From the NCBI GenBank assembly GCA_016235865.1, contig JACRIK010000030.1:124001-188000 (forward strand): DNA of 64,000 nucleotides. The letters run 5' to 3'. Below, one piece after another: positions 1 through 64,000 of the stretch (the first letter of the stretch is position 1; each line of letters starts with the position of its first letter). This DNA comes from Planctomycetota bacterium (lineage in GTDB: Bacteria > Planctomycetota > MHYJ01 > JACQXL01). The position numbers and the translations under genes are program-made. The notes beneath the pieces were generated by a model, which did no database searches, was not told the DNA's origin, and was given only the letters and a program-made list of their open reading frames with translations.

Positions 1-693
1 ACCCCTGGGGCGTTTGATTCCAATTCCATCTCCCAAGTCGTTATGGGGATTATGGGTCAGGCCCAGGGACCGGACGCCCAGTTCGTAGAATACCTTGAGT
101 ATGCCGACGTCTTTGTTGAGCGGATTTCCGCCTTCTATATTAATCAGGAATCCCATGCCGTCGCGCCGGACCAGGTCGGTTAGGTCAGCGGCGGATTTTA
201 CTATTACTAACTCGTCATTCCTATTTCTTTTATTGTCATACCTGCGAAAGCAGGTATCCAGGATTTTAGATTCCCGCTGGAGTTTATCCCGCCATACTGG
301 ATTCCCGCCTTCGCGGGAATGACATTGGGGGCGGGGCAGGAATGACATGGAAGAGGACTGCCGGACACCGTGTAGAACCTCAAAAACCATCTTCAGGGCA
401 AAGGTGGTGGCGGCCAGACCGGTATATTTAGGGGGCGAGTAAACCGCCATAAACTGTAAGTTAGTGCCGCCCATTTTAAGGCGCTGGAAATCCACGTGCG
501 ACTTGGCCATCTCACCCGGCTTGGTTGGGGGTATGCCGGTAAAGAAATCCGGGGTAGACCGGAAATATTTATACTTGGCCGTTCCCTTACGGGCTGGCGG
601 ATTGGCCCGCATGGCAATCCTCCAGAATGTATCCGCGTGTCCGTCCACGATAAAAGAGGAGTGGTGGAGTTTCAATGCAGATTTATCAAACAT
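1..693 (-). CDS. Membrane dipeptidase (peptidase M19), 3' end outside window, with in-frame repeat insertion
   Basis: Open for 231 codons from ATG at 693 to the window edge, so the C-terminus is missing. The family hydrolyses dipeptides with a two-zinc centre. Residues 16-22 (VDGHADT) match the first zinc-ligand motif. GGTNLQF near residue 76 and INIEGG around Glu187 match the bridging-glutamate segment. LKVFYELGVRSLGLTHN, just before the edge, is a family hallmark. Residues 116-160 resemble no dipeptidase: they are the translation of a palindromic repeat (214-346) and include CHSREGGNP, the usual product of such repeats. The insertion keeps the frame and lies between conserved blocks, so the product may still fold. 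No clear ribosome binding site precedes the start. Frame and family are read directly; activity is inferred. Confidence 0.85.
   Translation of the reverse strand, partial: MFDKSALKLHHSSFIVDGHADTFWRIAMRANPPARKGTAKYKYFRSTPDFFTGIPPTKPGEMAKSHVDFQRLKMGGTNLQFMAVYSPPKYTGLAATTFALKMVFEVLHGVRQSSSMSFLPRPQCHSREGGNPVWRDKLQRESKILDTCFRRYDNKRNRNDELVIVKSAADLTDLVRRDGMGFLINIEGGNPLNKDVGILKVFYELGVRSLGLTHNPHNDLGDGIGIKRPRG
214..346. repeat. Palindromic repeat inserted in frame in the dipeptidase gene
   Basis: Outer arms GTCATTCCT (214-222) and AGGAATGAC (338-346) enclose a second pair at 235-323, where GTCATACCTGCGAAAGCAGG faces CCCGCCTTCGCGGGAATGAC. Related copies lie between genes at 7621-7712 and 60521-60591. 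This copy interrupts a conserved enzyme gene without breaking its frame. Confidence 0.85.
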
Positions 694-818
694 ATGGATA
701 ATGATAAAATAATTCTTATAAGGAATCCAAGAAAATAGGTATCTAATCCGGCTCGATTTTTGTCTGGGGTAGCGGTAATCTATACAGGGGGTAGTAGTGT
801 GGAGTGGATAGGGTGGAG

Positions 819-1258
819 GGTATGGCACCCACTACGGGTAGGTATGGTACCCTCTATGGGTAGGTATGGTATCCACTATGGGTAGGTATGGTATCCACTA
901 CGGGTAGGTAGGGTATCCACTATGGGTAGGTACGGTACCCTCTACGGGTAGGTATGGTACCCGGTACGGATAGGTACGGTACCCACTACGGGTAGGTATG
1001 GTACCCTCTACGGGTAGGTACGGTACCCAGTACGGGTGGGTATGGTATCCACTATGGGGAGGTATGGTACCCTCTACGGGTAGGTATGGTATCCACTATG
1101 GGGAGGTATGGTACCCTCTACGGGTAGGTATGGTATCCTCTATGGGGAGGTATGGTACCCTCTACGGATGGGTATGGTACCCTATACGGGAGGATATGGT
1201 ACCCTATAGGGGTGGGTATGGTACCTACCATAGGGGGGTATGGTATCCTCCACTGGAG
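819..1258. repeat. Tandem array 1: 20 units of exactly 22 bp
   Basis: The core GGTAYGGTAYCC recurs at 819, 841, 863 and so on to 1237, always 22 bases apart with no insertion or deletion, although bases within units vary. Between cores, TACCC and GGGTA are separated by 5 bases, so each unit can form a small hairpin. The 22-base unit is not a multiple of three, and the open frame across it (from 998) is a by-product. The rest of 694-1323 holds no convincing gene. Confidence 0.95.
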
Positions 1259-1268
1259 GACACCCCCT
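1232..1268. other. G-run/C-run hairpin closing array 1
   Basis: AGGGGG (1232-1237) pairs with CCCCCT (1263-1268), enclosing TCCTCC-ACT-GGAGGA. The two other 22-bp arrays also end in a G-run/C-run hairpin, so this seems to be part of the same architecture. Confidence 0.6.
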
Positions 1269-1323
1269 GGCCTGTTTTATAGCTGGAAGATGGCAAAATG
1301 GCTAAAATGCCCCGAAATAGGGG

Positions 1324-2121
1324 TTATTTGATGATAATCGCCGAGCCGCGCCAGCTATTCATGAACCTTTCTTTATCCCAGTCGTTAATCCTACCGCTCA
1401 AGGGGTCGCCAATGCTGATACTCTCTGCTGCTACCTTGAATACCACCAGTACGTGGTCAATCCCCGGACTCCATTTAACATCAACGATAAACGGCGTCCG
1501 GAGCTGTTTCAGGGCATCCCAATCAGTTGTGATGATATCAACCTTTAATCCTTTATCCTTGGCCTTTCTGGCAATCGCCCTGACCTGGGGAACTGTTTCT
1601 GTCCCGCCCGGTCCGGTATGCGATAGGTTAGCCATTTCCTTTTCGGTGCTGGCAATGCCGAAGTGTTTCAGCAGTGTCACAGCGCAGGCCGGGGCGCAGG
1701 TATAGCCCGTGCTCTGGATACATACTCCCTCTTCGCTAATCCGCAACTCTTTCGGGTCAACCCGGTTACCCATATAAATCCAACTTACCCGCAGTATGGC
1801 GTAGATAAAGAATAACAGCGCCAGGAGGGTCAGTTCCACGGGCAGGAATTCGCCTCGTCCCTTCCTGACCGCGATGCCGATGAACAGCATTATAAATGGC
1901 GACCAGCGGATAATCTCCACGAAATTACCCAGGAATGAGGGAATCAGGTGGTATTCCAGCGCTGGATAGAATCTGAATATTGCGAAGGTCATGATGATAA
2001 CCAGACAGGCTAGGGCAATAACAATCCACCAGCGGTTGGTCATCCGGCCGACATAGCGCCAGCCCAGATAAAACCCGGCCAGGGAAAGCACTATCAATAA
2101 CAATAAGTAAATCCAATTCAT
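1324..2121 (-). CDS. Membrane-anchored C39-like cysteine peptidase
   Basis: A 265-residue protein with about four hydrophobic segments in residues 1-115, then a soluble C39-type papain-fold domain. The catalytic signature is visible: Gln136 and Cys142 in QSTGYTCAPAC, His223 in DHVLVVF and Asp239 in IGDPLSG. Family members cleave double-glycine leader peptides or similar substrates. There is no ABC transporter domain or transporter gene nearby, so the substrate is unknown. The C-terminal domain would lie on one face of the cytoplasmic membrane. No Shine-Dalgarno sequence is visible before the ATG, and a dispersed repeat (2131-2194) lies just upstream. Confidence 0.75.
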   Translation of the reverse strand: MNWIYLLLLIVLSLAGFYLGWRYVGRMTNRWWIVIALACLVIIMTFAIFRFYPALEYHLIPSFLGNFVEIIRWSPFIMLFIGIAVRKGRGEFLPVELTLLALLFFIYAILRVSWIYMGNRVDPKELRISEEGVCIQSTGYTCAPACAVTLLKHFGIASTEKEMANLSHTGPGGTETVPQVRAIARKAKDKGLKVDIITTDWDALKQLRTPFIVDVKWSPGIDHVLVVFKVAAESISIGDPLSGRINDWDKERFMNSWRGSAIIIK

Positions 2122-2130
2122 AAATTTATA

Positions 2131-2194
2131 ACCACAGATTCGCTTGCGCGGTCTCTGCGGAGTTCACACAGATGAACACAGATTATCCGTGTAA
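2131..2194. repeat. Dispersed CCACAGATT-type repeat
   Basis: Contains ACCACAGATT followed by ACACAGAT and AACACAGATTATCCGTGT steps. This is one copy of a family found in many intergenic gaps of the window. Confidence 0.6.
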
Positions 2195-2198
2195 ATGA

Positions 2199-2690
2199 TT
2201 ACGTCTGTTTACTTTTATATCGTTTTATTAATAATATGCTTTTTACAAACATGTAGATATACGCCACTGGAGTTAGCACTATAGTAATATATACAATTAT
2301 TGGATAATATGGAAGTGTGCTCATCAAAAGTGGTATGCCCAATGATATGCCTATGAGTATTAACCAATAAAGCCAAATTCGGCTTTTTATCAGATCAACC
2401 CTAAAGATTAACTTACAAAATATAGGGTAAACAATAGTCAGTCCGATAAATAAACCGATAATAAACTGCAATATCATTTCCGGGTAAGGTAGCTCACCAA
2501 ACCCTCGTAAGGTTTTAAGATAAAGACGTTCAGTATTTAATAGAATAATTTTCCACCAAGGATAACCGCTGTATGGATATGGCGGAGATTCATTCTCCGT
2601 TTGCAGGAATGTGAGTGAAGATGCCATAATCATCCATACTATAAAAGCGGTTATGCTGATTATTAATAGTGTTCTTATTTTATTCCACAT
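2199..2690 (-). CDS. Small multi-pass membrane protein of unknown function
   Basis: A 163-residue hydrophobic protein with about four predicted membrane segments (near residues 8-28, 70-92, 105-125 and 130-155). AGAGGTG lies a few bases before the ATG and supports the start. I do not recognise the family. It sits between two other minus-strand membrane protein genes but is separated from both by dispersed repeats, so shared transcription is uncertain. Confidence 0.6.
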   Translation of the reverse strand: MWNKIRTLLIISITAFIVWMIMASSLTFLQTENESPPYPYSGYPWWKIILLNTERLYLKTLRGFGELPYPEMILQFIIGLFIGLTIVYPIFCKLIFRVDLIKSRIWLYWLILIGISLGIPLLMSTLPYYPIIVYITIVLTPVAYIYMFVKSILLIKRYKSKQT

Positions 2691-2756
2691 CTGACACCTC
2701 TAATCTTCAATCCCGGCTGCACTTTAAAATCTTTATAGCCATTTTCTCCCAATAGA

Positions 2757-2797
2757 ATATACCGATTAATCTGTGCAATCTGCGGAATCTGTGGTTA
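2757..2797. repeat. Dispersed CCACAGATT-type repeat (partial)
   Basis: GATTAATCTGTGCAATCTGC followed by GGAATCTGTGGTT is a half-copy of the family, lying in the gap before the next minus-strand gene. Confidence 0.55.
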
Positions 2798-2800
2798 CAA

Positions 2801-4000
2801 TTATTCTTTTCTGCTTAACGCCACCAGTTTTGCCTTTCTTAAACTGACCAGGAATCCGCAGGCGAATAACACCAGCGCTGAGATGATGCTCAGGATGCCC
2901 CAGTCCTTTCTGGTTTCAGGCATCCGCCGCCAAATCCATCTGGCGATATCGGCTACTCTTTCTGCAATCACGCCTACTTCATACCCAAAGGATGCCAGTA
3001 GGAGCAGCAGTCCGCTGTAAAAGATAAACGACCATCTTTGATAGAGCAGATAGAAATAGGCGAAGGACAGGGCTATCAGAATCAGCGATAATCTCAGAGG
3101 CGAAAGGGTAATGGGGAAATAACTGAATATCAAGTCGGTGGGGAAATCCAGGGTAATCAGGATGGCGGCGATGGGCAGGGCATACTGGAGCCAGTGGAAC
3201 CGGCGTTCGGCCTTGCGCCTGGGCATCAGTTCCGGCAGAATGACCGCAAAGGAAATAAAGAAGGTGGCCAGATAGCACAGGTAGAACGGGGCGCTGAGTA
3301 TCCAGTTGACCGTGGCGATATGGACTATCAGCAGGCCGATAAGCGCTAATGAGAAAATCGCCTGCGCCTTTTTGCGGAAATCCGTAAATGATTCTGATTC
3401 GCCGTCTGTTTTTCCGGCTAAACCGATTAATGCCACCGGAATCAAGCCGGCTACTGACCAGATGACGAAGAGCATGGCGGAACCGACAAATCCCTTTTGT
3501 ATTCCCAGGATGCCGATGGCGGTGAAGAGATATAAGTAGGTCAAGCCCAGGGCGATAAATCTGTAGAATGCCTTTGATAAGGATAATTGCAGATAGCTGA
3601 CGATGAGGGTTATTTTGACCATGGCTAAAATGAGGATAATGGCATTGATAATCAGGCCGAACCAGATATTATAGAAATAGTAGACCGAGTTTATCAGGGT
3701 AGCGTCAGCCAGAAAGAATCCTTCGATAACCAGCAGGATGGCGCCGTCGCGCACCACGTTCTTTTTGGCGATGATATAGAGTGCGGCCGCGATAAGGATG
3801 GCTTCGTATAGGTTGACCACGAAGAAATAGATGAGCAAGTCTGCGATGCTCCGGGTAATTTGCTGGAACGGCGCCAGAACCAGATAGCATCCGATGACCA
3901 TCAATAGGGCGCTCAGGAGGTAAAAGATATTGTTCCTGATAAACAGGTTGACAACGACATTGCCTTTGAGTTCTGACGGCTGTTTTATTTCGTTTTCCAT
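2801..4000 (-). CDS. Polytopic membrane protein of unknown function
   Basis: About 399 residues, almost entirely hydrophobic, with roughly eleven or twelve predicted membrane segments and short loops. The start is set at 4000 (MENEIKQ) because GGAGGT lies at the right distance upstream; an earlier ATG at 4024 would put the ribosome binding site inside the gene. I see no catalytic motif or transporter signature. The basic RRKAERR-like loop about two thirds along probably faces the cytoplasm. Neighbours are other envelope proteins of unknown role. Confidence 0.7.
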   Translation of the reverse strand: MENEIKQPSELKGNVVVNLFIRNNIFYLLSALLMVIGCYLVLAPFQQITRSIADLLIYFFVVNLYEAILIAAALYIIAKKNVVRDGAILLVIEGFFLADATLINSVYYFYNIWFGLIINAIILILAMVKITLIVSYLQLSLSKAFYRFIALGLTYLYLFTAIGILGIQKGFVGSAMLFVIWSVAGLIPVALIGLAGKTDGESESFTDFRKKAQAIFSLALIGLLIVHIATVNWILSAPFYLCYLATFFISFAVILPELMPRRKAERRFHWLQYALPIAAILITLDFPTDLIFSYFPITLSPLRLSLILIALSFAYFYLLYQRWSFIFYSGLLLLLASFGYEVGVIAERVADIARWIWRRMPETRKDWGILSIISALVLFACGFLVSLRKAKLVALSRKE

Positions 4001-4017
4001 AAAATACCTCCAATCAT

Positions 4018-4048
4018 AAACCACAGATTACACGGATTAATCTGTGTT
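4018..4048. repeat. Dispersed CCACAGATT-type repeat
   Basis: AACCACAGATTACACGGATT meets TTAATCTGTGTT, forming a short imperfect palindrome between two minus-strand genes. Confidence 0.6.
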
Positions 4049-4058
4049 TATTTCTGGC

Positions 4059-5120
4059 TTAATGCCAGATGGTTTTACGGTACGTTTTATCGTCTTTTGC
4101 TTGTTTTAGAACCAGGTCTTCTTTCATCTGTTCTGATGATAATTTCCCGCGGAGTTTGGTCAGATACTTACCCGGATATTTGGCCATATCAATTTCCTTG
4201 GATTCTAACTTTAGTTCATTTAGTGAGTAATTAGTTTCTTTTGCGAACTCCAGTTCAAAGCGATTGTCGGCATCTGTTTTATGATTCCCGAAGATGTAGA
4301 GTAATATTTCGGTATTTGAGCCGACAGTGGCGGTGAGAGAAAGAGGATAAACCGTATTTTTAGACAGGAACTCCATAACCAGCGGGTTGACCAGCCCATC
4401 CCTTGACCGGAAGTTATTAGTGATTGATTCTTTCGGATTAATTCGCGCGGTAATAAAACACCAACCCTTCTGGACGTAATTATTAAAGGTCGTCTCATCC
4501 TGTGGGGTGAATTTGTATTTATGTTCATTCAGCCAATTAATAAGGTCGCTGGCGTTAGAAGCTTTAATGACCTTGACATCATAGATGCCAACCTGTTCCT
4601 GGTGTAGTAAATCAACGCCTCGCGAAGACAAAAGATTGGGAGTAGCTATCGAGGCGATAAATAGTATAATAGGTATTATCCAAATCGGATGATTTACTGA
4701 GAATTGGAATAACTTTGGAACGGGTTTACGTCTGATAGCGCAACTTATCTTTTCAACTGCTAATATGATAAATATGATTATCATAATTAATAGGGTTATG
4801 GTGATAATCAACTGTGAAATATAAATTACTTTTGGTGACGTTGTATGGCTTAATTGCCAGAAGAATGATTCGGCATCGTCCTTTTTAACGCTACCGAATT
4901 TAGGTGGATTAGGTAATGGGACAACCCATCCGAAGTCCTCTGCCTGGCCGGCAAACTTGGATTGCAGTATCATAATTTCTGTACCGTCCTGATATGAGAT
5001 AATCGCACGCTGGTAGGGCACATCAGGCGGGACTTTTTCCCGGGCATAAAACTTGCCATCGGCTGATGCTATTAACGGTAAACATATAACTAGCAATAAA
5101 ATCAATAGAATCTTTTTCAT
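4059..5120 (-). CDS. DUF2330-like secreted, membrane-anchored protein
   Basis: 353 residues. Residues 1-20 form a signal peptide ending near ASADGK. The following segment, with VPYQRAIISYQDGTEIMILQ and FGWVVPLP, matches the start of DUF2330 proteins. A membrane segment occurs around residues 103-125 and another near 150. The rest is predicted to be soluble. DUF2330 proteins are exported and have no known reaction. AAGGAG precedes the ATG. Internal splitting of the domain by membrane segments is unlike the simplest family members. Confidence 0.7.
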   Translation of the reverse strand: MKKILLILLLVICLPLIASADGKFYAREKVPPDVPYQRAIISYQDGTEIMILQSKFAGQAEDFGWVVPLPNPPKFGSVKKDDAESFFWQLSHTTSPKVIYISQLIITITLLIMIIIFIILAVEKISCAIRRKPVPKLFQFSVNHPIWIIPIILFIASIATPNLLSSRGVDLLHQEQVGIYDVKVIKASNASDLINWLNEHKYKFTPQDETTFNNYVQKGWCFITARINPKESITNNFRSRDGLVNPLVMEFLSKNTVYPLSLTATVGSNTEILLYIFGNHKTDADNRFELEFAKETNYSLNELKLESKEIDMAKYPGKYLTKLRGKLSSEQMKEDLVLKQAKDDKTYRKTIWH

Positions 5121-5134
5121 AACTGGCTCCTTTT

Positions 5135-5174
5135 ACCACAATGAATATCAGTGTTTATCTGTGTCCATCTGTGG
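5135..5174. repeat. Dispersed CCACAGATT-type repeat
   Basis: ACCACAATGAATATCAGTG with TCTGTGTCCATCTGTGGTT, another imperfect palindromic copy between two genes. Confidence 0.6.
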
Positions 5175-5179
5175 TTTCG

Positions 5180-5623
5180 TTACTCCTTCTTTGTTTTAAT
5201 CAGTTTATTGAGTTTCTCGGTATCGGCAAAGACCTGGACGAATCCGCACTTGGGGCAGGTCTTGGCTTCGATATTAACCGAACTCTCCAGCAGGGTGAAG
5301 AACCTGGTCTTATAGGGCTTGAAATAGACCTTGCCGGTGCCGGCCACCCGGCCGGGAATCAGGACCGAATGCCCGCAGGACACGCATTTCGTGCCGTATT
5401 TCTCGGCCTCCTTTTCGCCGGTGAACTTGGTGACCATCAGGTCCAGGTCTTCCTTGCGGAACCGGGTGGAATCGCCCACCTTGAAGTAGGTCAGTTTGCC
5501 GTCCTTCATCCAGCGGAATACGGTCTGTTCGCTGACATCCAGGTATTCACAGGCCTCGCGGATGGAATACCAGTCCTTGCCGGTCTGCGGCTCCAGGGTC
5601 GGGGTCTTCAGTTTCTTAGTCAT
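5180..5623 (-). CDS. Excisionase/MerR-type helix-turn-helix protein with zinc ribbon
   Basis: 147 residues. The start at 5623 (MTKKLKT) is preceded by GAGGTG. The N-terminal part holds YSIREACEYLDVSEQTVFRW, the standard helix-turn-helix of the excisionase/MerR-like HTH_17 group, followed by FRKEDLDL. The C-terminal half has CVSCG and CPKCG pairs that would bind one zinc. Such proteins act as small DNA-binding regulators. Its targets are unknown. It is followed by two paralogous pilin-like genes on the same strand, but a gap separates them. Confidence 0.75.
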   Translation of the reverse strand: MTKKLKTPTLEPQTGKDWYSIREACEYLDVSEQTVFRWMKDGKLTYFKVGDSTRFRKEDLDLMVTKFTGEKEAEKYGTKCVSCGHSVLIPGRVAGTGKVYFKPYKTRFFTLLESSVNIEAKTCPKCGFVQVFADTEKLNKLIKTKKE

Positions 5624-5669
5624 AAGCACCTCACTTTCTTTAGTAAGCGGATTAAACGGATTTATCTGA

Positions 5670-6557
5670 TTAATCGGCAATTCTCCATTTCTTTATTTCA
5701 ACTGCATTCGGCCATCTCAGGACAATCTTATTAACATCGCTACCCATATTACGAGCATAGATTGTGCCTTCTTGATTAACAATATACGTGTTGGTGCAGT
5801 AATAGTTCCCGTATTCTACCGGATATGCCATAAAGGCAAACTCGTGTGAATTAGTTGCCAGTATCTTATTTGGTCCGACAGGATTCTGATTGTATGGCAT
5901 GCCATTCTCATTCGTAATCATTGCCATATAGCAATAACCGGATTTTGAAGTAGGTGTTACCTCCATCCATGGTTCTATTTTCATGGTGCCAAAAGGTGTA
6001 TTTCCTCCAACCGGTGAGGCAGGAATCATATCAGCGCGCGCTAAATCGACAGAAATAAACGAAACCTTAATTGCACGATTTGGACGATAGGTACGATTAA
6101 GGCATGAGATATCATAGGTCCAATAGTTCTTGATGCCATTACCATCGCAATCCTGCTGAATCCATATTGCTTCAGCATTTACAAATAACCGCAACGAGCT
6201 GACAGCGGAGCTTTGATTTAGACCAGCACAACTTGGTCCGTGTGTATTAAACCAAATAAAGCCTATGTATAGAAGTATAGCAAGAACGTTTGATATGAGC
6301 CCAAATTTAGTCAGTGTTGTTCCCCTTAAATTATTTCTTTTGATCCGTAACAGTGATGATATAGTAATGCAAAACAGAACGATACTAATAATAATTAGTG
6401 CTAATAGTATAATACCAAGGTAATGATCAAGAAAGCGGTTATAGTAGAAATTGATATCTATAGGTAAAATAATTAGACTGATTATGAAAAGCGATGGAGG
6501 AGTTAACGACAATATAAATATCGCCACAGCCAACTTCGATAGGGGTCTCTGTTCCAT
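5670..6557 (-). CDS. Pilin-like membrane protein, paralogue 1 of a tandem pair
   Basis: 295 residues. The N-terminus (PLSKLAVAIFIL and two further membrane segments with LLRIKRNNLRG between them) resembles DUF4190-type membrane modules. The C-terminal 180 residues form a secreted domain with QQDCDGNG, YWTYDISC, ARADM and YNQNPVGPNK. These are shared with the next gene and recall the DUF2950-like and pseudopilin-like secreted domains of Planctomycetota. AAGGAG precedes the ATG. Function unknown; an extracytoplasmic or surface role is inferred. Confidence 0.65.
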   Translation of the reverse strand: MEQRPLSKLAVAIFILSLTPPSLFIISLIILPIDINFYYNRFLDHYLGIILLALIIISIVLFCITISSLLRIKRNNLRGTTLTKFGLISNVLAILLYIGFIWFNTHGPSCAGLNQSSAVSSLRLFVNAEAIWIQQDCDGNGIKNYWTYDISCLNRTYRPNRAIKVSFISVDLARADMIPASPVGGNTPFGTMKIEPWMEVTPTSKSGYCYMAMITNENGMPYNQNPVGPNKILATNSHEFAFMAYPVEYGNYYCTNTYIVNQEGTIYARNMGSDVNKIVLRWPNAVEIKKWRIAD

Positions 6558-6570
6558 AAATCGCTCCTTT

Positions 6571-7482
6571 TTAATCTGCCACCCGCCATAACCTGCCGCC
6601 AGGTCCTGTGACGCTGGTGGGATTAACGCCGGGCCAGGTCAGGATAATCTTATTGGCATCGCTTCCGGTATCGTTAGCATAAATCGTGCCTTCTTCGTTA
6701 ATTATAAATGTGTTAATACCGCTCATAGCGTAAGCATCGGGATAGGCCACGAAGGCATATTTACTGCCATTAGTCGCCAATAGCTTATTTGGTCCAACAG
6801 GATTCTGATTATAAGGCATACCTTTTTCGTCAGTTACCATCGCCTGAAAGCAATAACCTGATTTTGGTGTAGTCGCAATATTTATCCATGGTTCTATTTG
6901 AGGATACTCAAATGGCATTATTCCTCCAGGCTTTGATGCCGGCGCCATATCAGCCCGGGCTACGTCTATAGAGATAAAGGCAAGTTTGGTGGTATTATTC
7001 GGGCGATAGGCACGGTGGAAACAAGAAATGTCATAGGTCCAGTAATCATTTATGCCATTGCCATCGCAATCCTGTTGGCGCCATACGGCTTCGGCGCTTG
7101 TAATAAGTTTTAAAGTGGCGGCTGCCGAATTTTCATTTGCAGCTAATCCTCCATGGCCGTGTCCTCCAACATTGAGTATAAATAGAGTTGCCAATATGAT
7201 TATAAAGCTCAAAATAATTCCCCAGTCAGCCATCCATTTTCCCCTTAGATTATTACGTTTAACCCGTATCAGGGCCATTATACCGATGCCAAAGGCGGGG
7301 ATATTGGCAATAGCAAGCATCACCACGATTATAATTAATATTTCTTTGAGGTAATGACCGATATAACGTTCCGTGTTTATGTTTGATGCTCCTATGATAA
7401 TGGCAATTATACCGGCAACGATTGAAGTCGTCGGTATTACAAAGCTCGCCACCGCCAATTTGGATAGGGGTTTCTTTTCCAT
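6571..7482 (-). CDS. Pilin-like membrane protein, paralogue 2 of a tandem pair
   Basis: 303 residues, with the same plan as the gene downstream: PLSKLAVASFV, membrane segments, LIRVKRNNLRGK, then a secreted domain with QQDCDGNG, YWTYDISC, ARADM, MPYNQNPVGPNK and NKIILTWPG. The start is taken at 7482 because AGGAGG lies 8 bases upstream; a TTG six bases earlier is less likely. Only 13 bases separate it from paralogue 1, so the two are probably co-transcribed. The duplication has diverged most in the membrane segments. Confidence 0.65.
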   Translation of the reverse strand: MEKKPLSKLAVASFVIPTTSIVAGIIAIIIGASNINTERYIGHYLKEILIIIVVMLAIANIPAFGIGIMALIRVKRNNLRGKWMADWGIILSFIIILATLFILNVGGHGHGGLAANENSAAATLKLITSAEAVWRQQDCDGNGINDYWTYDISCFHRAYRPNNTTKLAFISIDVARADMAPASKPGGIMPFEYPQIEPWINIATTPKSGYCFQAMVTDEKGMPYNQNPVGPNKLLATNGSKYAFVAYPDAYAMSGINTFIINEEGTIYANDTGSDANKIILTWPGVNPTSVTGPGGRLWRVAD

Positions 7483-7598
7483 GGCCAAATCCTCCTAATT
7501 AGTCTATTACTATCATTTACTGACTTCCACTATAAATATACACCTCAGACCGGAAATGTCAAGTAGTTTCTGAAAAATAGTGCAGAAATTTAGAGAGC

Positions 7599-7712
7599 CA
7601 CAGATTACACAGATTAAAATCCTGGATTCCCGCCGGAGTTTATCCCGCTGGATTCCCGTTTTCACGGGAATGACAAGCGGGACGGGAATGACATCGGGCG
7701 GGGCGGGAAAAG
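7599..7712. repeat. Composite of dispersed repeats upstream of 7930
   Basis: CCACAGATTACACAGATT (7600-7617) runs into a copy of the GGAATGAC family (7621-7712) containing GATTCCCGTTTTCACGGGAA and the GACATCGGGCGGGG tail seen in the dipeptidase insertion. A short ACCCCT/AGGGGT-type hairpin follows at 7714-7755. No gene is visible in 7483-7929 apart from tiny frames. Confidence 0.65.
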
Positions 7713-7860
7713 ACACACCCCTTACCCCTCTTGATAGAGGGGATTTGGGGCCAGAAAATGATGGGTGCGTGCAGTTTTTCGGGGTCCCCAAGCATTCATA
7801 TATATGGAGGAGAAATGGCAGATTTAATGGCTTTTCGCCATTTCTTCGCCAGGCGGAAGT

Positions 7861-7915
7861 CCCGACAAAGACTGTCGGGATAACTCGCAGTAATTCGCTC
7901 CGCTCAAACTGCGAG
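7861..7915 (+). promoter_or_regulatory. Two-hairpin leader (copy 1)
   Basis: CCCGACAAAGACTGTCGGG followed by ATAA, then CTCGCAGT pairing with ACTGCGAG. The same order of two hairpins is found before the ExbD gene (9728-9783), with the first stem changed as a base pair (GAC/GTC against GGC/GCC). It could be a transcribed leader structure or a pair of inserted palindromes. Confidence 0.45.
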
Positions 7916-7929
7916 TAGAGAGGCGTTAT

Positions 7930-9618
7930 ATGACTAACAAAGCACTAATTGTTATTGTCAGTGCGCTGATCCTGGGCATGGCCATATCAGACACGGCATT
8001 CAGCGCCAGCCCGGCCCAGGACCTGCAGAACGCCATCCAGAAGAGTGATATCAAAGCGGTCAGGAAGGCAGTGGAGGAGCTGGTCCGGCAGAACGACGAG
8101 ACCGCCTTTAATGCGCTGTCCTCAGCCGCTCTGGGCCTGGAAGGCAAGCCGGAGAGCGCGGATGCCTACTGGGGTATCCTGAACGGCATCGGTCGACTGA
8201 CCAATAAAGATGTCATTCCCAAGATAACCAATCTTATCCTCAAACACAAGGACAGCGACCTGGGCCGGTCGCTCCTGTTTGCCATGCGGAATAACCAGTC
8301 GCCGGATGTGATTCCACTGCTTAACGCGGTTATTGAAAAGGGCACCTATGAAATGAAACTGGCAGCCATCCGCCAACTCGGCAATATCCGGATAAAAGAG
8401 TCGGTCGAGGCGCTGATTAACCTGCTCAAGACCATTGACGAGAAGGATAAGAGCAAGAAAGAACTGCTGGATTATGTCTATGCCTCTCTGAACGACCTGA
8501 CCCGGCAGCCGGATAAGTTCCATACCAATTACACGCTCTGGATGGAGTGGTGGGAGAAGAGCAAGGACAAACCCGCGGCCGAGATTATCGTGCAGAAGAA
8601 GATCTTTAGCGGCGAGGGCAATGTGGACAAATACCGGCCGATGACCGCGGCCCAGTCATTGGAAAAGGACAAGGTCATCGTGGTGCGCAATGACCGGTGC
8701 GATGAGAATATCAAGAAGGCCGGCGGCAAGGGGTTTGACTGCAACTTTGACCATATCCAGGATATCCTGGCGGCTCTCAATATCCCCTATACGCTCATTG
8801 GCAAATCAGAGCTGGAAAAGGAGTCGTATTCGCTGGATGACAAATGGGCGCTGGTATTTAACTGTAACTTGTTTGCCGAGCATTGTTGCAATCCGGAGCA
8901 TCTCAAACTGCCGCCTCCCAAGAAGAAACTGGACCTGGTCCGGCTCTGGCAGTGTCCGGGCACGGAGAATCACATCAATCACAAGACCGAACTGAGCGAC
9001 AAGACCATCAAGAAAATCAAGCGTTTCGTGGAGACCGGCGGGTATCTGTTTACCGAAGACCTTAACATAATGGAAATCGTCCAGCGGGCCTTTCCCAAGA
9101 CCATATCCCAGAGCGCGTTTATCAGCGAGCGAACGGTCAGGATACTGCCCGAACCGGCCGCGGTGTTGCATCCCTACTTGAAATATGTCTTTGAGGCGCC
9201 GCCCATTGCCCAGCCACCGGCTATGGGGCAACCGGCTCCGTCCGGAGAGACCCGTTCGGTGCCGGCGCCTGGTGCATTAGCGCTGGAGTCCGAATGGCAG
9301 ATAGACGACGAGAGCCCGAATATCAAAATCAATAGTCAATCGGATGTGGTTGTGCTGATAACCAGTCCCCAGATAGCCAAGCAGTATAAAGACGAAGGCG
9401 CGGTGGCCGTGACCTTCAGGGTGATTGACCCGTCTTTCCAGGCCACGGGCGGCAAAGACATAAATTACCTGCCGGGCGGCCGGGTATTGCACGTGATGAG
9501 CCATTTCGGGCACCAGCGGTCCAAGGTGAGCGAATTCGCCTTGCAGAATCTGCTGGTAAACTTCCTGGAAGAGCTGGGCCAGCATAAACCCAAGGCGCCC
9601 AAGACGGTGAAGAAATAG
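7930..9618 (+). CDS. Secreted HEAT-repeat protein with C-terminal GATase1/DUF4159-like domain
   Basis: 562 residues. Residues 1-24 are a signal peptide. Residues about 30-200 are HEAT-like helical repeats (VIPLLNAVIEKG, IKESVEALINLLK). From about residue 235 to 440 there is a Rossmann-like region with DILAALNIPYTLI, a Cys-rich stretch (NCNLFAEHCCNPEH) and VETGGYLFTEDLN, which resembles DUF4159/glutamine-amidotransferase-fold domains. The C-terminus includes VLHVMSHFG. Such proteins occur in Planctomycetota with MoxR/vWA/ExbD clusters, and an ExbD gene follows. No catalytic residue is certain; role unknown, probably periplasmic. GAGAGGCG precedes the ATG. Confidence 0.65.
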   Translation: MTNKALIVIVSALILGMAISDTAFSASPAQDLQNAIQKSDIKAVRKAVEELVRQNDETAFNALSSAALGLEGKPESADAYWGILNGIGRLTNKDVIPKITNLILKHKDSDLGRSLLFAMRNNQSPDVIPLLNAVIEKGTYEMKLAAIRQLGNIRIKESVEALINLLKTIDEKDKSKKELLDYVYASLNDLTRQPDKFHTNYTLWMEWWEKSKDKPAAEIIVQKKIFSGEGNVDKYRPMTAAQSLEKDKVIVVRNDRCDENIKKAGGKGFDCNFDHIQDILAALNIPYTLIGKSELEKESYSLDDKWALVFNCNLFAEHCCNPEHLKLPPPKKKLDLVRLWQCPGTENHINHKTELSDKTIKKIKRFVETGGYLFTEDLNIMEIVQRAFPKTISQSAFISERTVRILPEPAAVLHPYLKYVFEAPPIAQPPAMGQPAPSGETRSVPAPGALALESEWQIDDESPNIKINSQSDVVVLITSPQIAKQYKDEGAVAVTFRVIDPSFQATGGKDINYLPGGRVLHVMSHFGHQRSKVSEFALQNLLVNFLEELGQHKPKAPKTVKK

Positions 9619-9727
9619 AGTAGAAATTAGAAATTATTTAGTCTGAAAGGGTGTTTAATACGTTTATATATATGTAGTCCTGATGTTGCTATGCTCATCG
9701 GGATCTAAAATGGTGTGCCGTTTTAAT

Positions 9728-9783
9728 CCCGGCAAAAACTGCCGGGATAAGAGCCAGTACGGCGCTTTGCTTCTACTGGCTCT
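9728..9783 (+). promoter_or_regulatory. Two-hairpin leader (copy 2)
   Basis: CCCGGCAAAAACTGCCGGG followed by ATAA, then AGAGCCAGTA pairing with TACTGGCTCT. The strong ribosome binding site AAAAGGAGGTG starts at the next base, so folding of the second stem could affect translation of the ExbD gene. See copy 1 at 7861-7915. Confidence 0.45.
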
Positions 9784-9798
9784 AAAAGGAGGTGTTAT

Positions 9799-10293
9799 AT
9801 GAGAATAAAAAGAGTTAATATGTCCGATGGGGCCGGGATGAATATGACCCCGATGATTGATATCGTGTTCCAGCTGATTGTTTTCCTGATGCTGGCTAGT
9901 GATTTTGCCAACCTGAAAATCGATGCCTTGAATCTTCCGGTGGCCGAGGTGGCCACCTCGGACGACCATCCTGACCCGAACCGGGTGACGGTCAACATTT
10001 TGCATGAACCGCCCGTCGGCCTGGTCTGCAGCCAGTTGGAATACGACCATGAGAAACTAATCAGGACGTGCAACAGCGATGCGCACTGGAAGATAAAGGT
10101 CAACGGTGAAGAATTAACCCAGGTGCGGTTAAAGGAGATTCTGACCGTGGAGGGTAATATAAATAAAGACAAACCCTTGATGATCAGGCCGGACAGCGGG
10201 GCGCCGTACCGGTTCCTGGCCTCGGTATTACAGGCCGCATCTGAGGCGAAACTGTGGAATATGGAAATCGGTGCCAGGCGGCCGGCGAAATAG
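9799..10293 (+). CDS. ExbD/TolR family biopolymer transport protein
   Basis: 164 residues. MNMTPMIDIVFQLIVFLML (residues 14-32) is the single membrane helix of the family, with the conserved proton-path Asp in PMIDIVF. The remainder is a periplasmic domain ending with VLQAASEAKLWNMEIGAR. ExbD works with ExbB/MotA-type proteins to couple proton flow to envelope work. No exbB or tonB gene is near, so the partner must be elsewhere. AAAAGGAGGTG precedes the ATG. Inserted-looking residues around the cysteines (CSQLEYDHEKLIRTC) are unusual and could form a disulphide. Confidence 0.85.
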   Translation: MRIKRVNMSDGAGMNMTPMIDIVFQLIVFLMLASDFANLKIDALNLPVAEVATSDDHPDPNRVTVNILHEPPVGLVCSQLEYDHEKLIRTCNSDAHWKIKVNGEELTQVRLKEILTVEGNINKDKPLMIRPDSGAPYRFLASVLQAASEAKLWNMEIGARRPAK

Positions 10294-10364
10294 TCAATAA
10301 GTTGAGAAGTTGATAGGTTCGGTGGCGCGGTCCTTTCGGGTTGACAAGTAAATTCCTTATCAAC

Positions 10365-11486
10365 TTATTTACTTATGTTTTGATAGATTTCTTGTGTGAG
10401 CCTGACGGTCCGTTCCAGGGTAAATTGTTGTTCAACTTTCGCGCGGGCGGATTGGCCGAATCGTTCCCGGAGTTGCCGGTCTTTGGCCAGTTTCAGGATG
10501 GCCTGCGTCAGATTATTGGGCGTATCGTCAATGACCAATCCGTTCTTATCATCATCCACAATCTCCGGCAGGATGCCCCGATTGGCCACGATGAGCGGTT
10601 TGCCGGATGCCATTATTTCCAGCGCCGCTCGGCACGAGCCGTCCGAACCCGGTACCAGGAATAATCCGAAGTCAAAGGTGTTGAGTATGTCCAGATAATC
10701 ATTAGTCCGGTATCCGGCTGAGATAACATTGTTCTCTAATCCGAGCCGTTTGACCGGTTCGGTGACTAATTGATTATAATAAGTGCCTCTGCCGACAACG
10801 ACCAACTTGACATTGGGCATCTCTTTTATAATTGATTGCATTGCTTCTATTATAATATGGAATCTGCGGTGGCGCTGAACCCGGGCCACGATGCCGATGA
10901 CGATGTCGTTTCCTTTGATATTAGTCAGGCAGACGGGTTTTGTGCTGTTGGTAAATACGGAGATATCAATGCCGGAAGGGATGGCGGCAGTTTTTTCCGG
11001 CGCCAGGCCGAAGTTCTTTCGGTCCGTCTCTGCCAGGTTTTTGGATAGAGTGATATAGCCGTTAATGGCTTTCTTCATCAGGGATTTGTTGGTCCAGGTC
11101 GATTCCAGCGGATAGCCCTTGTGGTTAGTGCGGATGATTTTAACAGTAGGGAATCTGGTCTTTAGTTTCGAGGCGTAGTAGTGGTCCAGTGCGCTGTGGC
11201 AGTGGATGATATCAAAGTTATGGCTCGCCTCGATATATTTCGCCAACGCATTTATATGTGGCTTGAGATAAAATATGGACAGGTATTTGGCAGGGGTAGC
11301 CAGGGTCAACAGGGGAATGCCGGCTTGGGCTGCCTTAGAAGGGAGCGTTCTGTCCTTGTTATCAGGAGCGGCCAGGCAGGCAATATGAATTTCCAGCCCC
11401 TGGGTTTTCAAGCCCTTGCAGAGATTGAGCACCGGCTCGCTCGGCCCGGTCCATTTCCAGTCGTTATATAGATGGAGTACCTTCAT
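10365..11486 (-). CDS. Family 4 glycosyltransferase
   Basis: 373 residues with two Rossmann domains. The N-terminal half contains NLCKGLKTQGLEIHIACLA. The C-terminal half holds IGIVARVQRHRRFHIIIEAM, VVGRGTYYNQLV and the GT4 donor-binding segment GSDGSCRAALEIMASGKPLI. It would transfer a sugar from a nucleotide donor in the cytoplasm, perhaps to a surface glycan; the acceptor is unknown. No other glycan gene lies nearby. The ATG has no Shine-Dalgarno sequence but lies 6 bases after a good -10 hexamer, suggesting a leaderless message. Confidence 0.85.
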   Translation of the reverse strand: MKVLHLYNDWKWTGPSEPVLNLCKGLKTQGLEIHIACLAAPDNKDRTLPSKAAQAGIPLLTLATPAKYLSIFYLKPHINALAKYIEASHNFDIIHCHSALDHYYASKLKTRFPTVKIIRTNHKGYPLESTWTNKSLMKKAINGYITLSKNLAETDRKNFGLAPEKTAAIPSGIDISVFTNSTKPVCLTNIKGNDIVIGIVARVQRHRRFHIIIEAMQSIIKEMPNVKLVVVGRGTYYNQLVTEPVKRLGLENNVISAGYRTNDYLDILNTFDFGLFLVPGSDGSCRAALEIMASGKPLIVANRGILPEIVDDDKNGLVIDDTPNNLTQAILKLAKDRQLRERFGQSARAKVEQQFTLERTVRLTQEIYQNISK

Positions 11487-11492
11487 ACAAGA

Positions 11493-11521
11493 ACTATAAT
11501 ATCTTGTTTATTATAAGGCAA
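11493..11521 (-). promoter_or_regulatory. Probable leaderless promoter of the glycosyltransferase gene
   Basis: Read on the minus strand: TTGCCT, 17 bases, TATAGT, then 6 bases to the ATG at 11486. Transcription would start at or next to the start codon. Confidence 0.5.
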
Positions 11522-11542
11522 GTAAATCAGGAGGTGAATCAG

Positions 11543-11596
11543 CCACAAAGGCACCAAGACACGAAGTTTTAGTGTCTTAGTGTCTTCGTGGTAAAA
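11543..11596. repeat. CCACAAAGGCACC-type palindromic repeat
   Basis: GCCACAAAGGCACCAAGACAC faces GTGTCTTCGTGG. The same outer arms surround nested repeats at 32498-32654, and the right-arm type recurs after the repeat at 57060-57182. Confidence 0.65.
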
Positions 11597-11610
11597 TAGG
11601 ACTATTGGAA

Positions 11611-12990
11611 TCAGAACTTGACGCAGGTGCCGTTGTGTTCCTTGGCAATCTGTTCCATCAACGCCGCATCAACCCCATACATCTGGCCCATGCCGGAGGC
11701 ACCCATGGCTTCGGCCACGCCGAAGTCGAGCGCAATGGTATTGATGCGTATCTTTCTAGTTTGGTTGAGGATGCGCAGGGCGGCCAGGATATCGTCCGGG
11801 TTGGTGTATTTGCCCCGGTTGGCCGTGCCATCGGTCATCAGGCAGATGGTGTAAGGATTGGGCACGCCGCTGGTAATGACGATTTTCTGGCCCTGGCTGG
11901 CGGCAGTGGATTGCCCGAGGAGCGACATTTCCACCGCATCATAGATGTTGGTATAGGCGCCGAGTTTGCCGGGCGCCTGCATGGTGCCGGGCTTGACGCC
12001 GTCCAGCCATTTAAAGGCCGCCTCTTTGTTCTCCGCGACCGGGACAAGAGCGTCCTGGAATTTACCGACCCGCTCGGAATAAGCGATGATATTGAATTTT
12101 ACGGCCGGCTTGGCTTTGGCCATCACTTCCAATGATTGCTTGAGTTGCTCCACCAGCTTGTCCCACCTGTCCTTGCCATCCTTATTCTTGCCTTCCATTG
12201 AGGTGCTGGTATCAATCACGAATACCACGTCGCCTTCCAGCGGGATATCAAAGAAGGAAAAAGTGCCGCCCATTTTATTTTTATTATCGCCTTCAGTGCC
12301 GGTCTGGACCATCAGCTGGTTGATGGCTTCGGAGATATCGTTTCTGAGGCGGCCGGTTTCCTTGTTGAGCCGGGGCCGGAGCACATTCAGGGCTTTCTGC
12401 TTGGCTTCGTCATCCTTGAGCTTGGCCAGGTAGCTGATGGCGCTGACCTTGACCTCCCAGGCCTTGGACTCCAGGCAGCCGGTAATTATATCCAATGCTT
12501 CAGGCGGCGATGATTCAGCCAGCGCATCAATCGCCGCAATCTTGACGAGGTTGTCGCTGTTTTTGAGGAGTTCCAGGAGCAGGGGCTTAGCTCCGTCGGC
12601 TGATATTTTTCCGAGCGACTGAATCAATATTATCTTCTCGGGCAGTTTGGTTTTCTTGGTGGCGGTAATCAATTCATCTACGGCGATGGGGTCGCTTAAT
12701 CTGGAAAGAGAACTGGCCACGATATCGATATTGAGCAATTCATTTTCTTTCAGCTCCCGGGCCAGTACGGTGTCAATCAGGACCTTGACTATGCCGGGGT
12801 GGTCGGTTTCGGCTAACTTGCGGATGGCAATGGCCCGTTCCACCGATGTCTTGGCTTTGTTATATTCGTCTAAAAATTCCGCCTGGGCCTGTTTCCATTC
12901 TTTATCCGGAATGGCGCTGAAAATATAGCCCGCGACGAATAAACCGGCCATGAAAACTAAAACGGCTGATATGAGATGTTTCTTTGCCAT
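11611..12990 (-). CDS. HEAT-repeat and von Willebrand factor A domain protein
   Basis: 459 residues. Residues 7-26 form a signal or anchor segment. Residues 50-230 are HEAT-like repeats. The vWA domain starts near residue 250 with the metal-binding MIDAS motif DTSTS (Asp260, Ser262, Ser264) and continues with LMTDGTANRGKYTNPDDI. The C-terminus is QIAKEHNGTCVKF. vWA domains bind proteins through a metal ion; the likely place is the periplasm. AGGAGG precedes the ATG. It resembles the secreted HEAT protein at 7930 in using HEAT repeats, and the two may act in related envelope processes, which is inference. Confidence 0.8.
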   Translation of the reverse strand: MAKKHLISAVLVFMAGLFVAGYIFSAIPDKEWKQAQAEFLDEYNKAKTSVERAIAIRKLAETDHPGIVKVLIDTVLARELKENELLNIDIVASSLSRLSDPIAVDELITATKKTKLPEKIILIQSLGKISADGAKPLLLELLKNSDNLVKIAAIDALAESSPPEALDIITGCLESKAWEVKVSAISYLAKLKDDEAKQKALNVLRPRLNKETGRLRNDISEAINQLMVQTGTEGDNKNKMGGTFSFFDIPLEGDVVFVIDTSTSMEGKNKDGKDRWDKLVEQLKQSLEVMAKAKPAVKFNIIAYSERVGKFQDALVPVAENKEAAFKWLDGVKPGTMQAPGKLGAYTNIYDAVEMSLLGQSTAASQGQKIVITSGVPNPYTICLMTDGTANRGKYTNPDDILAALRILNQTRKIRINTIALDFGVAEAMGASGMGQMYGVDAALMEQIAKEHNGTCVKF

Positions 12991-13017
12991 AATAATCCTC
13001 CTACTATAAATATAACC

Positions 13018-15456
13018 TTACTTATGTTTATTTTCAAGGTTTTCTTCATTATCCTGATGATTAGGCGAATCGTCTTTCGGAGGCGGTTCCTGGTTGCCGT
13101 CGCCTTTCTTGTCTTCCTCTTTAATGCCTTCCTTAGGCAGTTCTTTTGCTTTTTCCAGTTCAATATCCACAAACCGGCTCTTGCCTTTGCGCTCGATGGT
13201 GAATCTGAGCTTGGTTTGTTTTTCCTCTTTGATTAGTTTTTCCATTAGCTTTTTGTATTCATCCACCGAAGAGCCGATAGGCTGCTCGTTGATTTTGGTA
13301 AGCAGTTCGAATGACCTGAGTTTGCCGATAGCCGCTTTGCTGCCTTCTTCCACCTTGCTGATAATCACGGCTTTATAGTCAGGCGCCAGGCGGAGGTGGT
13401 GCTTGACTTCGTAGGTGAGGTCTTTGACGGTGATGCCGATGGTTTCGTCCTTGTATTTATCGGAGCTGTCAAAGTCATAGGGCGTTTTTTCCAGCACGAA
13501 ATCCTGTTTCAGTTCCTGGTTATCGCGCCAGTAAGTGAGCGTAATCTTCTTGCCGGCGCCGATGCGGGTGAGAATCTGGGTGAAATAGTTATTGCGGCTG
13601 GGCCAGGGCGAGATGCCATAACTGCCCATATCAATATCAGGGTTGTCATTGCCGCCGTAGCGCGACAGGTAATCATAAGGATTGGGGTTATTGCCGCCTT
13701 TTAATTCAATCGGGTCATCCTTGCCTTCCTCCTGGACTTTGAGCAGGATATCGCCGGTCTTGAGCCCGGATTTTTCAGCCGGCGATTCCGGATAAATGTG
13801 ATTGATTAACAGACCCATTTCACCGTTACGGGTCGCCTTCTGGCAGCCCAGCTGCTCGGTTAATTCCTTGTTCAGGGCCTGGAATTCCACGCCCAGGCAG
13901 ACAATCCTTTTCATCTCGCGGTCAGAAAGCGGGATTAACTGCAGGTCAAAATGCGCCGTGGGCGTGATAAGGGAATCCTTTAATTCATTGAAGAAGAACA
14001 CCTTGCCGGAGCCGTTGTTATAATCATAGCGGTAATTGCGGTAATTATAGCGGTTTCCATCTGATGACAGGGTTTCGGATAAATCCCGTTTTTCTTCCAT
14101 CAGGATGCCCATTAATTCATTGTTGCTGTTAACGAAAACGGTTCCGGTCTTCCGGTTGGAATAAGGGGTATACTGGAGACGGTTTTTATATCCTTTGGAA
14201 ACCCAGAAAAACCTGTCGTAGCCGACCTTTTCATGGCGCTTGTCGAATTTCTCTTTGACATTGATGGCATAGACGGTTCGACCATAGGTGGGCAGGGGCG
14301 ATTTATAAATGTTCGGGGCATTGGTAACGGCGTTATCCGGGACCTTTATAAGCATCGCGCCGAAGTCCTTGAATACGCCCATGAATTCTGCCGGAGAATA
14401 TTTATCTCCTATCAGCACCTCAACATTTTCAATCCGGTGGATTAAATCCTGTTCCAGGGTATCAGGTATGAGAATCCTGTTTTTATCAATAACCAGGCCG
14501 TATAGTTTCTTGTCGGCGACGGTCAGGTCGTTGTCTTCATCATCCCGGCCGGGCCGGTAACTTCTTGAGGTCGCGGCAAACCGGGCATAAGGGGAGCCGC
14601 CCTTTTCCTGTTCCTGCTGGCGGAATTTGAACTTGATTTCCAGGATGTAGTTTAGATATTCCTTTTTCAGCTCTTCTGTTTTCCGGTCCAGGTCATTAAA
14701 GGTGATGAGCGTATTTTCCATCAAATCAGAGCCGCGCCAGCCGTAGAGATTGCCGTTAACTTCAATCCGTCCTTCCAGCGGGTAGCCGATGACATCGCCC
14801 TTTTCATCAAAAAGAAGCGAGTCATCGTAGACATTCTCGCTTCCTTCCTGGCGGCTTCTTTTCCGGGTGACCTGGAAGAATGGTTTGGTTTTATCAGATG
14901 CCAGGAACGGTTCGTTCAATGATAAGCTGGCCGGCATGACTCGCACGAACCAGTTCTCATTTTCCTTGAAAATCCCGGCGGCATATAATTTACGGGAAGT
15001 GTCCATTACTCCGGGAGACGCGAATTTGACCCCGCCAGCCGGTTTTTTGTCGCCTTTGATGTTTAAGAATAAAGCAGAATAGTCCTGGAGGAATCCTTTC
15101 ATTTCCGCTTCATATTCGGCGCCGGCAGAATCAATGACGGTTATCTTCTTGATGTATTTCCGTTCCATCATGTAATCTGTCAACAGGACCATTCCTTCAG
15201 AGCCGATGAGCACTCCGGCGGTGTCCCAGGTCATTTTCTCTGATATGAATTGAGAAATCCAATTGTTTTCCATGTCCCTTTTCCCCTCCTCGGGGTCTTT
15301 CTGGAACTCGAAACGGATCTGAACCAATGCCGCGCGGGCCGTGGCCGATATCTTTGTTTTTATGCTGGCATCATTATCCGGTTTTTCTTCCGGCGCCGCA
15401 TTGAGCCAGCAGGCCGCCGCGAGGATGAATAATCCGACGACTATTTTTTTGTACAT
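13018..15456 (-). CDS. HtrA-like PDZ protein with degenerate, probably inactive protease domain
   Basis: 812 residues with a signal peptide (1-20). Residues 40-300 align with the HtrA trypsin fold, but the histidine position in GVLIGSEGMVLLTDYMM holds Tyr95. Asp125 is kept (QDYSALFLNI), and no GNSGG serine motif is present. A second protease-like region follows (IPDTLEQDLIHRIENVEVLI, then FKDFGAMLIKVP), also without catalytic motifs. Two PDZ domains lie near residues 555-690 (GLLINHIYPESPAEKSGLKT) and 690-785 (AVIISKVEEGSKAAIGKL). The tail is Lys/Glu/Asp/Pro-rich. GGAGGTGA precedes the ATG. It lies 23 bases downstream of an intact HtrA gene, suggesting an adaptor or substrate-presenting partner (inference). 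Confidence 0.75.
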   Translation of the reverse strand: MYKKIVVGLFILAAACWLNAAPEEKPDNDASIKTKISATARAALVQIRFEFQKDPEEGKRDMENNWISQFISEKMTWDTAGVLIGSEGMVLLTDYMMERKYIKKITVIDSAGAEYEAEMKGFLQDYSALFLNIKGDKKPAGGVKFASPGVMDTSRKLYAAGIFKENENWFVRVMPASLSLNEPFLASDKTKPFFQVTRKRSRQEGSENVYDDSLLFDEKGDVIGYPLEGRIEVNGNLYGWRGSDLMENTLITFNDLDRKTEELKKEYLNYILEIKFKFRQQEQEKGGSPYARFAATSRSYRPGRDDEDNDLTVADKKLYGLVIDKNRILIPDTLEQDLIHRIENVEVLIGDKYSPAEFMGVFKDFGAMLIKVPDNAVTNAPNIYKSPLPTYGRTVYAINVKEKFDKRHEKVGYDRFFWVSKGYKNRLQYTPYSNRKTGTVFVNSNNELMGILMEEKRDLSETLSSDGNRYNYRNYRYDYNNGSGKVFFFNELKDSLITPTAHFDLQLIPLSDREMKRIVCLGVEFQALNKELTEQLGCQKATRNGEMGLLINHIYPESPAEKSGLKTGDILLKVQEEGKDDPIELKGGNNPNPYDYLSRYGGNDNPDIDMGSYGISPWPSRNNYFTQILTRIGAGKKITLTYWRDNQELKQDFVLEKTPYDFDSSDKYKDETIGITVKDLTYEVKHHLRLAPDYKAVIISKVEEGSKAAIGKLRSFELLTKINEQPIGSSVDEYKKLMEKLIKEEKQTKLRFTIERKGKSRFVDIELEKAKELPKEGIKEEDKKGDGNQEPPPKDDSPNHQDNEENLENKHK

Positions 15457-15479
15457 AAGGTCACCTCCTTTTTTATCAG

Positions 15480-16844
15480 TTATTCTTTATCGTAATCCGT
15501 ATGATATTTCAATGGGATAAACATGGTCTTACCGTTACGGAGTGTTTCAATAAGCACTTTCTTTTCTCTTTTGTCATCCGCCATGATTTTCTCGTATATC
15601 TTTTTCATGTCGTCAAGAAATGTTATTTCCTGTTTGTCCACCTTGACGATGATCTCGCGCGTGTAAAACCCGGCATTGGACGCATTGCCCGGATACTGAA
15701 CTCCCTGGATGTAGATGCCTTTTTTGCGGAAGATGAATAAATCCGGGTCGGCGAATTCGTTAATCTCCTTGACGGTCATATCCCAGCGCTTGCAGTCAAA
15801 ATCATCGCCTTCCACCTTGCCTTTTTCCCGGGGAGTGATTTTAACGGTGAGGGTTTCCGCCCCGCGTTTAATCTGGAATTCGTTTTCCACATTCAGCGGC
15901 AGGTCGCCCAGGAACCAGCGGATTTCAGGCAGGTCGGTGTCATAAAGCCCGTTTATTTCCTTATTATTAATCTTGAGTATCAGATCGCCCGGTTTTAATC
16001 CGGCCCGCTGGGCCGGAGAGTTGTCGTCGATACTGGCCACCAGAACGCCCTTATCGCTGGCAAAGAATGTTTCCTTGTCAATATCGCGCAACGGCTGGAG
16101 CCGGATGCCGGTCCAGGAACGTTTTATCTCGCCGTCTTTCTTCAGGCGTTCCACCACTCTTTTTACGGTGTTAGAAGGCACCGAAAATGCCATGTCGCCG
16201 CCGAAGAATGAGCCCAAGGTGTTAATACCAACTATTTTGCCCGAAGTGTTGACCAGCGGGCCTCCGGAGTTGCCGGGATTGATAGAGGCGTCGGTTTGAA
16301 TCCATAAACTGTATTCACTGGACGTGTCTCCCAGGAAACGCCGGGCGTTGCCCACGATGCCGAGCGAGATAGAGCGCTCCAGGCCCCAGGGGGCGCCGAG
16401 CGCCATGACAAAATGGCCCTCTTTCAGTTCATCCGAATTGCCAAATTCCACATACGGGAATATCCCATTCTCTTTTTCCGCTTCTATTTTGATAAGGGCA
16501 ATATCAGTAGATTTATCGCGGCCAATCAGTTTTGCCGAAAGCATCCGGTTGTCAAAGAGCACGCATTTTATCCGGGTGGCTTTCTCAATCACGTGATTGT
16601 TGGTAACGGCGTAACCGTCCGGGCTGATCAGCACGCCGCTGCCCGCCACCAGAATCTGTTTGCGCTCGCCGCGTTCATATTCCTCAAGAACCGGTTTGAC
16701 GTAGATAAGCGCCGGAAAGACTTTTTCCTTGGTGTTCTCTATGATTGATTCAAAGTCAATACTGCGCGACGGTTTGTCTTCTGGCGTGGCCTGTAAAGCG
16801 AACAAACAACTGACAAGTGCTATTAGAAGAACAGCTTTTTTCAT
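15480..16844 (-). CDS. Serine endoprotease, HtrA/DegP family
   Basis: 454 residues: signal peptide (1-20), trypsin-like domain (about 35-240) with the full triad His84 (TNNHV), Asp114 (STDIALIKI) and Ser193 (NPGNSGGPL), then PDZ1 (about 245-345, GVLVASIDDNSPAQRAGLKPGD) and a weaker PDZ2 (about 365-450, IQGVQYPGNASNAGF). The enzyme degrades or refolds damaged envelope proteins in the periplasm. GGAGAG lies before the ATG. It is transcribed towards the pseudo-protease gene and probably forms an operon with it. Confidence 0.9.
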   Translation of the reverse strand: MKKAVLLIALVSCLFALQATPEDKPSRSIDFESIIENTKEKVFPALIYVKPVLEEYERGERKQILVAGSGVLISPDGYAVTNNHVIEKATRIKCVLFDNRMLSAKLIGRDKSTDIALIKIEAEKENGIFPYVEFGNSDELKEGHFVMALGAPWGLERSISLGIVGNARRFLGDTSSEYSLWIQTDASINPGNSGGPLVNTSGKIVGINTLGSFFGGDMAFSVPSNTVKRVVERLKKDGEIKRSWTGIRLQPLRDIDKETFFASDKGVLVASIDDNSPAQRAGLKPGDLILKINNKEINGLYDTDLPEIRWFLGDLPLNVENEFQIKRGAETLTVKITPREKGKVEGDDFDCKRWDMTVKEINEFADPDLFIFRKKGIYIQGVQYPGNASNAGFYTREIIVKVDKQEITFLDDMKKIYEKIMADDKREKKVLIETLRNGKTMFIPLKYHTDYDKE

Positions 16845-16920
16845 TATCTACTCTCCTTTCTTGAAGTGTCGTAAGAATTCTAACATTGCATGAAAGAATT
16901 AGCAACTATTTTCTATTATA

Positions 16921-18048
16921 TTATTTTCCGCTGCCGGGAATCCGGGAGAGATTAAGGTAGATGTCATTCAGTATGGTATCAATAAGGCGGGCGTTAGCGG
17001 GCGAGGGATTAATTGAGAATTCCTTGGCACAGACAATGCTCATCAGGGCATTTAGCAGGTGTGATTCCGCCTTATCGGCTTTTCCGGTGATAATCATTTC
17101 TATGCTCAGATTCATTCGGTTACGCGCTTCAGCAAGATGAAATTCCGGGTCAAGGATAAAATAATTATTATTGGCTATTTCGCCCAGCAAATCAGCCATC
17201 GCCTGTTCCGGTGAGGAAACGGAAAATGAGGAGAGATTCGGGCCCGGAGAGATTTTTTCCATCTTTGTTATGACCTCATGGTAATGGCTGTTGATGCTCT
17301 GGAACTCCGGTATCTTTACCGAAGCGGTGGTATTACGCAGGGAGTAATATATGTGTTTCAGACGGCTCAGGGATAATGTATACAGAACTTCATTGGTTTT
17401 TTGAGCCGCTTCTTCGTCTTGGGAGGTTTTCTGATAACGGACTAAGGCCGACGCCCAGGCATCAAGATAAAATGTCTTGATAACCTCCTCGTATCCGTAA
17501 GAACTAATGGCCTTTATAAAATCCTGCATCGGGGTATAACTGGTTGGGGTAATGGTTTTATTCTGCAGGTCTAATGAGCTGGATAATTTATCTGCGACTA
17601 TCAAGTCCCGGTGGATGAGCAAAAACGGGTCTATGGTTTTGGCGTCTATGTTCTTGAGTTCTTTTTCCATGGATACAACCTCGTTAAATGCCGAATTGAG
17701 GAATCCGGCATTGTCGGACGTTGAGAGTAGTTTCGAGAAGGAGGCGTATTTTTCCTTTGTCCGGTCGCCGGAGTTCAGATAGATGTTCTTGGCATCAATG
17801 GAATAGAGGCGGTGGTAGATTGCGGCCTTGAGCATCCGGCTGGACAGGTTTTTATCAGCGCCGGTTTCAAGCCGGCCGAGCGATTGGCAATACCTGATTA
17901 AAGCGTCTTCCGGTTCCTGCTTTAGATAGGATCTGTTTGCCTTATAAAACGATTTTCTGGCCGCCTCATACGGAGTGGCGCAGGATGTCAGTACTATCAG
18001 CAGTGAGATGATGCCAGCAATCAGAAACTTGTTTTCTATTCTTTCCAT
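16921..18048 (-). CDS. Lipoprotein with helical repeats, unknown function
   Basis: 375 residues. The lipobox IVLTSC gives a lipidated Cys23. The mature part is mostly helical; the stretch YEAARKSFYKANRSYLKQEPEDALIRY resembles a TPR-like start, but the rest does not match clear TPRs. It overlaps the methyltransferase gene upstream by 13 bases, so the two are translated from one message. I do not recognise the family. A cell-envelope scaffold role is only a guess. Confidence 0.65.
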   Translation of the reverse strand: MERIENKFLIAGIISLLIVLTSCATPYEAARKSFYKANRSYLKQEPEDALIRYCQSLGRLETGADKNLSSRMLKAAIYHRLYSIDAKNIYLNSGDRTKEKYASFSKLLSTSDNAGFLNSAFNEVVSMEKELKNIDAKTIDPFLLIHRDLIVADKLSSSLDLQNKTITPTSYTPMQDFIKAISSYGYEEVIKTFYLDAWASALVRYQKTSQDEEAAQKTNEVLYTLSLSRLKHIYYSLRNTTASVKIPEFQSINSHYHEVITKMEKISPGPNLSSFSVSSPEQAMADLLGEIANNNYFILDPEFHLAEARNRMNLSIEMIITGKADKAESHLLNALMSIVCAKEFSINPSPANARLIDTILNDIYLNLSRIPGSGK

Positions 18049-18728
18049 CCGTCTTTTCCTAATAATTTAACAAAAACGCAGGAGCCGAAATTGTTCTTTT
18101 CGATGCTATTGTGGCGCTTTATTATCTGAATCAAGTCCTGTGAGAATTCATTACCCACCGGGCAGAGGAGGATGCCGTTATCAGGGGTCAATTGGTCAAT
18201 CAGTTTGTTTGGCAGCTGGGGAGAGCCGGCGCTGACAATGATGCGGTCATACGGCGCAAATTCATCCCAACCCAATGAGCCATCTCCGGTTTTGTAATGG
18301 ATGGAATGATAACCTAACTGTTCCAACCGCTTCCTGGCTGATTCGGTCAGTTCCGGCAGCCGGTCTACGGTATAGATGTTCCTGGACAATTCAGCCAGCA
18401 GGGCAGTTTGATAACCGGAACCGGTCCCGATTTCCAGGACCCTATGGCCGTTATGCAAATCCAGATGCTCCAGCATAAATGCCACCATATAGGGCTGAGA
18501 AATGGTCTGATTGCATCCGATGGGCAGGGGGTTATCCTCGTATGCCTGTTTGGATAGTTTTTCATCCACGAAGAGATGCCGTGGAATCTTCAAAAATGCG
18601 TGGATAACCCGTTCATCCTTGATGTCGCGGCTGGCTAATTGCGATTCCACCATTTGTTGACGTTGGTGTAGATAGTATGATTGGCTGGGGTCTGTCGAAT
18701 AAGATTTATTTGGCTGGTAATCCCTCAT
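18036..18728 (-). CDS. pcm: Protein-L-isoaspartate O-methyltransferase
   Basis: 230 residues. It repairs isoaspartyl residues in aged proteins using S-adenosylmethionine. Family motifs are intact: ERVIHAFLKIPRHLFV, the substrate-binding QTISQPYMVAFM, the SAM-binding VLEIGTGSGYQTALLA, then YDRIIVSAGSPQLP. The start at 18728 overlaps the FHA gene by 23 bases; a later ATG (18653) would remove part of the usual N-terminal helix. Overlaps on both sides place it in an operon with the FHA and lipoprotein genes. Confidence 0.92.
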   Translation of the reverse strand: MRDYQPNKSYSTDPSQSYYLHQRQQMVESQLASRDIKDERVIHAFLKIPRHLFVDEKLSKQAYEDNPLPIGCNQTISQPYMVAFMLEHLDLHNGHRVLEIGTGSGYQTALLAELSRNIYTVDRLPELTESARKRLEQLGYHSIHYKTGDGSLGWDEFAPYDRIIVSAGSPQLPNKLIDQLTPDNGILLCPVGNEFSQDLIQIIKRHNSIEKNNFGSCVFVKLLGKDGWKE

Positions 18729-19410
18729 TGAACTTAAAGGTCTGGGAGCCGATTTTGATAGAGTCGCCGTTTTTCAGGCGGTAATCGTCGACGTCCTGGT
18801 TATTGACCGTGCCTCTGGCGCTATTACCGAAATTGATAAACCTGAAGCCGATTTCATCCCTGATAATGGCGGCCTGGCGGTGCTGGACGAAAAAGCCGGA
18901 GATGGGGAACTCGCACTTGGGGCTCTTGCCGAAGAAAGTGGTGGTCTTCATTATGGCAAAGGTCAGGTTGCCTTTCTTCTTGTCCGTATAGCTCAAATGG
19001 GCCAGCAGGGCGGAACTACGTTCCTTCTGCCTGAGGTCCAGTTGTTTGCGGTCTATGGCGATGGTGGCGTCAATATCTATCTTCTGGGGGGCGGTATCTT
19101 TTGCCGTTTTTACCTGCTCAGATTCGGGCAGTTTGAAGAAGATGGAGAAATTCCAGATATTGATTTCATCCCCGCTATTGAGGTTGTATTGAGTGATTTT
19201 CTGGCCCTTGACATAGGTTCCGTTGCTGCTGCCCAGGTCAAACAGGGTATAAATATTATCGTGTTTTTCTATTCTGGCGTGGTGCCTGGAGATGCCGACG
19301 TTGTCGATGCGCACGTCGCAGGTCGGGTCGCGGCCGATGAGGATAATATCTTTATCCACATTAAAGGTGTTAACCGGGCGGCGTTCAAAGGTCAATGTTA
19401 ATTCTACCAT
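18706..19410 (-). CDS. Protein with two FHA domains
   Basis: 234 residues. FHA1 (about 15-100) has the hallmarks GRDPTCDVRI, ISRHHARIE and LGSSNGTYVKG, which bind phosphothreonine peptides. FHA2 (about 145-230) is degenerate: GKSPKCEFPI, VQHRQAAI and FGNSARGTVNN, with Gln-Ala replacing the usual SRxH pattern. The protein would read phosphorylation signals in the cytoplasm; no Ser/Thr kinase gene lies in the window. It starts 8 bases after the bL27 stop. Confidence 0.85.
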   Translation of the reverse strand: MVELTLTFERRPVNTFNVDKDIILIGRDPTCDVRIDNVGISRHHARIEKHDNIYTLFDLGSSNGTYVKGQKITQYNLNSGDEINIWNFSIFFKLPESEQVKTAKDTAPQKIDIDATIAIDRKQLDLRQKERSSALLAHLSYTDKKKGNLTFAIMKTTTFFGKSPKCEFPISGFFVQHRQAAIIRDEIGFRFINFGNSARGTVNNQDVDDYRLKNGDSIKIGSQTFKFNEGLPAK

Positions 19411-19418
19411 AATTATTA

Positions 19419-19664
19419 TTAATTCTGGGGCAGAATAGTAACCCGGTTGCCGCTGAGGTATTTCACAATACCGTTTTTCAGGGCGAAGAGGGTGTTATCG
19501 CGTCCGATGCCGACATTAAGCCCGGGTTTAAATGGTGTCCCGCACTGGCGCACCAGGATGGATCCTGAGGTGACCACCTCGCCGTCATAGCATTTAATGC
19601 CGCGTCGTTGGCTGTTGCTGTCCCGGCCGTTGCGGCTTGACCCGCCGCCTTTCTTATGAGCCAT
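19419..19664 (-). CDS. rpmA: Ribosomal protein bL27
   Basis: 81 residues, close to the usual 85. The N-terminus [20 protein letters not shown] and [20 protein letters not shown] are diagnostic. It binds near the peptidyl-transferase centre of the 50S subunit. AGGAG precedes the ATG. The usual partners rplU and obg are not adjacent; instead an FHA and a pcm gene follow. The extra Cys residues in IKCYDG and VRQCGT are noteworthy but do not disturb the fold signature. Confidence 0.96.
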
Positions 19665-19709
19665 AAAAACACTCCTGATTCAAATCCGTTGCAGTTAATT
19701 AATGATGTT

Positions 19710-19737
19710 AAGATAGATATATGATATGTTTTGTCAA
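19710..19737 (-). promoter_or_regulatory. Candidate promoter of rpmA
   Basis: On the minus strand: TTGACA, 16 bases, TATCTT. The transcript would begin about 40 bases before the bL27 start codon. Confidence 0.45.
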
Positions 19738-19793
19738 GTATTTTTGTTATTTTAGCTCTAATTAATTTTTTTCAATAAATATTTATAAAACCA

Positions 19794-19822
19794 TTGACAA
19801 ATCATGCCGATTAATATAATAT
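19794..19822 (+). promoter_or_regulatory. Candidate promoter of the TetR/efflux operon
   Basis: TTGACA at 19794-19799 is followed by an AT-rich run with overlapping -10 candidates: TAATAT after 17 bases, or TATAAT after 15. It is divergent from the rpmA promoter. Confidence 0.5.
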
Positions 19823-19829
19823 AATACAC

Positions 19830-19843
19830 GGACTAACGAGTCC
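19830..19843. promoter_or_regulatory. Possible TetR operator
   Basis: GGACT-AACG-AGTCC is a perfect 5-base inverted repeat directly downstream of the -10 region and upstream of the TetR gene. Its position suits autorepression; the assignment is inference. Confidence 0.35.
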
Positions 19844-19885
19844 GTCCAATTAGAGATTGGGATCGAGGCAGGGAAGGGGAGATGT

Positions 19886-20485
19886 ATGAAACGGAAAGAG
19901 CTGATAAAGGAAATTAAACTGCGGCGTCGGAGAGATATTATCGCGGCCGCCACTGATGTCTTCGCCAAGAACGGCTATCATTTGGCCGATGTTGAAGTAA
20001 TGGCCGACAAGTTAGGGGTGGGTAAGGGCACCATTTACCGCTATTTTCCTTCCAAGGAAAAACTCTTTACCGCCGTGATGGAACAGATGATGCACCAGTT
20101 GGCTGATGAGATAGCCGCCAATGCAGAAGGAATAACCAATCCGGTCGAGCGCCTCAAGACCGTTATCCGGAGCCATATGAGTTTTTTCAGCCGTAATTTT
20201 AACCTTATGGAAATATTCATCCACTACCGCAGCGCCTATAAGGAGCATTCCAAATCTATTTATATGAAATATTACGGCCGGGGGTTGAAAAGGGTGGAGG
20301 CGCTTATCCAGAAATGCATTGACCAGAAATTGATGAAGAATATCCCGGCCCGGGCGGTAACGAACCTTCTGATAGACGTTTTCTACGGAATTCTCTTTAC
20401 TACTTTCCTGGGTGGAAACAAGCAAACCTTCGTGGAGAAGGGTAAATATTTAGAAGAGGTGTTTATTAACAACTTATTAATATGA
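19886..20485 (+). CDS. TetR/AcrR family transcriptional regulator
   Basis: 199 residues. The N-terminal helix-turn-helix is typical (RDIIAAATDVFAKNGYHLAD, then KLGVGKGTIYRYFPSKEKLF). The C-terminal ligand-binding half is variable, as usual. It overlaps the TolC gene by 4 bases and heads the efflux operon, so it most likely represses that operon until a toxic ligand binds. GAAGGGGAG precedes the ATG. Confidence 0.9.
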   Translation: MKRKELIKEIKLRRRRDIIAAATDVFAKNGYHLADVEVMADKLGVGKGTIYRYFPSKEKLFTAVMEQMMHQLADEIAANAEGITNPVERLKTVIRSHMSFFSRNFNLMEIFIHYRSAYKEHSKSIYMKYYGRGLKRVEALIQKCIDQKLMKNIPARAVTNLLIDVFYGILFTTFLGGNKQTFVEKGKYLEEVFINNLLI

Positions 20486-21837
20486 TAAAGAAGACGATTG
20501 TTTTGATGCTGTGGGTTTTGGTGTTAATACCGGTGATGATATCGGCCGAGGGGCAGGGAAATAACCTGTCGATGCCTCAATTTGATGCGGGTCTTTCTCT
20601 GGAACAGAGTATCGAAATAGCCCTGGCCAATAACCGCCAGATGCTGATTGCCCAGGAGGGCATGAATTATGCGGATGCACGTTTAAGCGAGGCCAGCGCC
20701 CGCAAGTATCCGACCCTTTCATCCACCGCTTCTTATACCCGGCTGGATGAGGTGGCCACTGTGTCAATAGGACCGGGCGTTTCCGGCACGATGGGCGATG
20801 TGAATAATGCCAAAGGCGAACTGTCCATCAAGCAGCCCATCTACAGCGGCGGACGCATCAGCGCCGGCGTTGAGTCCGCACTGCTGGGCAAGACCGTCCA
20901 GTCAAACCAGAAAGATGATATCACCACGCGGGTGATATTTTTGGTAAAAAAGGTATATTATGACGTTCTTCTTAACGAAGCCATCGTTGAGGTAAACCGG
21001 AAGAGTGAATCTGTCAGCAGGGCTCATCTCGAGAATATCAGGAAACTCTTTGAACAGGGGCAGAGCTCCAGATACGAATTATTGAGGGCGCAGGTCCAAT
21101 TGACCAATATCCAGGCCATGCGGATTCAGAGCGAAACCAATATTCAGAACGTCAAGTTGGTTTTCATGAATACAATCGGGCTGCCTCTGGAAAAATCAGA
21201 GGCGTTAAAACTCACCGGCAAGCTTAATCTACCGGCAGGCGGCGATGGCGTCAGGGATGTCCTGGAACATTCTGCCAAGCTGGAAGAGGCATTTCATAAC
21301 CGGGCTGACCTGAAGATTGCCCAGTTAAAGATTGATATGCAGAAGCAGTCGATTGTTCTGGCCGAATCCGAAGGCAAGCCGGCATTTAACCTGATAGGTA
21401 ATTTCGGCTACGAGTACCCGTCACGAAAGAAGTTTCTTACGCAGGCCTGGGGCGATTACTGGAGTGTCGTGACTGCGGCATCCATCCCGGTATTTGAATG
21501 GGGCCGGATAAAGGCGCGCATCCGCCAGGAAGAATCGTTGCTCAAGCAGGCGGAAATCGCCGAGATGGATATCCGGGAAAGGATTAAACTGGAAGTCCGG
21601 CAATCCGTGTCTTCAGTCAAGGATTCCGTGGTTCTCATTGAAACGCAAACTGAGAATATTAAACAGGCCGAAGAAGGCCTGCGTCTGGCCGAGATTGGTT
21701 ATAAGAACGGGGTAAACACACAGCTTGAGGTGTTGGATACCCAGATGGCGCTGGACACGGCTTCGAAGAATTACGTCCAGTCGCTTTACCAGTATAACCT
21801 GGCCAAGGCCAATCTGGATTTAGTAACCGGGAAATAA
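20482..21837 (+). CDS. TolC-family outer membrane efflux protein
   Basis: 451 residues. Residues 1-23 are a signal peptide. Two copies of the outer-membrane-efflux repeat are visible: LEQSIEIALANNRQMLIAQE with a following helical region, and a second half from about residue 245. Long coiled helices, YSGGRISAGVESALLGKTVQ and GVNTQLEVLDTQMALDTAS are family hallmarks. The trimer forms the outer-membrane exit duct for the pump encoded by the next two genes. Its presence indicates a diderm envelope. Confidence 0.92.
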   Translation: MIKKTIVLMLWVLVLIPVMISAEGQGNNLSMPQFDAGLSLEQSIEIALANNRQMLIAQEGMNYADARLSEASARKYPTLSSTASYTRLDEVATVSIGPGVSGTMGDVNNAKGELSIKQPIYSGGRISAGVESALLGKTVQSNQKDDITTRVIFLVKKVYYDVLLNEAIVEVNRKSESVSRAHLENIRKLFEQGQSSRYELLRAQVQLTNIQAMRIQSETNIQNVKLVFMNTIGLPLEKSEALKLTGKLNLPAGGDGVRDVLEHSAKLEEAFHNRADLKIAQLKIDMQKQSIVLAESEGKPAFNLIGNFGYEYPSRKKFLTQAWGDYWSVVTAASIPVFEWGRIKARIRQEESLLKQAEIAEMDIRERIKLEVRQSVSSVKDSVVLIETQTENIKQAEEGLRLAEIGYKNGVNTQLEVLDTQMALDTASKNYVQSLYQYNLAKANLDLVTGK

Positions 21838-21856
21838 GAAACAAGGAGTTTATTAT

Positions 21857-23017
21857 ATGAAGAAAGCAATTATCTGGTTGTTGGTTATTATTATAGTAGG
21901 CGGCGGCGGGTGGTTGGTTTATACGCGGTATGGTGAAATGAAAATCCGAAAGGCAAAGGTTGATAAAGGCGATAAAATCGTCTCGGTATCGGTTAAGCAA
22001 ATAGCCAAGACAGATCTGATGGAGACGATGTCATTCTTCGGGACCATTAAGGCCATCAATCAGGTGGATGTATACACCAAGATAAGCGGTCGGGTGGAGG
22101 AGTTAAATATCAAGAACGGTGATGAAGTGAAATCATGGGATATCCTGGCTGTGCTGGAGCATTCGGCCATAACGGCGCAGACCGAGCAGGCCACGGCTTC
22201 CCTGGAGGCGGCCGGCGCCCAGCTGAAGCAACTTCAGATAAATCTGGCCAACCTCAAGAAAGAACTGGACCGGATCACGGAACTGAGCAAAGAAGGCGCG
22301 GTTTCCGAATCCAGGAAAGACCAGATAGAAACCCAGTATAATGCCTTGCTGGCCCAGAAGGAAGCCGTTGAGGCGCAGGTAAAGCAGCTGGATGCGGTCC
22401 TGCAACAGGCGAAAATCAACCTGGCCGAGGCGAATATCCGCGCATCCATCAGCGGGATTGTGGCGCAGAAATACATCGATCTGGGCGATATGGTCACGCC
22501 CCAGAAGCCGATTTTTACTATCATTCAGGTGGATACGGTCAAGATAACCGCATCAATTCCGGAAACGATATTAGCGCGTGTCAAGGCCGGGCTGACCCAT
22601 GCGACGGTTATTGCCGATGCCTATCCTGATATGACCTTTGACGGACTGGTTACTTATGTGGCCCCGTCCGTTGACCAGCGCAGCCGGACGCTGGAAATAG
22701 AGATAGAGTTAAATAATAGCGATAGGATACTGAAGTCCGGGATGTTCTGCCGGATAGAGTTGATACTGGACAACAAAAAAGGCGTCATAGCGATTCCCAA
22801 GGATTTACTGGTCTATGATATGGTAGGAAACAGCAAGGAATATGCGGTCTATACCATTCAGGACGGCCTGGCCAAAAAGGTCAAGGTTAATCCGGGTATT
22901 TATTCCCGCGGCCTAGTCGAGATAAAAGAAGGGCTGGCGGACGGCGATACCATAATTACCTCCGTCGGGCCTCATATATTCGATGGTTGTAAAGTCAGTG
23001 CAGTCAAAACGGAATAG
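21857..23017 (+). CDS. RND efflux periplasmic adaptor (HlyD/MFP family)
   Basis: 386 residues. One N-terminal membrane anchor (5-25) precedes the split biotinyl-lipoyl domain (INQVDVYTKISGRVEELNIK, then IRASISGIVAQKYIDLGDMV). A long coiled-coil hairpin fills residues about 105-195. A beta-barrel domain follows (VDTVKITASIPETILARVKA). It bridges the RND pump and the TolC duct. AAGGAG precedes the ATG and the gene lies 19 bases after tolC. Confidence 0.93.
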   Translation: MKKAIIWLLVIIIVGGGGWLVYTRYGEMKIRKAKVDKGDKIVSVSVKQIAKTDLMETMSFFGTIKAINQVDVYTKISGRVEELNIKNGDEVKSWDILAVLEHSAITAQTEQATASLEAAGAQLKQLQINLANLKKELDRITELSKEGAVSESRKDQIETQYNALLAQKEAVEAQVKQLDAVLQQAKINLAEANIRASISGIVAQKYIDLGDMVTPQKPIFTIIQVDTVKITASIPETILARVKAGLTHATVIADAYPDMTFDGLVTYVAPSVDQRSRTLEIEIELNNSDRILKSGMFCRIELILDNKKGVIAIPKDLLVYDMVGNSKEYAVYTIQDGLAKKVKVNPGIYSRGLVEIKEGLADGDTIITSVGPHIFDGCKVSAVKTE

Positions 23018-23025
23018 GAGTAAAT

Positions 23026-26000
23026 ATGTTTTTACCGCATTTTGGAGTTAAACAGCCGGTAACCAACCTGATGATATTTCTGGCCATCATCATTATGGGC
23101 GTGATGGCGATTCTTTTCCTGCCCATCGATTTGATGCCAGAGATGGAGATACCGGCCATCACGGTCATCACCACATATCGCGGCGCATCAGCCGAGGATG
23201 TGGAAACCGCCATAACCAAGAATATAGAAAACGACCTTTCCATTGTCAGCAACGTCACGGAACTTGTTTCCTATTCCCGCGAGGGCGTATCCAATGTGAT
23301 TTGCCGGTTCAACTGGGGCACAAACCTGGACGAGGCGGCGAATGAAATCCGGGAACGGCTCGGTTTCACCGAGATGCGCCTGCCGGACGATGCGGAAAAG
23401 CCCATCATCATCAAATTCAGCACCACCGCCATCCCCATCCTGGGTTATGGCATTACGGCCAAAGAGAATCTGGGCAAGCTTTATGAAACCCTAGATAAAG
23501 GTCTGGCTACGCCCTTGAAGCAGATAGAGGGGGTCGGCGCGGTCCAGTTAATCGGCGGGCTTCAGCGCCAGATTAATATAGAAATAGACAAGGGCAAGTT
23601 AGCCGCCTACGGTGTCTCCATCAATGAGGTGGAATCGGCCATCCGGACCCATAATATCTCGCAGCCGGCCGGCAGCATCAAGGTCGGGCCCAACGAATAT
23701 ATGCTCCAGACGCCCGGCGAATATGAAGATGTCCGTGAGATCGGCGAGACCATTATCAAGGTCTCCGGTAACGGTTCAGCCGTCCGGCTCAAGGATATCG
23801 CGGTTATCAACGATGATTTCAAGGACCCGCCCGGCATGGTCTATGTCAATGGCAACCCGGGGATGATGGCCATGATTCAGAAACAATCCGGCGCCAACAG
23901 CAACGAGGTCTGCCGCAAGATCCAGGATAAAATAGAAATTATCAAGAAAAATCTGCCGTCTGATATAAAAATTATTGAGATGTTCAACACCGGGGATATG
24001 ATTAATCTGACCATCAAGAATCTCCGCGATACCATATTCTGGGGCGGGGTGTTTGTTATTATCGTGACCCTGCTGTTTCTGGGCGAATTGAGATCCAGTT
24101 TGATTATTACCCTGACCATCCCGTTTTCGCTCATCAGTTCGTTTATCTTTCTCTATATCTGGGGCCGGACCATCAATATGATATCGCTGGCCAGCATCTC
24201 CATTGCCATCGGTATGGTAGTGGACAATGCGATTGTGGTCATGGAGAATATCTTCACCCACCGGGCGCGCGGAGCTGACCCGTTCAAGGCCGCCATTACC
24301 GGCGCTTCAGAGGTCGGCCTGGCCATCAGCGCCTCGTCGCTCACCACTATCGTGGTTTTTGTCCCGCTCATCTTCCTCAAGGGCATCACCGGCATTATGT
24401 TCAAGGAACTGGGCGTAATGGTCATTGTTACCATTACGGCGTCATTACTGACCGCCCTGACCTTCACGCCGATGTTGGCTTCAAGATTCTTAAGTCCGAA
24501 GTCGTCCTTTGAAAAGCATGGCTGGTTTAAGTATATCGAAGACATGTACGGCTTGGTGCTTGACTGGGCGCTGGCTAATAAAATTAAAACCATTGTTATT
24601 TCCGTCTTGGTTCTGGCGGGTTCGATTGCTCTTATCCCGTTGCTGGGCACTGAATTTTTCCCGGAAGAAGATACCGGCGATATCCGGGTGACCGTGGAAC
24701 TGCCGCCCGGCAAACGGATGGAGGAGTCGCTTAAAATGGGGACGGAACTGGAAAAAATCTGCCGCGCGGCCTGCGGAAAAGATATGAAGGACTTTTATAT
24801 CAGGACTGGCTCGGTCGGCCTGGGCGGTTCCATGATGGGCATGAAGGAAGGCACCAATGTGGTCATGGTCGGGCTCAAATTAGTCAAGGTGGGGCAGCGG
24901 AGCCGCTCCGACAAGCAGGTCGCCGAGATTATCAGGAAAAAGGTCGAGGTCCTGCCCGGCATTGTCAAGATGGATGTCAAGACCGGCGACCCGATGGCCC
25001 AGATGATGAGCAGTTCAGGTAAACCGATTTCTGTGGAGATTTACGGCAATAATATGGATGAGACCGATAAGATTGCCTCCCAGGTCAAGGCCATTATGAA
25101 AGAGACGCCCGGCGCCAAGGACCCGGCTGTCAGCCGCGAGATTGCCAAACCGGAATGGAAGGTGATGGTTGCCCCCGACAAGGCGGCTAATCTGGGCCTG
25201 ACCAAGAACGCCGTGGCCCAGACCGTCCGGACGTATTTCTACGGTAAGAATGTTTCCAAGTACCGCGAGAAGGGCGAGGAGTATGACATCTTCATCCGCC
25301 TGCGTCCTGAAGACCGGCGGTTTGCCGAAAATGTGCTTGATACTTCCATTGCCTCTCCATCTATGGGGCAGAATGTCCTGCTGTCCAATGTCGCCAAAAT
25401 TTATGAGGATATGGGGCCGATAGAAATTGAACGCAAGAATCAGACCCGGGTGGTCCGGGTCGAGGCAAATCTCCACGAGCGGCCTTTGGGCGACGTAGCT
25501 GACGACATCGAAAAAGAGGTGGCCAAGATATCGATGCCCGAAGGCGTCAACCTCAAAATCGCCGGCCTGCGCACCGAGCAGAAAAAGTCGTTCCGGGACC
25601 TGGGACTATTGCTGATGCTCAGTATCTTCCTGGTCTATGCCGTCATGGCCAGCCAGTTTGAATCGTTGGTAGACCCGTTTATCATCATTTTCAGCGTGCC
25701 GTTCGGTTTTAGCGGCGTGTTTCTTTCCCTTTTCCTGAGAGGATATCCCATCAGCATGGTTTCGCTTCTGGGCTTGGTCCTCTTGGTCGGTGTGGTGGTC
25801 AATAACGCCATTGTGCTGGTTGATTATATCAACTTATTAAGGCGTCCGGTGGCGGACGGTGGTTACGGAGTCGGTCTGCTCGAAGCCATCAGGCAATCCG
25901 GAGTCAGGCGTCTGCGTCCCATTATGATGACCACGCTGACCACGGTCTTCGGCCTGCTGCCTATGGCCCTGCAGGCCGGAGAGGGCAGCGCTTCCTGGCG

Positions 26001-26112
26001 GCCGCTGGGCACCACCATCCTGGGCGGGTTGCTGTTCTCGACCGCAGTAACGCTGGTGATTGTTCCGGTGCTCTATTATTTCTTCAATCGGGAGCGCAAA
26101 CCGGCAGTTTAG
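23026..26112 (+). CDS. RND efflux inner-membrane transporter (AcrB/HAE1 family)
   Basis: 1028 residues, the standard length. Twelve membrane helices and two large periplasmic loops are evident. The first helix block (LMIFLAIIIMGVMAILFLPI), the proton-relay helix IAIGMVVDNAIVVMENI with its Asp, and the repeat GVVVNNAIVLVDYIN in the second half mark the two symmetric parts; the second half lacks the paired acidic residues, as in AcrB. It exports drugs or other amphiphiles using the proton gradient. It starts 8 bases after the adaptor gene and ends the operon. Confidence 0.95.
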   Translation: MFLPHFGVKQPVTNLMIFLAIIIMGVMAILFLPIDLMPEMEIPAITVITTYRGASAEDVETAITKNIENDLSIVSNVTELVSYSREGVSNVICRFNWGTNLDEAANEIRERLGFTEMRLPDDAEKPIIIKFSTTAIPILGYGITAKENLGKLYETLDKGLATPLKQIEGVGAVQLIGGLQRQINIEIDKGKLAAYGVSINEVESAIRTHNISQPAGSIKVGPNEYMLQTPGEYEDVREIGETIIKVSGNGSAVRLKDIAVINDDFKDPPGMVYVNGNPGMMAMIQKQSGANSNEVCRKIQDKIEIIKKNLPSDIKIIEMFNTGDMINLTIKNLRDTIFWGGVFVIIVTLLFLGELRSSLIITLTIPFSLISSFIFLYIWGRTINMISLASISIAIGMVVDNAIVVMENIFTHRARGADPFKAAITGASEVGLAISASSLTTIVVFVPLIFLKGITGIMFKELGVMVIVTITASLLTALTFTPMLASRFLSPKSSFEKHGWFKYIEDMYGLVLDWALANKIKTIVISVLVLAGSIALIPLLGTEFFPEEDTGDIRVTVELPPGKRMEESLKMGTELEKICRAACGKDMKDFYIRTGSVGLGGSMMGMKEGTNVVMVGLKLVKVGQRSRSDKQVAEIIRKKVEVLPGIVKMDVKTGDPMAQMMSSSGKPISVEIYGNNMDETDKIASQVKAIMKETPGAKDPAVSREIAKPEWKVMVAPDKAANLGLTKNAVAQTVRTYFYGKNVSKYREKGEEYDIFIRLRPEDRRFAENVLDTSIASPSMGQNVLLSNVAKIYEDMGPIEIERKNQTRVVRVEANLHERPLGDVADDIEKEVAKISMPEGVNLKIAGLRTEQKKSFRDLGLLLMLSIFLVYAVMASQFESLVDPFIIIFSVPFGFSGVFLSLFLRGYPISMVSLLGLVLLVGVVVNNAIVLVDYINLLRRPVADGGYGVGLLEAIRQSGVRRLRPIMMTTLTTVFGLLPMALQAGEGSASWRPLGTTILGGLLFSTAVTLVIVPVLYYFFNRERKPAV

Positions 26113-26119
26113 GCGGGCG

Positions 26120-26249
26120 TTGACCCCGTTAGAGGTAGTGGCGCTATAGCGCCACGTGAAACGGGAATGCCAACCTCTATGTTGCCTAAAGATAATGATA
26201 AAAAACTGACTTGGGATGGAATAAGTTTTACCTCTAAACGGGGTTGACA
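26120..26249. repeat. CCCCG-arm palindromic element A
   Basis: TTGACCCCGTTAGAGGTA at 26120-26137 is mirrored at 26229-26248 by TACCTCTAAACGGGGTTGAC. Inside is a small perfect hairpin, GGCGCTATAGCGCC. It fills the gap between the efflux operon and the zinc-ribbon gene. Confidence 0.75.
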
Positions 26250-26274
26250 TTATTAGAAATATTTATAATATTTC

Positions 26275-26303
26275 TTGACATTGGCGTACGGATATTATAG
26301 TAT
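26275..26303 (+). promoter_or_regulatory. Candidate promoter of the zinc-ribbon gene
   Basis: TTGACA (26275-26280), 17 bases, TAGTAT (26298-26303), about 57 bases before the ATG. Confidence 0.5.
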
Positions 26304-26360
26304 GCATTATTAAAGGTTCTTGGACCCTGAGACCAAGGATTCGAAAGGAGAAAAGGAAAC

Positions 26361-26666
26361 ATGGCGGACAAACAATTGAAATGCGCGGAATGTGGCGGCG
26401 ACTTCGTGTTCACAGAACAGGAGCAGCAGTTCCACCAGGAAAAAGGGTACACAAACGAACCGAAGAGGTGCCCGACTTGCCGGCAGAACAGACGTAACCA
26501 GTTTGGTGGTCGTGATGGTGGCGGTTTTCGCGGCGAACGCGTTCGCACCGAGGTAACTTGTGCGGGTTGCGGCCAGCCGACAACGGTTCCATTTAAACCC
26601 AGATTAAACAAGCCAGTGTATTGTGATGGTTGTTTTGCGAAAAACAAATCATCGTCTGGCCAATAG
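26361..26666 (+). CDS. Zinc-ribbon protein with two CxxC modules
   Basis: 101 residues. The first module (residues 7-45) has CAECGG and CPTCR around a FTEQEQQFHQEKGYTNEPKR segment, the probable-zinc-ribbon domain often joined to cold-shock or RNA-binding proteins. The second (about 66-93) has CAGCGQ and CDGCF 17 residues apart, the CxxC-x17-CxxC domain. A Gly/Arg-rich linker joins them (GGRDGGGFRGERVR). It is likely a small nucleic-acid-binding protein. GAAAGGAG precedes the ATG. The bS21 gene follows after a palindromic element. Confidence 0.8.
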   Translation: MADKQLKCAECGGDFVFTEQEQQFHQEKGYTNEPKRCPTCRQNRRNQFGGRDGGGFRGERVRTEVTCAGCGQPTTVPFKPRLNKPVYCDGCFAKNKSSSGQ

Positions 26667-26680
26667 GATAGACTAAAATT

Positions 26681-26772
26681 TTCTTCTCGGACGGGGTTAC
26701 TCATCCGGCCATAATAATTTTACAACTTGGGCTCGGAAGTTCTCTCAGGGGTGTTGACCCCGTCCGGAAGAA
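26681..26772. repeat. CCCCG-arm palindromic element B (reversed arms)
   Basis: TTCTTCTCGGACGGGGT (26681-26697) is mirrored by ACCCCGTCCGGAAGAA (26757-26772), with one extra base in the left arm. The G-rich arm comes first, opposite to elements A and C-F. It sits between two genes and its right arm provides TTGACC just before the bS21 -10 box. Confidence 0.65.
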
Positions 26773-26779
26773 ATTGCGG

Positions 26780-26785
26780 TATAAT
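26780..26785 (+). promoter_or_regulatory. -10 box of a probable leaderless bS21 transcript
   Basis: A perfect TATAAT ends 6 bases before the ATG at 26792. The nearest -35-like sequence, TTGACC at 26754-26759, is 20 bases away, which is longer than ideal. Confidence 0.45.
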
Positions 26786-26791
26786 CAGAAT

Positions 26792-26989
26792 ATGTCAGGC
26801 GTAAGAATAAGAGTGGAAGGTTCAATCGACAGGGCGCTCAAGCACTTCAAACAGAAATGCATTGATGCCAACATTTTCAACGAGCTTAAAAGAGTCGCCT
26901 ATTTCGAGAAACCCAGCGCCATAAAGAGAAAAGACAATCAGCGCAAGCTCCGCACCTCCCAGAAATTCAGCAAGCACCGGCCCAAATAA
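26792..26989 (+). CDS. rpsU: Ribosomal protein bS21
   Basis: 65 residues. VRIRVEGSIDRALKHFKQKC and FEKPSAIKRKDNQRKLR match bS21, a small basic 30S protein near the anti-Shine-Dalgarno end of 16S rRNA. The ATG at 26792 is chosen over a TTG at 26774, because the latter would translate the -10 box. No ribosome binding site exists, and the transcript probably starts at the ATG. This is consistent with a protein whose own level affects Shine-Dalgarno use, though that link is inference. Confidence 0.9.
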   Translation: MSGVRIRVEGSIDRALKHFKQKCIDANIFNELKRVAYFEKPSAIKRKDNQRKLRTSQKFSKHRPK

Positions 26990-26995
26990 CGAAAA

Positions 26996-27069
26996 TGCAA
27001 CCACGAATAGACACTAATTAGCACGAATGAAATATTATTAGTGTTTATTTGTGTTAATTCGTGGTTGCA
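26996..27069. repeat. TGCAACCACGAAT palindromic repeat
   Basis: TGCAACCACGAAT is mirrored by ATTCGTGGTTGCA across 74 bases, with internal GACACTAATTAGCACGAAT and TTAGTGTTTATTTGTG. It belongs to the same broad class as the CCACAGATT repeats. Confidence 0.75.
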
Positions 27070-27114
27070 AACTTTCCCTTCAGAATTACCCGTCATTTGC
27101 CGATAGATCCTCAT

Positions 27115-28029
27115 ATGAAAATCCCCCAGGGCTTAGTGCATGGCATAAAACGCTGCGCCATTCCGGCATTGGTGCTTGGCACGACCGTCTTCCTGCTGCT
27201 GATCATCCACCGCAAGGTCTATGCTCATTACGCCATGGAGTCTCAATATCAAATCAATCTGGCGCCTTTGGAAGTCCTGGCCTCACCGGACTGGTGCAAT
27301 GACCCGTCATTTGAGGACGCCATCCGTTCTTCCATGAAACTGGACGGCCGGGTATCCCTATTTGACCAAGACCTGATTCCGCGCCTGCTGGATAAATACG
27401 AAAACAATCCCTGGGTGGCCCGGGTGGACTCGATAGAAAAGCAGTTCCCCAACAAACTCAGCGTCAAACTGGAACTGCGCCGGCCGGTGGTGTTGGTGGA
27501 ATTAAAGAAATGGAACAACCGCAGTTTCTATTATATGGTGGACAAGGACTCAATCCGGATACCGGGCGAATATTATACCGTGCCGAATCTGCCCATAACC
27601 CTGCCCATCGTGGTCGGGGTGCGCAATTCGCCGCCTCTGCCCGGCCAGAAGTGGCAGGACCAGGGCCTGACCGACGCCATTGACGTTGCCTGCGTCTTCA
27701 AGCAATACGACGTCTATCCCAAGCTGGACGTGGCGGCCATAGACATCACCAACAGTGGCGGCAAGAGAAACAAGCAGTCCAGCGAACTCGTTATCCTGAC
27801 CAAAAACCACACCCAGATAGAATGGGGCCGGCCGGTCAATACCGACAAGCCCTTTGAATTATCCGCCGCCGAGAAAATCAAGAACCTCTGCCGGGTGCTG
27901 GAGGTCTCGCCCCAGCTACAGGGCATCAAGATGGTCAAGGTCCAGTTTGACCAGCCGTATATCGTCCTGCAGGAACCGGCCCTTAAGAAGACCAATTCGG
28001 CCCAGACCCCGGACAAACGCACAAGGTAA
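27115..28029 (+). CDS. ftsQ: FtsQ/DivIB-like cell division protein
   Basis: About 304 residues. A membrane helix (around residues 16-33, ALVLGTTVFLLLIIHRKVY) is followed by a periplasmic part with a POTRA-like domain. The segment NNPWVARVDSIEKQFPNKLS with VKLELRRPVVLVE is the FtsQ signature. FtsQ links early and late divisome proteins at midcell. The ATG at 27115 is preferred because the longer GTG-started form would read through the repeat at 26996-27069. No other fts or mur gene is adjacent, unlike the usual dcw cluster. The gene symbol is tentative. Confidence 0.75.
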   Translation: MKIPQGLVHGIKRCAIPALVLGTTVFLLLIIHRKVYAHYAMESQYQINLAPLEVLASPDWCNDPSFEDAIRSSMKLDGRVSLFDQDLIPRLLDKYENNPWVARVDSIEKQFPNKLSVKLELRRPVVLVELKKWNNRSFYYMVDKDSIRIPGEYYTVPNLPITLPIVVGVRNSPPLPGQKWQDQGLTDAIDVACVFKQYDVYPKLDVAAIDITNSGGKRNKQSSELVILTKNHTQIEWGRPVNTDKPFELSAAEKIKNLCRVLEVSPQLQGIKMVKVQFDQPYIVLQEPALKKTNSAQTPDKRTR

Positions 28030-28135
28030 TATCTTGGGCAAGCGGGATAGACCCCACATTTCCTAATGCTTGATTTCCCTGCATGGCAAGCCATCGTTTT
28101 CTAAAAACTGCCTTTTCAATCTTGCCTCCACGATA

Positions 28136-28355
28136 GTTACTATCTAGCTCCACGATAGGCACTACCTAATCCCTTGGTAGGCACTACCTAACCCCTTGGT
28201 AGGCACTATCTAACTCTTAGATAGGCACTACCCAGCTCATTGATAGGCACTATCTAGCTCCTTGGTAGGCACTACCCAGCTCATTGATAGGCACTATCTA
28301 GCTCCTTGGTAGGCACTACCCAGCTCCTAGGTAGGTACTACCTACGGCTAACCAG
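28136..28355. repeat. Tandem array 2: 10 units of exactly 22 bp
   Basis: Units begin at 28136, 28158, 28180 and onward to 28334 with no indels. Each contains a 13-base inverted repeat: GGTAG-GCA-CTACC or GATAG-GCA-CTATC. Several units change both arms together, so pairing is kept. The unit sequence is unrelated to array 1, but the period is the same. Confidence 0.95.
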
Positions 28356-28356
28356 G

Positions 28357-28560
28357 GAGGGGGGATACCCTACCCCCCACCGGCTAAGGATTGACCATAG
28401 TGTAACCCTAATATTATCAATATGTTAAAAATTGGGCATCATGAAAATATCTATTGAAACCTAAACTTTTCACATTTTGGTTGTGCCAAAATATTAATTT
28501 TTAAACTGAAAAGTTTATCATTCACCTATGCCACGAAAACCGTCTTTTATAGTATTAACC
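28357..28560 (+). mobile_element. Conserved array-associated block, copy A, with truncated HTH gene
   Basis: Begins with the hairpin AGGGGGGATACCC/TACCCCCCACC and matches 55696-55900 over about 190 bases with few substitutions. Shared parts are TGTAACCCTAATATTATC, the inverted repeat AAACTTTTCA (28463-28472) with TGAAAAGTTT (28507-28516), and the start of the HTH gene at 28528 (MPRKPSFI). After codon 8 the similarity ends and the frame continues into unrelated sequence. Confidence 0.8.
28528..28560 (+). pseudogene. 5' fragment of the small HTH gene
   Basis: The first eight codons (MPRKPSFI) and the upstream block equal those of the intact gene at 55869. The sequence then diverges just after the shared TTAACC. 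The 61-codon frame here encodes no HTH motif, so this is a broken copy. Confidence 0.7.
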
Positions 28561-28569
28561 ATTAATCTA

Positions 28570-28610
28570 GGGACACAATACTCATTTATTAGAAATAGGT
28601 ATTGTGTCCC
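28570..28610. repeat. GGGACACAATAC hairpin
   Basis: GGGACACAATAC (28570-28581) is mirrored perfectly by GTATTGTGTCCC (28599-28610) with a 17-base AT-rich loop. It starts soon after the truncation point of the HTH copy, so it may be the end of an inserted element. Resemblance to hairpins near REP-associated transposases is a recollection, not a search result. Confidence 0.55.
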
Positions 28611-28621
28611 CGGATTCGAAG

Positions 28622-28741
28622 GTGGCTGGCGCTCAGGCGCTGGTGCCGGTAACCGGGGGGAGTTTCCAGTATTCATTTATCGATGCGTATGGGACGGTAA
28701 GCATGACATTTAATCCGTATGTGATGGGGTACATCGTGTAG
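28622..28741 (+). pseudogene. Possible 3' remnant of an unidentified gene
   Basis: A frame of about 40 codons without a start (VAGAQALVPVTGGSFQYSF onward, ending YVMGYIV and a stop) lies just after the hairpin. It reads like the C-terminus of a beta-rich or secreted protein. It may equally be chance; I do not recognise it. Confidence 0.2.
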
Positions 28742-28773
28742 CGTAGAGCTTATAGCGTATACGGGACGCGGAT

Positions 28774-28838
28774 AACCACAGATTGCACTGATTTCCCTGA
28801 TTATATAAAATCTGCGTAATCTGTGTCATCTGTGGTTT
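28774..28838. repeat. Dispersed CCACAGATT-type repeat
   Basis: AACCACAGATTGCACTGATT faces AATCTGTGTCATCTGTGGTT. Its right end touches the stop codon of the HEAT gene on the minus strand. Confidence 0.65.
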
Positions 28839-29313
28839 ACTTCTTCTTTGCGTCTTCTATCGCGTTGACCGGCACGCCGAGTTCGCGCAGGGCTATTTCA
28901 GCGTAGTTGCGCACAGATTCGCTTTTATCTTTGAGTAATTTCTTTATCTCAGGGATGGCTTCTTTAGCGTTAATGTCTGATAATGTACAAAGAGTCGACT
29001 GACGAATTAACGAATCATTATCATGTAATAATTTGGTAACTTCCGGGATTGACTCCTTAGCATCAAGTTTGCCCAACGCGTAAACAGCCCACGCACGTAT
29101 CTCCATGGCATCATTCTGTAATAGTTTAGTAATCTCATGAATTGACGCTCTATCTCCGAGCTTGATAAGTGTCTGAATAGAATTGCAGCACACTGTTATA
29201 TCTTTGTCGTGAAGTTGCCTGCGGGCAACGCTGACAGGATTATACCACATTATCCCGGTGGCGGTAAGGAGAGCGCAGGCGAGACCGATTGCAATGAGCA
29301 GGGTCTTGATCAT
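28837..29313 (-). CDS. Membrane-anchored HEAT-repeat protein
   Basis: 158 residues. A single hydrophobic segment (3-22) is followed by about four HEAT/PBS-lyase-like repeats (SIHEITKLLQNDAMEIRAWA, SIPEVTKLLHDNDSLIRQST, AIPEIKKLLKDKSESVRNYA). It overlaps the GspG-like gene by 4 bases, so translation is coupled. The N-terminal anchors of both proteins share an IGLACAL segment. Function unknown; a protein-binding role outside the cytoplasm is inferred. Confidence 0.75.
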   Translation of the reverse strand: MIKTLLIAIGLACALLTATGIMWYNPVSVARRQLHDKDITVCCNSIQTLIKLGDRASIHEITKLLQNDAMEIRAWAVYALGKLDAKESIPEVTKLLHDNDSLIRQSTLCTLSDINAKEAIPEIKKLLKDKSESVRNYAEIALRELGVPVNAIEDAKKK

Positions 29314-29720
29314 TTATTTCTTATCACAATAATTTCATCACCTGTTCCATCCTTACCATCCGGGCCGAAAGACCACAAGTCAAAATCCGGACGATTATGC
29401 TGAGAAGGACAGCGATATTGATATGGATTTCCCCACGGGTCTATTATCTCTTTCTTTAAATATGGACCCGTCCAATCTTTAGGAATAGGCGGAATGGTGG
29501 GTTTTTCAAGTAATGCCTTCAGGCCTTGTTCCGTAGTAGGGTAGGCACCATTTTCCATTTGATAGCTATCTAACGCCATGCTAAGATTGCGTATCTGTAT
29601 TTGAGGTGATATTTCATGCCTCTTTATGTTTGGGCTTCTACTCAGTGAAATAACTGCTATTACTACGGCGGCCACGAGGGCGCAGGCCAGGCCGATTACT
29701 ATAAGAATATTTCTATTCAT
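29310..29720 (-). CDS. GspG-like protein lacking a prepilin cleavage motif
   Basis: 136 residues. The C-terminal part is plainly GspG-like: LSMALDSYQMENGAYPTTEQ, GLKALLEKP, WTGPYLKKEIIDPWGNPYQY and DLWSFGPDGKDGTGDEI, the calcium-site region of major type II pseudopilins. The N-terminus is an ordinary membrane anchor (IVIGLACALVAAVVIAVISL) without the GFTLIE peptidase site. It would therefore stay membrane-anchored rather than be processed into a pilus. It is coupled to the HEAT gene by a 4-base overlap. Confidence 0.75.
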   Translation of the reverse strand: MNRNILIVIGLACALVAAVVIAVISLSRSPNIKRHEISPQIQIRNLSMALDSYQMENGAYPTTEQGLKALLEKPTIPPIPKDWTGPYLKKEIIDPWGNPYQYRCPSQHNRPDFDLWSFGPDGKDGTGDEIIVIRNK

Positions 29721-29723
29721 ATT

Positions 29724-29756
29724 TTAATCTGTGTAAATCTGTGTAATCTGTGGTTA
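29724..29756. repeat. Dispersed CCACAGATT-type repeat (half)
   Basis: AATCTGTGTAAATCTGTGTA followed by ATCTGTGGTTA shows the stepwise repetition of ATCTGTG typical of this family. Confidence 0.6.
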
Positions 29757-29776
29757 CGCCTCGTCCCTCACGGGAC

Positions 29777-30199
29777 TCACTGCTGTTCGTACTTTAACAC
29801 CGTGGCTGTGCCCTCAATGACCGCGAGCTTGGCCTGGTTATAGACCGTGGTCTTCATCTTGAGGATTTTCTTCTTTTCTGACTTTTCCAGCACCTCGCAG
29901 ACCGCGGTTAAGGTATCGCCAATCTTTACCGGCGCCTTGAATTGCAGTTCTTGGGACAGGTAAATCGTATTCGGTCCGGGCAGTTTGGTGCCCAGCACGG
30001 TTGAGATTAAGCTGCCGACCAGGAATCCGTGGGCAATCCGGGTCTTGAACAGTCCGGCCTTGGCGAATTCCTCGTCAATATGGACCGGATTGAAGTCGCC
30101 GGAGATTTTGGCAAAGTCGTTGATGTCGGTCTCGCTGACGGTCTTGGAAAACGAGGCCTGGTCGCCTACCTTGATGTCGGCGTATTTCAGTTCGCTCAT
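29777..30199 (-). CDS. phaJ: (R)-specific enoyl-CoA hydratase, MaoC family
   Basis: 140 residues with the hot-dog fold. The hydratase-2 motif SGDFNPVHIDEEFA holds the catalytic Asp35 and His40, followed by AHGFLVGSLIS. It makes (R)-3-hydroxyacyl-CoA from enoyl-CoA, feeding PHA synthase. AAGGAG precedes the ATG. Its position just downstream of phaC on the same strand supports this substrate supply role. Confidence 0.88.
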   Translation of the reverse strand: MSELKYADIKVGDQASFSKTVSETDINDFAKISGDFNPVHIDEEFAKAGLFKTRIAHGFLVGSLISTVLGTKLPGPNTIYLSQELQFKAPVKIGDTLTAVCEVLEKSEKKKILKMKTTVYNQAKLAVIEGTATVLKYEQQ

Positions 30200-30241
30200 A
30201 TATTCTCCTTGCTGTCTACTGACTACTGTTTACTGCCTACT

Positions 30242-31351
30242 TTACTTTGACCGTTTAATTATCCACTCGCTCATCCGCGGGCAGATTTCCTTCTGGCTCT
30301 TGGACGAGACGAAGATGCCAATATGTCCGGTCGGGAACGAGGCAATCTCGGTGTCGTCACTGCCGGTGCATTTGGTGAATTCCCGGGAGCAGGCCGGAGG
30401 CACCAGATGGTCATACTCGGCAAAGATATTCAGGACCGGCATGGTGATGTTCTTTAGGTTCACGGTCTTGTCGCCGATTTTGAGCTGGTTCTTGACCAGC
30501 AGGTTCTTTTGGTAGCAGTCGCCGATGAATTGTTTCCAGGCCGCTCCAACCTGGTCCGGCGAGTCGAATATCCATTTTTCCATCCGGATGAAGTTGTTGA
30601 CGAAGTCCTTGTCGTCGATATTTATCATGAACCCGATGTATTTGTCCATGACCAGCCGGAAGGGGTTCATGAGCAGGAATCCGATGTTCATAAAGTCGCC
30701 CGGGATATTGCCGAATGATTTGGCCATCTTCTCCACGTCCAGGCCCTTGGACCAGACGTTTAAGAGGCCGGTGTCGGTATCGAAATCAATCGGCGCCACG
30801 ATGGTAATCAGGTTCTTAATCTTGTCCGGGTGCAGTGCCGCATAGATGGCCGAGAAGGTGCCGCCCTGGCAGATGCCGGCCAGGGTGAGTTTGGATTCGC
30901 CGGACAGTTCCAACACCTTGTCCACGGCGTTATTGAGATAGCCCTCGATGTAGTCCTCGAGGGTGATGAACTTGTCCATCGGAGCCGGATAGCCCCAGTC
31001 AATCAGATAGACGTCAATGCCCTGATTGAGCAGGTATTGGATGACGCTCCGGCCCGGGTTGAGGTCGAGCATATACTGGCGGTTGACCAGTGCGTAGGAT
31101 ATTAACATGGGCGGTGTATGGAGTTTCTTCTGGACGGGAATATAATGGAAGACCTTCATCCGGTCTTCCTGGTAGACCAGTTCGGACGGCGTGGTGGCGG
31201 TGGCCGTGTCCATCGGGTTGGTTAGGATTTCCATGCCCTTGAGGAATTTCTTCTGAAGGAAGTCCAGCTCCTGGGCGAAGTTGATTTTGGTGGCGGTCGG
31301 CGCGGCGCCTTTGTCGCCCTGGCTCTTGGGAGCCTCTTTCGTCTTTGGCAT
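30242..31351 (-). CDS. phaC: Class III poly(R)-hydroxyalkanoate synthase subunit PhaC
   Basis: 369 residues, the short length of class III. The alpha/beta-hydrolase fold carries the lipase-like box GICQGG with nucleophile Cys161, plus Asp314 (FAEYDHLVPP) and His343 (TGHIGIF). It polymerises hydroxyacyl-CoA into storage granules together with PhaE. An Ala/Lys/Pro-rich N-terminus of about 20 residues precedes the domain. It lies 9 bases after the phaE stop, forming phaE-phaC-phaJ. Confidence 0.94.
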   Translation of the reverse strand: MPKTKEAPKSQGDKGAAPTATKINFAQELDFLQKKFLKGMEILTNPMDTATATTPSELVYQEDRMKVFHYIPVQKKLHTPPMLISYALVNRQYMLDLNPGRSVIQYLLNQGIDVYLIDWGYPAPMDKFITLEDYIEGYLNNAVDKVLELSGESKLTLAGICQGGTFSAIYAALHPDKIKNLITIVAPIDFDTDTGLLNVWSKGLDVEKMAKSFGNIPGDFMNIGFLLMNPFRLVMDKYIGFMINIDDKDFVNNFIRMEKWIFDSPDQVGAAWKQFIGDCYQKNLLVKNQLKIGDKTVNLKNITMPVLNIFAEYDHLVPPACSREFTKCTGSDDTEIASFPTGHIGIFVSSKSQKEICPRMSEWIIKRSK

Positions 31352-31360
31352 AATGTTTCT

Positions 31361-32416
31361 TTAATCCTTTCGTTTCTTGGTCAGCAGTTTTTCCAGCTCT
31401 TTGATTCTCTTCTTCAGGTTGTAGAGCTCCTGGTAGACGTCGTCAATCTCGGTCCGGGTGATGATGGGCGTTGATTTGAGCATCTCTTCGACCACGGCAA
31501 AGTGGTTATTGCGGAAATCGAGATACGAATCCAGCGTGGTCTTGATGGACTGGCCAAAGGCCGGGGTCTTGAACAGCTGGTAGAACCGGTCTTCAAAGGT
31601 CTTGACCAGGAGTTCGTAGAACTGCTTGTATTTTTCTTGGGTTACCTCGCCCTTGAGGATGGTCTGGGCCTTTTGGGCCAGTTCCTCGATGGTGGCCTTG
31701 CTGGGCGAATAGAGGACCATATTGAAATCAACCGTGGCGCCGCAGTATTTCATGAAGGAGTCGATGCTCTTGTGGATTTTTTCCAGCACCTGGCGCGAGG
31801 GGCCGACCATGGGCATCTTGAGGAACTTGCCGAAGGCCGATTCGTAGCCCTGCATCCAGGAATCGTAGAGTTCCTTGTATTTGGCCGGGTCCTGCTTGCC
31901 CTTGAATACGTCGCCCATTTGCCCCGAGAGTTTGGTCCAATTTTCCACGAAGGGTTTGTAATTCTGGTCGTAGAACTGCGAGAAGTTCTCCAGTGATTTC
32001 TTGATGGAGTCGGAGAAGTCGCCCATATTGTCGGCCGATGGAATGGGCAGTCCGAACAGCTTGCCGAAGACCTCCTTCTGGCTGTCCATCCACATATTCA
32101 GGAGATTCTTCATGGCATCGGGCGATGAGGAGATATTGCCGGCATTGTCGGTCCAGGCCTTGAAGAGTTTCATATAGACGTCGGCCGCCTCGACGAATTT
32201 GGGGAAGATGTTTCCGGACACGCCGGACATGGGCATGTGGTAAAACTGTTTGGCCATCTCGTCGTAACCCTTGAGCCAGTCCGGATATGCCCCGGACATA
32301 TTCGAGTGCATAAACGGGTTGGTCTTCATGGAATCGGAGAATTTGCTCCACATATCGAAGAAGGGATTGGATGGGGTTTCTGATTTTGGCGTTTCGGCCT
32401 GCTTTTCTTTTGGCAT
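31361..32416 (-). CDS. phaE: Class III PHA synthase subunit PhaE
   Basis: 351 residues. The N-terminal FFDMWSKFSDSM, repeated WLKGYDEM, WMDSQKEVFGK and WMQGYESAFGKFLKMPMVG segments, and the final coiled helix (ELYNLKKRIKELEKLL) fit PhaE. PhaE has no active site of its own but is required for PhaC activity in class III enzymes. GGAGAG precedes the ATG. It is the first gene of the operon. Confidence 0.9.
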   Translation of the reverse strand: MPKEKQAETPKSETPSNPFFDMWSKFSDSMKTNPFMHSNMSGAYPDWLKGYDEMAKQFYHMPMSGVSGNIFPKFVEAADVYMKLFKAWTDNAGNISSSPDAMKNLLNMWMDSQKEVFGKLFGLPIPSADNMGDFSDSIKKSLENFSQFYDQNYKPFVENWTKLSGQMGDVFKGKQDPAKYKELYDSWMQGYESAFGKFLKMPMVGPSRQVLEKIHKSIDSFMKYCGATVDFNMVLYSPSKATIEELAQKAQTILKGEVTQEKYKQFYELLVKTFEDRFYQLFKTPAFGQSIKTTLDSYLDFRNNHFAVVEEMLKSTPIITRTEIDDVYQELYNLKKRIKELEKLLTKKRKD

Positions 32417-32497
32417 ATACTCTCCTATCTTTTAATGATTAAACAGGGGTTTAATTTATATTTATAATGTAGAAAAGTCAAGAGATATTTGGTAAAT

Positions 32498-32654
32498 TAG
32501 CCACTGAGCGCCATAAGGGCGCCATGGCGCTTCGGCGCCAGAAGACACCAAGGCACTAAAGGACACAACCCCCCGACCCCCTTTGCTAAGGGGGAGTAGG
32601 GTGAATTATTCCCCCTTAATAAAGGGGGATAAAGGGGGTTGTCTTTGTGGTAAG
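32498..32654. repeat. Nested palindromic repeats upstream of xerC/D
   Basis: Outer arms GCCACTGAG...ACACCAAGGCAC and GTCTTTGTGGT match the 11543-11596 family. Inside the left arm is a GGCGCC hairpin (CCATGGCGCTTCGGCGCC), and inside that structure sits an ACAACCCCCC/GGGGGTTGT element (32565-32642). The second element recurs at 57060-57182. Confidence 0.7.
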
Positions 32655-32671
32655 GTGTTTTTCTTAATAGC

Positions 32672-33598
32672 ATGAAAGAATTAGATTTATTCCTGTCTTA
32701 TCTTGATGTGGAGTGCTCACTTTCCAAGAACACCCTGGATTCCTACCGTTCGGATATAGAGCTGTTTGTCAGATACATCACGGGCGGCAAGAAGGACGCG
32801 GATATTTCACCCGGCAGTATCACCGCCGCCGATATCTACAAATTCAACCAGTTCCAGCGTGGCAAGAACTTTTCCGCCAATACCATCACCCGGCGGATTG
32901 TGGCGCTAAAGATGTTCTTCAAATTCCTGGTGGCCGAAGGGCATCTCAAGTCCGATCCGACTACGTTGGTTGATAAACCAAAACCCTGGCAGAAACTGCC
33001 GGATACGCTTTCGTATATCGACATAGAGAAGATATTCAATGCCTGCGGCGGCAAGAAGCCGCTGGAAATCCGGAATCGGGCAGTGCTGGAGATGCTATAC
33101 GCCACCGGCGCCCGGGTCTCGGAGGTGTCCAACCTGAAACTGACCGATGCCAATCTGGAGGCCGGATACATCCGGTGTTTTGGCAAGGGCTCAAAGGAGC
33201 GGATAGTGCCGATAGGGGAGATGGCGCAGGAATGCCTGAAGAAATATCTTAATGAGGTCAGGCCGGCGCTGGTAAACCCCCACACCAAAAATTTTGGTGA
33301 GGGGGTAAAGCCAGTCAGTCCGCCCAATGTATTTCTGAGCCGGCGCGGAAAGCGCCTGACCCGCGACACAATATGGCGGATACTGGCCTTTTATGCCCGT
33401 CAGGCCGGGCTCAGGGGACGGATACATCCGCATCTGCTGCGGCATTCATTTGCCACGCATCTGCTGGAGCACGGAGCCAATATCCGGTATGTTCAAGAGA
33501 TGCTCGGGCACACGGATATTTCCACCACCCAGATATACACCCATGTGGATAAGGAACGCCTGAAGGCAATTCATAAGCAATTTCATCCCAGGGCGTGA
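32672..33598 (+). CDS. Tyrosine recombinase XerC/XerD
   Basis: 308 residues. The N-terminal SAM-like core-binding domain (1-100) precedes the catalytic domain with Arg148 (ATGARVSE), Lys172-175 region (FGKGSKER), His254 and Arg257 (HPHLLRHSFATHLLEHG), His280 (LGHTDIS) and nucleophile Tyr289. Xer recombinases resolve chromosome dimers at dif. An extra stretch at residues 202-213 (NPHTKNFGEGVK) comes from a palindrome within the gene. No Shine-Dalgarno sequence is visible. No phage or integron genes adjoin, so a housekeeping Xer is more likely than an integrase. Confidence 0.92.
   Translation: MKELDLFLSYLDVECSLSKNTLDSYRSDIELFVRYITGGKKDADISPGSITAADIYKFNQFQRGKNFSANTITRRIVALKMFFKFLVAEGHLKSDPTTLVDKPKPWQKLPDTLSYIDIEKIFNACGGKKPLEIRNRAVLEMLYATGARVSEVSNLKLTDANLEAGYIRCFGKGSKERIVPIGEMAQECLKKYLNEVRPALVNPHTKNFGEGVKPVSPPNVFLSRRGKRLTRDTIWRILAFYARQAGLRGRIHPHLLRHSFATHLLEHGANIRYVQEMLGHTDISTTQIYTHVDKERLKAIHKQFHPRA
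33276..33305. repeat. Palindrome inside the xer gene
   Basis: CCCCC-A-CACCAAAA then A then TTTTGGTG-A-GGGGG: two 14-base arms with one mismatch and a one-base centre. It encodes NPHTKNFGEG, between LNEVRPAL and NVFLSRRGKRLTR, where Xer proteins normally have only a short loop. Confidence 0.8.
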
Positions 33599-33612
33599 GC
33601 GTGGTTTTTATC

Positions 33613-34851
33613 CTAAGACGTACGCTGTTTCCTGGCGAATATCTCGTCCCAATCAACCTTACCGGTGAATTGCATTACTAAGAACAGGGTGATAACACAG
33701 AATATGGTTATAGCCAGCCCGGTATAACCTTCAAAGAAGAATGTGTATGAGAATAATACCAGATAAATGAGCTGGGCTGTGCCGATTCCGGCAAAGGCCA
33801 GGCGTTTACTTACCACCAGGCGCATGTAAGAGACGACCAGGATTATTGCGACGGTTGATGAGATCAGGAAGGACAGATGCACCGGCAGGTGGTCGACCAG
33901 ATAAGCCAGTAAAAGATGGAAGCTGAAAAACGCCGCTCCGATGAAGAAATAGTGCATCGGATGGAGTTTTATCTGCCGGACTGTGGCATAGATGAATAGC
34001 AGGAAGAAGAAGAGGAAAAGTGAAACCGGCGCGGCATAGGTGACCTTGCTGGCCCACGGGCCGGGATTGAGTTTATGGGGCATGGCCATGCCTATCTGGA
34101 CGCCGGAAAGCAGGTTGGAATAACGCCAGGAGAGTTCCCACCCGTTGTTTTTCCGCTCTTTTTTGGTCGGGGAAATGCTGTTTTCAGGGAAATCAATCTG
34201 GTTAAAGTCGGTTTGCATGGTTAGGGCGAAATTCTTGATTTGGTTTATATTCTCGCCAAAATTATACCACCAGTCATCCAATCCCTGTGATTCGTAGAAC
34301 ACCTCTATTTCCTCTTGTTTTTCCTGGGACAGGGTCAACGGGATAATGATATTTCCTTCGGATATATTGGCGTTTTTCAGTTCTTTTCCTCCGACTATGA
34401 TATGAAAATTGTCATAGACGGCTTGTTGGGATGGGAATGAGAAATAAAAGAATATTTCCCGATTCTCACCGGTTGGATTGACAATACGGTATTTCCCCTG
34501 GAATTTTACCCTGTAGGTCGAATACCAGAGAAGCCCTTTCTTGCGGTGGTCTAACTTGAGATCGACATTTATGGTGCTTGCCTCGAGCTGGACATAATGA
34601 GTGGTTTTTTCAGTCTCGGTCTTGTAGGTGGTTTGGCCCTCTTCGACCACCTTGACTTTTTTCTCTTTTTCGGTCTGGTAATATACCGACGGGGCATATT
34701 GATGCTGAGGCGTGCCCCATAATCCGCCGACTGCCTCACGCAGTTTTGTGTCCTGCGTATTGGTTCGCAACGTCACGGTAGCGCCGAGAATGACCCAAGC
34801 GGTCGCAACGCACAAGTATATGAAGACAATGCTTAGGATTTTTATAATCAT
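33613..34851 (-). CDS. CreD-like inner membrane protein
   Basis: About 412 residues. An N-terminal helix, a large external domain (with GGLWGTPQHQYAPSVYYQ and a beta-rich middle) and a C-terminal block of about six helices (HYFFIGAAFFSFHLLLAYLV, ending MQFTGKVDWDEIF) match CreD, an envelope-integrity protein. The start is placed at 34851 because GGAGG lies 8 bases before it; two upstream ATGs are too close to or ahead of the ribosome binding site. No creBC genes flank it, but a histidine kinase gene lies next to it. Confidence 0.75.
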   Translation of the reverse strand: MIIKILSIVFIYLCVATAWVILGATVTLRTNTQDTKLREAVGGLWGTPQHQYAPSVYYQTEKEKKVKVVEEGQTTYKTETEKTTHYVQLEASTINVDLKLDHRKKGLLWYSTYRVKFQGKYRIVNPTGENREIFFYFSFPSQQAVYDNFHIIVGGKELKNANISEGNIIIPLTLSQEKQEEIEVFYESQGLDDWWYNFGENINQIKNFALTMQTDFNQIDFPENSISPTKKERKNNGWELSWRYSNLLSGVQIGMAMPHKLNPGPWASKVTYAAPVSLFLFFFLLFIYATVRQIKLHPMHYFFIGAAFFSFHLLLAYLVDHLPVHLSFLISSTVAIILVVSYMRLVVSKRLAFAGIGTAQLIYLVLFSYTFFFEGYTGLAITIFCVITLFLVMQFTGKVDWDEIFARKQRTS

Positions 34852-34893
34852 TTTCATATCCTCCTTTTCGGTTGCGTGCAAAGCAAATCCGGA

Positions 34894-36363
34894 TTACCGT
34901 TTGACCATTGATTCCATCTTTTTATTGATGACCGGCAGGGATATCTTTACGGTAGTGCCCTTGATTTTATCGCTCTGGATGTCAATCTTGCCGTTGTGGT
35001 TCTGGACGATGTTATAGGCGACCGTTAGTCCCAGTCCGGTGCCCTTGCCCGGTTCTTTGGTGGTGAAGAACATATCAAAGGCGCGGGCCAGTTCTTCCTG
35101 GCTCATGCCCACGCCGGTGTCGCGCAGGCAGACCGTGATATTCTTATCGTCCGTTTCGTGGAATATTTCTATCTTTTTCTCGTGCTTGGTGGTGTGAGTA
35201 TTGACCGCATCAACCGCATTCATCAGGAGATTCAGGAATACCTGCTGGAGCTCGGTGGCGTCGCCGAATACCTGGGGCACATGAAGGGGCAGGGTATTAC
35301 TTAAGGTTATTTTGCTTTCTTCCAGCCGGTGGTGGACCAGCGAGATGGCCCGTTCAATGATAATCTTCAGGTCTAGCGGCTGGGGCGAGGTCCGGTGCGA
35401 GAATGACTGGAGGATTTTCTTGAGGGTGTCCTGGATTCTGAGCAGTCCGTCGATTATCAGTTCTAGGTACTGCTGGGTTTGGGCCTTGTCCAGGTTGCCT
35501 TTCTTGAGCGAGTCGGCGGCGTTGAGGATGCCGCCCAGGGGGTTATTGATTTCGTGGGCAATGCCGGCGGCCAGAGTGCCGGTGGCGGACAGGCGCTGGG
35601 CCACGATTAACTGGGCCTCGGTGGCCTGAATCTTTTCCCGGGCTTCCTGGATTTTGCCTTCCATGTTATGGTGGTATTCGTTAAGTTCCTTGGCCATTGT
35701 GCCAAAGGTGGTCAGGAGGTTGCCGATTTCATCGGTGCTGCGGGCGGGCGGGATATTTATATTGTAATTGCCCTTGGAGATTTCAGCGCTGGCTTTTGCC
35801 AGAACCTCGATAGGGTTTAATACCAGTTTGGTCAGCAGGATATACATGCTCAAGATTAATATGAATGTGCCCAGCGGCATGACCAGCAGGATGGTTTTGA
35901 CCGATTCGATGGGATTGAAATCCTGGTCGGGCGAGGTCTGCTGGGGTTTCATCTTCATGACGAAGAGTTTGTTATTGAACATAATCAACGGGGTAATGAC
36001 AAATCCGTCGCGGAAGATGGACTGGCGGGTGTTAAGAACCTCGGCGATGTACTTGTCACTTTTAAAGATACCGGCGTCGGGAATAGGGGACGCGGAGATA
36101 ACCGGCTGAAGCTTGTCGTCCACGATGACCCAATTGGTGAAGAGGGTGGAGTAATTTAATTTTGTCTTGAGGGTTTCCCAGTCCTCGGCGGTTCGGACAT
36201 CAGCCAGCCAGTCTTGGGTAACGCTTTTGAGGAGTTCGGTCATTCCGCGCTGGTTGGTTTGGACCCGGCCCCAGGCGGTCATCCATAGATGGAAGGTCAG
36301 GATGCCCAGGATGAGTATCATCACGGCGGTCAGGGCCAATAATATTTTATTTCGTAGAGACAT
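34894..36363 (-). CDS. Membrane sensor histidine kinase, NtrB-like
   Basis: 489 residues. Membrane helices at about 8-28 and 157-177 enclose an extracytoplasmic sensor region. A HAMP domain follows (LVLNPIEVLAKASAEISKGN). The HisKA box has phosphoacceptor His270 (AAGIAHEINNPLGG). The ATPase domain shows DATELQQVFLNLLMNAVDAV, DTGVGM and GKGTGLGLTVAYNIV. Output would go to a response regulator; none adjoins. The NtrC-type regulator at 60611 is a possible but distant partner. Confidence 0.9.
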   Translation of the reverse strand: MSLRNKILLALTAVMILILGILTFHLWMTAWGRVQTNQRGMTELLKSVTQDWLADVRTAEDWETLKTKLNYSTLFTNWVIVDDKLQPVISASPIPDAGIFKSDKYIAEVLNTRQSIFRDGFVITPLIMFNNKLFVMKMKPQQTSPDQDFNPIESVKTILLVMPLGTFILILSMYILLTKLVLNPIEVLAKASAEISKGNYNINIPPARSTDEIGNLLTTFGTMAKELNEYHHNMEGKIQEAREKIQATEAQLIVAQRLSATGTLAAGIAHEINNPLGGILNAADSLKKGNLDKAQTQQYLELIIDGLLRIQDTLKKILQSFSHRTSPQPLDLKIIIERAISLVHHRLEESKITLSNTLPLHVPQVFGDATELQQVFLNLLMNAVDAVNTHTTKHEKKIEIFHETDDKNITVCLRDTGVGMSQEELARAFDMFFTTKEPGKGTGLGLTVAYNIVQNHNGKIDIQSDKIKGTTVKISLPVINKKMESMVKR

Positions 36364-36408
36364 ATGGCGTAAAACAACACCCTTTTCACTGGCCAGCCGC
36401 TAGAGAAA

Positions 36409-37647
36409 TTATTTTGCCAGCTGCTGCATCAGGACCACTAACGGCGAGAACAGGGCAATAACGATGAATCCGACGGCCACGCCCAGGAAGACGATGATGG
36501 CCGGCTCGATGATAGTGGTCAGCGACGAGACCAGGGCGTCTACCTCGGTTTCGTAACTGTCGGCAATCTTGTGGAGCATTTTATCCAGTTCGCCGCTTTC
36601 CTCGCCGACTTCTATCATATTAATCACCATCATATCAAAGACCTTGCTTTCCGAGAGAGGCCCGACAATGCTTTCACCCTCGCGGATGCTGTCGTGGACG
36701 TGCTGGATGGCGGTGGCGATCACTTCGTTGCCCACGGTGTTTTTCACGATATTCAGCGCCTCCAGGATGGGTACGCCGCTGTTGAGCAGTGTTCCGAAGG
36801 TTCTGGAAAAACGGGCGATGGCCGCCTTGCGGAAGATGATACCGATCAAGGGCGTGCGCAGTTTCATCCGGTCAATGAATATTTTTCCGTTGGGTGAACG
36901 CGCCATGCCGATTACGGCAAAATAAATAGCCAGTGGTATGACTGGGATCAGATACCAGTAGTCGATCAGGACATTGCTGATGCTCATCAGCAATTGTGTC
37001 TGGGGCGGCAGGCCGCTACCGATTTCCATTTCCTCGAATATCTTCCCGAACTTGGGCACGACTTTGGTCATAATGACGGTGAGAATCAGGACGGCGATGA
37101 GGATGACTACGGCCGGGTAGGTCATCGCGCCGATGACCTTGCGTTTTAGCGCCTGGGCTTTTTCCATGAAGGTGGCTAATCTGATAAGAACGGTGTCCAG
37201 CACGCCGCCGGCTTCGCCGGCTTTGACCATATTCACATAAAGGCGGTCAAAGACGCTCGGGTGTTTCCCCAATGACTCTGAAAAAGAGTTTCCGGCTTCC
37301 ACATCAACATAGACATCAGTGATGACGTCCTTTAATTTGGACGGCTTTAGTTGCGCGGCCAGAATCTTCAAGCTTCTCAAGAGCGGCAGGCCGGCATCCT
37401 GAAGGGTGGCTAGCTGGACCGTGAACTGGGTGAGCATTTTCTGGCTGACGCCGCCGACATAGAATCCTTTTTTCGGTTTAACCGTGGCGCCGGCCGTCGA
37501 TGCGCCGGCGGCTTTTTCCTTGACGCCGGATGGGAAATAGCCCATTTTACGGATTTGATTGGTTGCGTCCTGCGGAGATGGGGCTTCTACCTCACCGGCC
37601 ACCTTTTTACCTGATTGGTCAACTCCGACATAGGCATATCTTGGCAT
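36409..37647 (-). CDS. Type II secretion/type IV pilus inner membrane protein GspF/PilC
   Basis: 412 residues. The N-terminus (MPRYAYVGVDQSGKKVAGEV) is typical. Two T2SSF domains follow: the first from about residue 70 (LTQFTVQLATLQDAGLPLLR), the second from about 275 (IARFSRTFGTLLNSGVPILE), with three membrane helices. It is the platform that works with the assembly ATPase. No ATPase or secretin gene lies here, but pseudopilin genes are present at 50204 and 62060-64000. Confidence 0.93.
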   Translation of the reverse strand: MPRYAYVGVDQSGKKVAGEVEAPSPQDATNQIRKMGYFPSGVKEKAAGASTAGATVKPKKGFYVGGVSQKMLTQFTVQLATLQDAGLPLLRSLKILAAQLKPSKLKDVITDVYVDVEAGNSFSESLGKHPSVFDRLYVNMVKAGEAGGVLDTVLIRLATFMEKAQALKRKVIGAMTYPAVVILIAVLILTVIMTKVVPKFGKIFEEMEIGSGLPPQTQLLMSISNVLIDYWYLIPVIPLAIYFAVIGMARSPNGKIFIDRMKLRTPLIGIIFRKAAIARFSRTFGTLLNSGVPILEALNIVKNTVGNEVIATAIQHVHDSIREGESIVGPLSESKVFDMMVINMIEVGEESGELDKMLHKIADSYETEVDALVSSLTTIIEPAIIVFLGVAVGFIVIALFSPLVVLMQQLAK

Positions 37648-37798
37648 ATTGAATTCCTTCTTTTATAGTGTTATAGTCACTATTGGGAATATGTTACCTC
37701 GGGCATGATTCCCTTGCCCAGTCATTGTGATTTAATAAACTATCCTCCTAAACAATCGTTTGGTAGTTATACAAATATTATAGAAAGGGTCAATAAAA

Positions 37799-37991
37799 AA
37801 GCGACTATAGAAATTTTTCATTATTTTCCCCGTTATTTCGTTTAATACGGGATGCGGCAGTCGCTTGATTTATTTGACGCTATATTTTTTCCGTTAAATA
37901 TGTTGACACTTTATTGATATTTGATTTATCTCGCTTTTTTGGAAGACAGCCAAACAATAGAAAACCCGCCTACACTAAAGTTTCGGCGGGT
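37799..37991. promoter_or_regulatory. Structured intergenic region before the nuo operon
   Basis: This 393-base gap has no gene. AAGCGACT (37799) pairs with AGTCGCTT (37859), enclosing CCCGT/ACGGG. TTGACG at 37874 and TTGACA at 37903 are -35 candidates for nuoA without a clean -10. ACCCGCC (37964-37970) pairs with GGCGGGT (37985-37991); on the minus strand this hairpin is followed by TTTTC. Confidence 0.45.
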
Positions 37992-38040
37992 CTAACTCGC
38001 TGTAACATCCTGACGGATTAACAACGAGTAAGATAGTCCT

Positions 38041-38436
38041 ATGTTATTTGATTTTGCGGCAGTTTTGGTCTTCATTGCCCTGGCCGTCCTGTGCGTATTC
38101 TTCACGCTGGTGTTTTCCTGGGTGGTCCGGCCCAGCAAACCCTCGTCTGAAAAGGCGTCCACCTACGAATGCGGCGAGATTCCAGCCGGCAATTCCTGGA
38201 TTAAGTTCAATATTCATTTCTATGTCATTGCCCTGATTTTTATCATATTTGAGGTGGAAATCCTGGTGCTTTTCCCATGGGCCGTGGTTTTTCAGAAACT
38301 GGGCATGACCGGTTTCATAGAGATGCTGGTTTTTGTCGGCATTCTGACGCTGGGTTTGGCCTATCTATGGAAAAAGGGCGACCTGGATTGGGTCAAGGAT
38401 ACTAATTACCTGAAGGATGAGGACAAGAAAGACTAA
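38041..38436 (+). CDS. nuoA: NADH-quinone oxidoreductase subunit A
   Basis: 131 residues with three membrane helices. [14 protein letters not shown] is the conserved loop that lines the quinone tunnel, and [15 protein letters not shown] the second helix with its key glutamates. It is a small membrane subunit of complex I and the first gene of an 11-gene operon. No clear ribosome binding site is visible. Confidence 0.95.
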
Positions 38437-38447
38437 AGAACAATAAT

Positions 38448-38933
38448 ATGAGTCTGATAGAGAATCGGTTTAATAAGAATCTGATCGTAACCTCGGCTGA
38501 TTATTTCATCAACTGGGGCCGGGCTAATTCGCTTTGGCCGGTATCGTTCGGTTTGGCTTGTTGTGCTATCGAGATGATGGCCACCGGCATGGCCCGTTAT
38601 GATATCGCCCGTTTTGGAGCCGAGGCTTTTAGGCCTTCGCCCCGGCAGGCGGATTTGATGATTGTGGCAGGCACCATCACCCACAAGATGGCCTCACGGG
38701 TGAAGCTGATATATGAACAGATGTCTGAGCCCAAGTATGTCATGGCCATGGGCTCGTGCGCCTGTAGCGGCGGGCCGTTTGTCAAGCATTCGTATGCAGT
38801 GCTCAAGGGCGCTGATTTGGTGATACCTGTTGACGTTTATATCCCGGGCTGCCCGCCCAGGCCTGAGGCGTTGCTGGAAGGGCTGATGAAACTGCAGAAA
38901 TTGATAAGGCAGAAGAGTATTGCCAAGAAATGA
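38448..38933 (+). CDS. nuoB: NADH-quinone oxidoreductase subunit B
   Basis: 161 residues. It carries the terminal 4Fe-4S cluster N2: the paired cysteines in [14 protein letters not shown], the cysteine in [11 protein letters not shown] and that in [13 protein letters not shown] are present. It passes electrons to quinone in the peripheral arm. It starts 11 bases after nuoA. Confidence 0.97.
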
Positions 38934-38962
38934 CGAAGGACTAATGACGAAAGATACGGTTT

Positions 38963-39427
38963 ATGACAGCGAATGTGATATTTGAGAAGTTAAGGGCCAG
39001 ATTTGGGGAGGGTATAGAATTTCAGGATAATTCACTTTTGCCCTTTATTAAGGTCAGGCCGGATTCCATCCGGAAGGTGGCGGATATCCTGCGTAATAAC
39101 CCGGATTTAGGGTTTGATTCGCTGATGTGCCTGACGGCGGTTGATAATCCGGCTAATTTTACAATTGTGTATTTCCTTTTCTCGATGAAACATCAGCATA
39201 AGGTGACATTAAAGGTTGAAACGCCTAAGGATAATCCGAATGTGCCGACGGTGGAGAAGATCTGGAGCGCGGCAAACTGGTTTGAGCGCGAGGTTTATGA
39301 CCTGTTCGGCGTGAAGTTTGACGGGCATAGCAATCTGGTGCGGATTATGTTGCCTGATGATTGGGAAGGTTACCCGTTAAGGAAGGATTACCAGTATCCG
39401 GCTACTTATCGCGGACTGCCGTTATAA
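38963..39427 (+). CDS. nuoC: NADH-quinone oxidoreductase subunit C
   Basis: 154 residues. The 30-kDa subunit signature WFEREVYDLFGVKFDGHSNL and LPDDWEGYPLRKDY are clear. It is separate from NuoD, not fused as in enterobacteria. It ends directly before the nuoD ATG. Confidence 0.95.
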   Translation: MTANVIFEKLRARFGEGIEFQDNSLLPFIKVRPDSIRKVADILRNNPDLGFDSLMCLTAVDNPANFTIVYFLFSMKHQHKVTLKVETPKDNPNVPTVEKIWSAANWFEREVYDLFGVKFDGHSNLVRIMLPDDWEGYPLRKDYQYPATYRGLPL

Positions 39428-40621
39428 ATGGTTTTTATGAGTGAAAAGTTAAAGTTGGATAATCGGTCAACGAGCATTGTTAAAGACGCCGCCTCACACA
39501 TGGCAGAGGTAGTGGTGGGCGAAGAAATGCTGATTAATATGGGCCCGCAGCATCCCTCCACCCACGGTGTGCTGAACAAGGTGCTCAAGACCGACGGCGA
39601 AATAATCAGTGAGGTGTTTCCGCAAATCGGCTACCTGCATCGGGGCCTGGAGAAGATAGCCGAGAAACTGAATTACCACCAGTTCATGCCCTATACGGAT
39701 CGGATAGATTACCTGGCGGCCATGAACTGTAATTTGGCCTATGCCATGGCAATTGAGAAACTGGCTGCTATCGAGGTGCCCAAGCGGGCCGAGTATATCC
39801 GGGTGATAATGGCTGAATTGAACCGGATTGCCACGCACCTGGTTTTTATGGGCACGATGGGGCTGGAGACCGGCGCCTGGACGCCGATTGTCTATGGATT
39901 CCGGGAAAGGGAAGAGATACTGGATTTATTTGAGATGACTTGCGGTCAGCGGCTGACCTATAATTACATGCGCATCGGCGGCGTGTCGGACGATCTGCCC
40001 AACGGATTTGTCGACAAGGCGCGCAAGTTCTGCGATGTTCTGGAAAAGAAACTGGTGGAGTATAACAACCTTCTTTCGTATAACCAGATATTTATTGATC
40101 GAATGGCCAAGGTCGGCGTGTTGCCGGCGGATTTGGCCGTAGATTACGGCGTGACCGGCCCGGCCTTAAGGGGCTCGGGGGTAAAATGGGATTTACGCAA
40201 AAACGAGCCGTATTCGGTTTATCCGGAATTGGAATTTGATATCCCGGTTGGCAAGGGCGAACTGGGTAAAGTGGGTGATGCCTGGGACAGATACATGGTC
40301 CGGATGCGGGAGATAGAGCAGAGCATCCGGATTGTCCGTCAGGCGCTGGATAAGTTGCCGGCCGGTGATGTTCGGGCCAAGGTGGGTCGGATATTCAAAC
40401 CGGCCCAAGGCGAGGTGTATGTCCGGGCTGAGAATCCGCGCGGTGAATTGGGATTCTACGTGGTCAGCGACGGCTCGGCCAATCCTTACCGGCTGAAGAT
40501 CCGGACCGGCTCTTTTAATAACCTGAGTGCGGTGCCGCCCATCAGTAAGGGAATGATGATATCTGATTTTGTCATTACATTGGGCAGTTTTGACGTAGTG
40601 TTGCCAGAAATAGACAGATAA
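39428..40621 (+). CDS. nuoD: NADH-quinone oxidoreductase subunit D
   Basis: 397 residues (394 if the ATG at 39437 is used). NMGPQHPSTHGVL, GYLHRGLEKIAEKL and GYD-like TDRIDYLAAMNC mark the 49-kDa subunit that forms the quinone site with NuoB. The fourth C-terminal block SFNNLSAVPPISKG and FDVVLPEIDR are complete, so the subunit is full length. Confidence 0.96.
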   Translation: MVFMSEKLKLDNRSTSIVKDAASHMAEVVVGEEMLINMGPQHPSTHGVLNKVLKTDGEIISEVFPQIGYLHRGLEKIAEKLNYHQFMPYTDRIDYLAAMNCNLAYAMAIEKLAAIEVPKRAEYIRVIMAELNRIATHLVFMGTMGLETGAWTPIVYGFREREEILDLFEMTCGQRLTYNYMRIGGVSDDLPNGFVDKARKFCDVLEKKLVEYNNLLSYNQIFIDRMAKVGVLPADLAVDYGVTGPALRGSGVKWDLRKNEPYSVYPELEFDIPVGKGELGKVGDAWDRYMVRMREIEQSIRIVRQALDKLPAGDVRAKVGRIFKPAQGEVYVRAENPRGELGFYVVSDGSANPYRLKIRTGSFNNLSAVPPISKGMMISDFVITLGSFDVVLPEIDR

Positions 40622-40627
40622 TCCAAT

Positions 40628-41722
40628 ATGTTGAAAGAATATATTGACGCGATAAAGAGCTTTGCCGAGCAGAACCTGCCGGTGATAAATGTGCCGGTGG
40701 AATTATGGTATATTGTCTGGCTGTTCATATTCGGCGGCATAGTATTGGGCGGCATGATGTTATTCGCCGGCCTGGCCGCTTATGCGGAACGCCGGGTAGC
40801 CGGATTCCTTCAGAGCCGTTTGGGTCCGAACCGGGTCGGGCCGCAAGGGCTGTTGCAATTCATGGCGGACGGCATTAAGCTGGTGATGAAGGAAGACCTG
40901 ATACCTACCGCCGCGGACAAGATACTCTTCCGGCTGGCTCCGTATGTGCTGTTTATCGGGACACTGGGTATCTTTGCGGCATTGCCGTTCAGCAAGTATG
41001 TCGGCATAACTAATCTGAATCTTGGGCTGCTTTATATCCTGGCTATTTCCAGTCTGGTAGTCATCGGGATTATCATGGCCGGCTGGAGCAGCGGCAACAA
41101 GTGGTCTCTGCTGGGCGGGATGCGCTCGGCCGCCCAGATTATCAGTTATGAGATTCCCATCGGTATCTGTTTCCTTACTATAATAATGATGGCTGGCACA
41201 ATGAATATGAATACGATAACCGAACTGCAAGCGGGTAGTATCATCAACTGGCTGGTATTCAGATATCCGCCGCTGACCATGGTTCTTTTCCTGATATATT
41301 TCATCGCTTCGATGGCCGAAGTCAACCGGACGCCCTTTGATATCCCCGAAGCGGAGTCGGAAATCGTAGGCGGCTATCACACCGAATACAGCGGGATGCG
41401 TTTTGCCTTCTTTTATATGGGCGAATACGGAAACATGTTCGCGGTCAGCGCTATTGCCTCCATATTATTTCTGGGCGGCTGGCAGAGTCCGCTGCCTTTC
41501 TTCATATTAAATGCGCTGTTCGGTGATTATGCAGTGCTGACAGCGATTGAGGGATTTGGCTGGTTCCTGGCCAAGTCGCTGGCCCTGGTATTTCTGATGA
41601 TGTGGTTGCGCTGGACCCTGCCGCGCTATCGGGTGGACCAGCTGATGACGCTGTGCTGGAAGGTGCTCCTGCCGATTTCGCTGGCCTGTATGCTGATAAT
41701 CGGCGTCTGGATGATGATATAG
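40628..41722 (+). CDS. nuoH: NADH-quinone oxidoreductase subunit H
   Basis: 364 residues, about eight or nine helices. AERRVAGFLQSRLGPNRVGP is the classical NuoH signature by the quinone entry, and FDIPEAESEIVGGYHTEYSG the conserved acidic loop. It joins the peripheral arm to the membrane arm. Confidence 0.97.
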   Translation: MLKEYIDAIKSFAEQNLPVINVPVELWYIVWLFIFGGIVLGGMMLFAGLAAYAERRVAGFLQSRLGPNRVGPQGLLQFMADGIKLVMKEDLIPTAADKILFRLAPYVLFIGTLGIFAALPFSKYVGITNLNLGLLYILAISSLVVIGIIMAGWSSGNKWSLLGGMRSAAQIISYEIPIGICFLTIIMMAGTMNMNTITELQAGSIINWLVFRYPPLTMVLFLIYFIASMAEVNRTPFDIPEAESEIVGGYHTEYSGMRFAFFYMGEYGNMFAVSAIASILFLGGWQSPLPFFILNALFGDYAVLTAIEGFGWFLAKSLALVFLMMWLRWTLPRYRVDQLMTLCWKVLLPISLACMLIIGVWMMI

Positions 41723-41725
41723 ATT

Positions 41726-42196
41726 ATGGTGAATTATTTTAAGTCTATTTGGGTTGGGTTAACGTCGATTCTGGTCGGGATGGCTATTACCATCAAGTAT
41801 TTTTTCTCTAAGAAGGCGACCATGCAGTATCCTGAAGAGCGCTGGCAGATGCCGGAACGGTTCCGGGGGATGGTTAAATGCGACAGCAGCAAATGTATTT
41901 CCTGCTTATACTGCGTCAATATCTGCCCGGTCAGCTTGATTACCCTGGAGAGCGTCAAGGTTGATGTGCCAGCCAAGGTTATTAACCTGGAAGGCAAGGA
42001 AATGAAACGGTTGAAGGACGTGACCAAGTTCGAGGTTGATATTTCAAAGTGCATATTCTGCGGCTTGTGCATTGAGGGCTGTCCGACCGGCGCGATATAT
42101 ATGAGCCACGAATACGAACTGTCCTGTTACAGCCGTAAGGATATGGTTTATCAATATGCGACACCGCCACAGGTACCCCCGGCGGAAAAGAGTTAA
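41726..42196 (+). CDS. nuoI: NADH-quinone oxidoreductase subunit I
   Basis: 156 residues. Two 4Fe-4S motifs are intact: CISCLYCVNICP and CIFCGLCIEGCP. They carry clusters N6a and N6b leading to NuoB. In complexes without NuoEFG this subunit is a likely docking point for ferredoxin; that role here is inference. Confidence 0.96.
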   Translation: MVNYFKSIWVGLTSILVGMAITIKYFFSKKATMQYPEERWQMPERFRGMVKCDSSKCISCLYCVNICPVSLITLESVKVDVPAKVINLEGKEMKRLKDVTKFEVDISKCIFCGLCIEGCPTGAIYMSHEYELSCYSRKDMVYQYATPPQVPPAEKS

Positions 42197-42199
42197 TAT

Positions 42200-42706
42200 A
42201 TGGCAATGAGTGAGTTGATGTATCAGGTAATTTTCTACGCAGTAGCCGCGCTGGTGCTCGGCTCGGCCCTGATTGTTGCGATGTCGCGCAATATCGTGCA
42301 TTCCGCCTTTGCTTTATTACTGACCTTCTTCAGCGTGGCCGGGATATACGTATTCCTGTCGGCTGAGTTCCTGGCCGTGGCTCAGGTGGTCATATATGTC
42401 GGCGGCATCCTGGTCCTGATTCTCTTTGCGGTGATGCTGACCAACAAGGTCCGGGATGTGAACCTCTCCAATCCCTCGGCGCCGCCTTATATTGCGGCTC
42501 CGCTGGTGATGATTATATTCGCCGGTCTGCTTTGGCTTATAATGAAGACGCCCTGGAAGACCGTCGGACCGCAGGAGATCGGCGCGATTAACGACATCGG
42601 AAATGCCCTGATGGGTAGATATTTGCTGGCCTTTGAGGTTGCCGCAGTCCTGTTATTGGGAGCTTTGCTCGGCGCGGCGTACCTGGCCAGAAAGAGGAAA
42701 AGTTAA
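42200..42706 (+). CDS. nuoJ: NADH-quinone oxidoreductase subunit J
   Basis: 168 residues, five helices. ALLLTFFSVAGIYVFLSAEF and VVIYVGGILVLILFAVML contain the conserved pi-bulge helix TM3. It overlaps nuoK by one base (its final base is the first of the nuoK ATG). Confidence 0.95.
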   Translation: MAMSELMYQVIFYAVAALVLGSALIVAMSRNIVHSAFALLLTFFSVAGIYVFLSAEFLAVAQVVIYVGGILVLILFAVMLTNKVRDVNLSNPSAPPYIAAPLVMIIFAGLLWLIMKTPWKTVGPQEIGAINDIGNALMGRYLLAFEVAAVLLLGALLGAAYLARKRKS

Positions 42707-43056
42707 TGATATCCTTGCAGACATTCTTGATAATCAGCGCGGCGCTGTTCTGCCTGGGGCTTTTTATTGTCCTAACCAGAAAGAATGCCGTGGCCATATT
42801 GATGGGTATTGAACTGATTCTCAATGCCGCGAGTATTGCCTTGGTGTCGTTCTCGCGATTTATCACGCCTTACGGAACCGGAGGTATTGGCGGCGTAGTC
42901 GCTCCCGGCGCTCCGGCAACAGGCGGACAGACCTTTGTTATTTTTGTAATCATTATTGCGGTCTGCGAGGCGGCCGTGGCTTTGGCTATCATACTTAATA
43001 TCTATCAGAATTTTCGGACTGTGGATACCGAACAGACAAAGGAATTAAAGGGCTAA
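42706..43056 (+). CDS. nuoK: NADH-quinone oxidoreductase subunit K
   Basis: 116 residues, three helices. GIELILNAASIALVSFSRF carries the conserved membrane glutamate, and FVIIIAVCEAAVALAIILNI the second. A Gly/Pro/Ala-rich loop (GTGGIGGVVAPGAPATGGQT) is longer than in most NuoK proteins. Confidence 0.95.
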   Translation: MISLQTFLIISAALFCLGLFIVLTRKNAVAILMGIELILNAASIALVSFSRFITPYGTGGIGGVVAPGAPATGGQTFVIFVIIIAVCEAAVALAIILNIYQNFRTVDTEQTKELKG

Positions 43057-43059
43057 TAT

Positions 43060-45183
43060 ATGGAAAATTACTTATGGCTGATACCGTTCCTGCCGGCTTG
43101 CGGGGCAGTCATCCTGCTGATTATCGGCCGATTCCTGCCCAAGATGCTGGTGAGTATCATTGCCTGCGGAACTATATTTACATCTTTCATACTGGCGGTT
43201 ATTACCTTTATCCAGCTGTTGGGCCTGCCGGCCGATGAGCGGATTATCCATCAGACCGCCTACACCTGGCTCCAGGCCGGCGCATTCAAGGCGTCGGTCG
43301 CATTCCTGGTTGACCCGCTTTCTATTATTATGCTTCTGGTGGTGACCGGGGTGGGATTCCTGATACACGTCTATTCCATCGGTTATATGGCTGATGACAA
43401 GAGGTATTCAAGATATTTCGGATTCCTTAACCTGTTTGTCTTCGCCATGCTGTTGCTGGTTTCGGGCGACAACCTGCTGATGATGTTCATCGGCTGGGAA
43501 GGCGTGGGGCTATGTTCATATCTGCTAATCGGATTCTGGTTTGAGAAGACGGCCAATGCCATTGCCGGGATGAAGGCATTCATCGTTAACCGGATCGGCG
43601 ACTTCGGTTTTGTGCTCGGCGTGATGCTGCTGTTCTGGAGTTTGGGGCAGGTCAGTGGTCAGTGGACCGTAACATTCACCGAGTTAAGGGAACATGCCCA
43701 TTATCTGACGCCGGCTATTGCCACGGCCGTCGGGATATTGCTGTTTATCGGCGCCTGCGGTAAATCAGCCCAGATACCGCTGTATATCTGGCTGCCTGAT
43801 GCCATGGCCGGTCCGACCCCGGTCTCGGCCTTGATTCACGCGGCCACCATGGTCACGGCCGGCGTTTATATGATTGCTCGGATGAATTTTGTCTATGTCC
43901 TTTCTCCGACGGCCATGATGGTCGTGGCAATTGTCGGCGTGGGCACGGCGCTGTTCGCCGGCACTATCGGATTATTCCAAAAAGATATCAAGAAGGTCCT
44001 GGCCTATTCAACTATCAGCCAGCTGGGTTATATGTTCTTGGGAGTCGGGGTGGGGGCCTTTGCGGCCGGTATTTTCCACCTGATGACCCACGCGTTCTTT
44101 AAGGCGTTGTTGTTTATGGGTTCGGGCAGCGTCATCCACGGCACCGGCGGCGAGCAGGATATTGAAAAGATGGGCGGCCTGAGGAAATATATGCCGGTCA
44201 CATTCTGGACCTTCCTAGTCGGAACGCTGGCCATTGCCGGTATTCCGGGGCTGTCCGGTTTCTTCAGCAAGGATGAGATTCTCTGGAAGGCGTTTTCATC
44301 TTCGCACGGGCATTGGGCATTGTGGCTGGTCGGGCTGATTGCCGCCGGATGCACCTCGTTTTATATGTTCCGGCTGTTATTCAAGACCTTCTTCGGCAAG
44401 AATTATTCCGAACTGGTGCACCATACTCCGGAGCAGGAGTCATCCGGCACGCCGGTCTGCTGCGATGACAAGGATAGTGCGCATAACAGTCATGGACATA
44501 ACTCCCACGGAGCCCATAAGGGTCCGGCGCATGAATCCCCCTGGATTATGACCGTACCGCTGATAATACTGGCTGTGTTGTCAATCATCGGCGGTTATGT
44601 GGGCATCCCGGCCATCATCGGCGGCGCCAATCATATCGAGCACTTTATGGAACCGGTATTCAGCGCATCGGCCGAATCGGCGCCTCATGAGTCAAGCACC
44701 CCGGAACACCATTCGCCGGTTGAATTCATCCTGATGGTGGTTTCTGTTTTGGTGGCGCTGGCCGGTATCAGCGCCGCATATTATCTCTATATGGTCAAAC
44801 CGCACATACCCAAGCAACTGGCGGCTAAATTCGCCTTTATCTATAAACTGGTCTTCAATAAATACTATGTGGATGAGATTTACCAGAAGGTGTTTGTGAA
44901 CAACCTGCTGCGCCTGAATAACCTGCTGGCCTATCCGATTGACCTGGGGATAATTGACCGGATAGTCAACGCGGCCGGATTAGGAACCGTCGGGGTTTCC
45001 AATGGCAGCGGCTGGACCGATGCCAAATTCGTGGATGGGGCGGTCAACGGTACGGCCACAACCGTATTAACCGGCGGTAAAGCGGCCCGGGTGCCGCAGA
45101 CCGGCAAGCTGAAGCACTATCTGACCTGGGCCGTGGCTGGGGTGGTGGTGGTGATTGCCGGATTCTGGTGGCTATTAAGATAA
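43060..45183 (+). CDS. nuoL: NADH-quinone oxidoreductase subunit L
   Basis: 707 residues. An antiporter-like core contains FIGWEGVGLCSYLLIGFW, LPDAMAGPTPVSALIHAATM and the lateral helix near the C-terminus. A His-rich loop around residues 470-490 (SAHNSHGHNSHGAHKG) is unusual and might bind metal. It pumps protons at the distal end of the membrane arm. Confidence 0.96.
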   Translation: MENYLWLIPFLPACGAVILLIIGRFLPKMLVSIIACGTIFTSFILAVITFIQLLGLPADERIIHQTAYTWLQAGAFKASVAFLVDPLSIIMLLVVTGVGFLIHVYSIGYMADDKRYSRYFGFLNLFVFAMLLLVSGDNLLMMFIGWEGVGLCSYLLIGFWFEKTANAIAGMKAFIVNRIGDFGFVLGVMLLFWSLGQVSGQWTVTFTELREHAHYLTPAIATAVGILLFIGACGKSAQIPLYIWLPDAMAGPTPVSALIHAATMVTAGVYMIARMNFVYVLSPTAMMVVAIVGVGTALFAGTIGLFQKDIKKVLAYSTISQLGYMFLGVGVGAFAAGIFHLMTHAFFKALLFMGSGSVIHGTGGEQDIEKMGGLRKYMPVTFWTFLVGTLAIAGIPGLSGFFSKDEILWKAFSSSHGHWALWLVGLIAAGCTSFYMFRLLFKTFFGKNYSELVHHTPEQESSGTPVCCDDKDSAHNSHGHNSHGAHKGPAHESPWIMTVPLIILAVLSIIGGYVGIPAIIGGANHIEHFMEPVFSASAESAPHESSTPEHHSPVEFILMVVSVLVALAGISAAYYLYMVKPHIPKQLAAKFAFIYKLVFNKYYVDEIYQKVFVNNLLRLNNLLAYPIDLGIIDRIVNAAGLGTVGVSNGSGWTDAKFVDGAVNGTATTVLTGGKAARVPQTGKLKHYLTWAVAGVVVVIAGFWWLLR

Positions 45184-45240
45184 AAGAGACAACGGGGTTT
45201 ATCCTCGTTGATAGTATATTAAATAAGGAGAATGATAATT

Positions 45241-46737
45241 ATGATTCAACAATATCTGTTAACTCTGCTGATTTTCCTGCCCATGCTGGCCGTGCCGGTT
45301 ATCCTGTTCCTGCCGGCCAAGGCGCACAAGACCATCCGCTGGACCACCGTATTCTTTACCGCTATCCAGCTGGCCTTGACGATTTACCTGCTGACCATCT
45401 ATAATACCAAGACGGCTGATTTCCAGTTCGTGGAAAAATACAGCTGGATCCCGGCTTTTAATGTGGAATACTATTTAGGGGTGGATGGGCTGGGCATCCT
45501 GATGGTCCTGTTAACCCCGCTGATCTGCTTTGTCGGCATCTTTGCCTCATGGGGCATCAGCAAGGGCGTCAAGGGATATTTCATTCTCTATATGATTCTT
45601 AATACCGGGATGATGGGGGTGTTCTGCGCCCTGGATTTCTTCCTGTTCTACGTGTTCTGGGAAGTGACGCTCCTGCCCATGTACTTCTTGATCGGCATCT
45701 GGGGCGGACCGCGCAAGGAATACGCGGCCATCAAGTTCTTCCTGTACACCTTATTCGGCAGTGTCCTGATGCTGTTAGTGATGCTGGCGTTGTATTTCTC
45801 CGTCACGCCGCATACATTCTCAATACCCGAACTAATCAAGGTCAGCAGCACCTTCAAAGGCACCTCCTGGTTCCTGGCGTTTATCGGATTATACATTGCC
45901 TTTGCCATCAAGGTGCCGGCCTTCCCGTTCCATACCTGGTTGCCGGACGCGCATACCGAGGCGCCGACTGCTATCAGCGTTATTCTGGCCGGCATCCTTC
46001 TGAAGATGGGCGTCTATGGCATCATCAGGATTTCACTGCCGATTCTGCCTGATGCGGCGCATAGTTTTGCTCTGATTATGGCGCTGATCGGCGTGATAAA
46101 TATCGTCTATGGCGCGCTCTGTACCATGGCCCAAAAAGACCTGAAGCGGATGATCGCCTATTCCAGCATCAGCCATATGGGCTTTTGCCTGCTGGGTATT
46201 TCGGTTGTTTGCTGGCTCGGCGTCTCGGCGGACAGCGCCATACCGGCCCTGACCGGCGCGGTTCTCCAGATGTTTAACCACGGATGTATCGCCGGGATGC
46301 TCTTCTTGATTGCCGGCGTGATTTACGACCGGGCGCATCACCGCGATATCAACGGATTCGGCGGGCTGGCCAGCCGGATGCCGCTTTACGCCGGGATGAC
46401 CACCTTCGCTTTCTTTGCCTCAATGGGCCTGCCGGGCCTGAGCGGATTCATCAGCGAAATCCTGGTATTCATGGGCGGGTTTAATGTCTTCACCACAATT
46501 ACCATTATTTCGGTTTCCGGCGTGGTCCTGACCGCCGGGTATTTCCTCTGGGCCATGCAGCGGATGTTCCTGGGACCGCTTAACGAGAAATACAAGGACC
46601 TGCCGGATATTAATGGCCGGGAGATGTTTACCTTGGTGCCGCTGGGATTGATTGTATTATTCCTGGGTGTCTACCCGATGCCGGCTATCAACCTGATTTC
46701 CGAATCAATCAAGAATCTGGTTACGTTAGTAAAATAA
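45241..46737 (+). CDS. nuoM: NADH-quinone oxidoreductase subunit M
   Basis: About 498 residues. The start at 45241 has AAGGAG 10 bases upstream; the ATG at 45232 is too close. FYVFWEVTLLPMYFLIGIWG and FPFHTWLPDAHTEAPTAISV are signature segments with the pump Glu and Lys. It is a proton-pumping antiporter-like subunit between NuoL and NuoN. Confidence 0.96.
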   Translation: MIQQYLLTLLIFLPMLAVPVILFLPAKAHKTIRWTTVFFTAIQLALTIYLLTIYNTKTADFQFVEKYSWIPAFNVEYYLGVDGLGILMVLLTPLICFVGIFASWGISKGVKGYFILYMILNTGMMGVFCALDFFLFYVFWEVTLLPMYFLIGIWGGPRKEYAAIKFFLYTLFGSVLMLLVMLALYFSVTPHTFSIPELIKVSSTFKGTSWFLAFIGLYIAFAIKVPAFPFHTWLPDAHTEAPTAISVILAGILLKMGVYGIIRISLPILPDAAHSFALIMALIGVINIVYGALCTMAQKDLKRMIAYSSISHMGFCLLGISVVCWLGVSADSAIPALTGAVLQMFNHGCIAGMLFLIAGVIYDRAHHRDINGFGGLASRMPLYAGMTTFAFFASMGLPGLSGFISEILVFMGGFNVFTTITIISVSGVVLTAGYFLWAMQRMFLGPLNEKYKDLPDINGREMFTLVPLGLIVLFLGVYPMPAINLISESIKNLVTLVK

Positions 46738-46740
46738 GAT

Positions 46741-48222
46741 ATGAATAATTTAGAGAGCTTGAAATACTTCCTGCCGGAAATCGTCCTGGTCGGCGGGGCG
46801 GTATTTGTGGTCCTGTTTGACCTGATTGCCGGCCGCAGGAAATTAATACCCTATATTACGCTTTGGGTATTGGTCGTGTCATTTTACGTCTCGGCCAATA
46901 TGCTGGCTCAGGGCGTTGACAGCTCATTATTTGAAGGGACTGTTCGGCTCAATGGATTCACTTTATTCTTCAAGCTGCTATTCTGCGTCGCCGCCGGCCT
47001 GACCGTATTGTTTTCCATCTCGAAGCAGAAGGAACATCAAGGGATTGAATATTATGCGTTGTTGCTTATTTCCACGCTCGGCTTATTTATTCTGTCTTCG
47101 GCCAATGACCTGCTGATGATTTACCTGGGACTGGAAACCGTGAGCATCTGTTCGTATCTGCTGGTGGCCTCGCTCAAGGGGACGTTGAAATCATCCGAGG
47201 CCGGATTGAAATACGTCATCTACGGCGCCATGGCTTCGGGTATAATGATTTTCGGCATGGCGCTTTTCTATGGACTCTACGGAACGCTCTCGCTGCCGGA
47301 CCTGGCCAACGCGGTGACCAATACGCCCAAGTTCGGTCCCGGGATTCTCACCTTAAGCGCGGCGTTATTCATGGTTTTTGTCGGTTTCGGCTACAAGATT
47401 GCGGCGGTGCCGGTCCATATGTGGTGCCCGGATGTCTATGAAGGCGCGCCGACCGAAATCACCGCCTTCCTGTCCGTAGCGCCCAAGGCGGCCGGATTCG
47501 CAATTCTCATCCGTTTCTTCTTCAACCTGATTCCGGCGGTCCCGGAATTAAACATCCCGAATTCAGCGCAGTTTCAGAATTACTGGCAGACCATCATGGC
47601 GGTTATTTCGGTCCTGACCATGACGGTCGGCAACCTGGCCGCGTTGCATCAGACCAATCTCAAGCGGCTGCTGGCCTATTCCAGCATTGCCCACGCCGGC
47701 TATATCCTGATGGGTCTGGTGGTCCTGACGCAGGGTGGTATGCAGGCCATGGTACTCTATCTGCCGATTTATCTGTTCATGAATATGGGCGCCTTCTTCG
47801 TGGTTTATATTATTGAGCGGCTGACCGGCCAGGTTGATATCAGCGAATACGAGGGCTTGGGCTGGCGCATGCCGTTCCTCGGGGTGCTGATGGCGATATT
47901 CCTGTTCTCGCTGGTCGGCCTGCCGCCCCTGGCCGGATTCATCGGCAAGCTCTATCTCTTTGCCGCGGTCATCGATGCTCACTGGTATAAGCTGGCTATT
48001 TTAGGCGTCCTAAACGGCGTGGTCTCGCTATATTACTATGCCCGGATTGTCAAGGCTATGTGGCTGAACGTGCCGGAAACCGCGGCGCCCGGCGCTCCAC
48101 GCTCTGCTCTCAATGCCTTTGACGTGATTCTGCTATTGATATTTGTCATTCCCGTCTTCGTGCTCGGCGTCTGGTTTACTCCGCTGATTCAGATCATCAA
48201 TAAAGCATTGGGCTTGCACTGA
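46741..48222 (+). CDS. nuoN: NADH-quinone oxidoreductase subunit N
   Basis: 493 residues. YLGLETVSICSYLLVASLKG, VPVHMWCPDVYEGAPTEITA and LLAYSSIAHAGYILMGLVVL match NuoN, the third antiporter-like pump. It is the last gene of the operon. NuoE, NuoF and NuoG are missing on both sides. Confidence 0.96.
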   Translation: MNNLESLKYFLPEIVLVGGAVFVVLFDLIAGRRKLIPYITLWVLVVSFYVSANMLAQGVDSSLFEGTVRLNGFTLFFKLLFCVAAGLTVLFSISKQKEHQGIEYYALLLISTLGLFILSSANDLLMIYLGLETVSICSYLLVASLKGTLKSSEAGLKYVIYGAMASGIMIFGMALFYGLYGTLSLPDLANAVTNTPKFGPGILTLSAALFMVFVGFGYKIAAVPVHMWCPDVYEGAPTEITAFLSVAPKAAGFAILIRFFFNLIPAVPELNIPNSAQFQNYWQTIMAVISVLTMTVGNLAALHQTNLKRLLAYSSIAHAGYILMGLVVLTQGGMQAMVLYLPIYLFMNMGAFFVVYIIERLTGQVDISEYEGLGWRMPFLGVLMAIFLFSLVGLPPLAGFIGKLYLFAAVIDAHWYKLAILGVLNGVVSLYYYARIVKAMWLNVPETAAPGAPRSALNAFDVILLLIFVIPVFVLGVWFTPLIQIINKALGLH

Positions 48223-48322
48223 GCAAAGCGAATGTGGATTTAAGCATAATCAGATTGATTCTTTGCTTCGCTCAGGGTAAGAATCGGTAATTCGTTTCAC
48301 TCATAACTGGCTCTGAATAAAA

Positions 48323-48365
48323 AAAGGGCAGCAGATTCGTTATGATACGAACCTTACTGCCCTTT
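48323..48365 (-). terminator. Rho-independent terminator of the RRM gene
   Basis: On the minus strand AAAGGGCAG pairs with CTGCCCTTT and is followed by a T-run. It lies 21 bases after the RRM gene stop. Facing nuoN from the other side, it may also reduce read-through. Confidence 0.8.
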
Positions 48366-48386
48366 ATGGTTTATAGATTACAGAAA

Positions 48387-48698
48387 TTAATATCTGTCTC
48401 TATTGCCTCCGCGGTATCCGCCGCCGCCACCGCCGCCGTAGCCGCCGCTGCGCCTCGGGCCGCCTTCTTGCTTCGGCCTGGCTTCATCCACCTTGATGGT
48501 CCGGCCGTCTACCTCGGTGTTGTTTAGCGCCTCTTTGGCCTTCAGGGCTTCTGCGTCTGAACCCATTTCTACGAAGCCGAATCCCTTACCCTGGATGATG
48601 GTAACGGATACGACATTTCCGTGGGCGGAAAAGGCACCCTTAAGGATGTCTTCCGTGGTCTGATAATTCAGATTGCCCACATACAGTTTGTTCCCCAT
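48387..48698 (-). CDS. RRM-type glycine-rich RNA-binding protein
   Basis: 103 residues. The RNP2 (LYVGNL) and RNP1 (KGFGFVEM) motifs of one RRM are complete. A Gly/Arg/Tyr tail follows (RRSGGYGGGGGGGYRGGN). It resembles the cold-inducible RNA-binding proteins of cyanobacteria and Planctomycetota. The start at 48698 has AGGAG 7 bases upstream; a longer frame to 48773 reads through hairpins and is unlikely. Confidence 0.92.
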   Translation of the reverse strand: MGNKLYVGNLNYQTTEDILKGAFSAHGNVVSVTIIQGKGFGFVEMGSDAEALKAKEALNNTEVDGRTIKVDEARPKQEGGPRRSGGYGGGGGGGYRGGNRDRY

Positions 48699-48711
48699 GT
48701 CATTGCTCCTC

Positions 48712-48765
48712 ATGGCGCCTTTAGCGACTCGCGCCATTAGATGGCGCCGGAAGGCGCCACTTTCT
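48712..48765. repeat. GGCGCC hairpin pair in the RRM leader
   Basis: ATGGCGCC...GGCGCCATCT-type arms and GGCGCC-GGAA-GGCGCC fill the leader. Similar GGCGCC palindromes occur at 26149, 32515-32540, 50777 and 51229. Confidence 0.55.
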
Positions 48766-48927
48766 TGTTTCAAGATATTAATCTATTGGCACTAAACCAA
48801 TAGCGCTAATTTTACTGTAGTTATTATCGGGATATATTGCAACAAAAATGACTAAAATTATAAAAATATTATTATCAAAGTCAGGTGCGAATAAATCAGC
48901 TTGGCCGGGACAATTAAGCGGGTAATC

Positions 48928-49587
48928 TTATAGCAGTTTGGTATTGTTGATGACCAGCTTGAATTCACAGCCCAGCAGTTTGGCCGCCTTCTGGCAGGCC
49001 ATCATCCGGGTCAGGAATATCTCGAAATACTCCATCACTTTGGAGATGCGGTTGTCGATGGAAATCTCCAGGGTAATGGTCTTGAGTTTGGGATTGACCT
49101 GGAGCCGTGATTTCTTGACGGCGTAGTTGACCCGGTCGTGGATGTCAAAATCAATTTCCTTGGTGCTTCGGACCCGCGAGGAATGGACATCGGCCTTGTC
49201 GGCAATCACCACGGCGGCCGAGATGTTATTGACCGGTTCGCCCCGTTCCTCGTCGTGGTTGCCGGCCGCCGAGATAATCCGGGCGATATCCTGGCTATCG
49301 GCCTTGAGGTCCTTGAGAATCTGGTAAGCCAGAAAGGCGCTGGAGATGCCGTGGTCATTGCGGTTTATGGCGTTGCCGATATCGTGCAGGAATCCGGCAA
49401 TCGCACCGAGCATCCGGGTTTTCTGGTCATAGCCCAGTTTCTCCAGGATATATTGGGTCATGGCCGCCACCAGTTTGGCGTGCCGGGCGCCGTGTTCGGT
49501 ATAGCCCATGGCGGCCAGGTTGGTATCGGCCATGTCCATGAATATCTTGGTCTCGGGATGGTTCCGGACTTGGTCTAATGTAATCAT
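48928..49587 (-). CDS. HD-domain phosphohydrolase
   Basis: 219 residues. Metal ligands are visible: HGARH near residue 32, the HD pair in AGFLHDIGNAI, and the following HD region NHDEERGE. The C-terminal third is a beta-rich/helical tail (ITLEISIDNRISKVMEYFEI). HD proteins hydrolyse phosphate esters such as nucleotides; the substrate is unknown. It overlaps the OsmC gene by 4 bases. Confidence 0.82.
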   Translation of the reverse strand: MITLDQVRNHPETKIFMDMADTNLAAMGYTEHGARHAKLVAAMTQYILEKLGYDQKTRMLGAIAGFLHDIGNAINRNDHGISSAFLAYQILKDLKADSQDIARIISAAGNHDEERGEPVNNISAAVVIADKADVHSSRVRSTKEIDFDIHDRVNYAVKKSRLQVNPKLKTITLEISIDNRISKVMEYFEIFLTRMMACQKAAKLLGCEFKLVINNTKLL

Positions 49588-49973
49588 ACGGTAATCTTTA
49601 TCTCCGGCGCCTGGGTGATGCTGTTATGGACCAGGCACTTTTCCACGCTGGCAATAAAATGCGCTTTATGTTCGGTCGGGCAGCCCTGGGGCAGGATTAT
49701 CTTTATCTCAATCCGGTCTACCCGGGCCGGCGGGGTGGCGGCCTTGGACCAGTTGACGTTAATCTTCATCCCTTCATAGGGGATTTTCCGCTTCTGGCAG
49801 AACCAGAGCGCATAGACCCCGACGCAGCTGCCCAAGCTGGCCACGAACAATTCCGGCGGGGTCGGGCCGGCATCCTGCCCGCCGCCGTCCTTGGGCTGGT
49901 CCACCACGATGGTGTGGTTCCGTGCCCGGGCGTCGAATCTCATTCCGCCGGTGTAGGCGATATTCATTTCCAT
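49584..49973 (-). CDS. OsmC/Ohr family peroxide-detoxifying protein
   Basis: 129 residues. Both redox cysteines are present: Cys50 in VASLGSCVGVYAL and Cys113 in VEKCLVHNSI. RFDARARNHTIVVDQP and GPTPPELFVASL match the N-terminal part. Family members reduce organic hydroperoxides by thiol chemistry. Translational coupling with the HD gene is likely. Confidence 0.88.
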   Translation of the reverse strand: MEMNIAYTGGMRFDARARNHTIVVDQPKDGGGQDAGPTPPELFVASLGSCVGVYALWFCQKRKIPYEGMKINVNWSKAATPPARVDRIEIKIILPQGCPTEHKAHFIASVEKCLVHNSITQAPEIKITV

Positions 49974-50003
49974 AATGTTAATCCATGATTAGTTGCGGAG
50001 TCA

Positions 50004-50102
50004 ACCCCGCACATAACATTCCTGGCAGAAACCAAAACTGATATATTCATCTGCAGGATTTCTATATTAAGATATTTGATTAGCATTATTTATGTGCGGG
50101 GT
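50004..50102. repeat. CCCCG-arm palindromic element C
   Basis: ACCCCGCACATAA (50004-50016) is mirrored exactly by TTATGTGCGGGGT (50090-50102). The inner sequence is AT-rich and not shared with the other elements. Confidence 0.8.
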
Positions 50103-50123
50103 CAATATTTAGCGGCACATTCC

Positions 50124-50189
50124 GGAGCGGCAATTTCCCAAGCGTCCCGATGTTAGATCGGGGCGCTGCATCGGAGCGGGGCAGAGAGC
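50124..50189 (+). repeat. Left 66-bp inverted repeat beside the pseudopilin gene
   Basis: Matches the reverse complement of 50853-50918 with about five differences. It includes CGGCAATTTCCCA, the hairpin CCCGATGTTAGATCGGG and ATCGGAGCGGGGC. Confidence 0.85.
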
Positions 50190-50203
50190 GTTTACAATGT
50201 TTT

Positions 50204-50767
50204 TTATTCCTGGAGATTTTCCTCGACCTCATTCCAGTCCTGGGAGTTATAAGGCGCTTCGCCGAAAGTCCCTCCGCTGTACAGCACGTTAACCGAAGGA
50301 CTGTCTTTGAGCGGTCCGTGGTTAGCCGGCATGTCAGCAGCCAGCGGGGTATTGCCTCTGACAGTGTCGCTGAACTCATAATTCGGCCCGCGGTAACTGC
50401 ACACTCCGAGCGACGGCTTTTCCTTGGTCATCGGACAGATGAATGTCTTCCATTCCCTGTTGTGCATGACCGCCGTATCCGGGGTAGGCAGCGCCCTTAA
50501 GGACTCCCAGAACTTCTTGCCTCTGGATTCCTCGCCGGACGGATACTCCTTGAATTCGGACTGGTATAACTGAAGCCCGACGAATAACCCTTTCAGGTTA
50601 TTCTGGCAGGCGGCCAACCGGGCTCTCCGAATTATACTGGGTATCCCGACCAGGGCCATCGCGGCTAATAATGATATGATGGCAATTACCACCAGTAATT
50701 CTACCAGGGTAAAACCGGTGTTGCGATTGCGATGGTCCCTTTCCCTTTCCAATCTCAGGTTTTTCAT
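50204..50767 (-). CDS. Pseudopilin/prepilin-like protein
   Basis: 187 residues. NTGFTLVELLVVIAIISLLA is a typical type IV prepilin peptidase site and hydrophobic helix; the mature protein would be assembled or anchored after cleavage before Phe. The variable head includes FICPMTKEK and CSYRGPNYEF, and a disulphide is possible. The start at 50767 (MKNLRLERERD) is chosen because the frame upstream is a run of hairpin sequence. Lone prepilin genes like this are common in Planctomycetota. It lies between 66-bp inverted repeats. Confidence 0.8.
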   Translation of the reverse strand: MKNLRLERERDHRNRNTGFTLVELLVVIAIISLLAAMALVGIPSIIRRARLAACQNNLKGLFVGLQLYQSEFKEYPSGEESRGKKFWESLRALPTPDTAVMHNREWKTFICPMTKEKPSLGVCSYRGPNYEFSDTVRGNTPLAADMPANHGPLKDSPSVNVLYSGGTFGEAPYNSQDWNEVEENLQE

Positions 50768-50852
50768 ATTGGGCCTCTGGCGCCGAAGCGCCATGGTCCC
50801 GAAAGCATTCGGGACCACTTTCTTATCTCCCGATGTTCATCGGGAGACGTTT

Positions 50853-50918
50853 GCTCTCTGGCCCCGCTCCGATGAGCGCCCCGATTTAACATCGGGACGC
50901 CTGGGAAATTGCCGTTCC
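50853..50918 (-). repeat. Right 66-bp inverted repeat beside the pseudopilin gene
   Basis: Reverse-oriented partner of 50124-50189, containing GCTCTCTGGCCCCGCTCC and CCCGATTTAACATCGGG. Short hairpins (GGTCCCGAAAGCATTCGGGA, and CCCGATG-TT-CATCGGG) lie between it and the gene. Confidence 0.85.
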
Positions 50919-50939
50919 GTCTGAGATTGATGAGGCTCG

Positions 50940-51002
50940 CCCCGTTAGAGATAGCTCGCCTTAGGCCTTTTTCTTAAGCGATGCTTAGTATCTCTAACGG
51001 GG
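50940..51002. repeat. CCCCG-arm palindromic element D
   Basis: CCCCGTTAGAGATA (50940-50953) is mirrored exactly by TATCTCTAACGGGG (50989-51002). Confidence 0.85.
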
Positions 51003-51086
51003 TAAAATCCTGCCTTCCCGACCCGGCATCGGCCGGAACGGGACTGATATCAGGTTCCTTTCTGTCATTATCCGGATTTATGGTAA

Positions 51087-51164
51087 ACCCCGTTAGAAGT
51101 TTTCAACAATGATGCGGTCGCGTTTGCAGCGATATCTCACAACCATGTTTCCTTCTAACGGGGT
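51087..51164. repeat. CCCCG-arm palindromic element E
   Basis: ACCCCGTTAGAAG (51087-51099) is mirrored exactly by CTTCTAACGGGGT (51152-51164). Confidence 0.85.
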
Positions 51165-51175
51165 GAATTATTAAA

Positions 51176-51333
51176 CCCGTTAGGGGTGTTGATCCTCGTC
51201 GTCCGTGTCTTTATCAGTTTCCTGATGGCGCCGAAGCGCCATGGCGCCCTTAAGGCGCCATAAGGCGGTTTTCCGCCTTGTCTTACGCCCTGTTAACACA
51301 GGGGAATTTCACGGACTCTTTACCCCTAACGGG
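51176..51333. repeat. CCCCG-arm element F with multiple internal hairpins
   Basis: CCCGTTAGGGGT (51176-51187) is mirrored by ACCCCTAACGGG (51322-51333). Nested inside are GTCCGTG/CACGGAC (51201, 51310), ATGGCGCCGAAGCGCCAT, GGCGCC-CTTAA-GGCGCC, AAGGCGG-TTTT-CCGCCTT and CCCTGT-TAAC-ACAGGG. The remaining sequence to 51507 holds an AATCTGAAA/TTTCAGATT hairpin and TATAAT-like sequence before the sigma gene. Confidence 0.75.
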
Positions 51334-51507
51334 GGAGTTATCTTTTCTCCTTCCACTGATAATATAACCGCCCCAAAACAGAAAACAAGCAGAATCTGAA
51401 AAATATTTCAGATTTATTTAGTATTTTATAACCGGGGCTGGTATATAATATTTCATCCAAAATCCCAGATTAATTGAGCCGGAAGGCCATTTTTTTCGTT
51501 TATATAT

Positions 51508-52083
51508 ATGCCGGAACGGACCGATATCGAGTTGTTTCTGGAGTTCAAGGAGCAGGGCAATCTCAGGGCGCTCGAGGAGCTGATTAACCGCTACCAGAAG
51601 CCGGTGGTTAATTTCTTCTATCATCTGCTGGGCGATGAGGCGTCCTCGGATGACCTGGCCCAGGAGGTGTTCATTAAATTAGCCCGGAGCGTCCGGACCT
51701 ATACGCCCAGCGCGAAATTCACCACCTTCCTGTACCGGATTGCCCACAACACCTGGCTGGACTACGGACGGGTGAATATCTCCAAGCCGCGTCGGGTCTC
51801 GCTTGAGGTATCAATCGGCCGGGACCGGGAGGATTGTCTTAAGGACATGATTGACTCCGGCGCGCCCAGGCCGGTCGATGAGCTGATAAATGACGAAAAA
51901 GGGGTGATTCTAAAGAACGCCCTTAAGGCGGTGCCGGAAGAACAGCGCCTGATTGTCGAGCTGTCCGTATTCAGCCACCTGGATTACCACGAGATTGCCG
52001 TGATACTGGAGGTGCCTTACAGCACGGTTAAATCCCGGATGAAACTGGCCATTGACCGGCTGAAGGAATTGATAAAGAAATAA
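51508..52083 (+). CDS. ECF-type RNA polymerase sigma factor
   Basis: 191 residues. Region 2 is DLAQEVFIKLARSVRTYTP with FTTFLYRIAHNTWLDYGR; region 4 is YHEIAVILEVPYSTVKSRMK. It directs RNA polymerase to a set of promoters in response to an envelope or stress signal. A gene with an N-terminal anti-sigma zinc finger follows 70 bases downstream, so the pair is probably a sigma/anti-sigma unit. No Shine-Dalgarno sequence is visible. Confidence 0.92.
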   Translation: MPERTDIELFLEFKEQGNLRALEELINRYQKPVVNFFYHLLGDEASSDDLAQEVFIKLARSVRTYTPSAKFTTFLYRIAHNTWLDYGRVNISKPRRVSLEVSIGRDREDCLKDMIDSGAPRPVDELINDEKGVILKNALKAVPEEQRLIVELSVFSHLDYHEIAVILEVPYSTVKSRMKLAIDRLKELIKK

Positions 52084-52153
52084 AGGAAGCGTAGAGCAAA
52101 GAGCACCCCGAAAGCATTCGGGGAGCTCTAAGCCCTAGGCTCTAAGCTGATAT

Positions 52154-53893
52154 ATGAAATGCAATAAAGATTATGACCTGGTCGGCTTCCTGAACAATGA
52201 GGGGACCAAAGAGGAGCGGGCTGAGATTACCGGGCATATCGGTAAATGCTCGGACTGCCTGCGCGAACTGGCCGATATCCGGGCCGCGCTCCGGTCACTC
52301 AAGGATGTCCCTCAAATAGAGCCGGCTCCTGACTTCACCAGTCGTGTGCTTAAGGCGGTCAAGGGCGCCGCACAGGTACCGGTCCGGTCCGATGCGCCTG
52401 CCCAATCCGAGACCATGTTGGATATCCTGAAATATTACCTGAGGCGCAGTCCGCCCTGGGCGTTTTCTACGGCCCTCCACGCCGTTATCCTGGCGCTGCT
52501 GGCATTTGTCTTTGTCAGCCAGTCATACCGGAAACCAATGCCGCCTGAGAATGTCATCCACTGGACCCAGGTGCTCCTGCCTAAGGCCGAGACATCAAGC
52601 GAACCGGTCCGGACCGTTGACGTGGCATCTGAAACCGCATCCGCAGTTGATATCACGATTGACCGGGCGGCCCTGGTGGCAAAACTCCGGGCCGGCGATG
52701 ACAAGGTAATGACTAACCTCATCAACCGGTCAGATAAAACCAGGCGCGAGGAATTGCTAACCAAATACAACGGCAAAGGAACTGAACAGGCCGTGGCAGA
52801 CGGGATGAAATGGCTGGCCGCGCATCAGGAACCGGCCGGCAACTGGACGCCCTCAAAATACAACGGACGCGATGAATCCAGCCCCTGTGCACAGGGGCGG
52901 GATGAATACACCGTGGCCCTGACCGGTCTGGCCACGCTCGGCTATACCGGACAGGGCAATTCGCACCTGAGCGGCGAATACTCCGGCACGGTTGACAAAT
53001 CAGTCAAGTATCTGATTTCAGTCCAGCAGCCGAACGGACTGATTGATTCGGTTGGCCAGGCCCGGGTCCCGGCTTCGGTCCTGTATAACCATGGCATCGC
53101 CACCTATGCCTTGCTGGAGGACTATCTCATTGCTCAGGACTATGCCGAAAAGACCCAAGGCCCGGATTTATTATCAGAGATACTGGAAGATTCAGTGACG
53201 AAGGCCATTTCGTTTATCATCAAGACCCAATCCGCCAACGGCGGCTGGGGCTATGCCAAAGGCGGGACGCCGGATACCTCGGTCACGGTCTGGCAAATCC
53301 AGGTGCTGCGCCTGGCATCTGTTTTAGATATGCAGGGAGTAGAAGAGGCGCTCCGCAAGAGCCGTCAGTGGCTGAACGAGATGACCAATGACGACGGCCT
53401 GGTCGGATTTCAGGCCCGGATGGACTATCCCAACGGACCGGATGGGCTGACCGCGGCCGGACTCAATGCCTGGCTGATGATTCAGTCAGTTCCGGGGATG
53501 GGCAATGCGGATGACGCCATCGCCCAGCGGATGGATGGGCTAAAGGCAAAGCAGGTGGCGCACCTGAGAACAAACGAACCGATGGGATTATTAAGGATTG
53601 AGGAAGATGGCGGGTATCGGACTGAGACATATCTTAATTACGATTTATATTATTGGTATTGGGCCGGTCCTGACCTAATGGGGTCTCCGGAATGGGATAA
53701 CCCGCCCGACCGCCGGAAGGGATTTGGATGGAACGAATCGCTCAAACGCTCGGTTTTGATGAGCCAGGCCAAGGATGGCAGATGGAAGGTGGACGACCAA
53801 TGGTCGGTTTACGGCGGCGAGATATATACCACATCCGTGGCAGTTCTGACCTTGCAAGTGTATTATCGCAACCCTGCGCTTAGGGCCAATTAG
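52154..53893 (+). CDS. Anti-sigma-like zinc finger fused to squalene-cyclase-like repeat domain
   Basis: 579 residues. The N-terminus holds a zf-HC2 type zinc site (His28, Cys32, Cys35 in GHIGKCSDCLREL), as in ZAS anti-sigma factors. One membrane helix lies at about 104-123. The extracytoplasmic part (from about 205) is an alpha/alpha-barrel of prenyltransferase/squalene-oxidase repeats (VADGMKWLAAHQEPAGNWTP, AISFIIKTQSANGGWGYAKG, SLKRSVLMSQAKDGRWKVDD). No DxDD cyclase motif is evident, so the barrel is more likely a sensor or binding domain than an enzyme. Residues 238-251 hold an apparent palindromic insertion. It probably controls the adjoining sigma factor. Confidence 0.82.
   Translation: MKCNKDYDLVGFLNNEGTKEERAEITGHIGKCSDCLRELADIRAALRSLKDVPQIEPAPDFTSRVLKAVKGAAQVPVRSDAPAQSETMLDILKYYLRRSPPWAFSTALHAVILALLAFVFVSQSYRKPMPPENVIHWTQVLLPKAETSSEPVRTVDVASETASAVDITIDRAALVAKLRAGDDKVMTNLINRSDKTRREELLTKYNGKGTEQAVADGMKWLAAHQEPAGNWTPSKYNGRDESSPCAQGRDEYTVALTGLATLGYTGQGNSHLSGEYSGTVDKSVKYLISVQQPNGLIDSVGQARVPASVLYNHGIATYALLEDYLIAQDYAEKTQGPDLLSEILEDSVTKAISFIIKTQSANGGWGYAKGGTPDTSVTVWQIQVLRLASVLDMQGVEEALRKSRQWLNEMTNDDGLVGFQARMDYPNGPDGLTAAGLNAWLMIQSVPGMGNADDAIAQRMDGLKAKQVAHLRTNEPMGLLRIEEDGGYRTETYLNYDLYYWYWAGPDLMGSPEWDNPPDRRKGFGWNESLKRSVLMSQAKDGRWKVDDQWSVYGGEIYTTSVAVLTLQVYYRNPALRAN
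52868..52907. repeat. Perfect palindrome between direct repeats inside the cyclase-like gene
   Basis: GCCCCTGTGCACAGGGGC (52881-52898) is an 18-base perfect palindrome. GATGAAT occurs on both sides, at 52871 and 52901, exactly 30 bases apart; allowing one mismatch, the repeat is CGSGATGAAT. At the protein level GRDE is duplicated around SSPCAQ. Confidence 0.8.
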
Positions 53894-53972
53894 CGCCGGG
53901 CTGGGCAGGAATCTGTGATAGGGTGGAACCGGATTAGAGATATTGTGTTATAGGAATTCTGAGAGGTATTAT

Positions 53973-55121
53973 ATGAGTGAAGGTTATATTGATTCTGCTT
54001 CGGTTTATGAGATTATTTCTTTTTATAGAAATGACCAGCCAAAAGAATGGTATGGCTGGACTTGGCGTGGGGCTGTGGAAACTACCTGTGCAATAATCAA
54101 TATGCAAAATCTTAAAATGGCCCCTGCACCTAGCAGGAATGAAGGACCAGCCACAGGTGAATACGAGCATCTTACAAAATCTTTAAGTAGTACTATAACT
54201 CATATTAAACCGAATTCTGAGATTCAGAGATTAGCGATAAATGCCACGAAAAAATGGGCAAACAAAAATACCAAAAGAATTGTTAATGTATACGGGGAAC
54301 TAAAGGCGGACCGTGAAAATTTTTCAAAATGGATTAATCTGGCAGTTAAGCATGCTTGGGTGGAACATTCCAAGAGATTGCGTGGATTATTTAATGCTGA
54401 GTTTATCCCGCAGCTAGCACTTATTTTGAATATTGAGAAGCGCGAATTAGAAAGGATTCGGAGACTAAGCTGTGATTTAAAAATACTTAAAGACTATTCG
54501 AATCGTATCCCCAATGATTCCGAATTCAGAACCATGTGGGACTGCTATATTGTTTCTGCTTTGATAAGAGGAGTATATCACGATTATGTAGCCAAAAAAT
54601 CAAAATATCAAATAATACACCATCCTTTCAGGGTGCCTGTATTGGACAAATTAAATAGCTCCGCATCTAGTGATTACGATATTTCAAATACCCAGAATTA
54701 TTTCGCATCTATAATATTGGCGAGTGCATATGCTGAGAAAACACCCAATAATCGTATTAGTTGTTGGGCTGAAAATGTTCTTAAGGCAAGGAATGCTATG
54801 TCTTATGAGTATATAGATTTACCGTCGAAACACCATGATACCATTGCTCTTAACTTAGCAGTAGAATCGGCAAGGAAAATTGGTATTCGCACGTATTCAC
54901 GCAGAACTGAAAAAATATTAAATATTATTTGTGACTGTGGCGTAGGTCTATTAAAAATGTTCACTCTGAATCCATGGATAGCTCCAACTGAAATTGTTTT
55001 GAAGGAAACGATGGAAATAAGACGATTAGGAACAATCGTAGCTGGTAAGGTTTATGGTACTGAGAAAAAATTAAGTGAACTGGGTAGGTCTGTTCCTGGA
55101 CGAATAGAAACAAAATGGTAA
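53973..55121 (+). CDS. AT-rich orphan gene of unknown function
   Basis: About 382 residues. The start at 53973 has GAGAGGT upstream. The protein is mostly helical, soluble and basic (for example WVEHSKRLRGLFNAEFIPQL and LNIEKRELERIRRLSCDLKI). I recognise no domain, no signal peptide and no membrane segment. Codon use is clearly more AT-rich than in all neighbours, which suggests recent transfer. It sits immediately before array 3 and the small HTH gene, and so may be cargo or part of the same accessory island. A defence or mobile-element role is only a hypothesis. Confidence 0.65.
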   Translation: MSEGYIDSASVYEIISFYRNDQPKEWYGWTWRGAVETTCAIINMQNLKMAPAPSRNEGPATGEYEHLTKSLSSTITHIKPNSEIQRLAINATKKWANKNTKRIVNVYGELKADRENFSKWINLAVKHAWVEHSKRLRGLFNAEFIPQLALILNIEKRELERIRRLSCDLKILKDYSNRIPNDSEFRTMWDCYIVSALIRGVYHDYVAKKSKYQIIHHPFRVPVLDKLNSSASSDYDISNTQNYFASIILASAYAEKTPNNRISCWAENVLKARNAMSYEYIDLPSKHHDTIALNLAVESARKIGIRTYSRRTEKILNIICDCGVGLLKMFTLNPWIAPTEIVLKETMEIRRLGTIVAGKVYGTEKKLSELGRSVPGRIETKW

Positions 55122-55340
55122 AACAGCGCGGCGAGAGGGGCACATCGAGGTTGTAATCCGTAATCCGGTGACGAAATCAGCATTCCGGCCAATCCGCAGT
55201 ATTTTCAAAATTCCCCCTTGACACATAATTCGGGGGACACCATACCGAATTCCCGGCCCGATGCCTGTCGGGACAGGGCTGAATTGCCATCAGCTTTTTT
55301 GTTCTTGGCCCCAGCGTGCATACATTCCATTCCTTACATC

Positions 55341-55692
55341 GTTACTATCCAATCTTTATATCGTCAGCATCTAACATTTATATCGTTACCACCTAATTTT
55401 TACATCGTTACCATCAAACTTCTACATTGTCACCATCAAATCTTTATGGGGTGGCCATCAAATGCCTACGTGGTTACTATCGAATTCCCTGGTCGTTACC
55501 ATCTAGTCATTACATGGTTACCATCAAATCTCTGCATGGTCACCATCCAATATTTACGGGGTGGCCATCAAATCATCAGCTGGTTACTATCCAATATTTA
55601 CAGGGTTGCTATCAAATATTTAAATGGTTACCATCTAATTCCTACAGAGGCGCTATTAACCCTAAGAAGTGACACTATCCTGGGTTATTCCA
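55341..55692. repeat. Tandem array 3: 16 units of exactly 22 bp
   Basis: Cores such as GTTACCATC, GTCACCATC and GTGGCCATC begin at 55341, 55363, 55385 and every 22 bases to 55671 with no indel. Some units contain the near-palindrome ATGGTTACCAT. The sequence differs from arrays 1 and 2. Unit divergence is higher than in the other arrays. A weak extra unit may precede at 55319. Confidence 0.95.
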
Positions 55693-55695
55693 GTA

Positions 55696-55868
55696 GGGGG
55701 GATACCCCACCCCCCCCCACCGGCTAATGATTGACCATATTGTAACCCTAATATTATCAATATGTTAAAAATTATGGTGTCATGAAAATACCTGTTGAAA
55801 CCTAAACTTTTCACATTTTGATTATGCCGAAATATTGATTTTTACACTGAAAAGTTTATCATTCACCT
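55696..55868 (+). mobile_element. Conserved array-associated block, copy B
   Basis: Begins with GGGGGATACCCCACCCCCC and ends at the HTH start codon. It matches 28357-28527 closely, including TGTAACCCTAATATTATC and the inverted repeat AAACTTTTCA (55804-55813) with TGAAAAGTTT (55848-55857), which ends 11 bases before the ATG. The inverted repeat is placed to act as an operator or leader hairpin for the HTH gene. Confidence 0.8.
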
Positions 55869-56141
55869 ATGCCACGAAAACCGTCTTTTATCAGTGTTAA
55901 CCCCGAGGAGATTGAGCAGGTCCGGCGTTTCTTAAATGCCTCCTTATACTGCGACCGTAAAACAAAGAAACTTAAGGGACATCGCTGTCGTCATCGGGCA
56001 CAGATAGTTTATTTTTCGTTATTGGGCCGGACTGTTTCCTGGATTGCCCATGAATTCCATGTTAGCCAACAGACCGTCTGGAAATGGCGCAGGATATATA
56101 AGCAGCAAGGACTTGAAGGATTAAAGGGCCGGTATAATTAG
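55869..56141 (+). CDS. Small IS630-like helix-turn-helix protein of the array module
   Basis: 90 residues. RHRAQIVYFSLLGRTVSWIA then HEFHVSQQTVWKWRRIYKQQ and GLEGLKGRYN match the N-terminal HTH of IS630/Tc1-type transposases and related orphan regulators. The DDE catalytic domain is absent, and the protein ends where the linker to it would begin. It may be a stand-alone DNA-binding protein or a remnant. Its first eight codons and its leader are duplicated at 28528. The natural DNA targets to consider are the adjoining inverted repeat and the 22-bp hairpin units. Confidence 0.75.
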   Translation: MPRKPSFISVNPEEIEQVRRFLNASLYCDRKTKKLKGHRCRHRAQIVYFSLLGRTVSWIAHEFHVSQQTVWKWRRIYKQQGLEGLKGRYN

Positions 56142-56142
56142 T

Positions 56143-56994
56143 TTATTTCTTCTCCTTGGCTTCAGCCAGCAATTTTGCCAGAAAGGCAGCGCTGGATTTC
56201 GTGAGTTCGGCGTCTCCGGCCCATTTACCGTCCGGCCAGCGCAGGCGTTTGCCATGATGGAAACCAAGGCTTATCACGAGCTGGTCCTTTTTATAAAACT
56301 CAAATGTCGGGTTGCCACAGCATGCGCAAGAGACGTGTCGCAATATATTGGTTCCGACGTTTATGTTTTTAATGATATTTTGTATAAACTCCGGTCTTTT
56401 CTCGTCAATCAGAACTTTTTCATCTGTGGTATTACGATGACAGGTGCCCCCTGACCTGACTTTTATCCGGTCGACTCCCTCAAGCGCCTTATGGAGTGAA
56501 TCGTTATCCCTATTAATAATGAAGTAAAAGCTGAAAGCTAAAACCGCGCCTATAGCCAGTATTGGTCCGGCTTTAGTTTTGAACGGCCATCTTTTCGCTG
56601 CTTCTTGGTTCCCAGCCGACTTCATGACCATGCGGATGTAGGTGATGCAGGTTATTGTTATTGTCACAAATCCCAGGCAGACCAGAGCATATAAAAACGG
56701 CAATTCCGGATAGAGAATAAACGTGACTGCCATTGCTAAGAATAAGAGCGTGCTTCCCAACCCGATTATCATGGCCATGATGACGCTTAAGACCATCAAG
56801 GGTCTATTGAGCTTGATGCTAAACAGAACCGCCGCTGAAATCAGGGCGACAAACAGGAATATGGCCAGCGGGATAGAAAAAGTAATGGTAAGCGAAGAAG
56901 TGTTTTTAATCCCAGCCCAGGCTAAAAGGACAATCATTCCGCCAGACAAGAGTATGGAAATAATGGCCGAGGCGATGACGATGGCTTTGCGCAT
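56143..56994 (-). CDS. Membrane protein with C-terminal Cys-containing domain
   Basis: About 283 residues. Roughly five membrane helices (1-160) precede a soluble C-terminal domain with SGGTCHRNTTDEKVL, HVSCACCGNPTFEFYKKDQL and LAKLLAEAKEKK. The CACCG motif could bind metal or form a disulphide. I do not recognise the family. The start at 56994 is set by a strong promoter whose -10 box ends 7 bases before the ATG; the longer frame would begin upstream of that promoter. Confidence 0.65.
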   Translation of the reverse strand: MRKAIVIASAIISILLSGGMIVLLAWAGIKNTSSLTITFSIPLAIFLFVALISAAVLFSIKLNRPLMVLSVIMAMIIGLGSTLLFLAMAVTFILYPELPFLYALVCLGFVTITITCITYIRMVMKSAGNQEAAKRWPFKTKAGPILAIGAVLAFSFYFIINRDNDSLHKALEGVDRIKVRSGGTCHRNTTDEKVLIDEKRPEFIQNIIKNINVGTNILRHVSCACCGNPTFEFYKKDQLVISLGFHHGKRLRWPDGKWAGDAELTKSSAAFLAKLLAEAKEKK

Positions 56995-57001
56995 AGATGG
57001 C

Positions 57002-57030
57002 TTAATACCAAAGTAATAGTTAAATGTCAA
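57002..57030 (-). promoter_or_regulatory. Strong leaderless promoter
   Basis: On the minus strand: TTGACA, 17 bases, TATTAA, then 7 bases to the ATG at 56994. Both boxes and the spacing are near consensus, so the message likely starts at the start codon. Confidence 0.6.
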
Positions 57031-57059
57031 GGGAAGTAAGAGGTGAAATACGGGGAATA

Positions 57060-57182
57060 ACAACCCCCCGGCCCCCTTTTCTAAGGGGGAATAGGACGAA
57101 TTAATCCCCCTTAACCCTACGAACCCTGACGGGTTCTCAGGGCGAGAACCCGGAACGGGTAAAGGGGGATTAAGGGGGTTGT
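57060..57182. repeat. ACAACCCCCC palindromic repeat with nested hairpin
   Basis: ACAACCCCCCGGCCCCCTTT faces AAAGGGGGATTAAGGGGGTT. A GAACCCTGACGGGTTC-type hairpin (about 57119-57160) is inserted inside the right half. The simpler form of this element is at 32565-32642. Confidence 0.75.
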
Positions 57183-57206
57183 CTTTGTGACCTCCGTGGT
57201 GAAAAC

Positions 57207-58514
57207 TTATCTCGCCCGGACCAGCGCCTTTTTCTTTTTAGCGGTCTTGGCCTTCTTGGCGTGCGCCTTTTTGGTCTCAGGTTTTGGCTGGGCTGTCGGC
57301 GGGGCGCTCAGGTTTTTATTTTTGGCCGGCATTTCGTATGACGAGCCGCCCCGGTTGAAGCTGGACTGGTTCATTTCACCCTGGGGCTTGCCGCTGCCCC
57401 ATTTTACCGGCGGGGCGTAACCGGGCCGGACGGGCGGGCTGGCCGGTTCCTCGGCCTTGGCCTCGGCGGCCTTTTCCTTTTTCACGGCCTCGGCCGTGGT
57501 GAACGATTTTTCCAGTCCCCGGACTAATGTCGTTAAGGTGTCGTTATAGGGCGTGGGAACATTCTTGGCCCGGGCGTATTCCATTATCTTGCCGTTCATA
57601 TAATCAATCTCGGTGACGTTGCGCGCCTCGATGTCGATGAGCATCGAGGGCTTGTGCGCCCCGGTCTTGTTCAGGTAGTCCAGCCCCTCGGAATAGAATT
57701 TCTTGCCCAGGTCGTAGCCGTTGGCCTTGGCGACCGCTATGCCTTCCTTAAGTATGTCCTGGGCCAGGGTCCTGGTCTGGGGTAGGGCCATGGCCTCGTT
57801 CATTTTCAGGTGGGTCAGTCCGCAGACCGGCGCCAGGGCGGAATTCAAGACGGCCTTTTCCCAGGTGTATTTCTTTATCTCGGTCGAGAATTTGGTGGTC
57901 AGCCCGGTGTCGGTCAGGAGTTTGGCGGTTTTTTCCGCCAGCAGGTTGGATTCGGCCGACAGGCCGCCGATATAGTTCGGTGAGTTGAAGAACGACATCA
58001 GGATTTGGCCCTCGGCCATGATATTGCCGGCGTAATTGATGACCGCGCGCATCACCCGATTCTTGCCCAGGGCGGCAGCCACGTCCTGCTCCACGTCCAG
58101 CCCGTTCTGGAAGCTGACCACCACGGTATGTTTGGACATGGCGGATTTCACCTGGCGCAGGATGGCCGGCAGGGCCGAGGCCTTGACGCAGATGAAGATG
58201 TAGTCCAGGTTTGAGTTCTTGAGTTCGGTGATTTTGTTGGTCACGCCGTGCACCGGGGTCTGGAAATTGACCACCCCGGCCACGGTGATGCCGATTTTCC
58301 GGATGGTCTCAATCCGTTCCTTGAGCACGTCGACCATGGTCACCTGGTGTTTACCGGTCCCGCCAGAGATGGGGGGCCGGGACAGATAGGCGCCCAGGAT
58401 GGAGCCAATCGGACCGGCGCCGATGACGGCTATCTTGATTACTGGTGGAACTGTTTCTTTTTTAGCTTTCATAACCGGCTTGGCGGATTTCTTGGTCTTG
58501 GGGTGCTTCTTCAT
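57207..58514 (-). CDS. Ketopantoate reductase-like protein (ApbA/PanE fold) with long basic tail
   Basis: 435 residues; family members are about 300. The NADP-binding Rossmann motif is AVIGAGPIGSILGAYL. VKASALPAILRQVKSAM, VVSFQNGLDVEQ, NSALAPVCGLTHLKMNEAM and HKPSMLIDIEARNVTEIDYM match the family, including the C-terminal catalytic helices. It would reduce 2-oxo acids such as ketopantoate. An N-terminal Lys-rich stretch (1-25) and about 110 C-terminal residues rich in Ala, Lys and Pro are additions. A palindrome inserts about nine residues after the first helix. The exact substrate is uncertain. Confidence 0.82.
   Translation of the reverse strand: MKKHPKTKKSAKPVMKAKKETVPPVIKIAVIGAGPIGSILGAYLSRPPISGGTGKHQVTMVDVLKERIETIRKIGITVAGVVNFQTPVHGVTNKITELKNSNLDYIFICVKASALPAILRQVKSAMSKHTVVVSFQNGLDVEQDVAAALGKNRVMRAVINYAGNIMAEGQILMSFFNSPNYIGGLSAESNLLAEKTAKLLTDTGLTTKFSTEIKKYTWEKAVLNSALAPVCGLTHLKMNEAMALPQTRTLAQDILKEGIAVAKANGYDLGKKFYSEGLDYLNKTGAHKPSMLIDIEARNVTEIDYMNGKIMEYARAKNVPTPYNDTLTTLVRGLEKSFTTAEAVKKEKAAEAKAEEPASPPVRPGYAPPVKWGSGKPQGEMNQSSFNRGGSSYEMPAKNKNLSAPPTAQPKPETKKAHAKKAKTAKKKKALVRAR
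58357..58383. repeat. Palindrome inside the ketopantoate-reductase-like gene
   Basis: GTCCCG (58357-58362) pairs with CGGGAC (58378-58383). It encodes part of RPPISGGTGK, which separates AYLS from HQVTMVD, normally joined by two or three residues in Rossmann folds. Confidence 0.5.
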
Positions 58515-58594
58515 CTGGTTTTTTCTTTCTATAAATACTTGATATTTGTTTGAGGGCTATATACTATTCATTAGATTCGATAAGTCAAGAAAAA

Positions 58595-58665
58595 CAACAG
58601 GATTTAGCAGATTAATTGGATTTATCCTGATTTTATCTGTGTCTATCTGTGTTAATCTGTGGTTG
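58595..58665. repeat. Dispersed CCACAGATT-type repeat
   Basis: ACAGGATTTAGCAGATTAATT leads to TTATCTGTGTCTATCTGTG and TTAATCTGTGGTT just before the AOR gene. Confidence 0.6.
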
Positions 58666-58674
58666 CAATTTCAT

Positions 58675-60504
58675 ATGACCAAGCATAAATTGGGCATTGT
58701 GGACCTGACGGCCCGGAAGGTTCGGATTGAGGACATCCCTGAGAGCTTAATCAAGCGGTTCCTGGGCGGCCGGGGCCTGAATGCCTATTACCTCAATAAA
58801 TACCTTAAGAAGGGCACGGACCCGCTGTCGCCGGATAATGTGCTTTTAGTCGGCACGGGTTTATTGACCGGCACGCTGGCGCCCTCCTCCAGCCGGTTCA
58901 GCGTGGGCGCTCTGTCGCCGGAGACCGGGTTTTTGGGCGATGCCAATTGCGGCGGGTTCTTCGGCCCGGAACTGCGTTATGCCGGTTTTGACCGCCTGAT
59001 TATTTTAGGCAAGGCCCGGAAGCCGTCTTATCTGCTGGTTCACGACGGACGGATTGAAATCAGGGATGCCACCGAATACTGGGGCAAGGACACAACGGAG
59101 GCCCAGCAGTTGTTCCGCCGGGACTTGGGCCAGTGCGAAATGATGCTCTGCGGCGTGGCCGGCGAGAAATTGGTCCGGTTTGCCTGCGTCCGGACCGGCA
59201 TCAAGAACGCGGCCGGCCGGTGCGGCATGGGCGCGGTTATGGGTTCCAAGAACCTCAAGGCCATCGTGGCCCAGGGCAGCCAGGGCATCAAGATAAAGCA
59301 TCCGGAGCGGATGCAGAAACTGGTCGAGGAGATAAAGGACTACCTGATGTCCTCGAAGATTACGGCGATTCTGGGCACGGTCGGCACGCCGCTGTTGTAT
59401 GAAGTCAGCAACGCCATCGGCGCCATCCGGACCAAGAACAGTCAACTCAATGCCTGGGTGGATGAACTCAACGCCCATGAGATAGATAAGCACGTGGAAA
59501 AGATGGTGGCCTGCTCGTCCTGCATGGTTCATTGCCGGCACCGGAATACCATGGGCGGCGAGGGGCCGGAATATACGGCCATCGGGCTATTGGGCGCCAA
59601 TCTGTGCATGGAAACCCCTGAGCAGGTCATCGAACTGAATAATATCTGCAACGAGCTGGGACTGGATATCTCGTCATCCGGCGGTATCCTGTCCTGGGCG
59701 TATGAATTATATGAAAAGGGCATTATCAATAAAGAAACCACCGGCGGGCTGGAACTGCGGTTCGGTGATTTGGAACTGAGCAAGAAACTGCTCCGGATGA
59801 TTTCCCGGCGCGAGGGATTCGGCGATGTGTTGGCCGAGAGTTCCCGGGCCATCAAGACCTTCGGCCCGGAGTCGGCTGATTACCTGACCGCGGTCAAGGG
59901 CCTGCCCCAGAGCGACCCGCACGATGTCCGGTATGTCAAGGCCTTTGCCCTAGGGATAGCCACCTCGTCGCGCGGCGCGGACCACCTGCGCAGCCGGCCG
60001 ACCCTGGAGATATTTTCCAAACTCCCGCCCGAAGTCAGGCAAAAGATATACGGCACCACCAACCAGGACCCGACGATACTGGACGAAAAGGAAAAGACCA
60101 TCTATTTCTCTGAGAATATATTTTCCGTGATTGACGCGCTGGGTATCTGCAAATTCATCTGCCACGGTTTCAACAGCCCGCATTTCCTGAAGTATTCCCA
60201 TTTCAGGGACCTGATATACGCGGCCACCGGCTGGGAGATTAGCGAGGAAGAATTGCGGGAGGTGGGCTGCCGGATTATTGATATGGAACGTATGTTCAAC
60301 CTGAAACAGGGCTTGACCCGGGATGACGACACGCTGCCCAAGCGCTATTTTGACGACCCGATGCCGCTTAAGGTGTCCAAGGGCCATCACGTGGACCGGG
60401 CCCAGTTTGCCTTGGCCATCGACCGGTTCTATAAACTGCGCGACTGGACCGAGGACGGGAAATTGAAACCCGAGCGGGTCAAGGAGCTGGAAGGGATTAA
60501 GTAG
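58675..60504 (+). CDS. aor: Aldehyde:ferredoxin oxidoreductase (tungsten enzyme)
   Basis: 609 residues, the standard AOR length. The start at 58675 (MTKHKLGIVDL) avoids reading the upstream repeat. Cluster ligands are Cys280, Cys283 and Cys287 (CSSCMVHCRH) plus Cys492 (LGICKF), spaced as in the Pyrococcus furiosus enzyme. FLGGRGLNAYYLNKYL and GLLTGTLAPSSSRFSVGALS bind the bis-pyranopterin cofactor. The enzyme oxidises aldehydes to acids and passes electrons to ferredoxin in the cytoplasm. No cofactor genes adjoin. A sigma-54 regulator gene follows. Confidence 0.93.
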   Translation: MTKHKLGIVDLTARKVRIEDIPESLIKRFLGGRGLNAYYLNKYLKKGTDPLSPDNVLLVGTGLLTGTLAPSSSRFSVGALSPETGFLGDANCGGFFGPELRYAGFDRLIILGKARKPSYLLVHDGRIEIRDATEYWGKDTTEAQQLFRRDLGQCEMMLCGVAGEKLVRFACVRTGIKNAAGRCGMGAVMGSKNLKAIVAQGSQGIKIKHPERMQKLVEEIKDYLMSSKITAILGTVGTPLLYEVSNAIGAIRTKNSQLNAWVDELNAHEIDKHVEKMVACSSCMVHCRHRNTMGGEGPEYTAIGLLGANLCMETPEQVIELNNICNELGLDISSSGGILSWAYELYEKGIINKETTGGLELRFGDLELSKKLLRMISRREGFGDVLAESSRAIKTFGPESADYLTAVKGLPQSDPHDVRYVKAFALGIATSSRGADHLRSRPTLEIFSKLPPEVRQKIYGTTNQDPTILDEKEKTIYFSENIFSVIDALGICKFICHGFNSPHFLKYSHFRDLIYAATGWEISEEELREVGCRIIDMERMFNLKQGLTRDDDTLPKRYFDDPMPLKVSKGHHVDRAQFALAIDRFYKLRDWTEDGKLKPERVKELEGIK

Positions 60505-60520
60505 ATACTTTTCTTTTATA

Positions 60521-60591
60521 GTCATTCCTGCGAAAGCAGGAATCCAGACGTTTGTAACGAAGAACTGGATTCCCGCCTACGCGGGAATGAC
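60521..60591. repeat. GTCATTCC palindromic repeat
   Basis: GTCATTCCTGCGAAAGCAGG is mirrored by CCCGCCTACGCGGGAATGAC. It is the compact intergenic form of the element inserted in the dipeptidase gene. Confidence 0.85.
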
Positions 60592-60610
60592 AATATGAAA
60601 AATAACCATT

Positions 60611-61945
60611 ATGAGAGTTCTATTAGCCGACGACGAAAAGACCATTACCGTTACTTTAAGCGATGCGGTCAAGGCCAAGGGCCACCAGATTAAGGTGGTT
60701 TATGACGGCCTGAACGCCATCCGGGCTCTGGAAGAAGCGGAGTATGACTGCCTGCTGTTGGACCTGAAGATGCCCGGCCAGGACGGGATGGAGACGCTGC
60801 GCCAGGCCAAGAAACTCCGGCCGGAACTGCCGGTGGTGATTATCACCGGTTACGGCACGGTCGATACGGCGGTGGACGCGCTCAAGCACGGCGCCTATGA
60901 CTATGTCCAGAAGCCGTTCTACAATGAAGAGATACTGCTGATTCTGGAACGGATAGAAAAATACATCGTCCTGCGCGATGAATACCGGGGCTTGAGGGAT
61001 GCGCTGGAGAGTAATCCGCAATACGGCCGGATGATCGGCAAGAGCCCGCGCATGGTCGAGGTCTACCAGCTGATTGAAAAGGTTATTTCCACCGATTGCA
61101 ATGTTTTGATAGAAGGCGAGAGCGGCACCGGCAAGGAAGTGGTGGCCGAGACCATCCACGAGAAGAGCAACCGGCATAATTATCCGGTCATCAAGATGAG
61201 CTGTTCGGTCATGCCCGAGACCCTGATTGAGTCGGAACTGTTCGGATACGAGAAGGGGGCATTCACCGGCGCCTTGAACCAGAAAGTCGGCCGGTTTGAA
61301 CTGGCTGACAAGGGCACGGTTTTCATTGACGATATCGACGATATGACGCCGACTACCCAGATGAAATTCCTGCGGGTGCTCCAGGAACACGCCTTTGAGC
61401 GGGTGGGCGGGACCCAGACCATTAACGTGGATATCAGGGTGATTGCCGCCACCAAGAAGAATCTAATGGTCCAGGTCAAGCATAACGCCTTCCGCGAGGA
61501 CCTGTTCTACCGGCTGAATGTAGTCAATATCAAACTGCCGCCGTTGCGGGAGCGCGGCACGGATATACCTTTATTACTGAATCATTTCATCCAGAAATAC
61601 GGCAAGGGCAGGAAGTATGAGGTGAACACCGATACCTTAGTGGCCATGTCAAATTATTCCTGGCCCGGCAATGTCCGCGAGCTGGAAAACTCGGTGGAGC
61701 GGGCCATTACCATGGCCGGCGAGTCGAACATTCTCAAGAAAGACGACCTGCTGAAAACTCCGGCCAACGAGTTGCGGGACAGCGATATTATTTCCCTGGA
61801 AACCTACACGGCCCAATGCGAGGGTGATTACCTGCGCAAGATATTTGTCTACGCCAAGGGCGATAAGAATGAGATGGCGCGCCTTCTTAATATCAGCCGC
61901 AAGACGCTCTGGGCCAAGTTAAAACAGTACGGCATAGAGCAGTAA
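60611..61945 (+). CDS. NtrC-type sigma-54-dependent response regulator
   Basis: 444 residues. The receiver domain (1-120) has Asp51 in LLLDLKMPG. The AAA+ domain has Walker A GESGTGKE (169-176), the sigma-54 contact loop GAFTGA (216-221) and an arginine-finger segment. The Fis-type HTH closes the protein (NEMARLLNISRKTLWAKLKQ). It activates sigma-54 promoters after phosphorylation. No kinase gene adjoins; the kinase at 34894 is a candidate. The pseudopilin genes that follow are possible targets. Confidence 0.94.
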   Translation: MRVLLADDEKTITVTLSDAVKAKGHQIKVVYDGLNAIRALEEAEYDCLLLDLKMPGQDGMETLRQAKKLRPELPVVIITGYGTVDTAVDALKHGAYDYVQKPFYNEEILLILERIEKYIVLRDEYRGLRDALESNPQYGRMIGKSPRMVEVYQLIEKVISTDCNVLIEGESGTGKEVVAETIHEKSNRHNYPVIKMSCSVMPETLIESELFGYEKGAFTGALNQKVGRFELADKGTVFIDDIDDMTPTTQMKFLRVLQEHAFERVGGTQTINVDIRVIAATKKNLMVQVKHNAFREDLFYRLNVVNIKLPPLRERGTDIPLLLNHFIQKYGKGRKYEVNTDTLVAMSNYSWPGNVRELENSVERAITMAGESNILKKDDLLKTPANELRDSDIISLETYTAQCEGDYLRKIFVYAKGDKNEMARLLNISRKTLWAKLKQYGIEQ

Positions 61946-62059
61946 TGGATTTTTGCCGGTCAAGTCGCTGATAATGCTTTTAAGGGCTGGCAGCGATTAA
62001 TAAAATACTTCTTGTTTTTTCTTGTATTCAGGGTATATTTATAGTGGGAGGAGTATAAT

Positions 62060-62563
62060 ATGACAGACAGAAAAGAATGGGTTACCCGTACACCTGTGCA
62101 GAGGTGTGCCGGGTTTACCCTGATAGAAATCCTGGTGGTGATGAGTATTATCCTGGTGCTGGCCGTGATGATCGTGCCGGGCCTGGCCGGCAGCCGGTAT
62201 ATGGCCAAGAAGGCCGCGGCCCGGACCGAGATTGCCAATCTGGAGACCGCCCTGAGTATGTATGAGGCGGATTTCGGGGCATACCCGGAGGATGATGATG
62301 ATTCCAGCAAGCCGTTGGTTGAGGCGCTTGGGGGTAAAACTGAGGAAGGCAAGCCGCCCAAGAAGACCTATTACCCATTCAAGAAAAGCCGGATTAATGA
62401 AGGTGACGGTAAATACTACAGCGAATTTAAGAAGCCATTCTGCTACCGCGAGAATGCCTCCGAGGAGGACAAGGAAGGTAAGGAGATGGAAAATAAGGAT
62501 TCATTTGATATCTGGACGGACAACGGGAAAGGGGATGATAAGGGAATCAATAACTGGGATTAG
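62060..62563 (+). CDS. Type II secretion-like pseudopilin 1
   Basis: 167 residues. CAGFTLIEILVVMSIILVLA is the prepilin signal and helix. The soluble part is GspG-like (LETALSMYEADFGAYPEDDD), has conserved CYRENASEEDKEG, and ends with DIWTDNGKGDDKGINNWD, an acidic possible calcium site. GGGAGGAG precedes the ATG. It heads a series of four pseudopilin genes packed 1-3 bases apart. A small IR, TCGCTG/CAGCGA, lies in the 115-base gap upstream. Confidence 0.88.
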   Translation: MTDRKEWVTRTPVQRCAGFTLIEILVVMSIILVLAVMIVPGLAGSRYMAKKAAARTEIANLETALSMYEADFGAYPEDDDDSSKPLVEALGGKTEEGKPPKKTYYPFKKSRINEGDGKYYSEFKKPFCYRENASEEDKEGKEMENKDSFDIWTDNGKGDDKGINNWD

Positions 62564-62565
62564 AT

Positions 62566-63030
62566 ATGCCAGAAAGAAAAGGGGGTTTTACACTTATTGA
62601 GATACTGGTGGTTATCAGCATAATACTGATACTTTCCGCGATGACTGTATACGTCGTGGGAGAGTTGAAATACAAAAGCCGGGCGGCACTGACCAGGGCG
62701 GAAATCAGTACTATGGCGATAGCCATTGCCCAGTATGAATCGATTTATGGAAGATATCCGGCTGATTTGCCTGATTGTTCCAGCCGGGCGCTGATTGAGG
62801 CGCTGGGCGGCGATTATAAGTCGAATCCGCCGAAAAAGGCTTTGTACGATTTTGCCAAAGACCGGGTAGTCAATGGCGAGTTTTTGAGTTTATTCAGGAA
62901 GCCGTTTTACTATCGGGAAAACGCCTCCGAGCGGGATAAGAACGGCGAAATGAAGAAGCCGTTTGCCTATGACATCTGGACCGACGATATCCGGAAGAGG
63001 CCGGACGGAATAAATAACTGGGAAAAGTGA
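62566..63030 (+). CDS. Type II secretion-like pseudopilin 2
   Basis: 154 residues. GGFTLIEILVVISIILILSA begins the protein. The rest parallels pseudopilin 1: ISTMAIAIAQYESIYGRYPA, YYRENASERDKNGEM and the closing DIWTDDIRKRPDGINNWEK. The two genes are clear tandem paralogues that have diverged in the middle. It starts 2 bases after the previous stop. Confidence 0.88.
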   Translation: MPERKGGFTLIEILVVISIILILSAMTVYVVGELKYKSRAALTRAEISTMAIAIAQYESIYGRYPADLPDCSSRALIEALGGDYKSNPPKKALYDFAKDRVVNGEFLSLFRKPFYYRENASERDKNGEMKKPFAYDIWTDDIRKRPDGINNWEK

Positions 63031-63031
63031 T

Positions 63032-63607
63032 ATGGATAATAAAGTGAATTGTAAAAATGGGTTTACTCTTATCGAGCTTTTGATAGTGATCGGCATCATT
63101 ACGCTCCTGATGAGTATAGTGTTAGTCGGCGCCAGTTGGTTGAAGAACAAGGCACGGATAGATGCAACCGCGATGCTGATCCGGAAGATTGAGTCGGCGC
63201 TTAGCGAATACAATCTGGCCTTTGACGCCTACCCGCCCGATGAATACACGGGCGATGGGAAGACCTATAAGGATTCACAGAACCTTTATTATTTCCTTGG
63301 GAGGTCATTTGATATCGAACAGGGCTATGACCCGGCAGAAGGCGGAAAGCTGAAGAAGAAATTCGGGCCGGCGGTGGCCGGCGGCTTTAACAAGATTGAG
63401 GTTAAGGACGATTACATTATTGACGCCTGGGGCAATAAGATAACTTATCAGAACCCGGGGGAGGACCATTCATCAAGCGACGGCAAAAATAACGAGTCGT
63501 TCGTGGATATGGAATCATGGGGGTCCAACGGCGTCGAGGACGAAGATGGCTCTTCTGATGATGACGATATCAATAACTGGAAACAGGATAAATACAAAAG
63601 CAAGTGA
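63032..63607 (+). CDS. Type II secretion-like pseudopilin 3
   Basis: 191 residues. NGFTLIELLIVIGIITLLMS is the prepilin region. The soluble part has IESALSEYNLAFDAYPPDEY and DAWGNKITYQNPGEDHSS, and ends with an acidic segment EDGSSDDDDINNWKQD. It is longer than pseudopilins 1 and 2 but shares the INNW closing motif. It starts one base after the previous stop. Confidence 0.88.
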   Translation: MDNKVNCKNGFTLIELLIVIGIITLLMSIVLVGASWLKNKARIDATAMLIRKIESALSEYNLAFDAYPPDEYTGDGKTYKDSQNLYYFLGRSFDIEQGYDPAEGGKLKKKFGPAVAGGFNKIEVKDDYIIDAWGNKITYQNPGEDHSSSDGKNNESFVDMESWGSNGVEDEDGSSDDDDINNWKQDKYKSK

Positions 63608-63610
63608 TAT

Positions 63611-64000
63611 ATGAAATCCGGAAAAGATTGGGCTGGGTTTACCCTGATTGAATTGTTGGTAGTGATTACCATCGTTATTATAATCATGTCGATTTCAGTG
63701 GTATCATTGCTACCGCTCTTAAAGGGCAATCCGGTAAAATATTCCGCCCAGATTGTTCAGGGGGTTTTTAGGCAGACGGCGCAATATGCCGCAACCGAGC
63801 GGCGGATGCATTTCATCGTATTTGATAAAGAGAAGTCGTTTATGTCAATATACAAGGATGGGAATGATGATCCCGATGTGAATGCTGATCCGGATAATGA
63901 ATTTAATAAGTCCAAGGATACGCAGGTCGGCGTGACTGTAGCCTTAAGTAAGGGGGTGTTATTTTCCGACCAAGCGCCGTTATTCGAGTTGGACGAACCG
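63611..64000 (+). CDS. Type II secretion-like pseudopilin 4 (cut by window edge)
   Basis: The first 130 codons are present: AGFTLIELLVVITIVIIIMS then a GspH-like continuation (VSLLPLLKGNPVKYSAQIVQ, QTAQYAATERRMHFIVFDKE). Unlike the first three it resembles the minor pseudopilin GspH more than GspG. The stop codon lies beyond 64000. Confidence 0.85.
   Translation, partial: MKSGKDWAGFTLIELLVVITIVIIIMSISVVSLLPLLKGNPVKYSAQIVQGVFRQTAQYAATERRMHFIVFDKEKSFMSIYKDGNDDPDVNADPDNEFNKSKDTQVGVTVALSKGVLFSDQAPLFELDEP

What the first reader, a model, noticed from the sequence alone, without database searches (positions are those of the whole stretch)
55341..56141. Candidate undescribed module: 22-bp hairpin array, conserved block and small HTH protein
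An exact 22-bp tandem array runs straight into a G-run/C-run hairpin. A block of about 170 bases with the inverted repeat AAACTTTTCA/TGAAAAGTTT follows, then a 90-residue IS630-like HTH protein without a catalytic domain. The same order is found again at 28136-28560, where the HTH gene is broken. Two copies with conserved block and start codon but different array sequences point to a defined genetic unit. The HTH protein may bind the units, or the unit may be mobilised in trans.
Basis: partly seen in the sequence, partly recalled or inferred. Interest (0 to 1): 0.85.

Follow-up and report, generated by a model that had tools for sequence, protein, structure and literature searches.

The report
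22-bp repeat elements with orphan DNA-binder
This bacterium carries about one hundred short DNA elements, each a tandem array with a fixed 22-base step capped by a run of G or C; roughly one in ten also carries a gene for a DNA-binding protein that resembles a transposase without its cutting half, and wherever that gene could be checked an array sat beside it.

Summary
The unit is real and is one of many. In 1.23 Mb of the host genome I found about 40 arrays with a 22-bp step (about 1 per 30 kb, nearly all intergenic). 39 of 40 have a G/C run at an end (background 12.5%). Arrays form families of dispersed copies with sharp borders. The finding's array has two copies with the HTH gene and two without; a third copy (28132) keeps the block but has a different array and a broken HTH gene. 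HTH homologues form one family over 34 loci in four genomes of one order. All 31 loci that could be evaluated have a 22-bp array within 1 kb (background 4-5%). The proteins match IS630 transposase only over its N-terminal DNA-binding part, are under purifying selection (dN/dS about 0.25-0.28), and no IS630 catalytic domain was found in the two best genomes. So the HTH is neither a freshly cut transposase nor a chance neighbour. Two details fail: the array is not exact, and the 22-bp units fold no better than shuffled ones. Best reading: a lineage-restricted, probably mobile minisatellite element whose fuller copies encode an orphan transposase DNA-binding protein. What the protein binds, and what moves the element, are not shown.

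The parts
55293..56160 (+). Whole HTH-bearing unit; 91.7% identical over 868 bp to a second copy at G000:C1:151327-152190, with unrelated flanks
   Evidence: BLASTN of array flanks; alignment
55295..55325 (+). Left end, shared by copies of family A (CTTGGCCCCAGxGTGCATACATTCC); a similar left end precedes the 28132 array
55326..55639 (+). 22-bp tandem array, about 14 units, consensus TCAAATCTTTACATGGTTACCA
55696..55718 (+). G-run/C-run hairpin at the HTH-side end of the array; the solo copy C3:561233 loses homology just after this point
55722..55868 (+). Conserved block with inverted repeat AAACTTTTCA (55804-55813) / TGAAAAGTTT (55848-55857)
55869..56141 (+). 90-aa HTH protein (P0001); matches the IS630 transposase profile only at its N-terminal HTH; no catalytic domain
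28109..28551 (+). Third copy: similar left end, different 22-bp array (28132-28344), G-run hairpin (28359-28378), block (28379-28527), HTH gene broken after 8 codons
819..1225 (+). Solo 22-bp array (18.5 units) with G/C-run ends and no HTH; 74% identical to the array beside the HTH gene at G000:C33:25553

Best explanation
The finding is one copy of a lineage-specific family of dispersed, probably mobile intergenic elements. The core of each element is a tandem array with a fixed 22-bp step, capped by a G/C run. Fuller copies add a short block and a gene for an orphan DNA-binding protein derived from the N-terminal (paired-like) part of an IS630/Tc1-mariner transposase. Shown: the architecture, its dispersal, the HTH-array link, and selection on the protein. 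Inferred: the protein binds its own element, most likely at a two-turn (22-bp) spacing, and so represses, marks or helps maintain the element; copies without the gene are non-autonomous. The array sequence is rewritten quickly by unequal exchange or slippage (higher-order 44/66/110-bp repeats) while the step is kept. Movement would need a catalytic partner in trans that I did not identify.
For: HTH loci have a period-22 array within 1 kb in 31 of 31 evaluable cases against 4-5% of random windows. The HTH is the only recurrent gene around 34 loci. 39 of 40 arrays have a G/C run of 5 or more near an end against 12.5%. Families of array copies with sharp borders sit at unrelated sites: family A with and without HTH, G at 93% over 531 bp, D at 88% over 384 bp. 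Arrays are intergenic although 89% of the sequence is coding and are not enriched upstream of genes, as expected of tolerated insertions. All nine long HTH proteins match the IS630 transposase profile, the first at positions 2-107 of 299. dN/dS 0.25 and 0.28. Precedent: residues 1-95 of the IS630-family ISY100 transposase alone, with both HTHs, bind its 24-bp terminal repeat (PMC2170065), close to the length of one unit.
Against: No empty site, target-site duplication or terminal inverted repeat was found (searches gave no comparable site in a congener). No IS630 catalytic domain was found in G000 or G005 to move anything. Array units do not resemble the block next to the HTH gene, and unit sequence is at the random level for some close HTH pairs, so sequence alone does not support binding of the units. 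Many array families in the sampled part have no HTH-bearing member.
Confidence: 0.5

Rival explanations
1. Host system rather than selfish element: the HTH proteins are domesticated regulators or nucleoid/silencing proteins, and the solo arrays are their genome-wide binding clusters (iteron-like, one site per two helical turns).
For: Purifying selection on a standalone DNA-binding protein; fixed 22-bp phase; solo arrays of the same family as an HTH-linked array exist (families A and E, window 819-1225); several paralogues per genome.
Against: Arrays show no preference for promoter-bearing divergent gaps (3 of 26 against 43 of 186); array sequences differ between almost all loci, so there is no common regulon motif; most families have no HTH member in the sampled part.
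Confidence: 0.25
2. The HTH protein is a transposition repressor left from an extinct IS630 element (truncated-transposase repressor), and the arrays are decaying MITE-type relics that expand by slippage alone.
For: DNA-binding half only; the IS630 catalytic domain is found in 1 of 9 genomes of the order (a fragment in G003) but in 7 of 14 of the rest of the class; one HTH gene carries a stop (L019) and one is broken (28528).
Against: The system is kept with the same architecture in several genera and 34 loci, under purifying selection; decay alone would not keep array and HTH adjacent.
Confidence: 0.12
3. The arrays act as RNA: transcripts made of 22-nt hairpins that bind the HTH protein or a host factor.
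For: A few arrays have palindromic units (C30:55492 and window 819; the 28132 array by eye), and the G/C-run end can fold.
Against: As a class, units fold no better than shuffles (2 of 40); no Rfam match in the window; the array lies upstream of the gene in one subclass and downstream in the other.
Confidence: 0.06
4. Chance neighbourhood: truncated IS630 transposase genes that happen to lie near common minisatellites.
For: 22-bp arrays are common in this genome.
Against: 31 of 31 against 4-5% expected; consistent ends and dN/dS below 0.3; a truncated IS630-type gene in a distant genome of the phylum (L160) has no array.
Confidence: 0.02

Closest known systems
BrickBuilt, the minisatellite-bearing MITE of Porphyromonas gingivalis (PMC4596501)
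   Same: Dispersed, intergenic, non-coding elements of a tandem 23-nt repeat with flanking leader and tail; variable unit number; 19 per genome
   Different: One sequence family per species, IS5-type inverted ends, no linked protein. Here: 22 bp, about 100 per genome in many unrelated sequence families, G/C-run cap, no inverted ends found, and a linked IS630-type DNA-binding protein
REP/REPIN with RAYT (TnpA-REP)
   Same: Many short dispersed repeats per genome, a few copies adjacent to a gene for a transposase-derived protein
   Different: RAYT is a catalytic tyrosine (Y1) enzyme and REPs are conserved palindromes; here the protein has no catalytic domain and the units are direct tandem repeats of varied sequence. 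The two Y1 genes in G000 have no 22-bp array nearby
IS630 / Tc1-mariner transposases (e.g. ISY100, PMC2170065)
   Same: N-terminal paired-like double HTH, profile match positions 2-107 of 299
   Different: No DDE catalytic domain; no terminal inverted repeats or TA duplication seen
Plasmid iterons and their initiator proteins (from general knowledge)
   Same: Tandem sites of about 20-22 bp beside the gene of a DNA-binding protein
   Different: No Rep-type protein, chromosomal, many loci with different sequences

Membership tests
IS630/Tc1-mariner transposon | Paired-like N-terminal DNA-binding domain | tested here: met
   All 9 long proteins match NF033545 (best E 2.1e-19) and HTH_32/23/29/28; P0001 matches at its single HTH
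IS630/Tc1-mariner transposon | DDE catalytic domain | tested here: not met
   Proteins end at about 80-170 aa, before the catalytic domain; no PF13358 in G000 or G005
IS630/Tc1-mariner transposon | Terminal inverted repeats and TA target duplication | tested here: inconclusive
   Borders of several families inspected; no inverted ends or duplication seen, but borders are known only to a few bases
MITE | Short non-coding dispersed copies at unrelated sites | tested here: met
   Families A-H, about 370-560 bp
MITE | Terminal inverted repeats matching an autonomous transposon | tested here: inconclusive
   None found in the borders examined and no IS630 partner in the genome, but exact ends are not known
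REP/RAYT | Adjacent Y1 tyrosine transposase | tested here: not met
   HTH is the only recurrent gene in 34 loci; the Y1 genes have no array near them
REP/RAYT | Palindromic hairpin repeats | tested here: not met
   Units not more foldable than shuffles
BrickBuilt-type minisatellite element | Dispersed intergenic tandem array of about 22-23 bp with distinct end segments | tested here: met
BrickBuilt-type minisatellite element | IS5-type inverted ends | tested here: inconclusive
   No inverted ends seen by eye in alignments; IS5 ends not searched for as such
Known structured RNA | Match to an Rfam family | tested here: not met
   0 matches in the window at gathering score

The most novel reading that the evidence does not exclude
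A new kind of repeat-protein system in which an orphan transposase DNA-binding protein, with no enzyme of its own, measures or organises DNA in 22-bp steps and thereby creates, maintains or spreads tandem arrays of otherwise free sequence through a bacterial chromosome.
Probability: 0.25. Interest if true: 0.9.

Novelty: new variant of a known kind. Interest (0 to 1): 0.7.

Why it matters
Bacterial minisatellites are usually treated as passive slippage products. Here about one hundred arrays per genome keep one period while most of their sequences differ, and a conserved DNA-binding protein gene has an array beside it wherever this could be checked. If the protein sets the period, this would be a rare case where the origin of satellite-like DNA in bacteria can be tested with one small protein and one short DNA. 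It would also show that transposase DNA-binding domains can persist as stand-alone partners of repeats.

Tried and rejected
Hairpin units: rejected as a class property by folding against shuffles. HTH as freshly cut transposase: rejected. RAYT as partner: Y1 genes in the genome have no array near them. Array units equal to the sites in the block: no similarity beyond shuffles, except in two loci (L054, L070), probably because their block margin includes degenerate array units. Empty sites inside the genome and in a congener: none usable. A named host or homologues elsewhere: none in other species' genomes, viral contigs, plasmids or phages, although the pattern scans are of limited sensitivity. 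Structure of P0001 from a single sequence: low confidence (mean pLDDT 48.7), so no fold search was made. The profile search of solved structures gave only weak hits. The L019/L021 pair (HTH 89% alike, arrays at the random level) at first looked like proof that array sequence is free, but L019 carries a stop codon, so it is weak evidence.

Full report
Check of the observation. The second copy at 28132-28551 is real and its HTH gene is lost after eight codons. The array is a degenerate period-22 repeat (67% matches; mean column agreement 0.78), not an exact one, and its units do not fold better than shuffled units.

A family of units, not a single one. A DNA search of the host genome (2.67 Mb, 38 contigs) gives three copies of the block: the window's, G000:C1:151724 with an intact HTH gene (91% protein identity, same stop), and the broken one. 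Protein and profile searches give 11 HTH loci in the host, 9 in G003 (same family), 16 matches in G005 (same order; some of them weak or other transposases), and single members in G002 and G007. In a sample of 246 genomes of the phylum nothing else was found apart from one full-length IS630 transposase (G091) and one truncated IS630-type gene (G124, L160), the latter without any array. Two of the weak matches in G005 and G002 (L072, L033) are other transposases. The HTH proteins are linked by BLASTP into one family over 34 loci and are the only gene that recurs across them.

HTH and array go together. A lag-22 test on 1 kb either side of each gene gives 22 as the best lag, at 41 of 88 matches or more, on one side in 31 of 34 loci; only 4-5% of random 1-kb windows reach that level. 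The three exceptions (L017, L018, L071) cannot be judged because the contig ends where the array should be. Genes of the 80-94-residue class beginning M(S/P)(Y/F/H)P have the array downstream in all 11 evaluable cases; the others (P0001-like and the 145-170-residue class) have it upstream, except L063, a broken gene, whose weak signal is downstream. In both layouts a spacer and a G/C-rich segment usually lie between gene and array.

The protein. All nine long forms match the IS630 transposase profile; the first of them spans positions 2-107 of 299, that is both helix-turn-helix units, and ends before the catalytic domain. P0001 has only the first HTH. dN/dS is 0.25 for the two family-A genes and 0.28 for L059/L060, so these look like working genes. 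No DDE_3 domain was found in G000 or G005 and one fragment in G003; 7 of the other 14 genomes of the class have it. A published precedent shows that residues 1-95 of the IS630-family ISY100 transposase alone bind and protect the 24-bp transposon end (PMC2170065).

The arrays. From 1.23 Mb of stretches (contigs C1, C3, C30 complete), 22 is by far the commonest period, followed by its multiples; 40 arrays of at least 100 bp were kept. 39 of 40 have a run of five or more G or C within 100 bp of an end (background 12.5%), and 50 of 142 runs of six or more lie in the 1.7% of sequence near arrays. 11 of 40 have a G-quadruplex-type motif at an end (background 1.7%) and 18 of 40 a GGG-stem hairpin (background 18%), so the cap is a G/C run and only sometimes a hairpin. 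Arrays are intergenic in 26 of 27 classified cases although 89% of the sequence is called coding. The one case scored as inside an ORF was not examined further.

Dispersal. Arrays cluster into families whose copies are similar from one border to another and then stop. In family A, the window copy and the C1 copy share 868 bp including the HTH gene; the solo copy C3:561233 shares only left end, array and hairpin and diverges just after it; C3:3595 is a shorter solo. The solo array at 819-1225 of the window is a 74% relative of the HTH-linked array at C33:25162. This is the pattern of fuller and shorter copies of a mobile element, but no empty site or target duplication was seen.

Sequence is rewritten, step is kept. 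Between HTH loci the array units are mostly at the random level of identity (about 0.45), except for the closest pairs. A Mantel test in the upstream class is positive (r 0.46, 0 of 5000 permutations) but rests on two close pairs; in the downstream class it is not significant. The 28132 and 55326 arrays, with blocks 91% alike, differ almost throughout and look alike only near the hairpin. The HTH genes of two of the most divergent cases (28132, L019) are broken, so it remains open whether array sequence drifts freely beside a working protein. Some long-class loci have short 22-bp-spaced TTGACA-type repeats just upstream of the gene; several downstream-class loci have a CACCTTCAG-type motif just after the stop. 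These are candidate binding sites, with modest statistical support, and they do not resemble the array units.

Interpretation. Best reading: a lineage-restricted, probably mobile minisatellite element with an orphan IS630-type DNA-binding protein in its fuller copies. The two-turn spacing would fit one paired-like domain per unit, but that binding is inference. A host regulatory or chromosome-organising role is the main rival. In the papers I could search, BrickBuilt of P. gingivalis is the closest description; I found no account of such arrays with a linked DNA-binding protein, though subscription journals are not covered.

Limits. About 46% of its genome was read as stretches, so the figure of about 100 arrays is an extrapolation. 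Samples of relatives without HTH genes are small (35-68 kb each; no 22-bp arrays). Gene calling was a simple ORF method.

Noticed in passing
window 28571-28611: An inverted repeat GGGACACAATAC...GTATTGTGTCCC lies where the third copy's HTH gene is broken; it resembles the GGGGACA-type ends seen around the Y1 transposase genes of this genome.
   Followed up: partly
G000:C26:75522-76062, C3:32924, C30:58469, C1:632 and others: A second set of arrays with a 21-bp step, several containing GGGACAT-type sequence, distinct from the 22-bp arrays.
   Followed up: no
L155 and L158 (G000:C27:246341, C33:268): Two Y1 (RAYT-like) transposase genes of 236 aa flanked by GGGGACAGACCACATATTTTC-type repeats; no 22-bp array near them.
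   Followed up: partly
L059:979-1905 and L060:3195-4235 (oriented): Beside two paralogous HTH loci lies a protein of about 310-350 aa that appears to hold repeated excisionase-like HTH segments.
   Followed up: no
L069 (G003:C75:18450 and 20789): Two different HTH-plus-array units sit in tandem about 2 kb apart.
   Followed up: no
L096:5095-5262 (G001): A 24-bp array in a relative in which no HTH gene was found; possibly a related element with another step.
   Followed up: no
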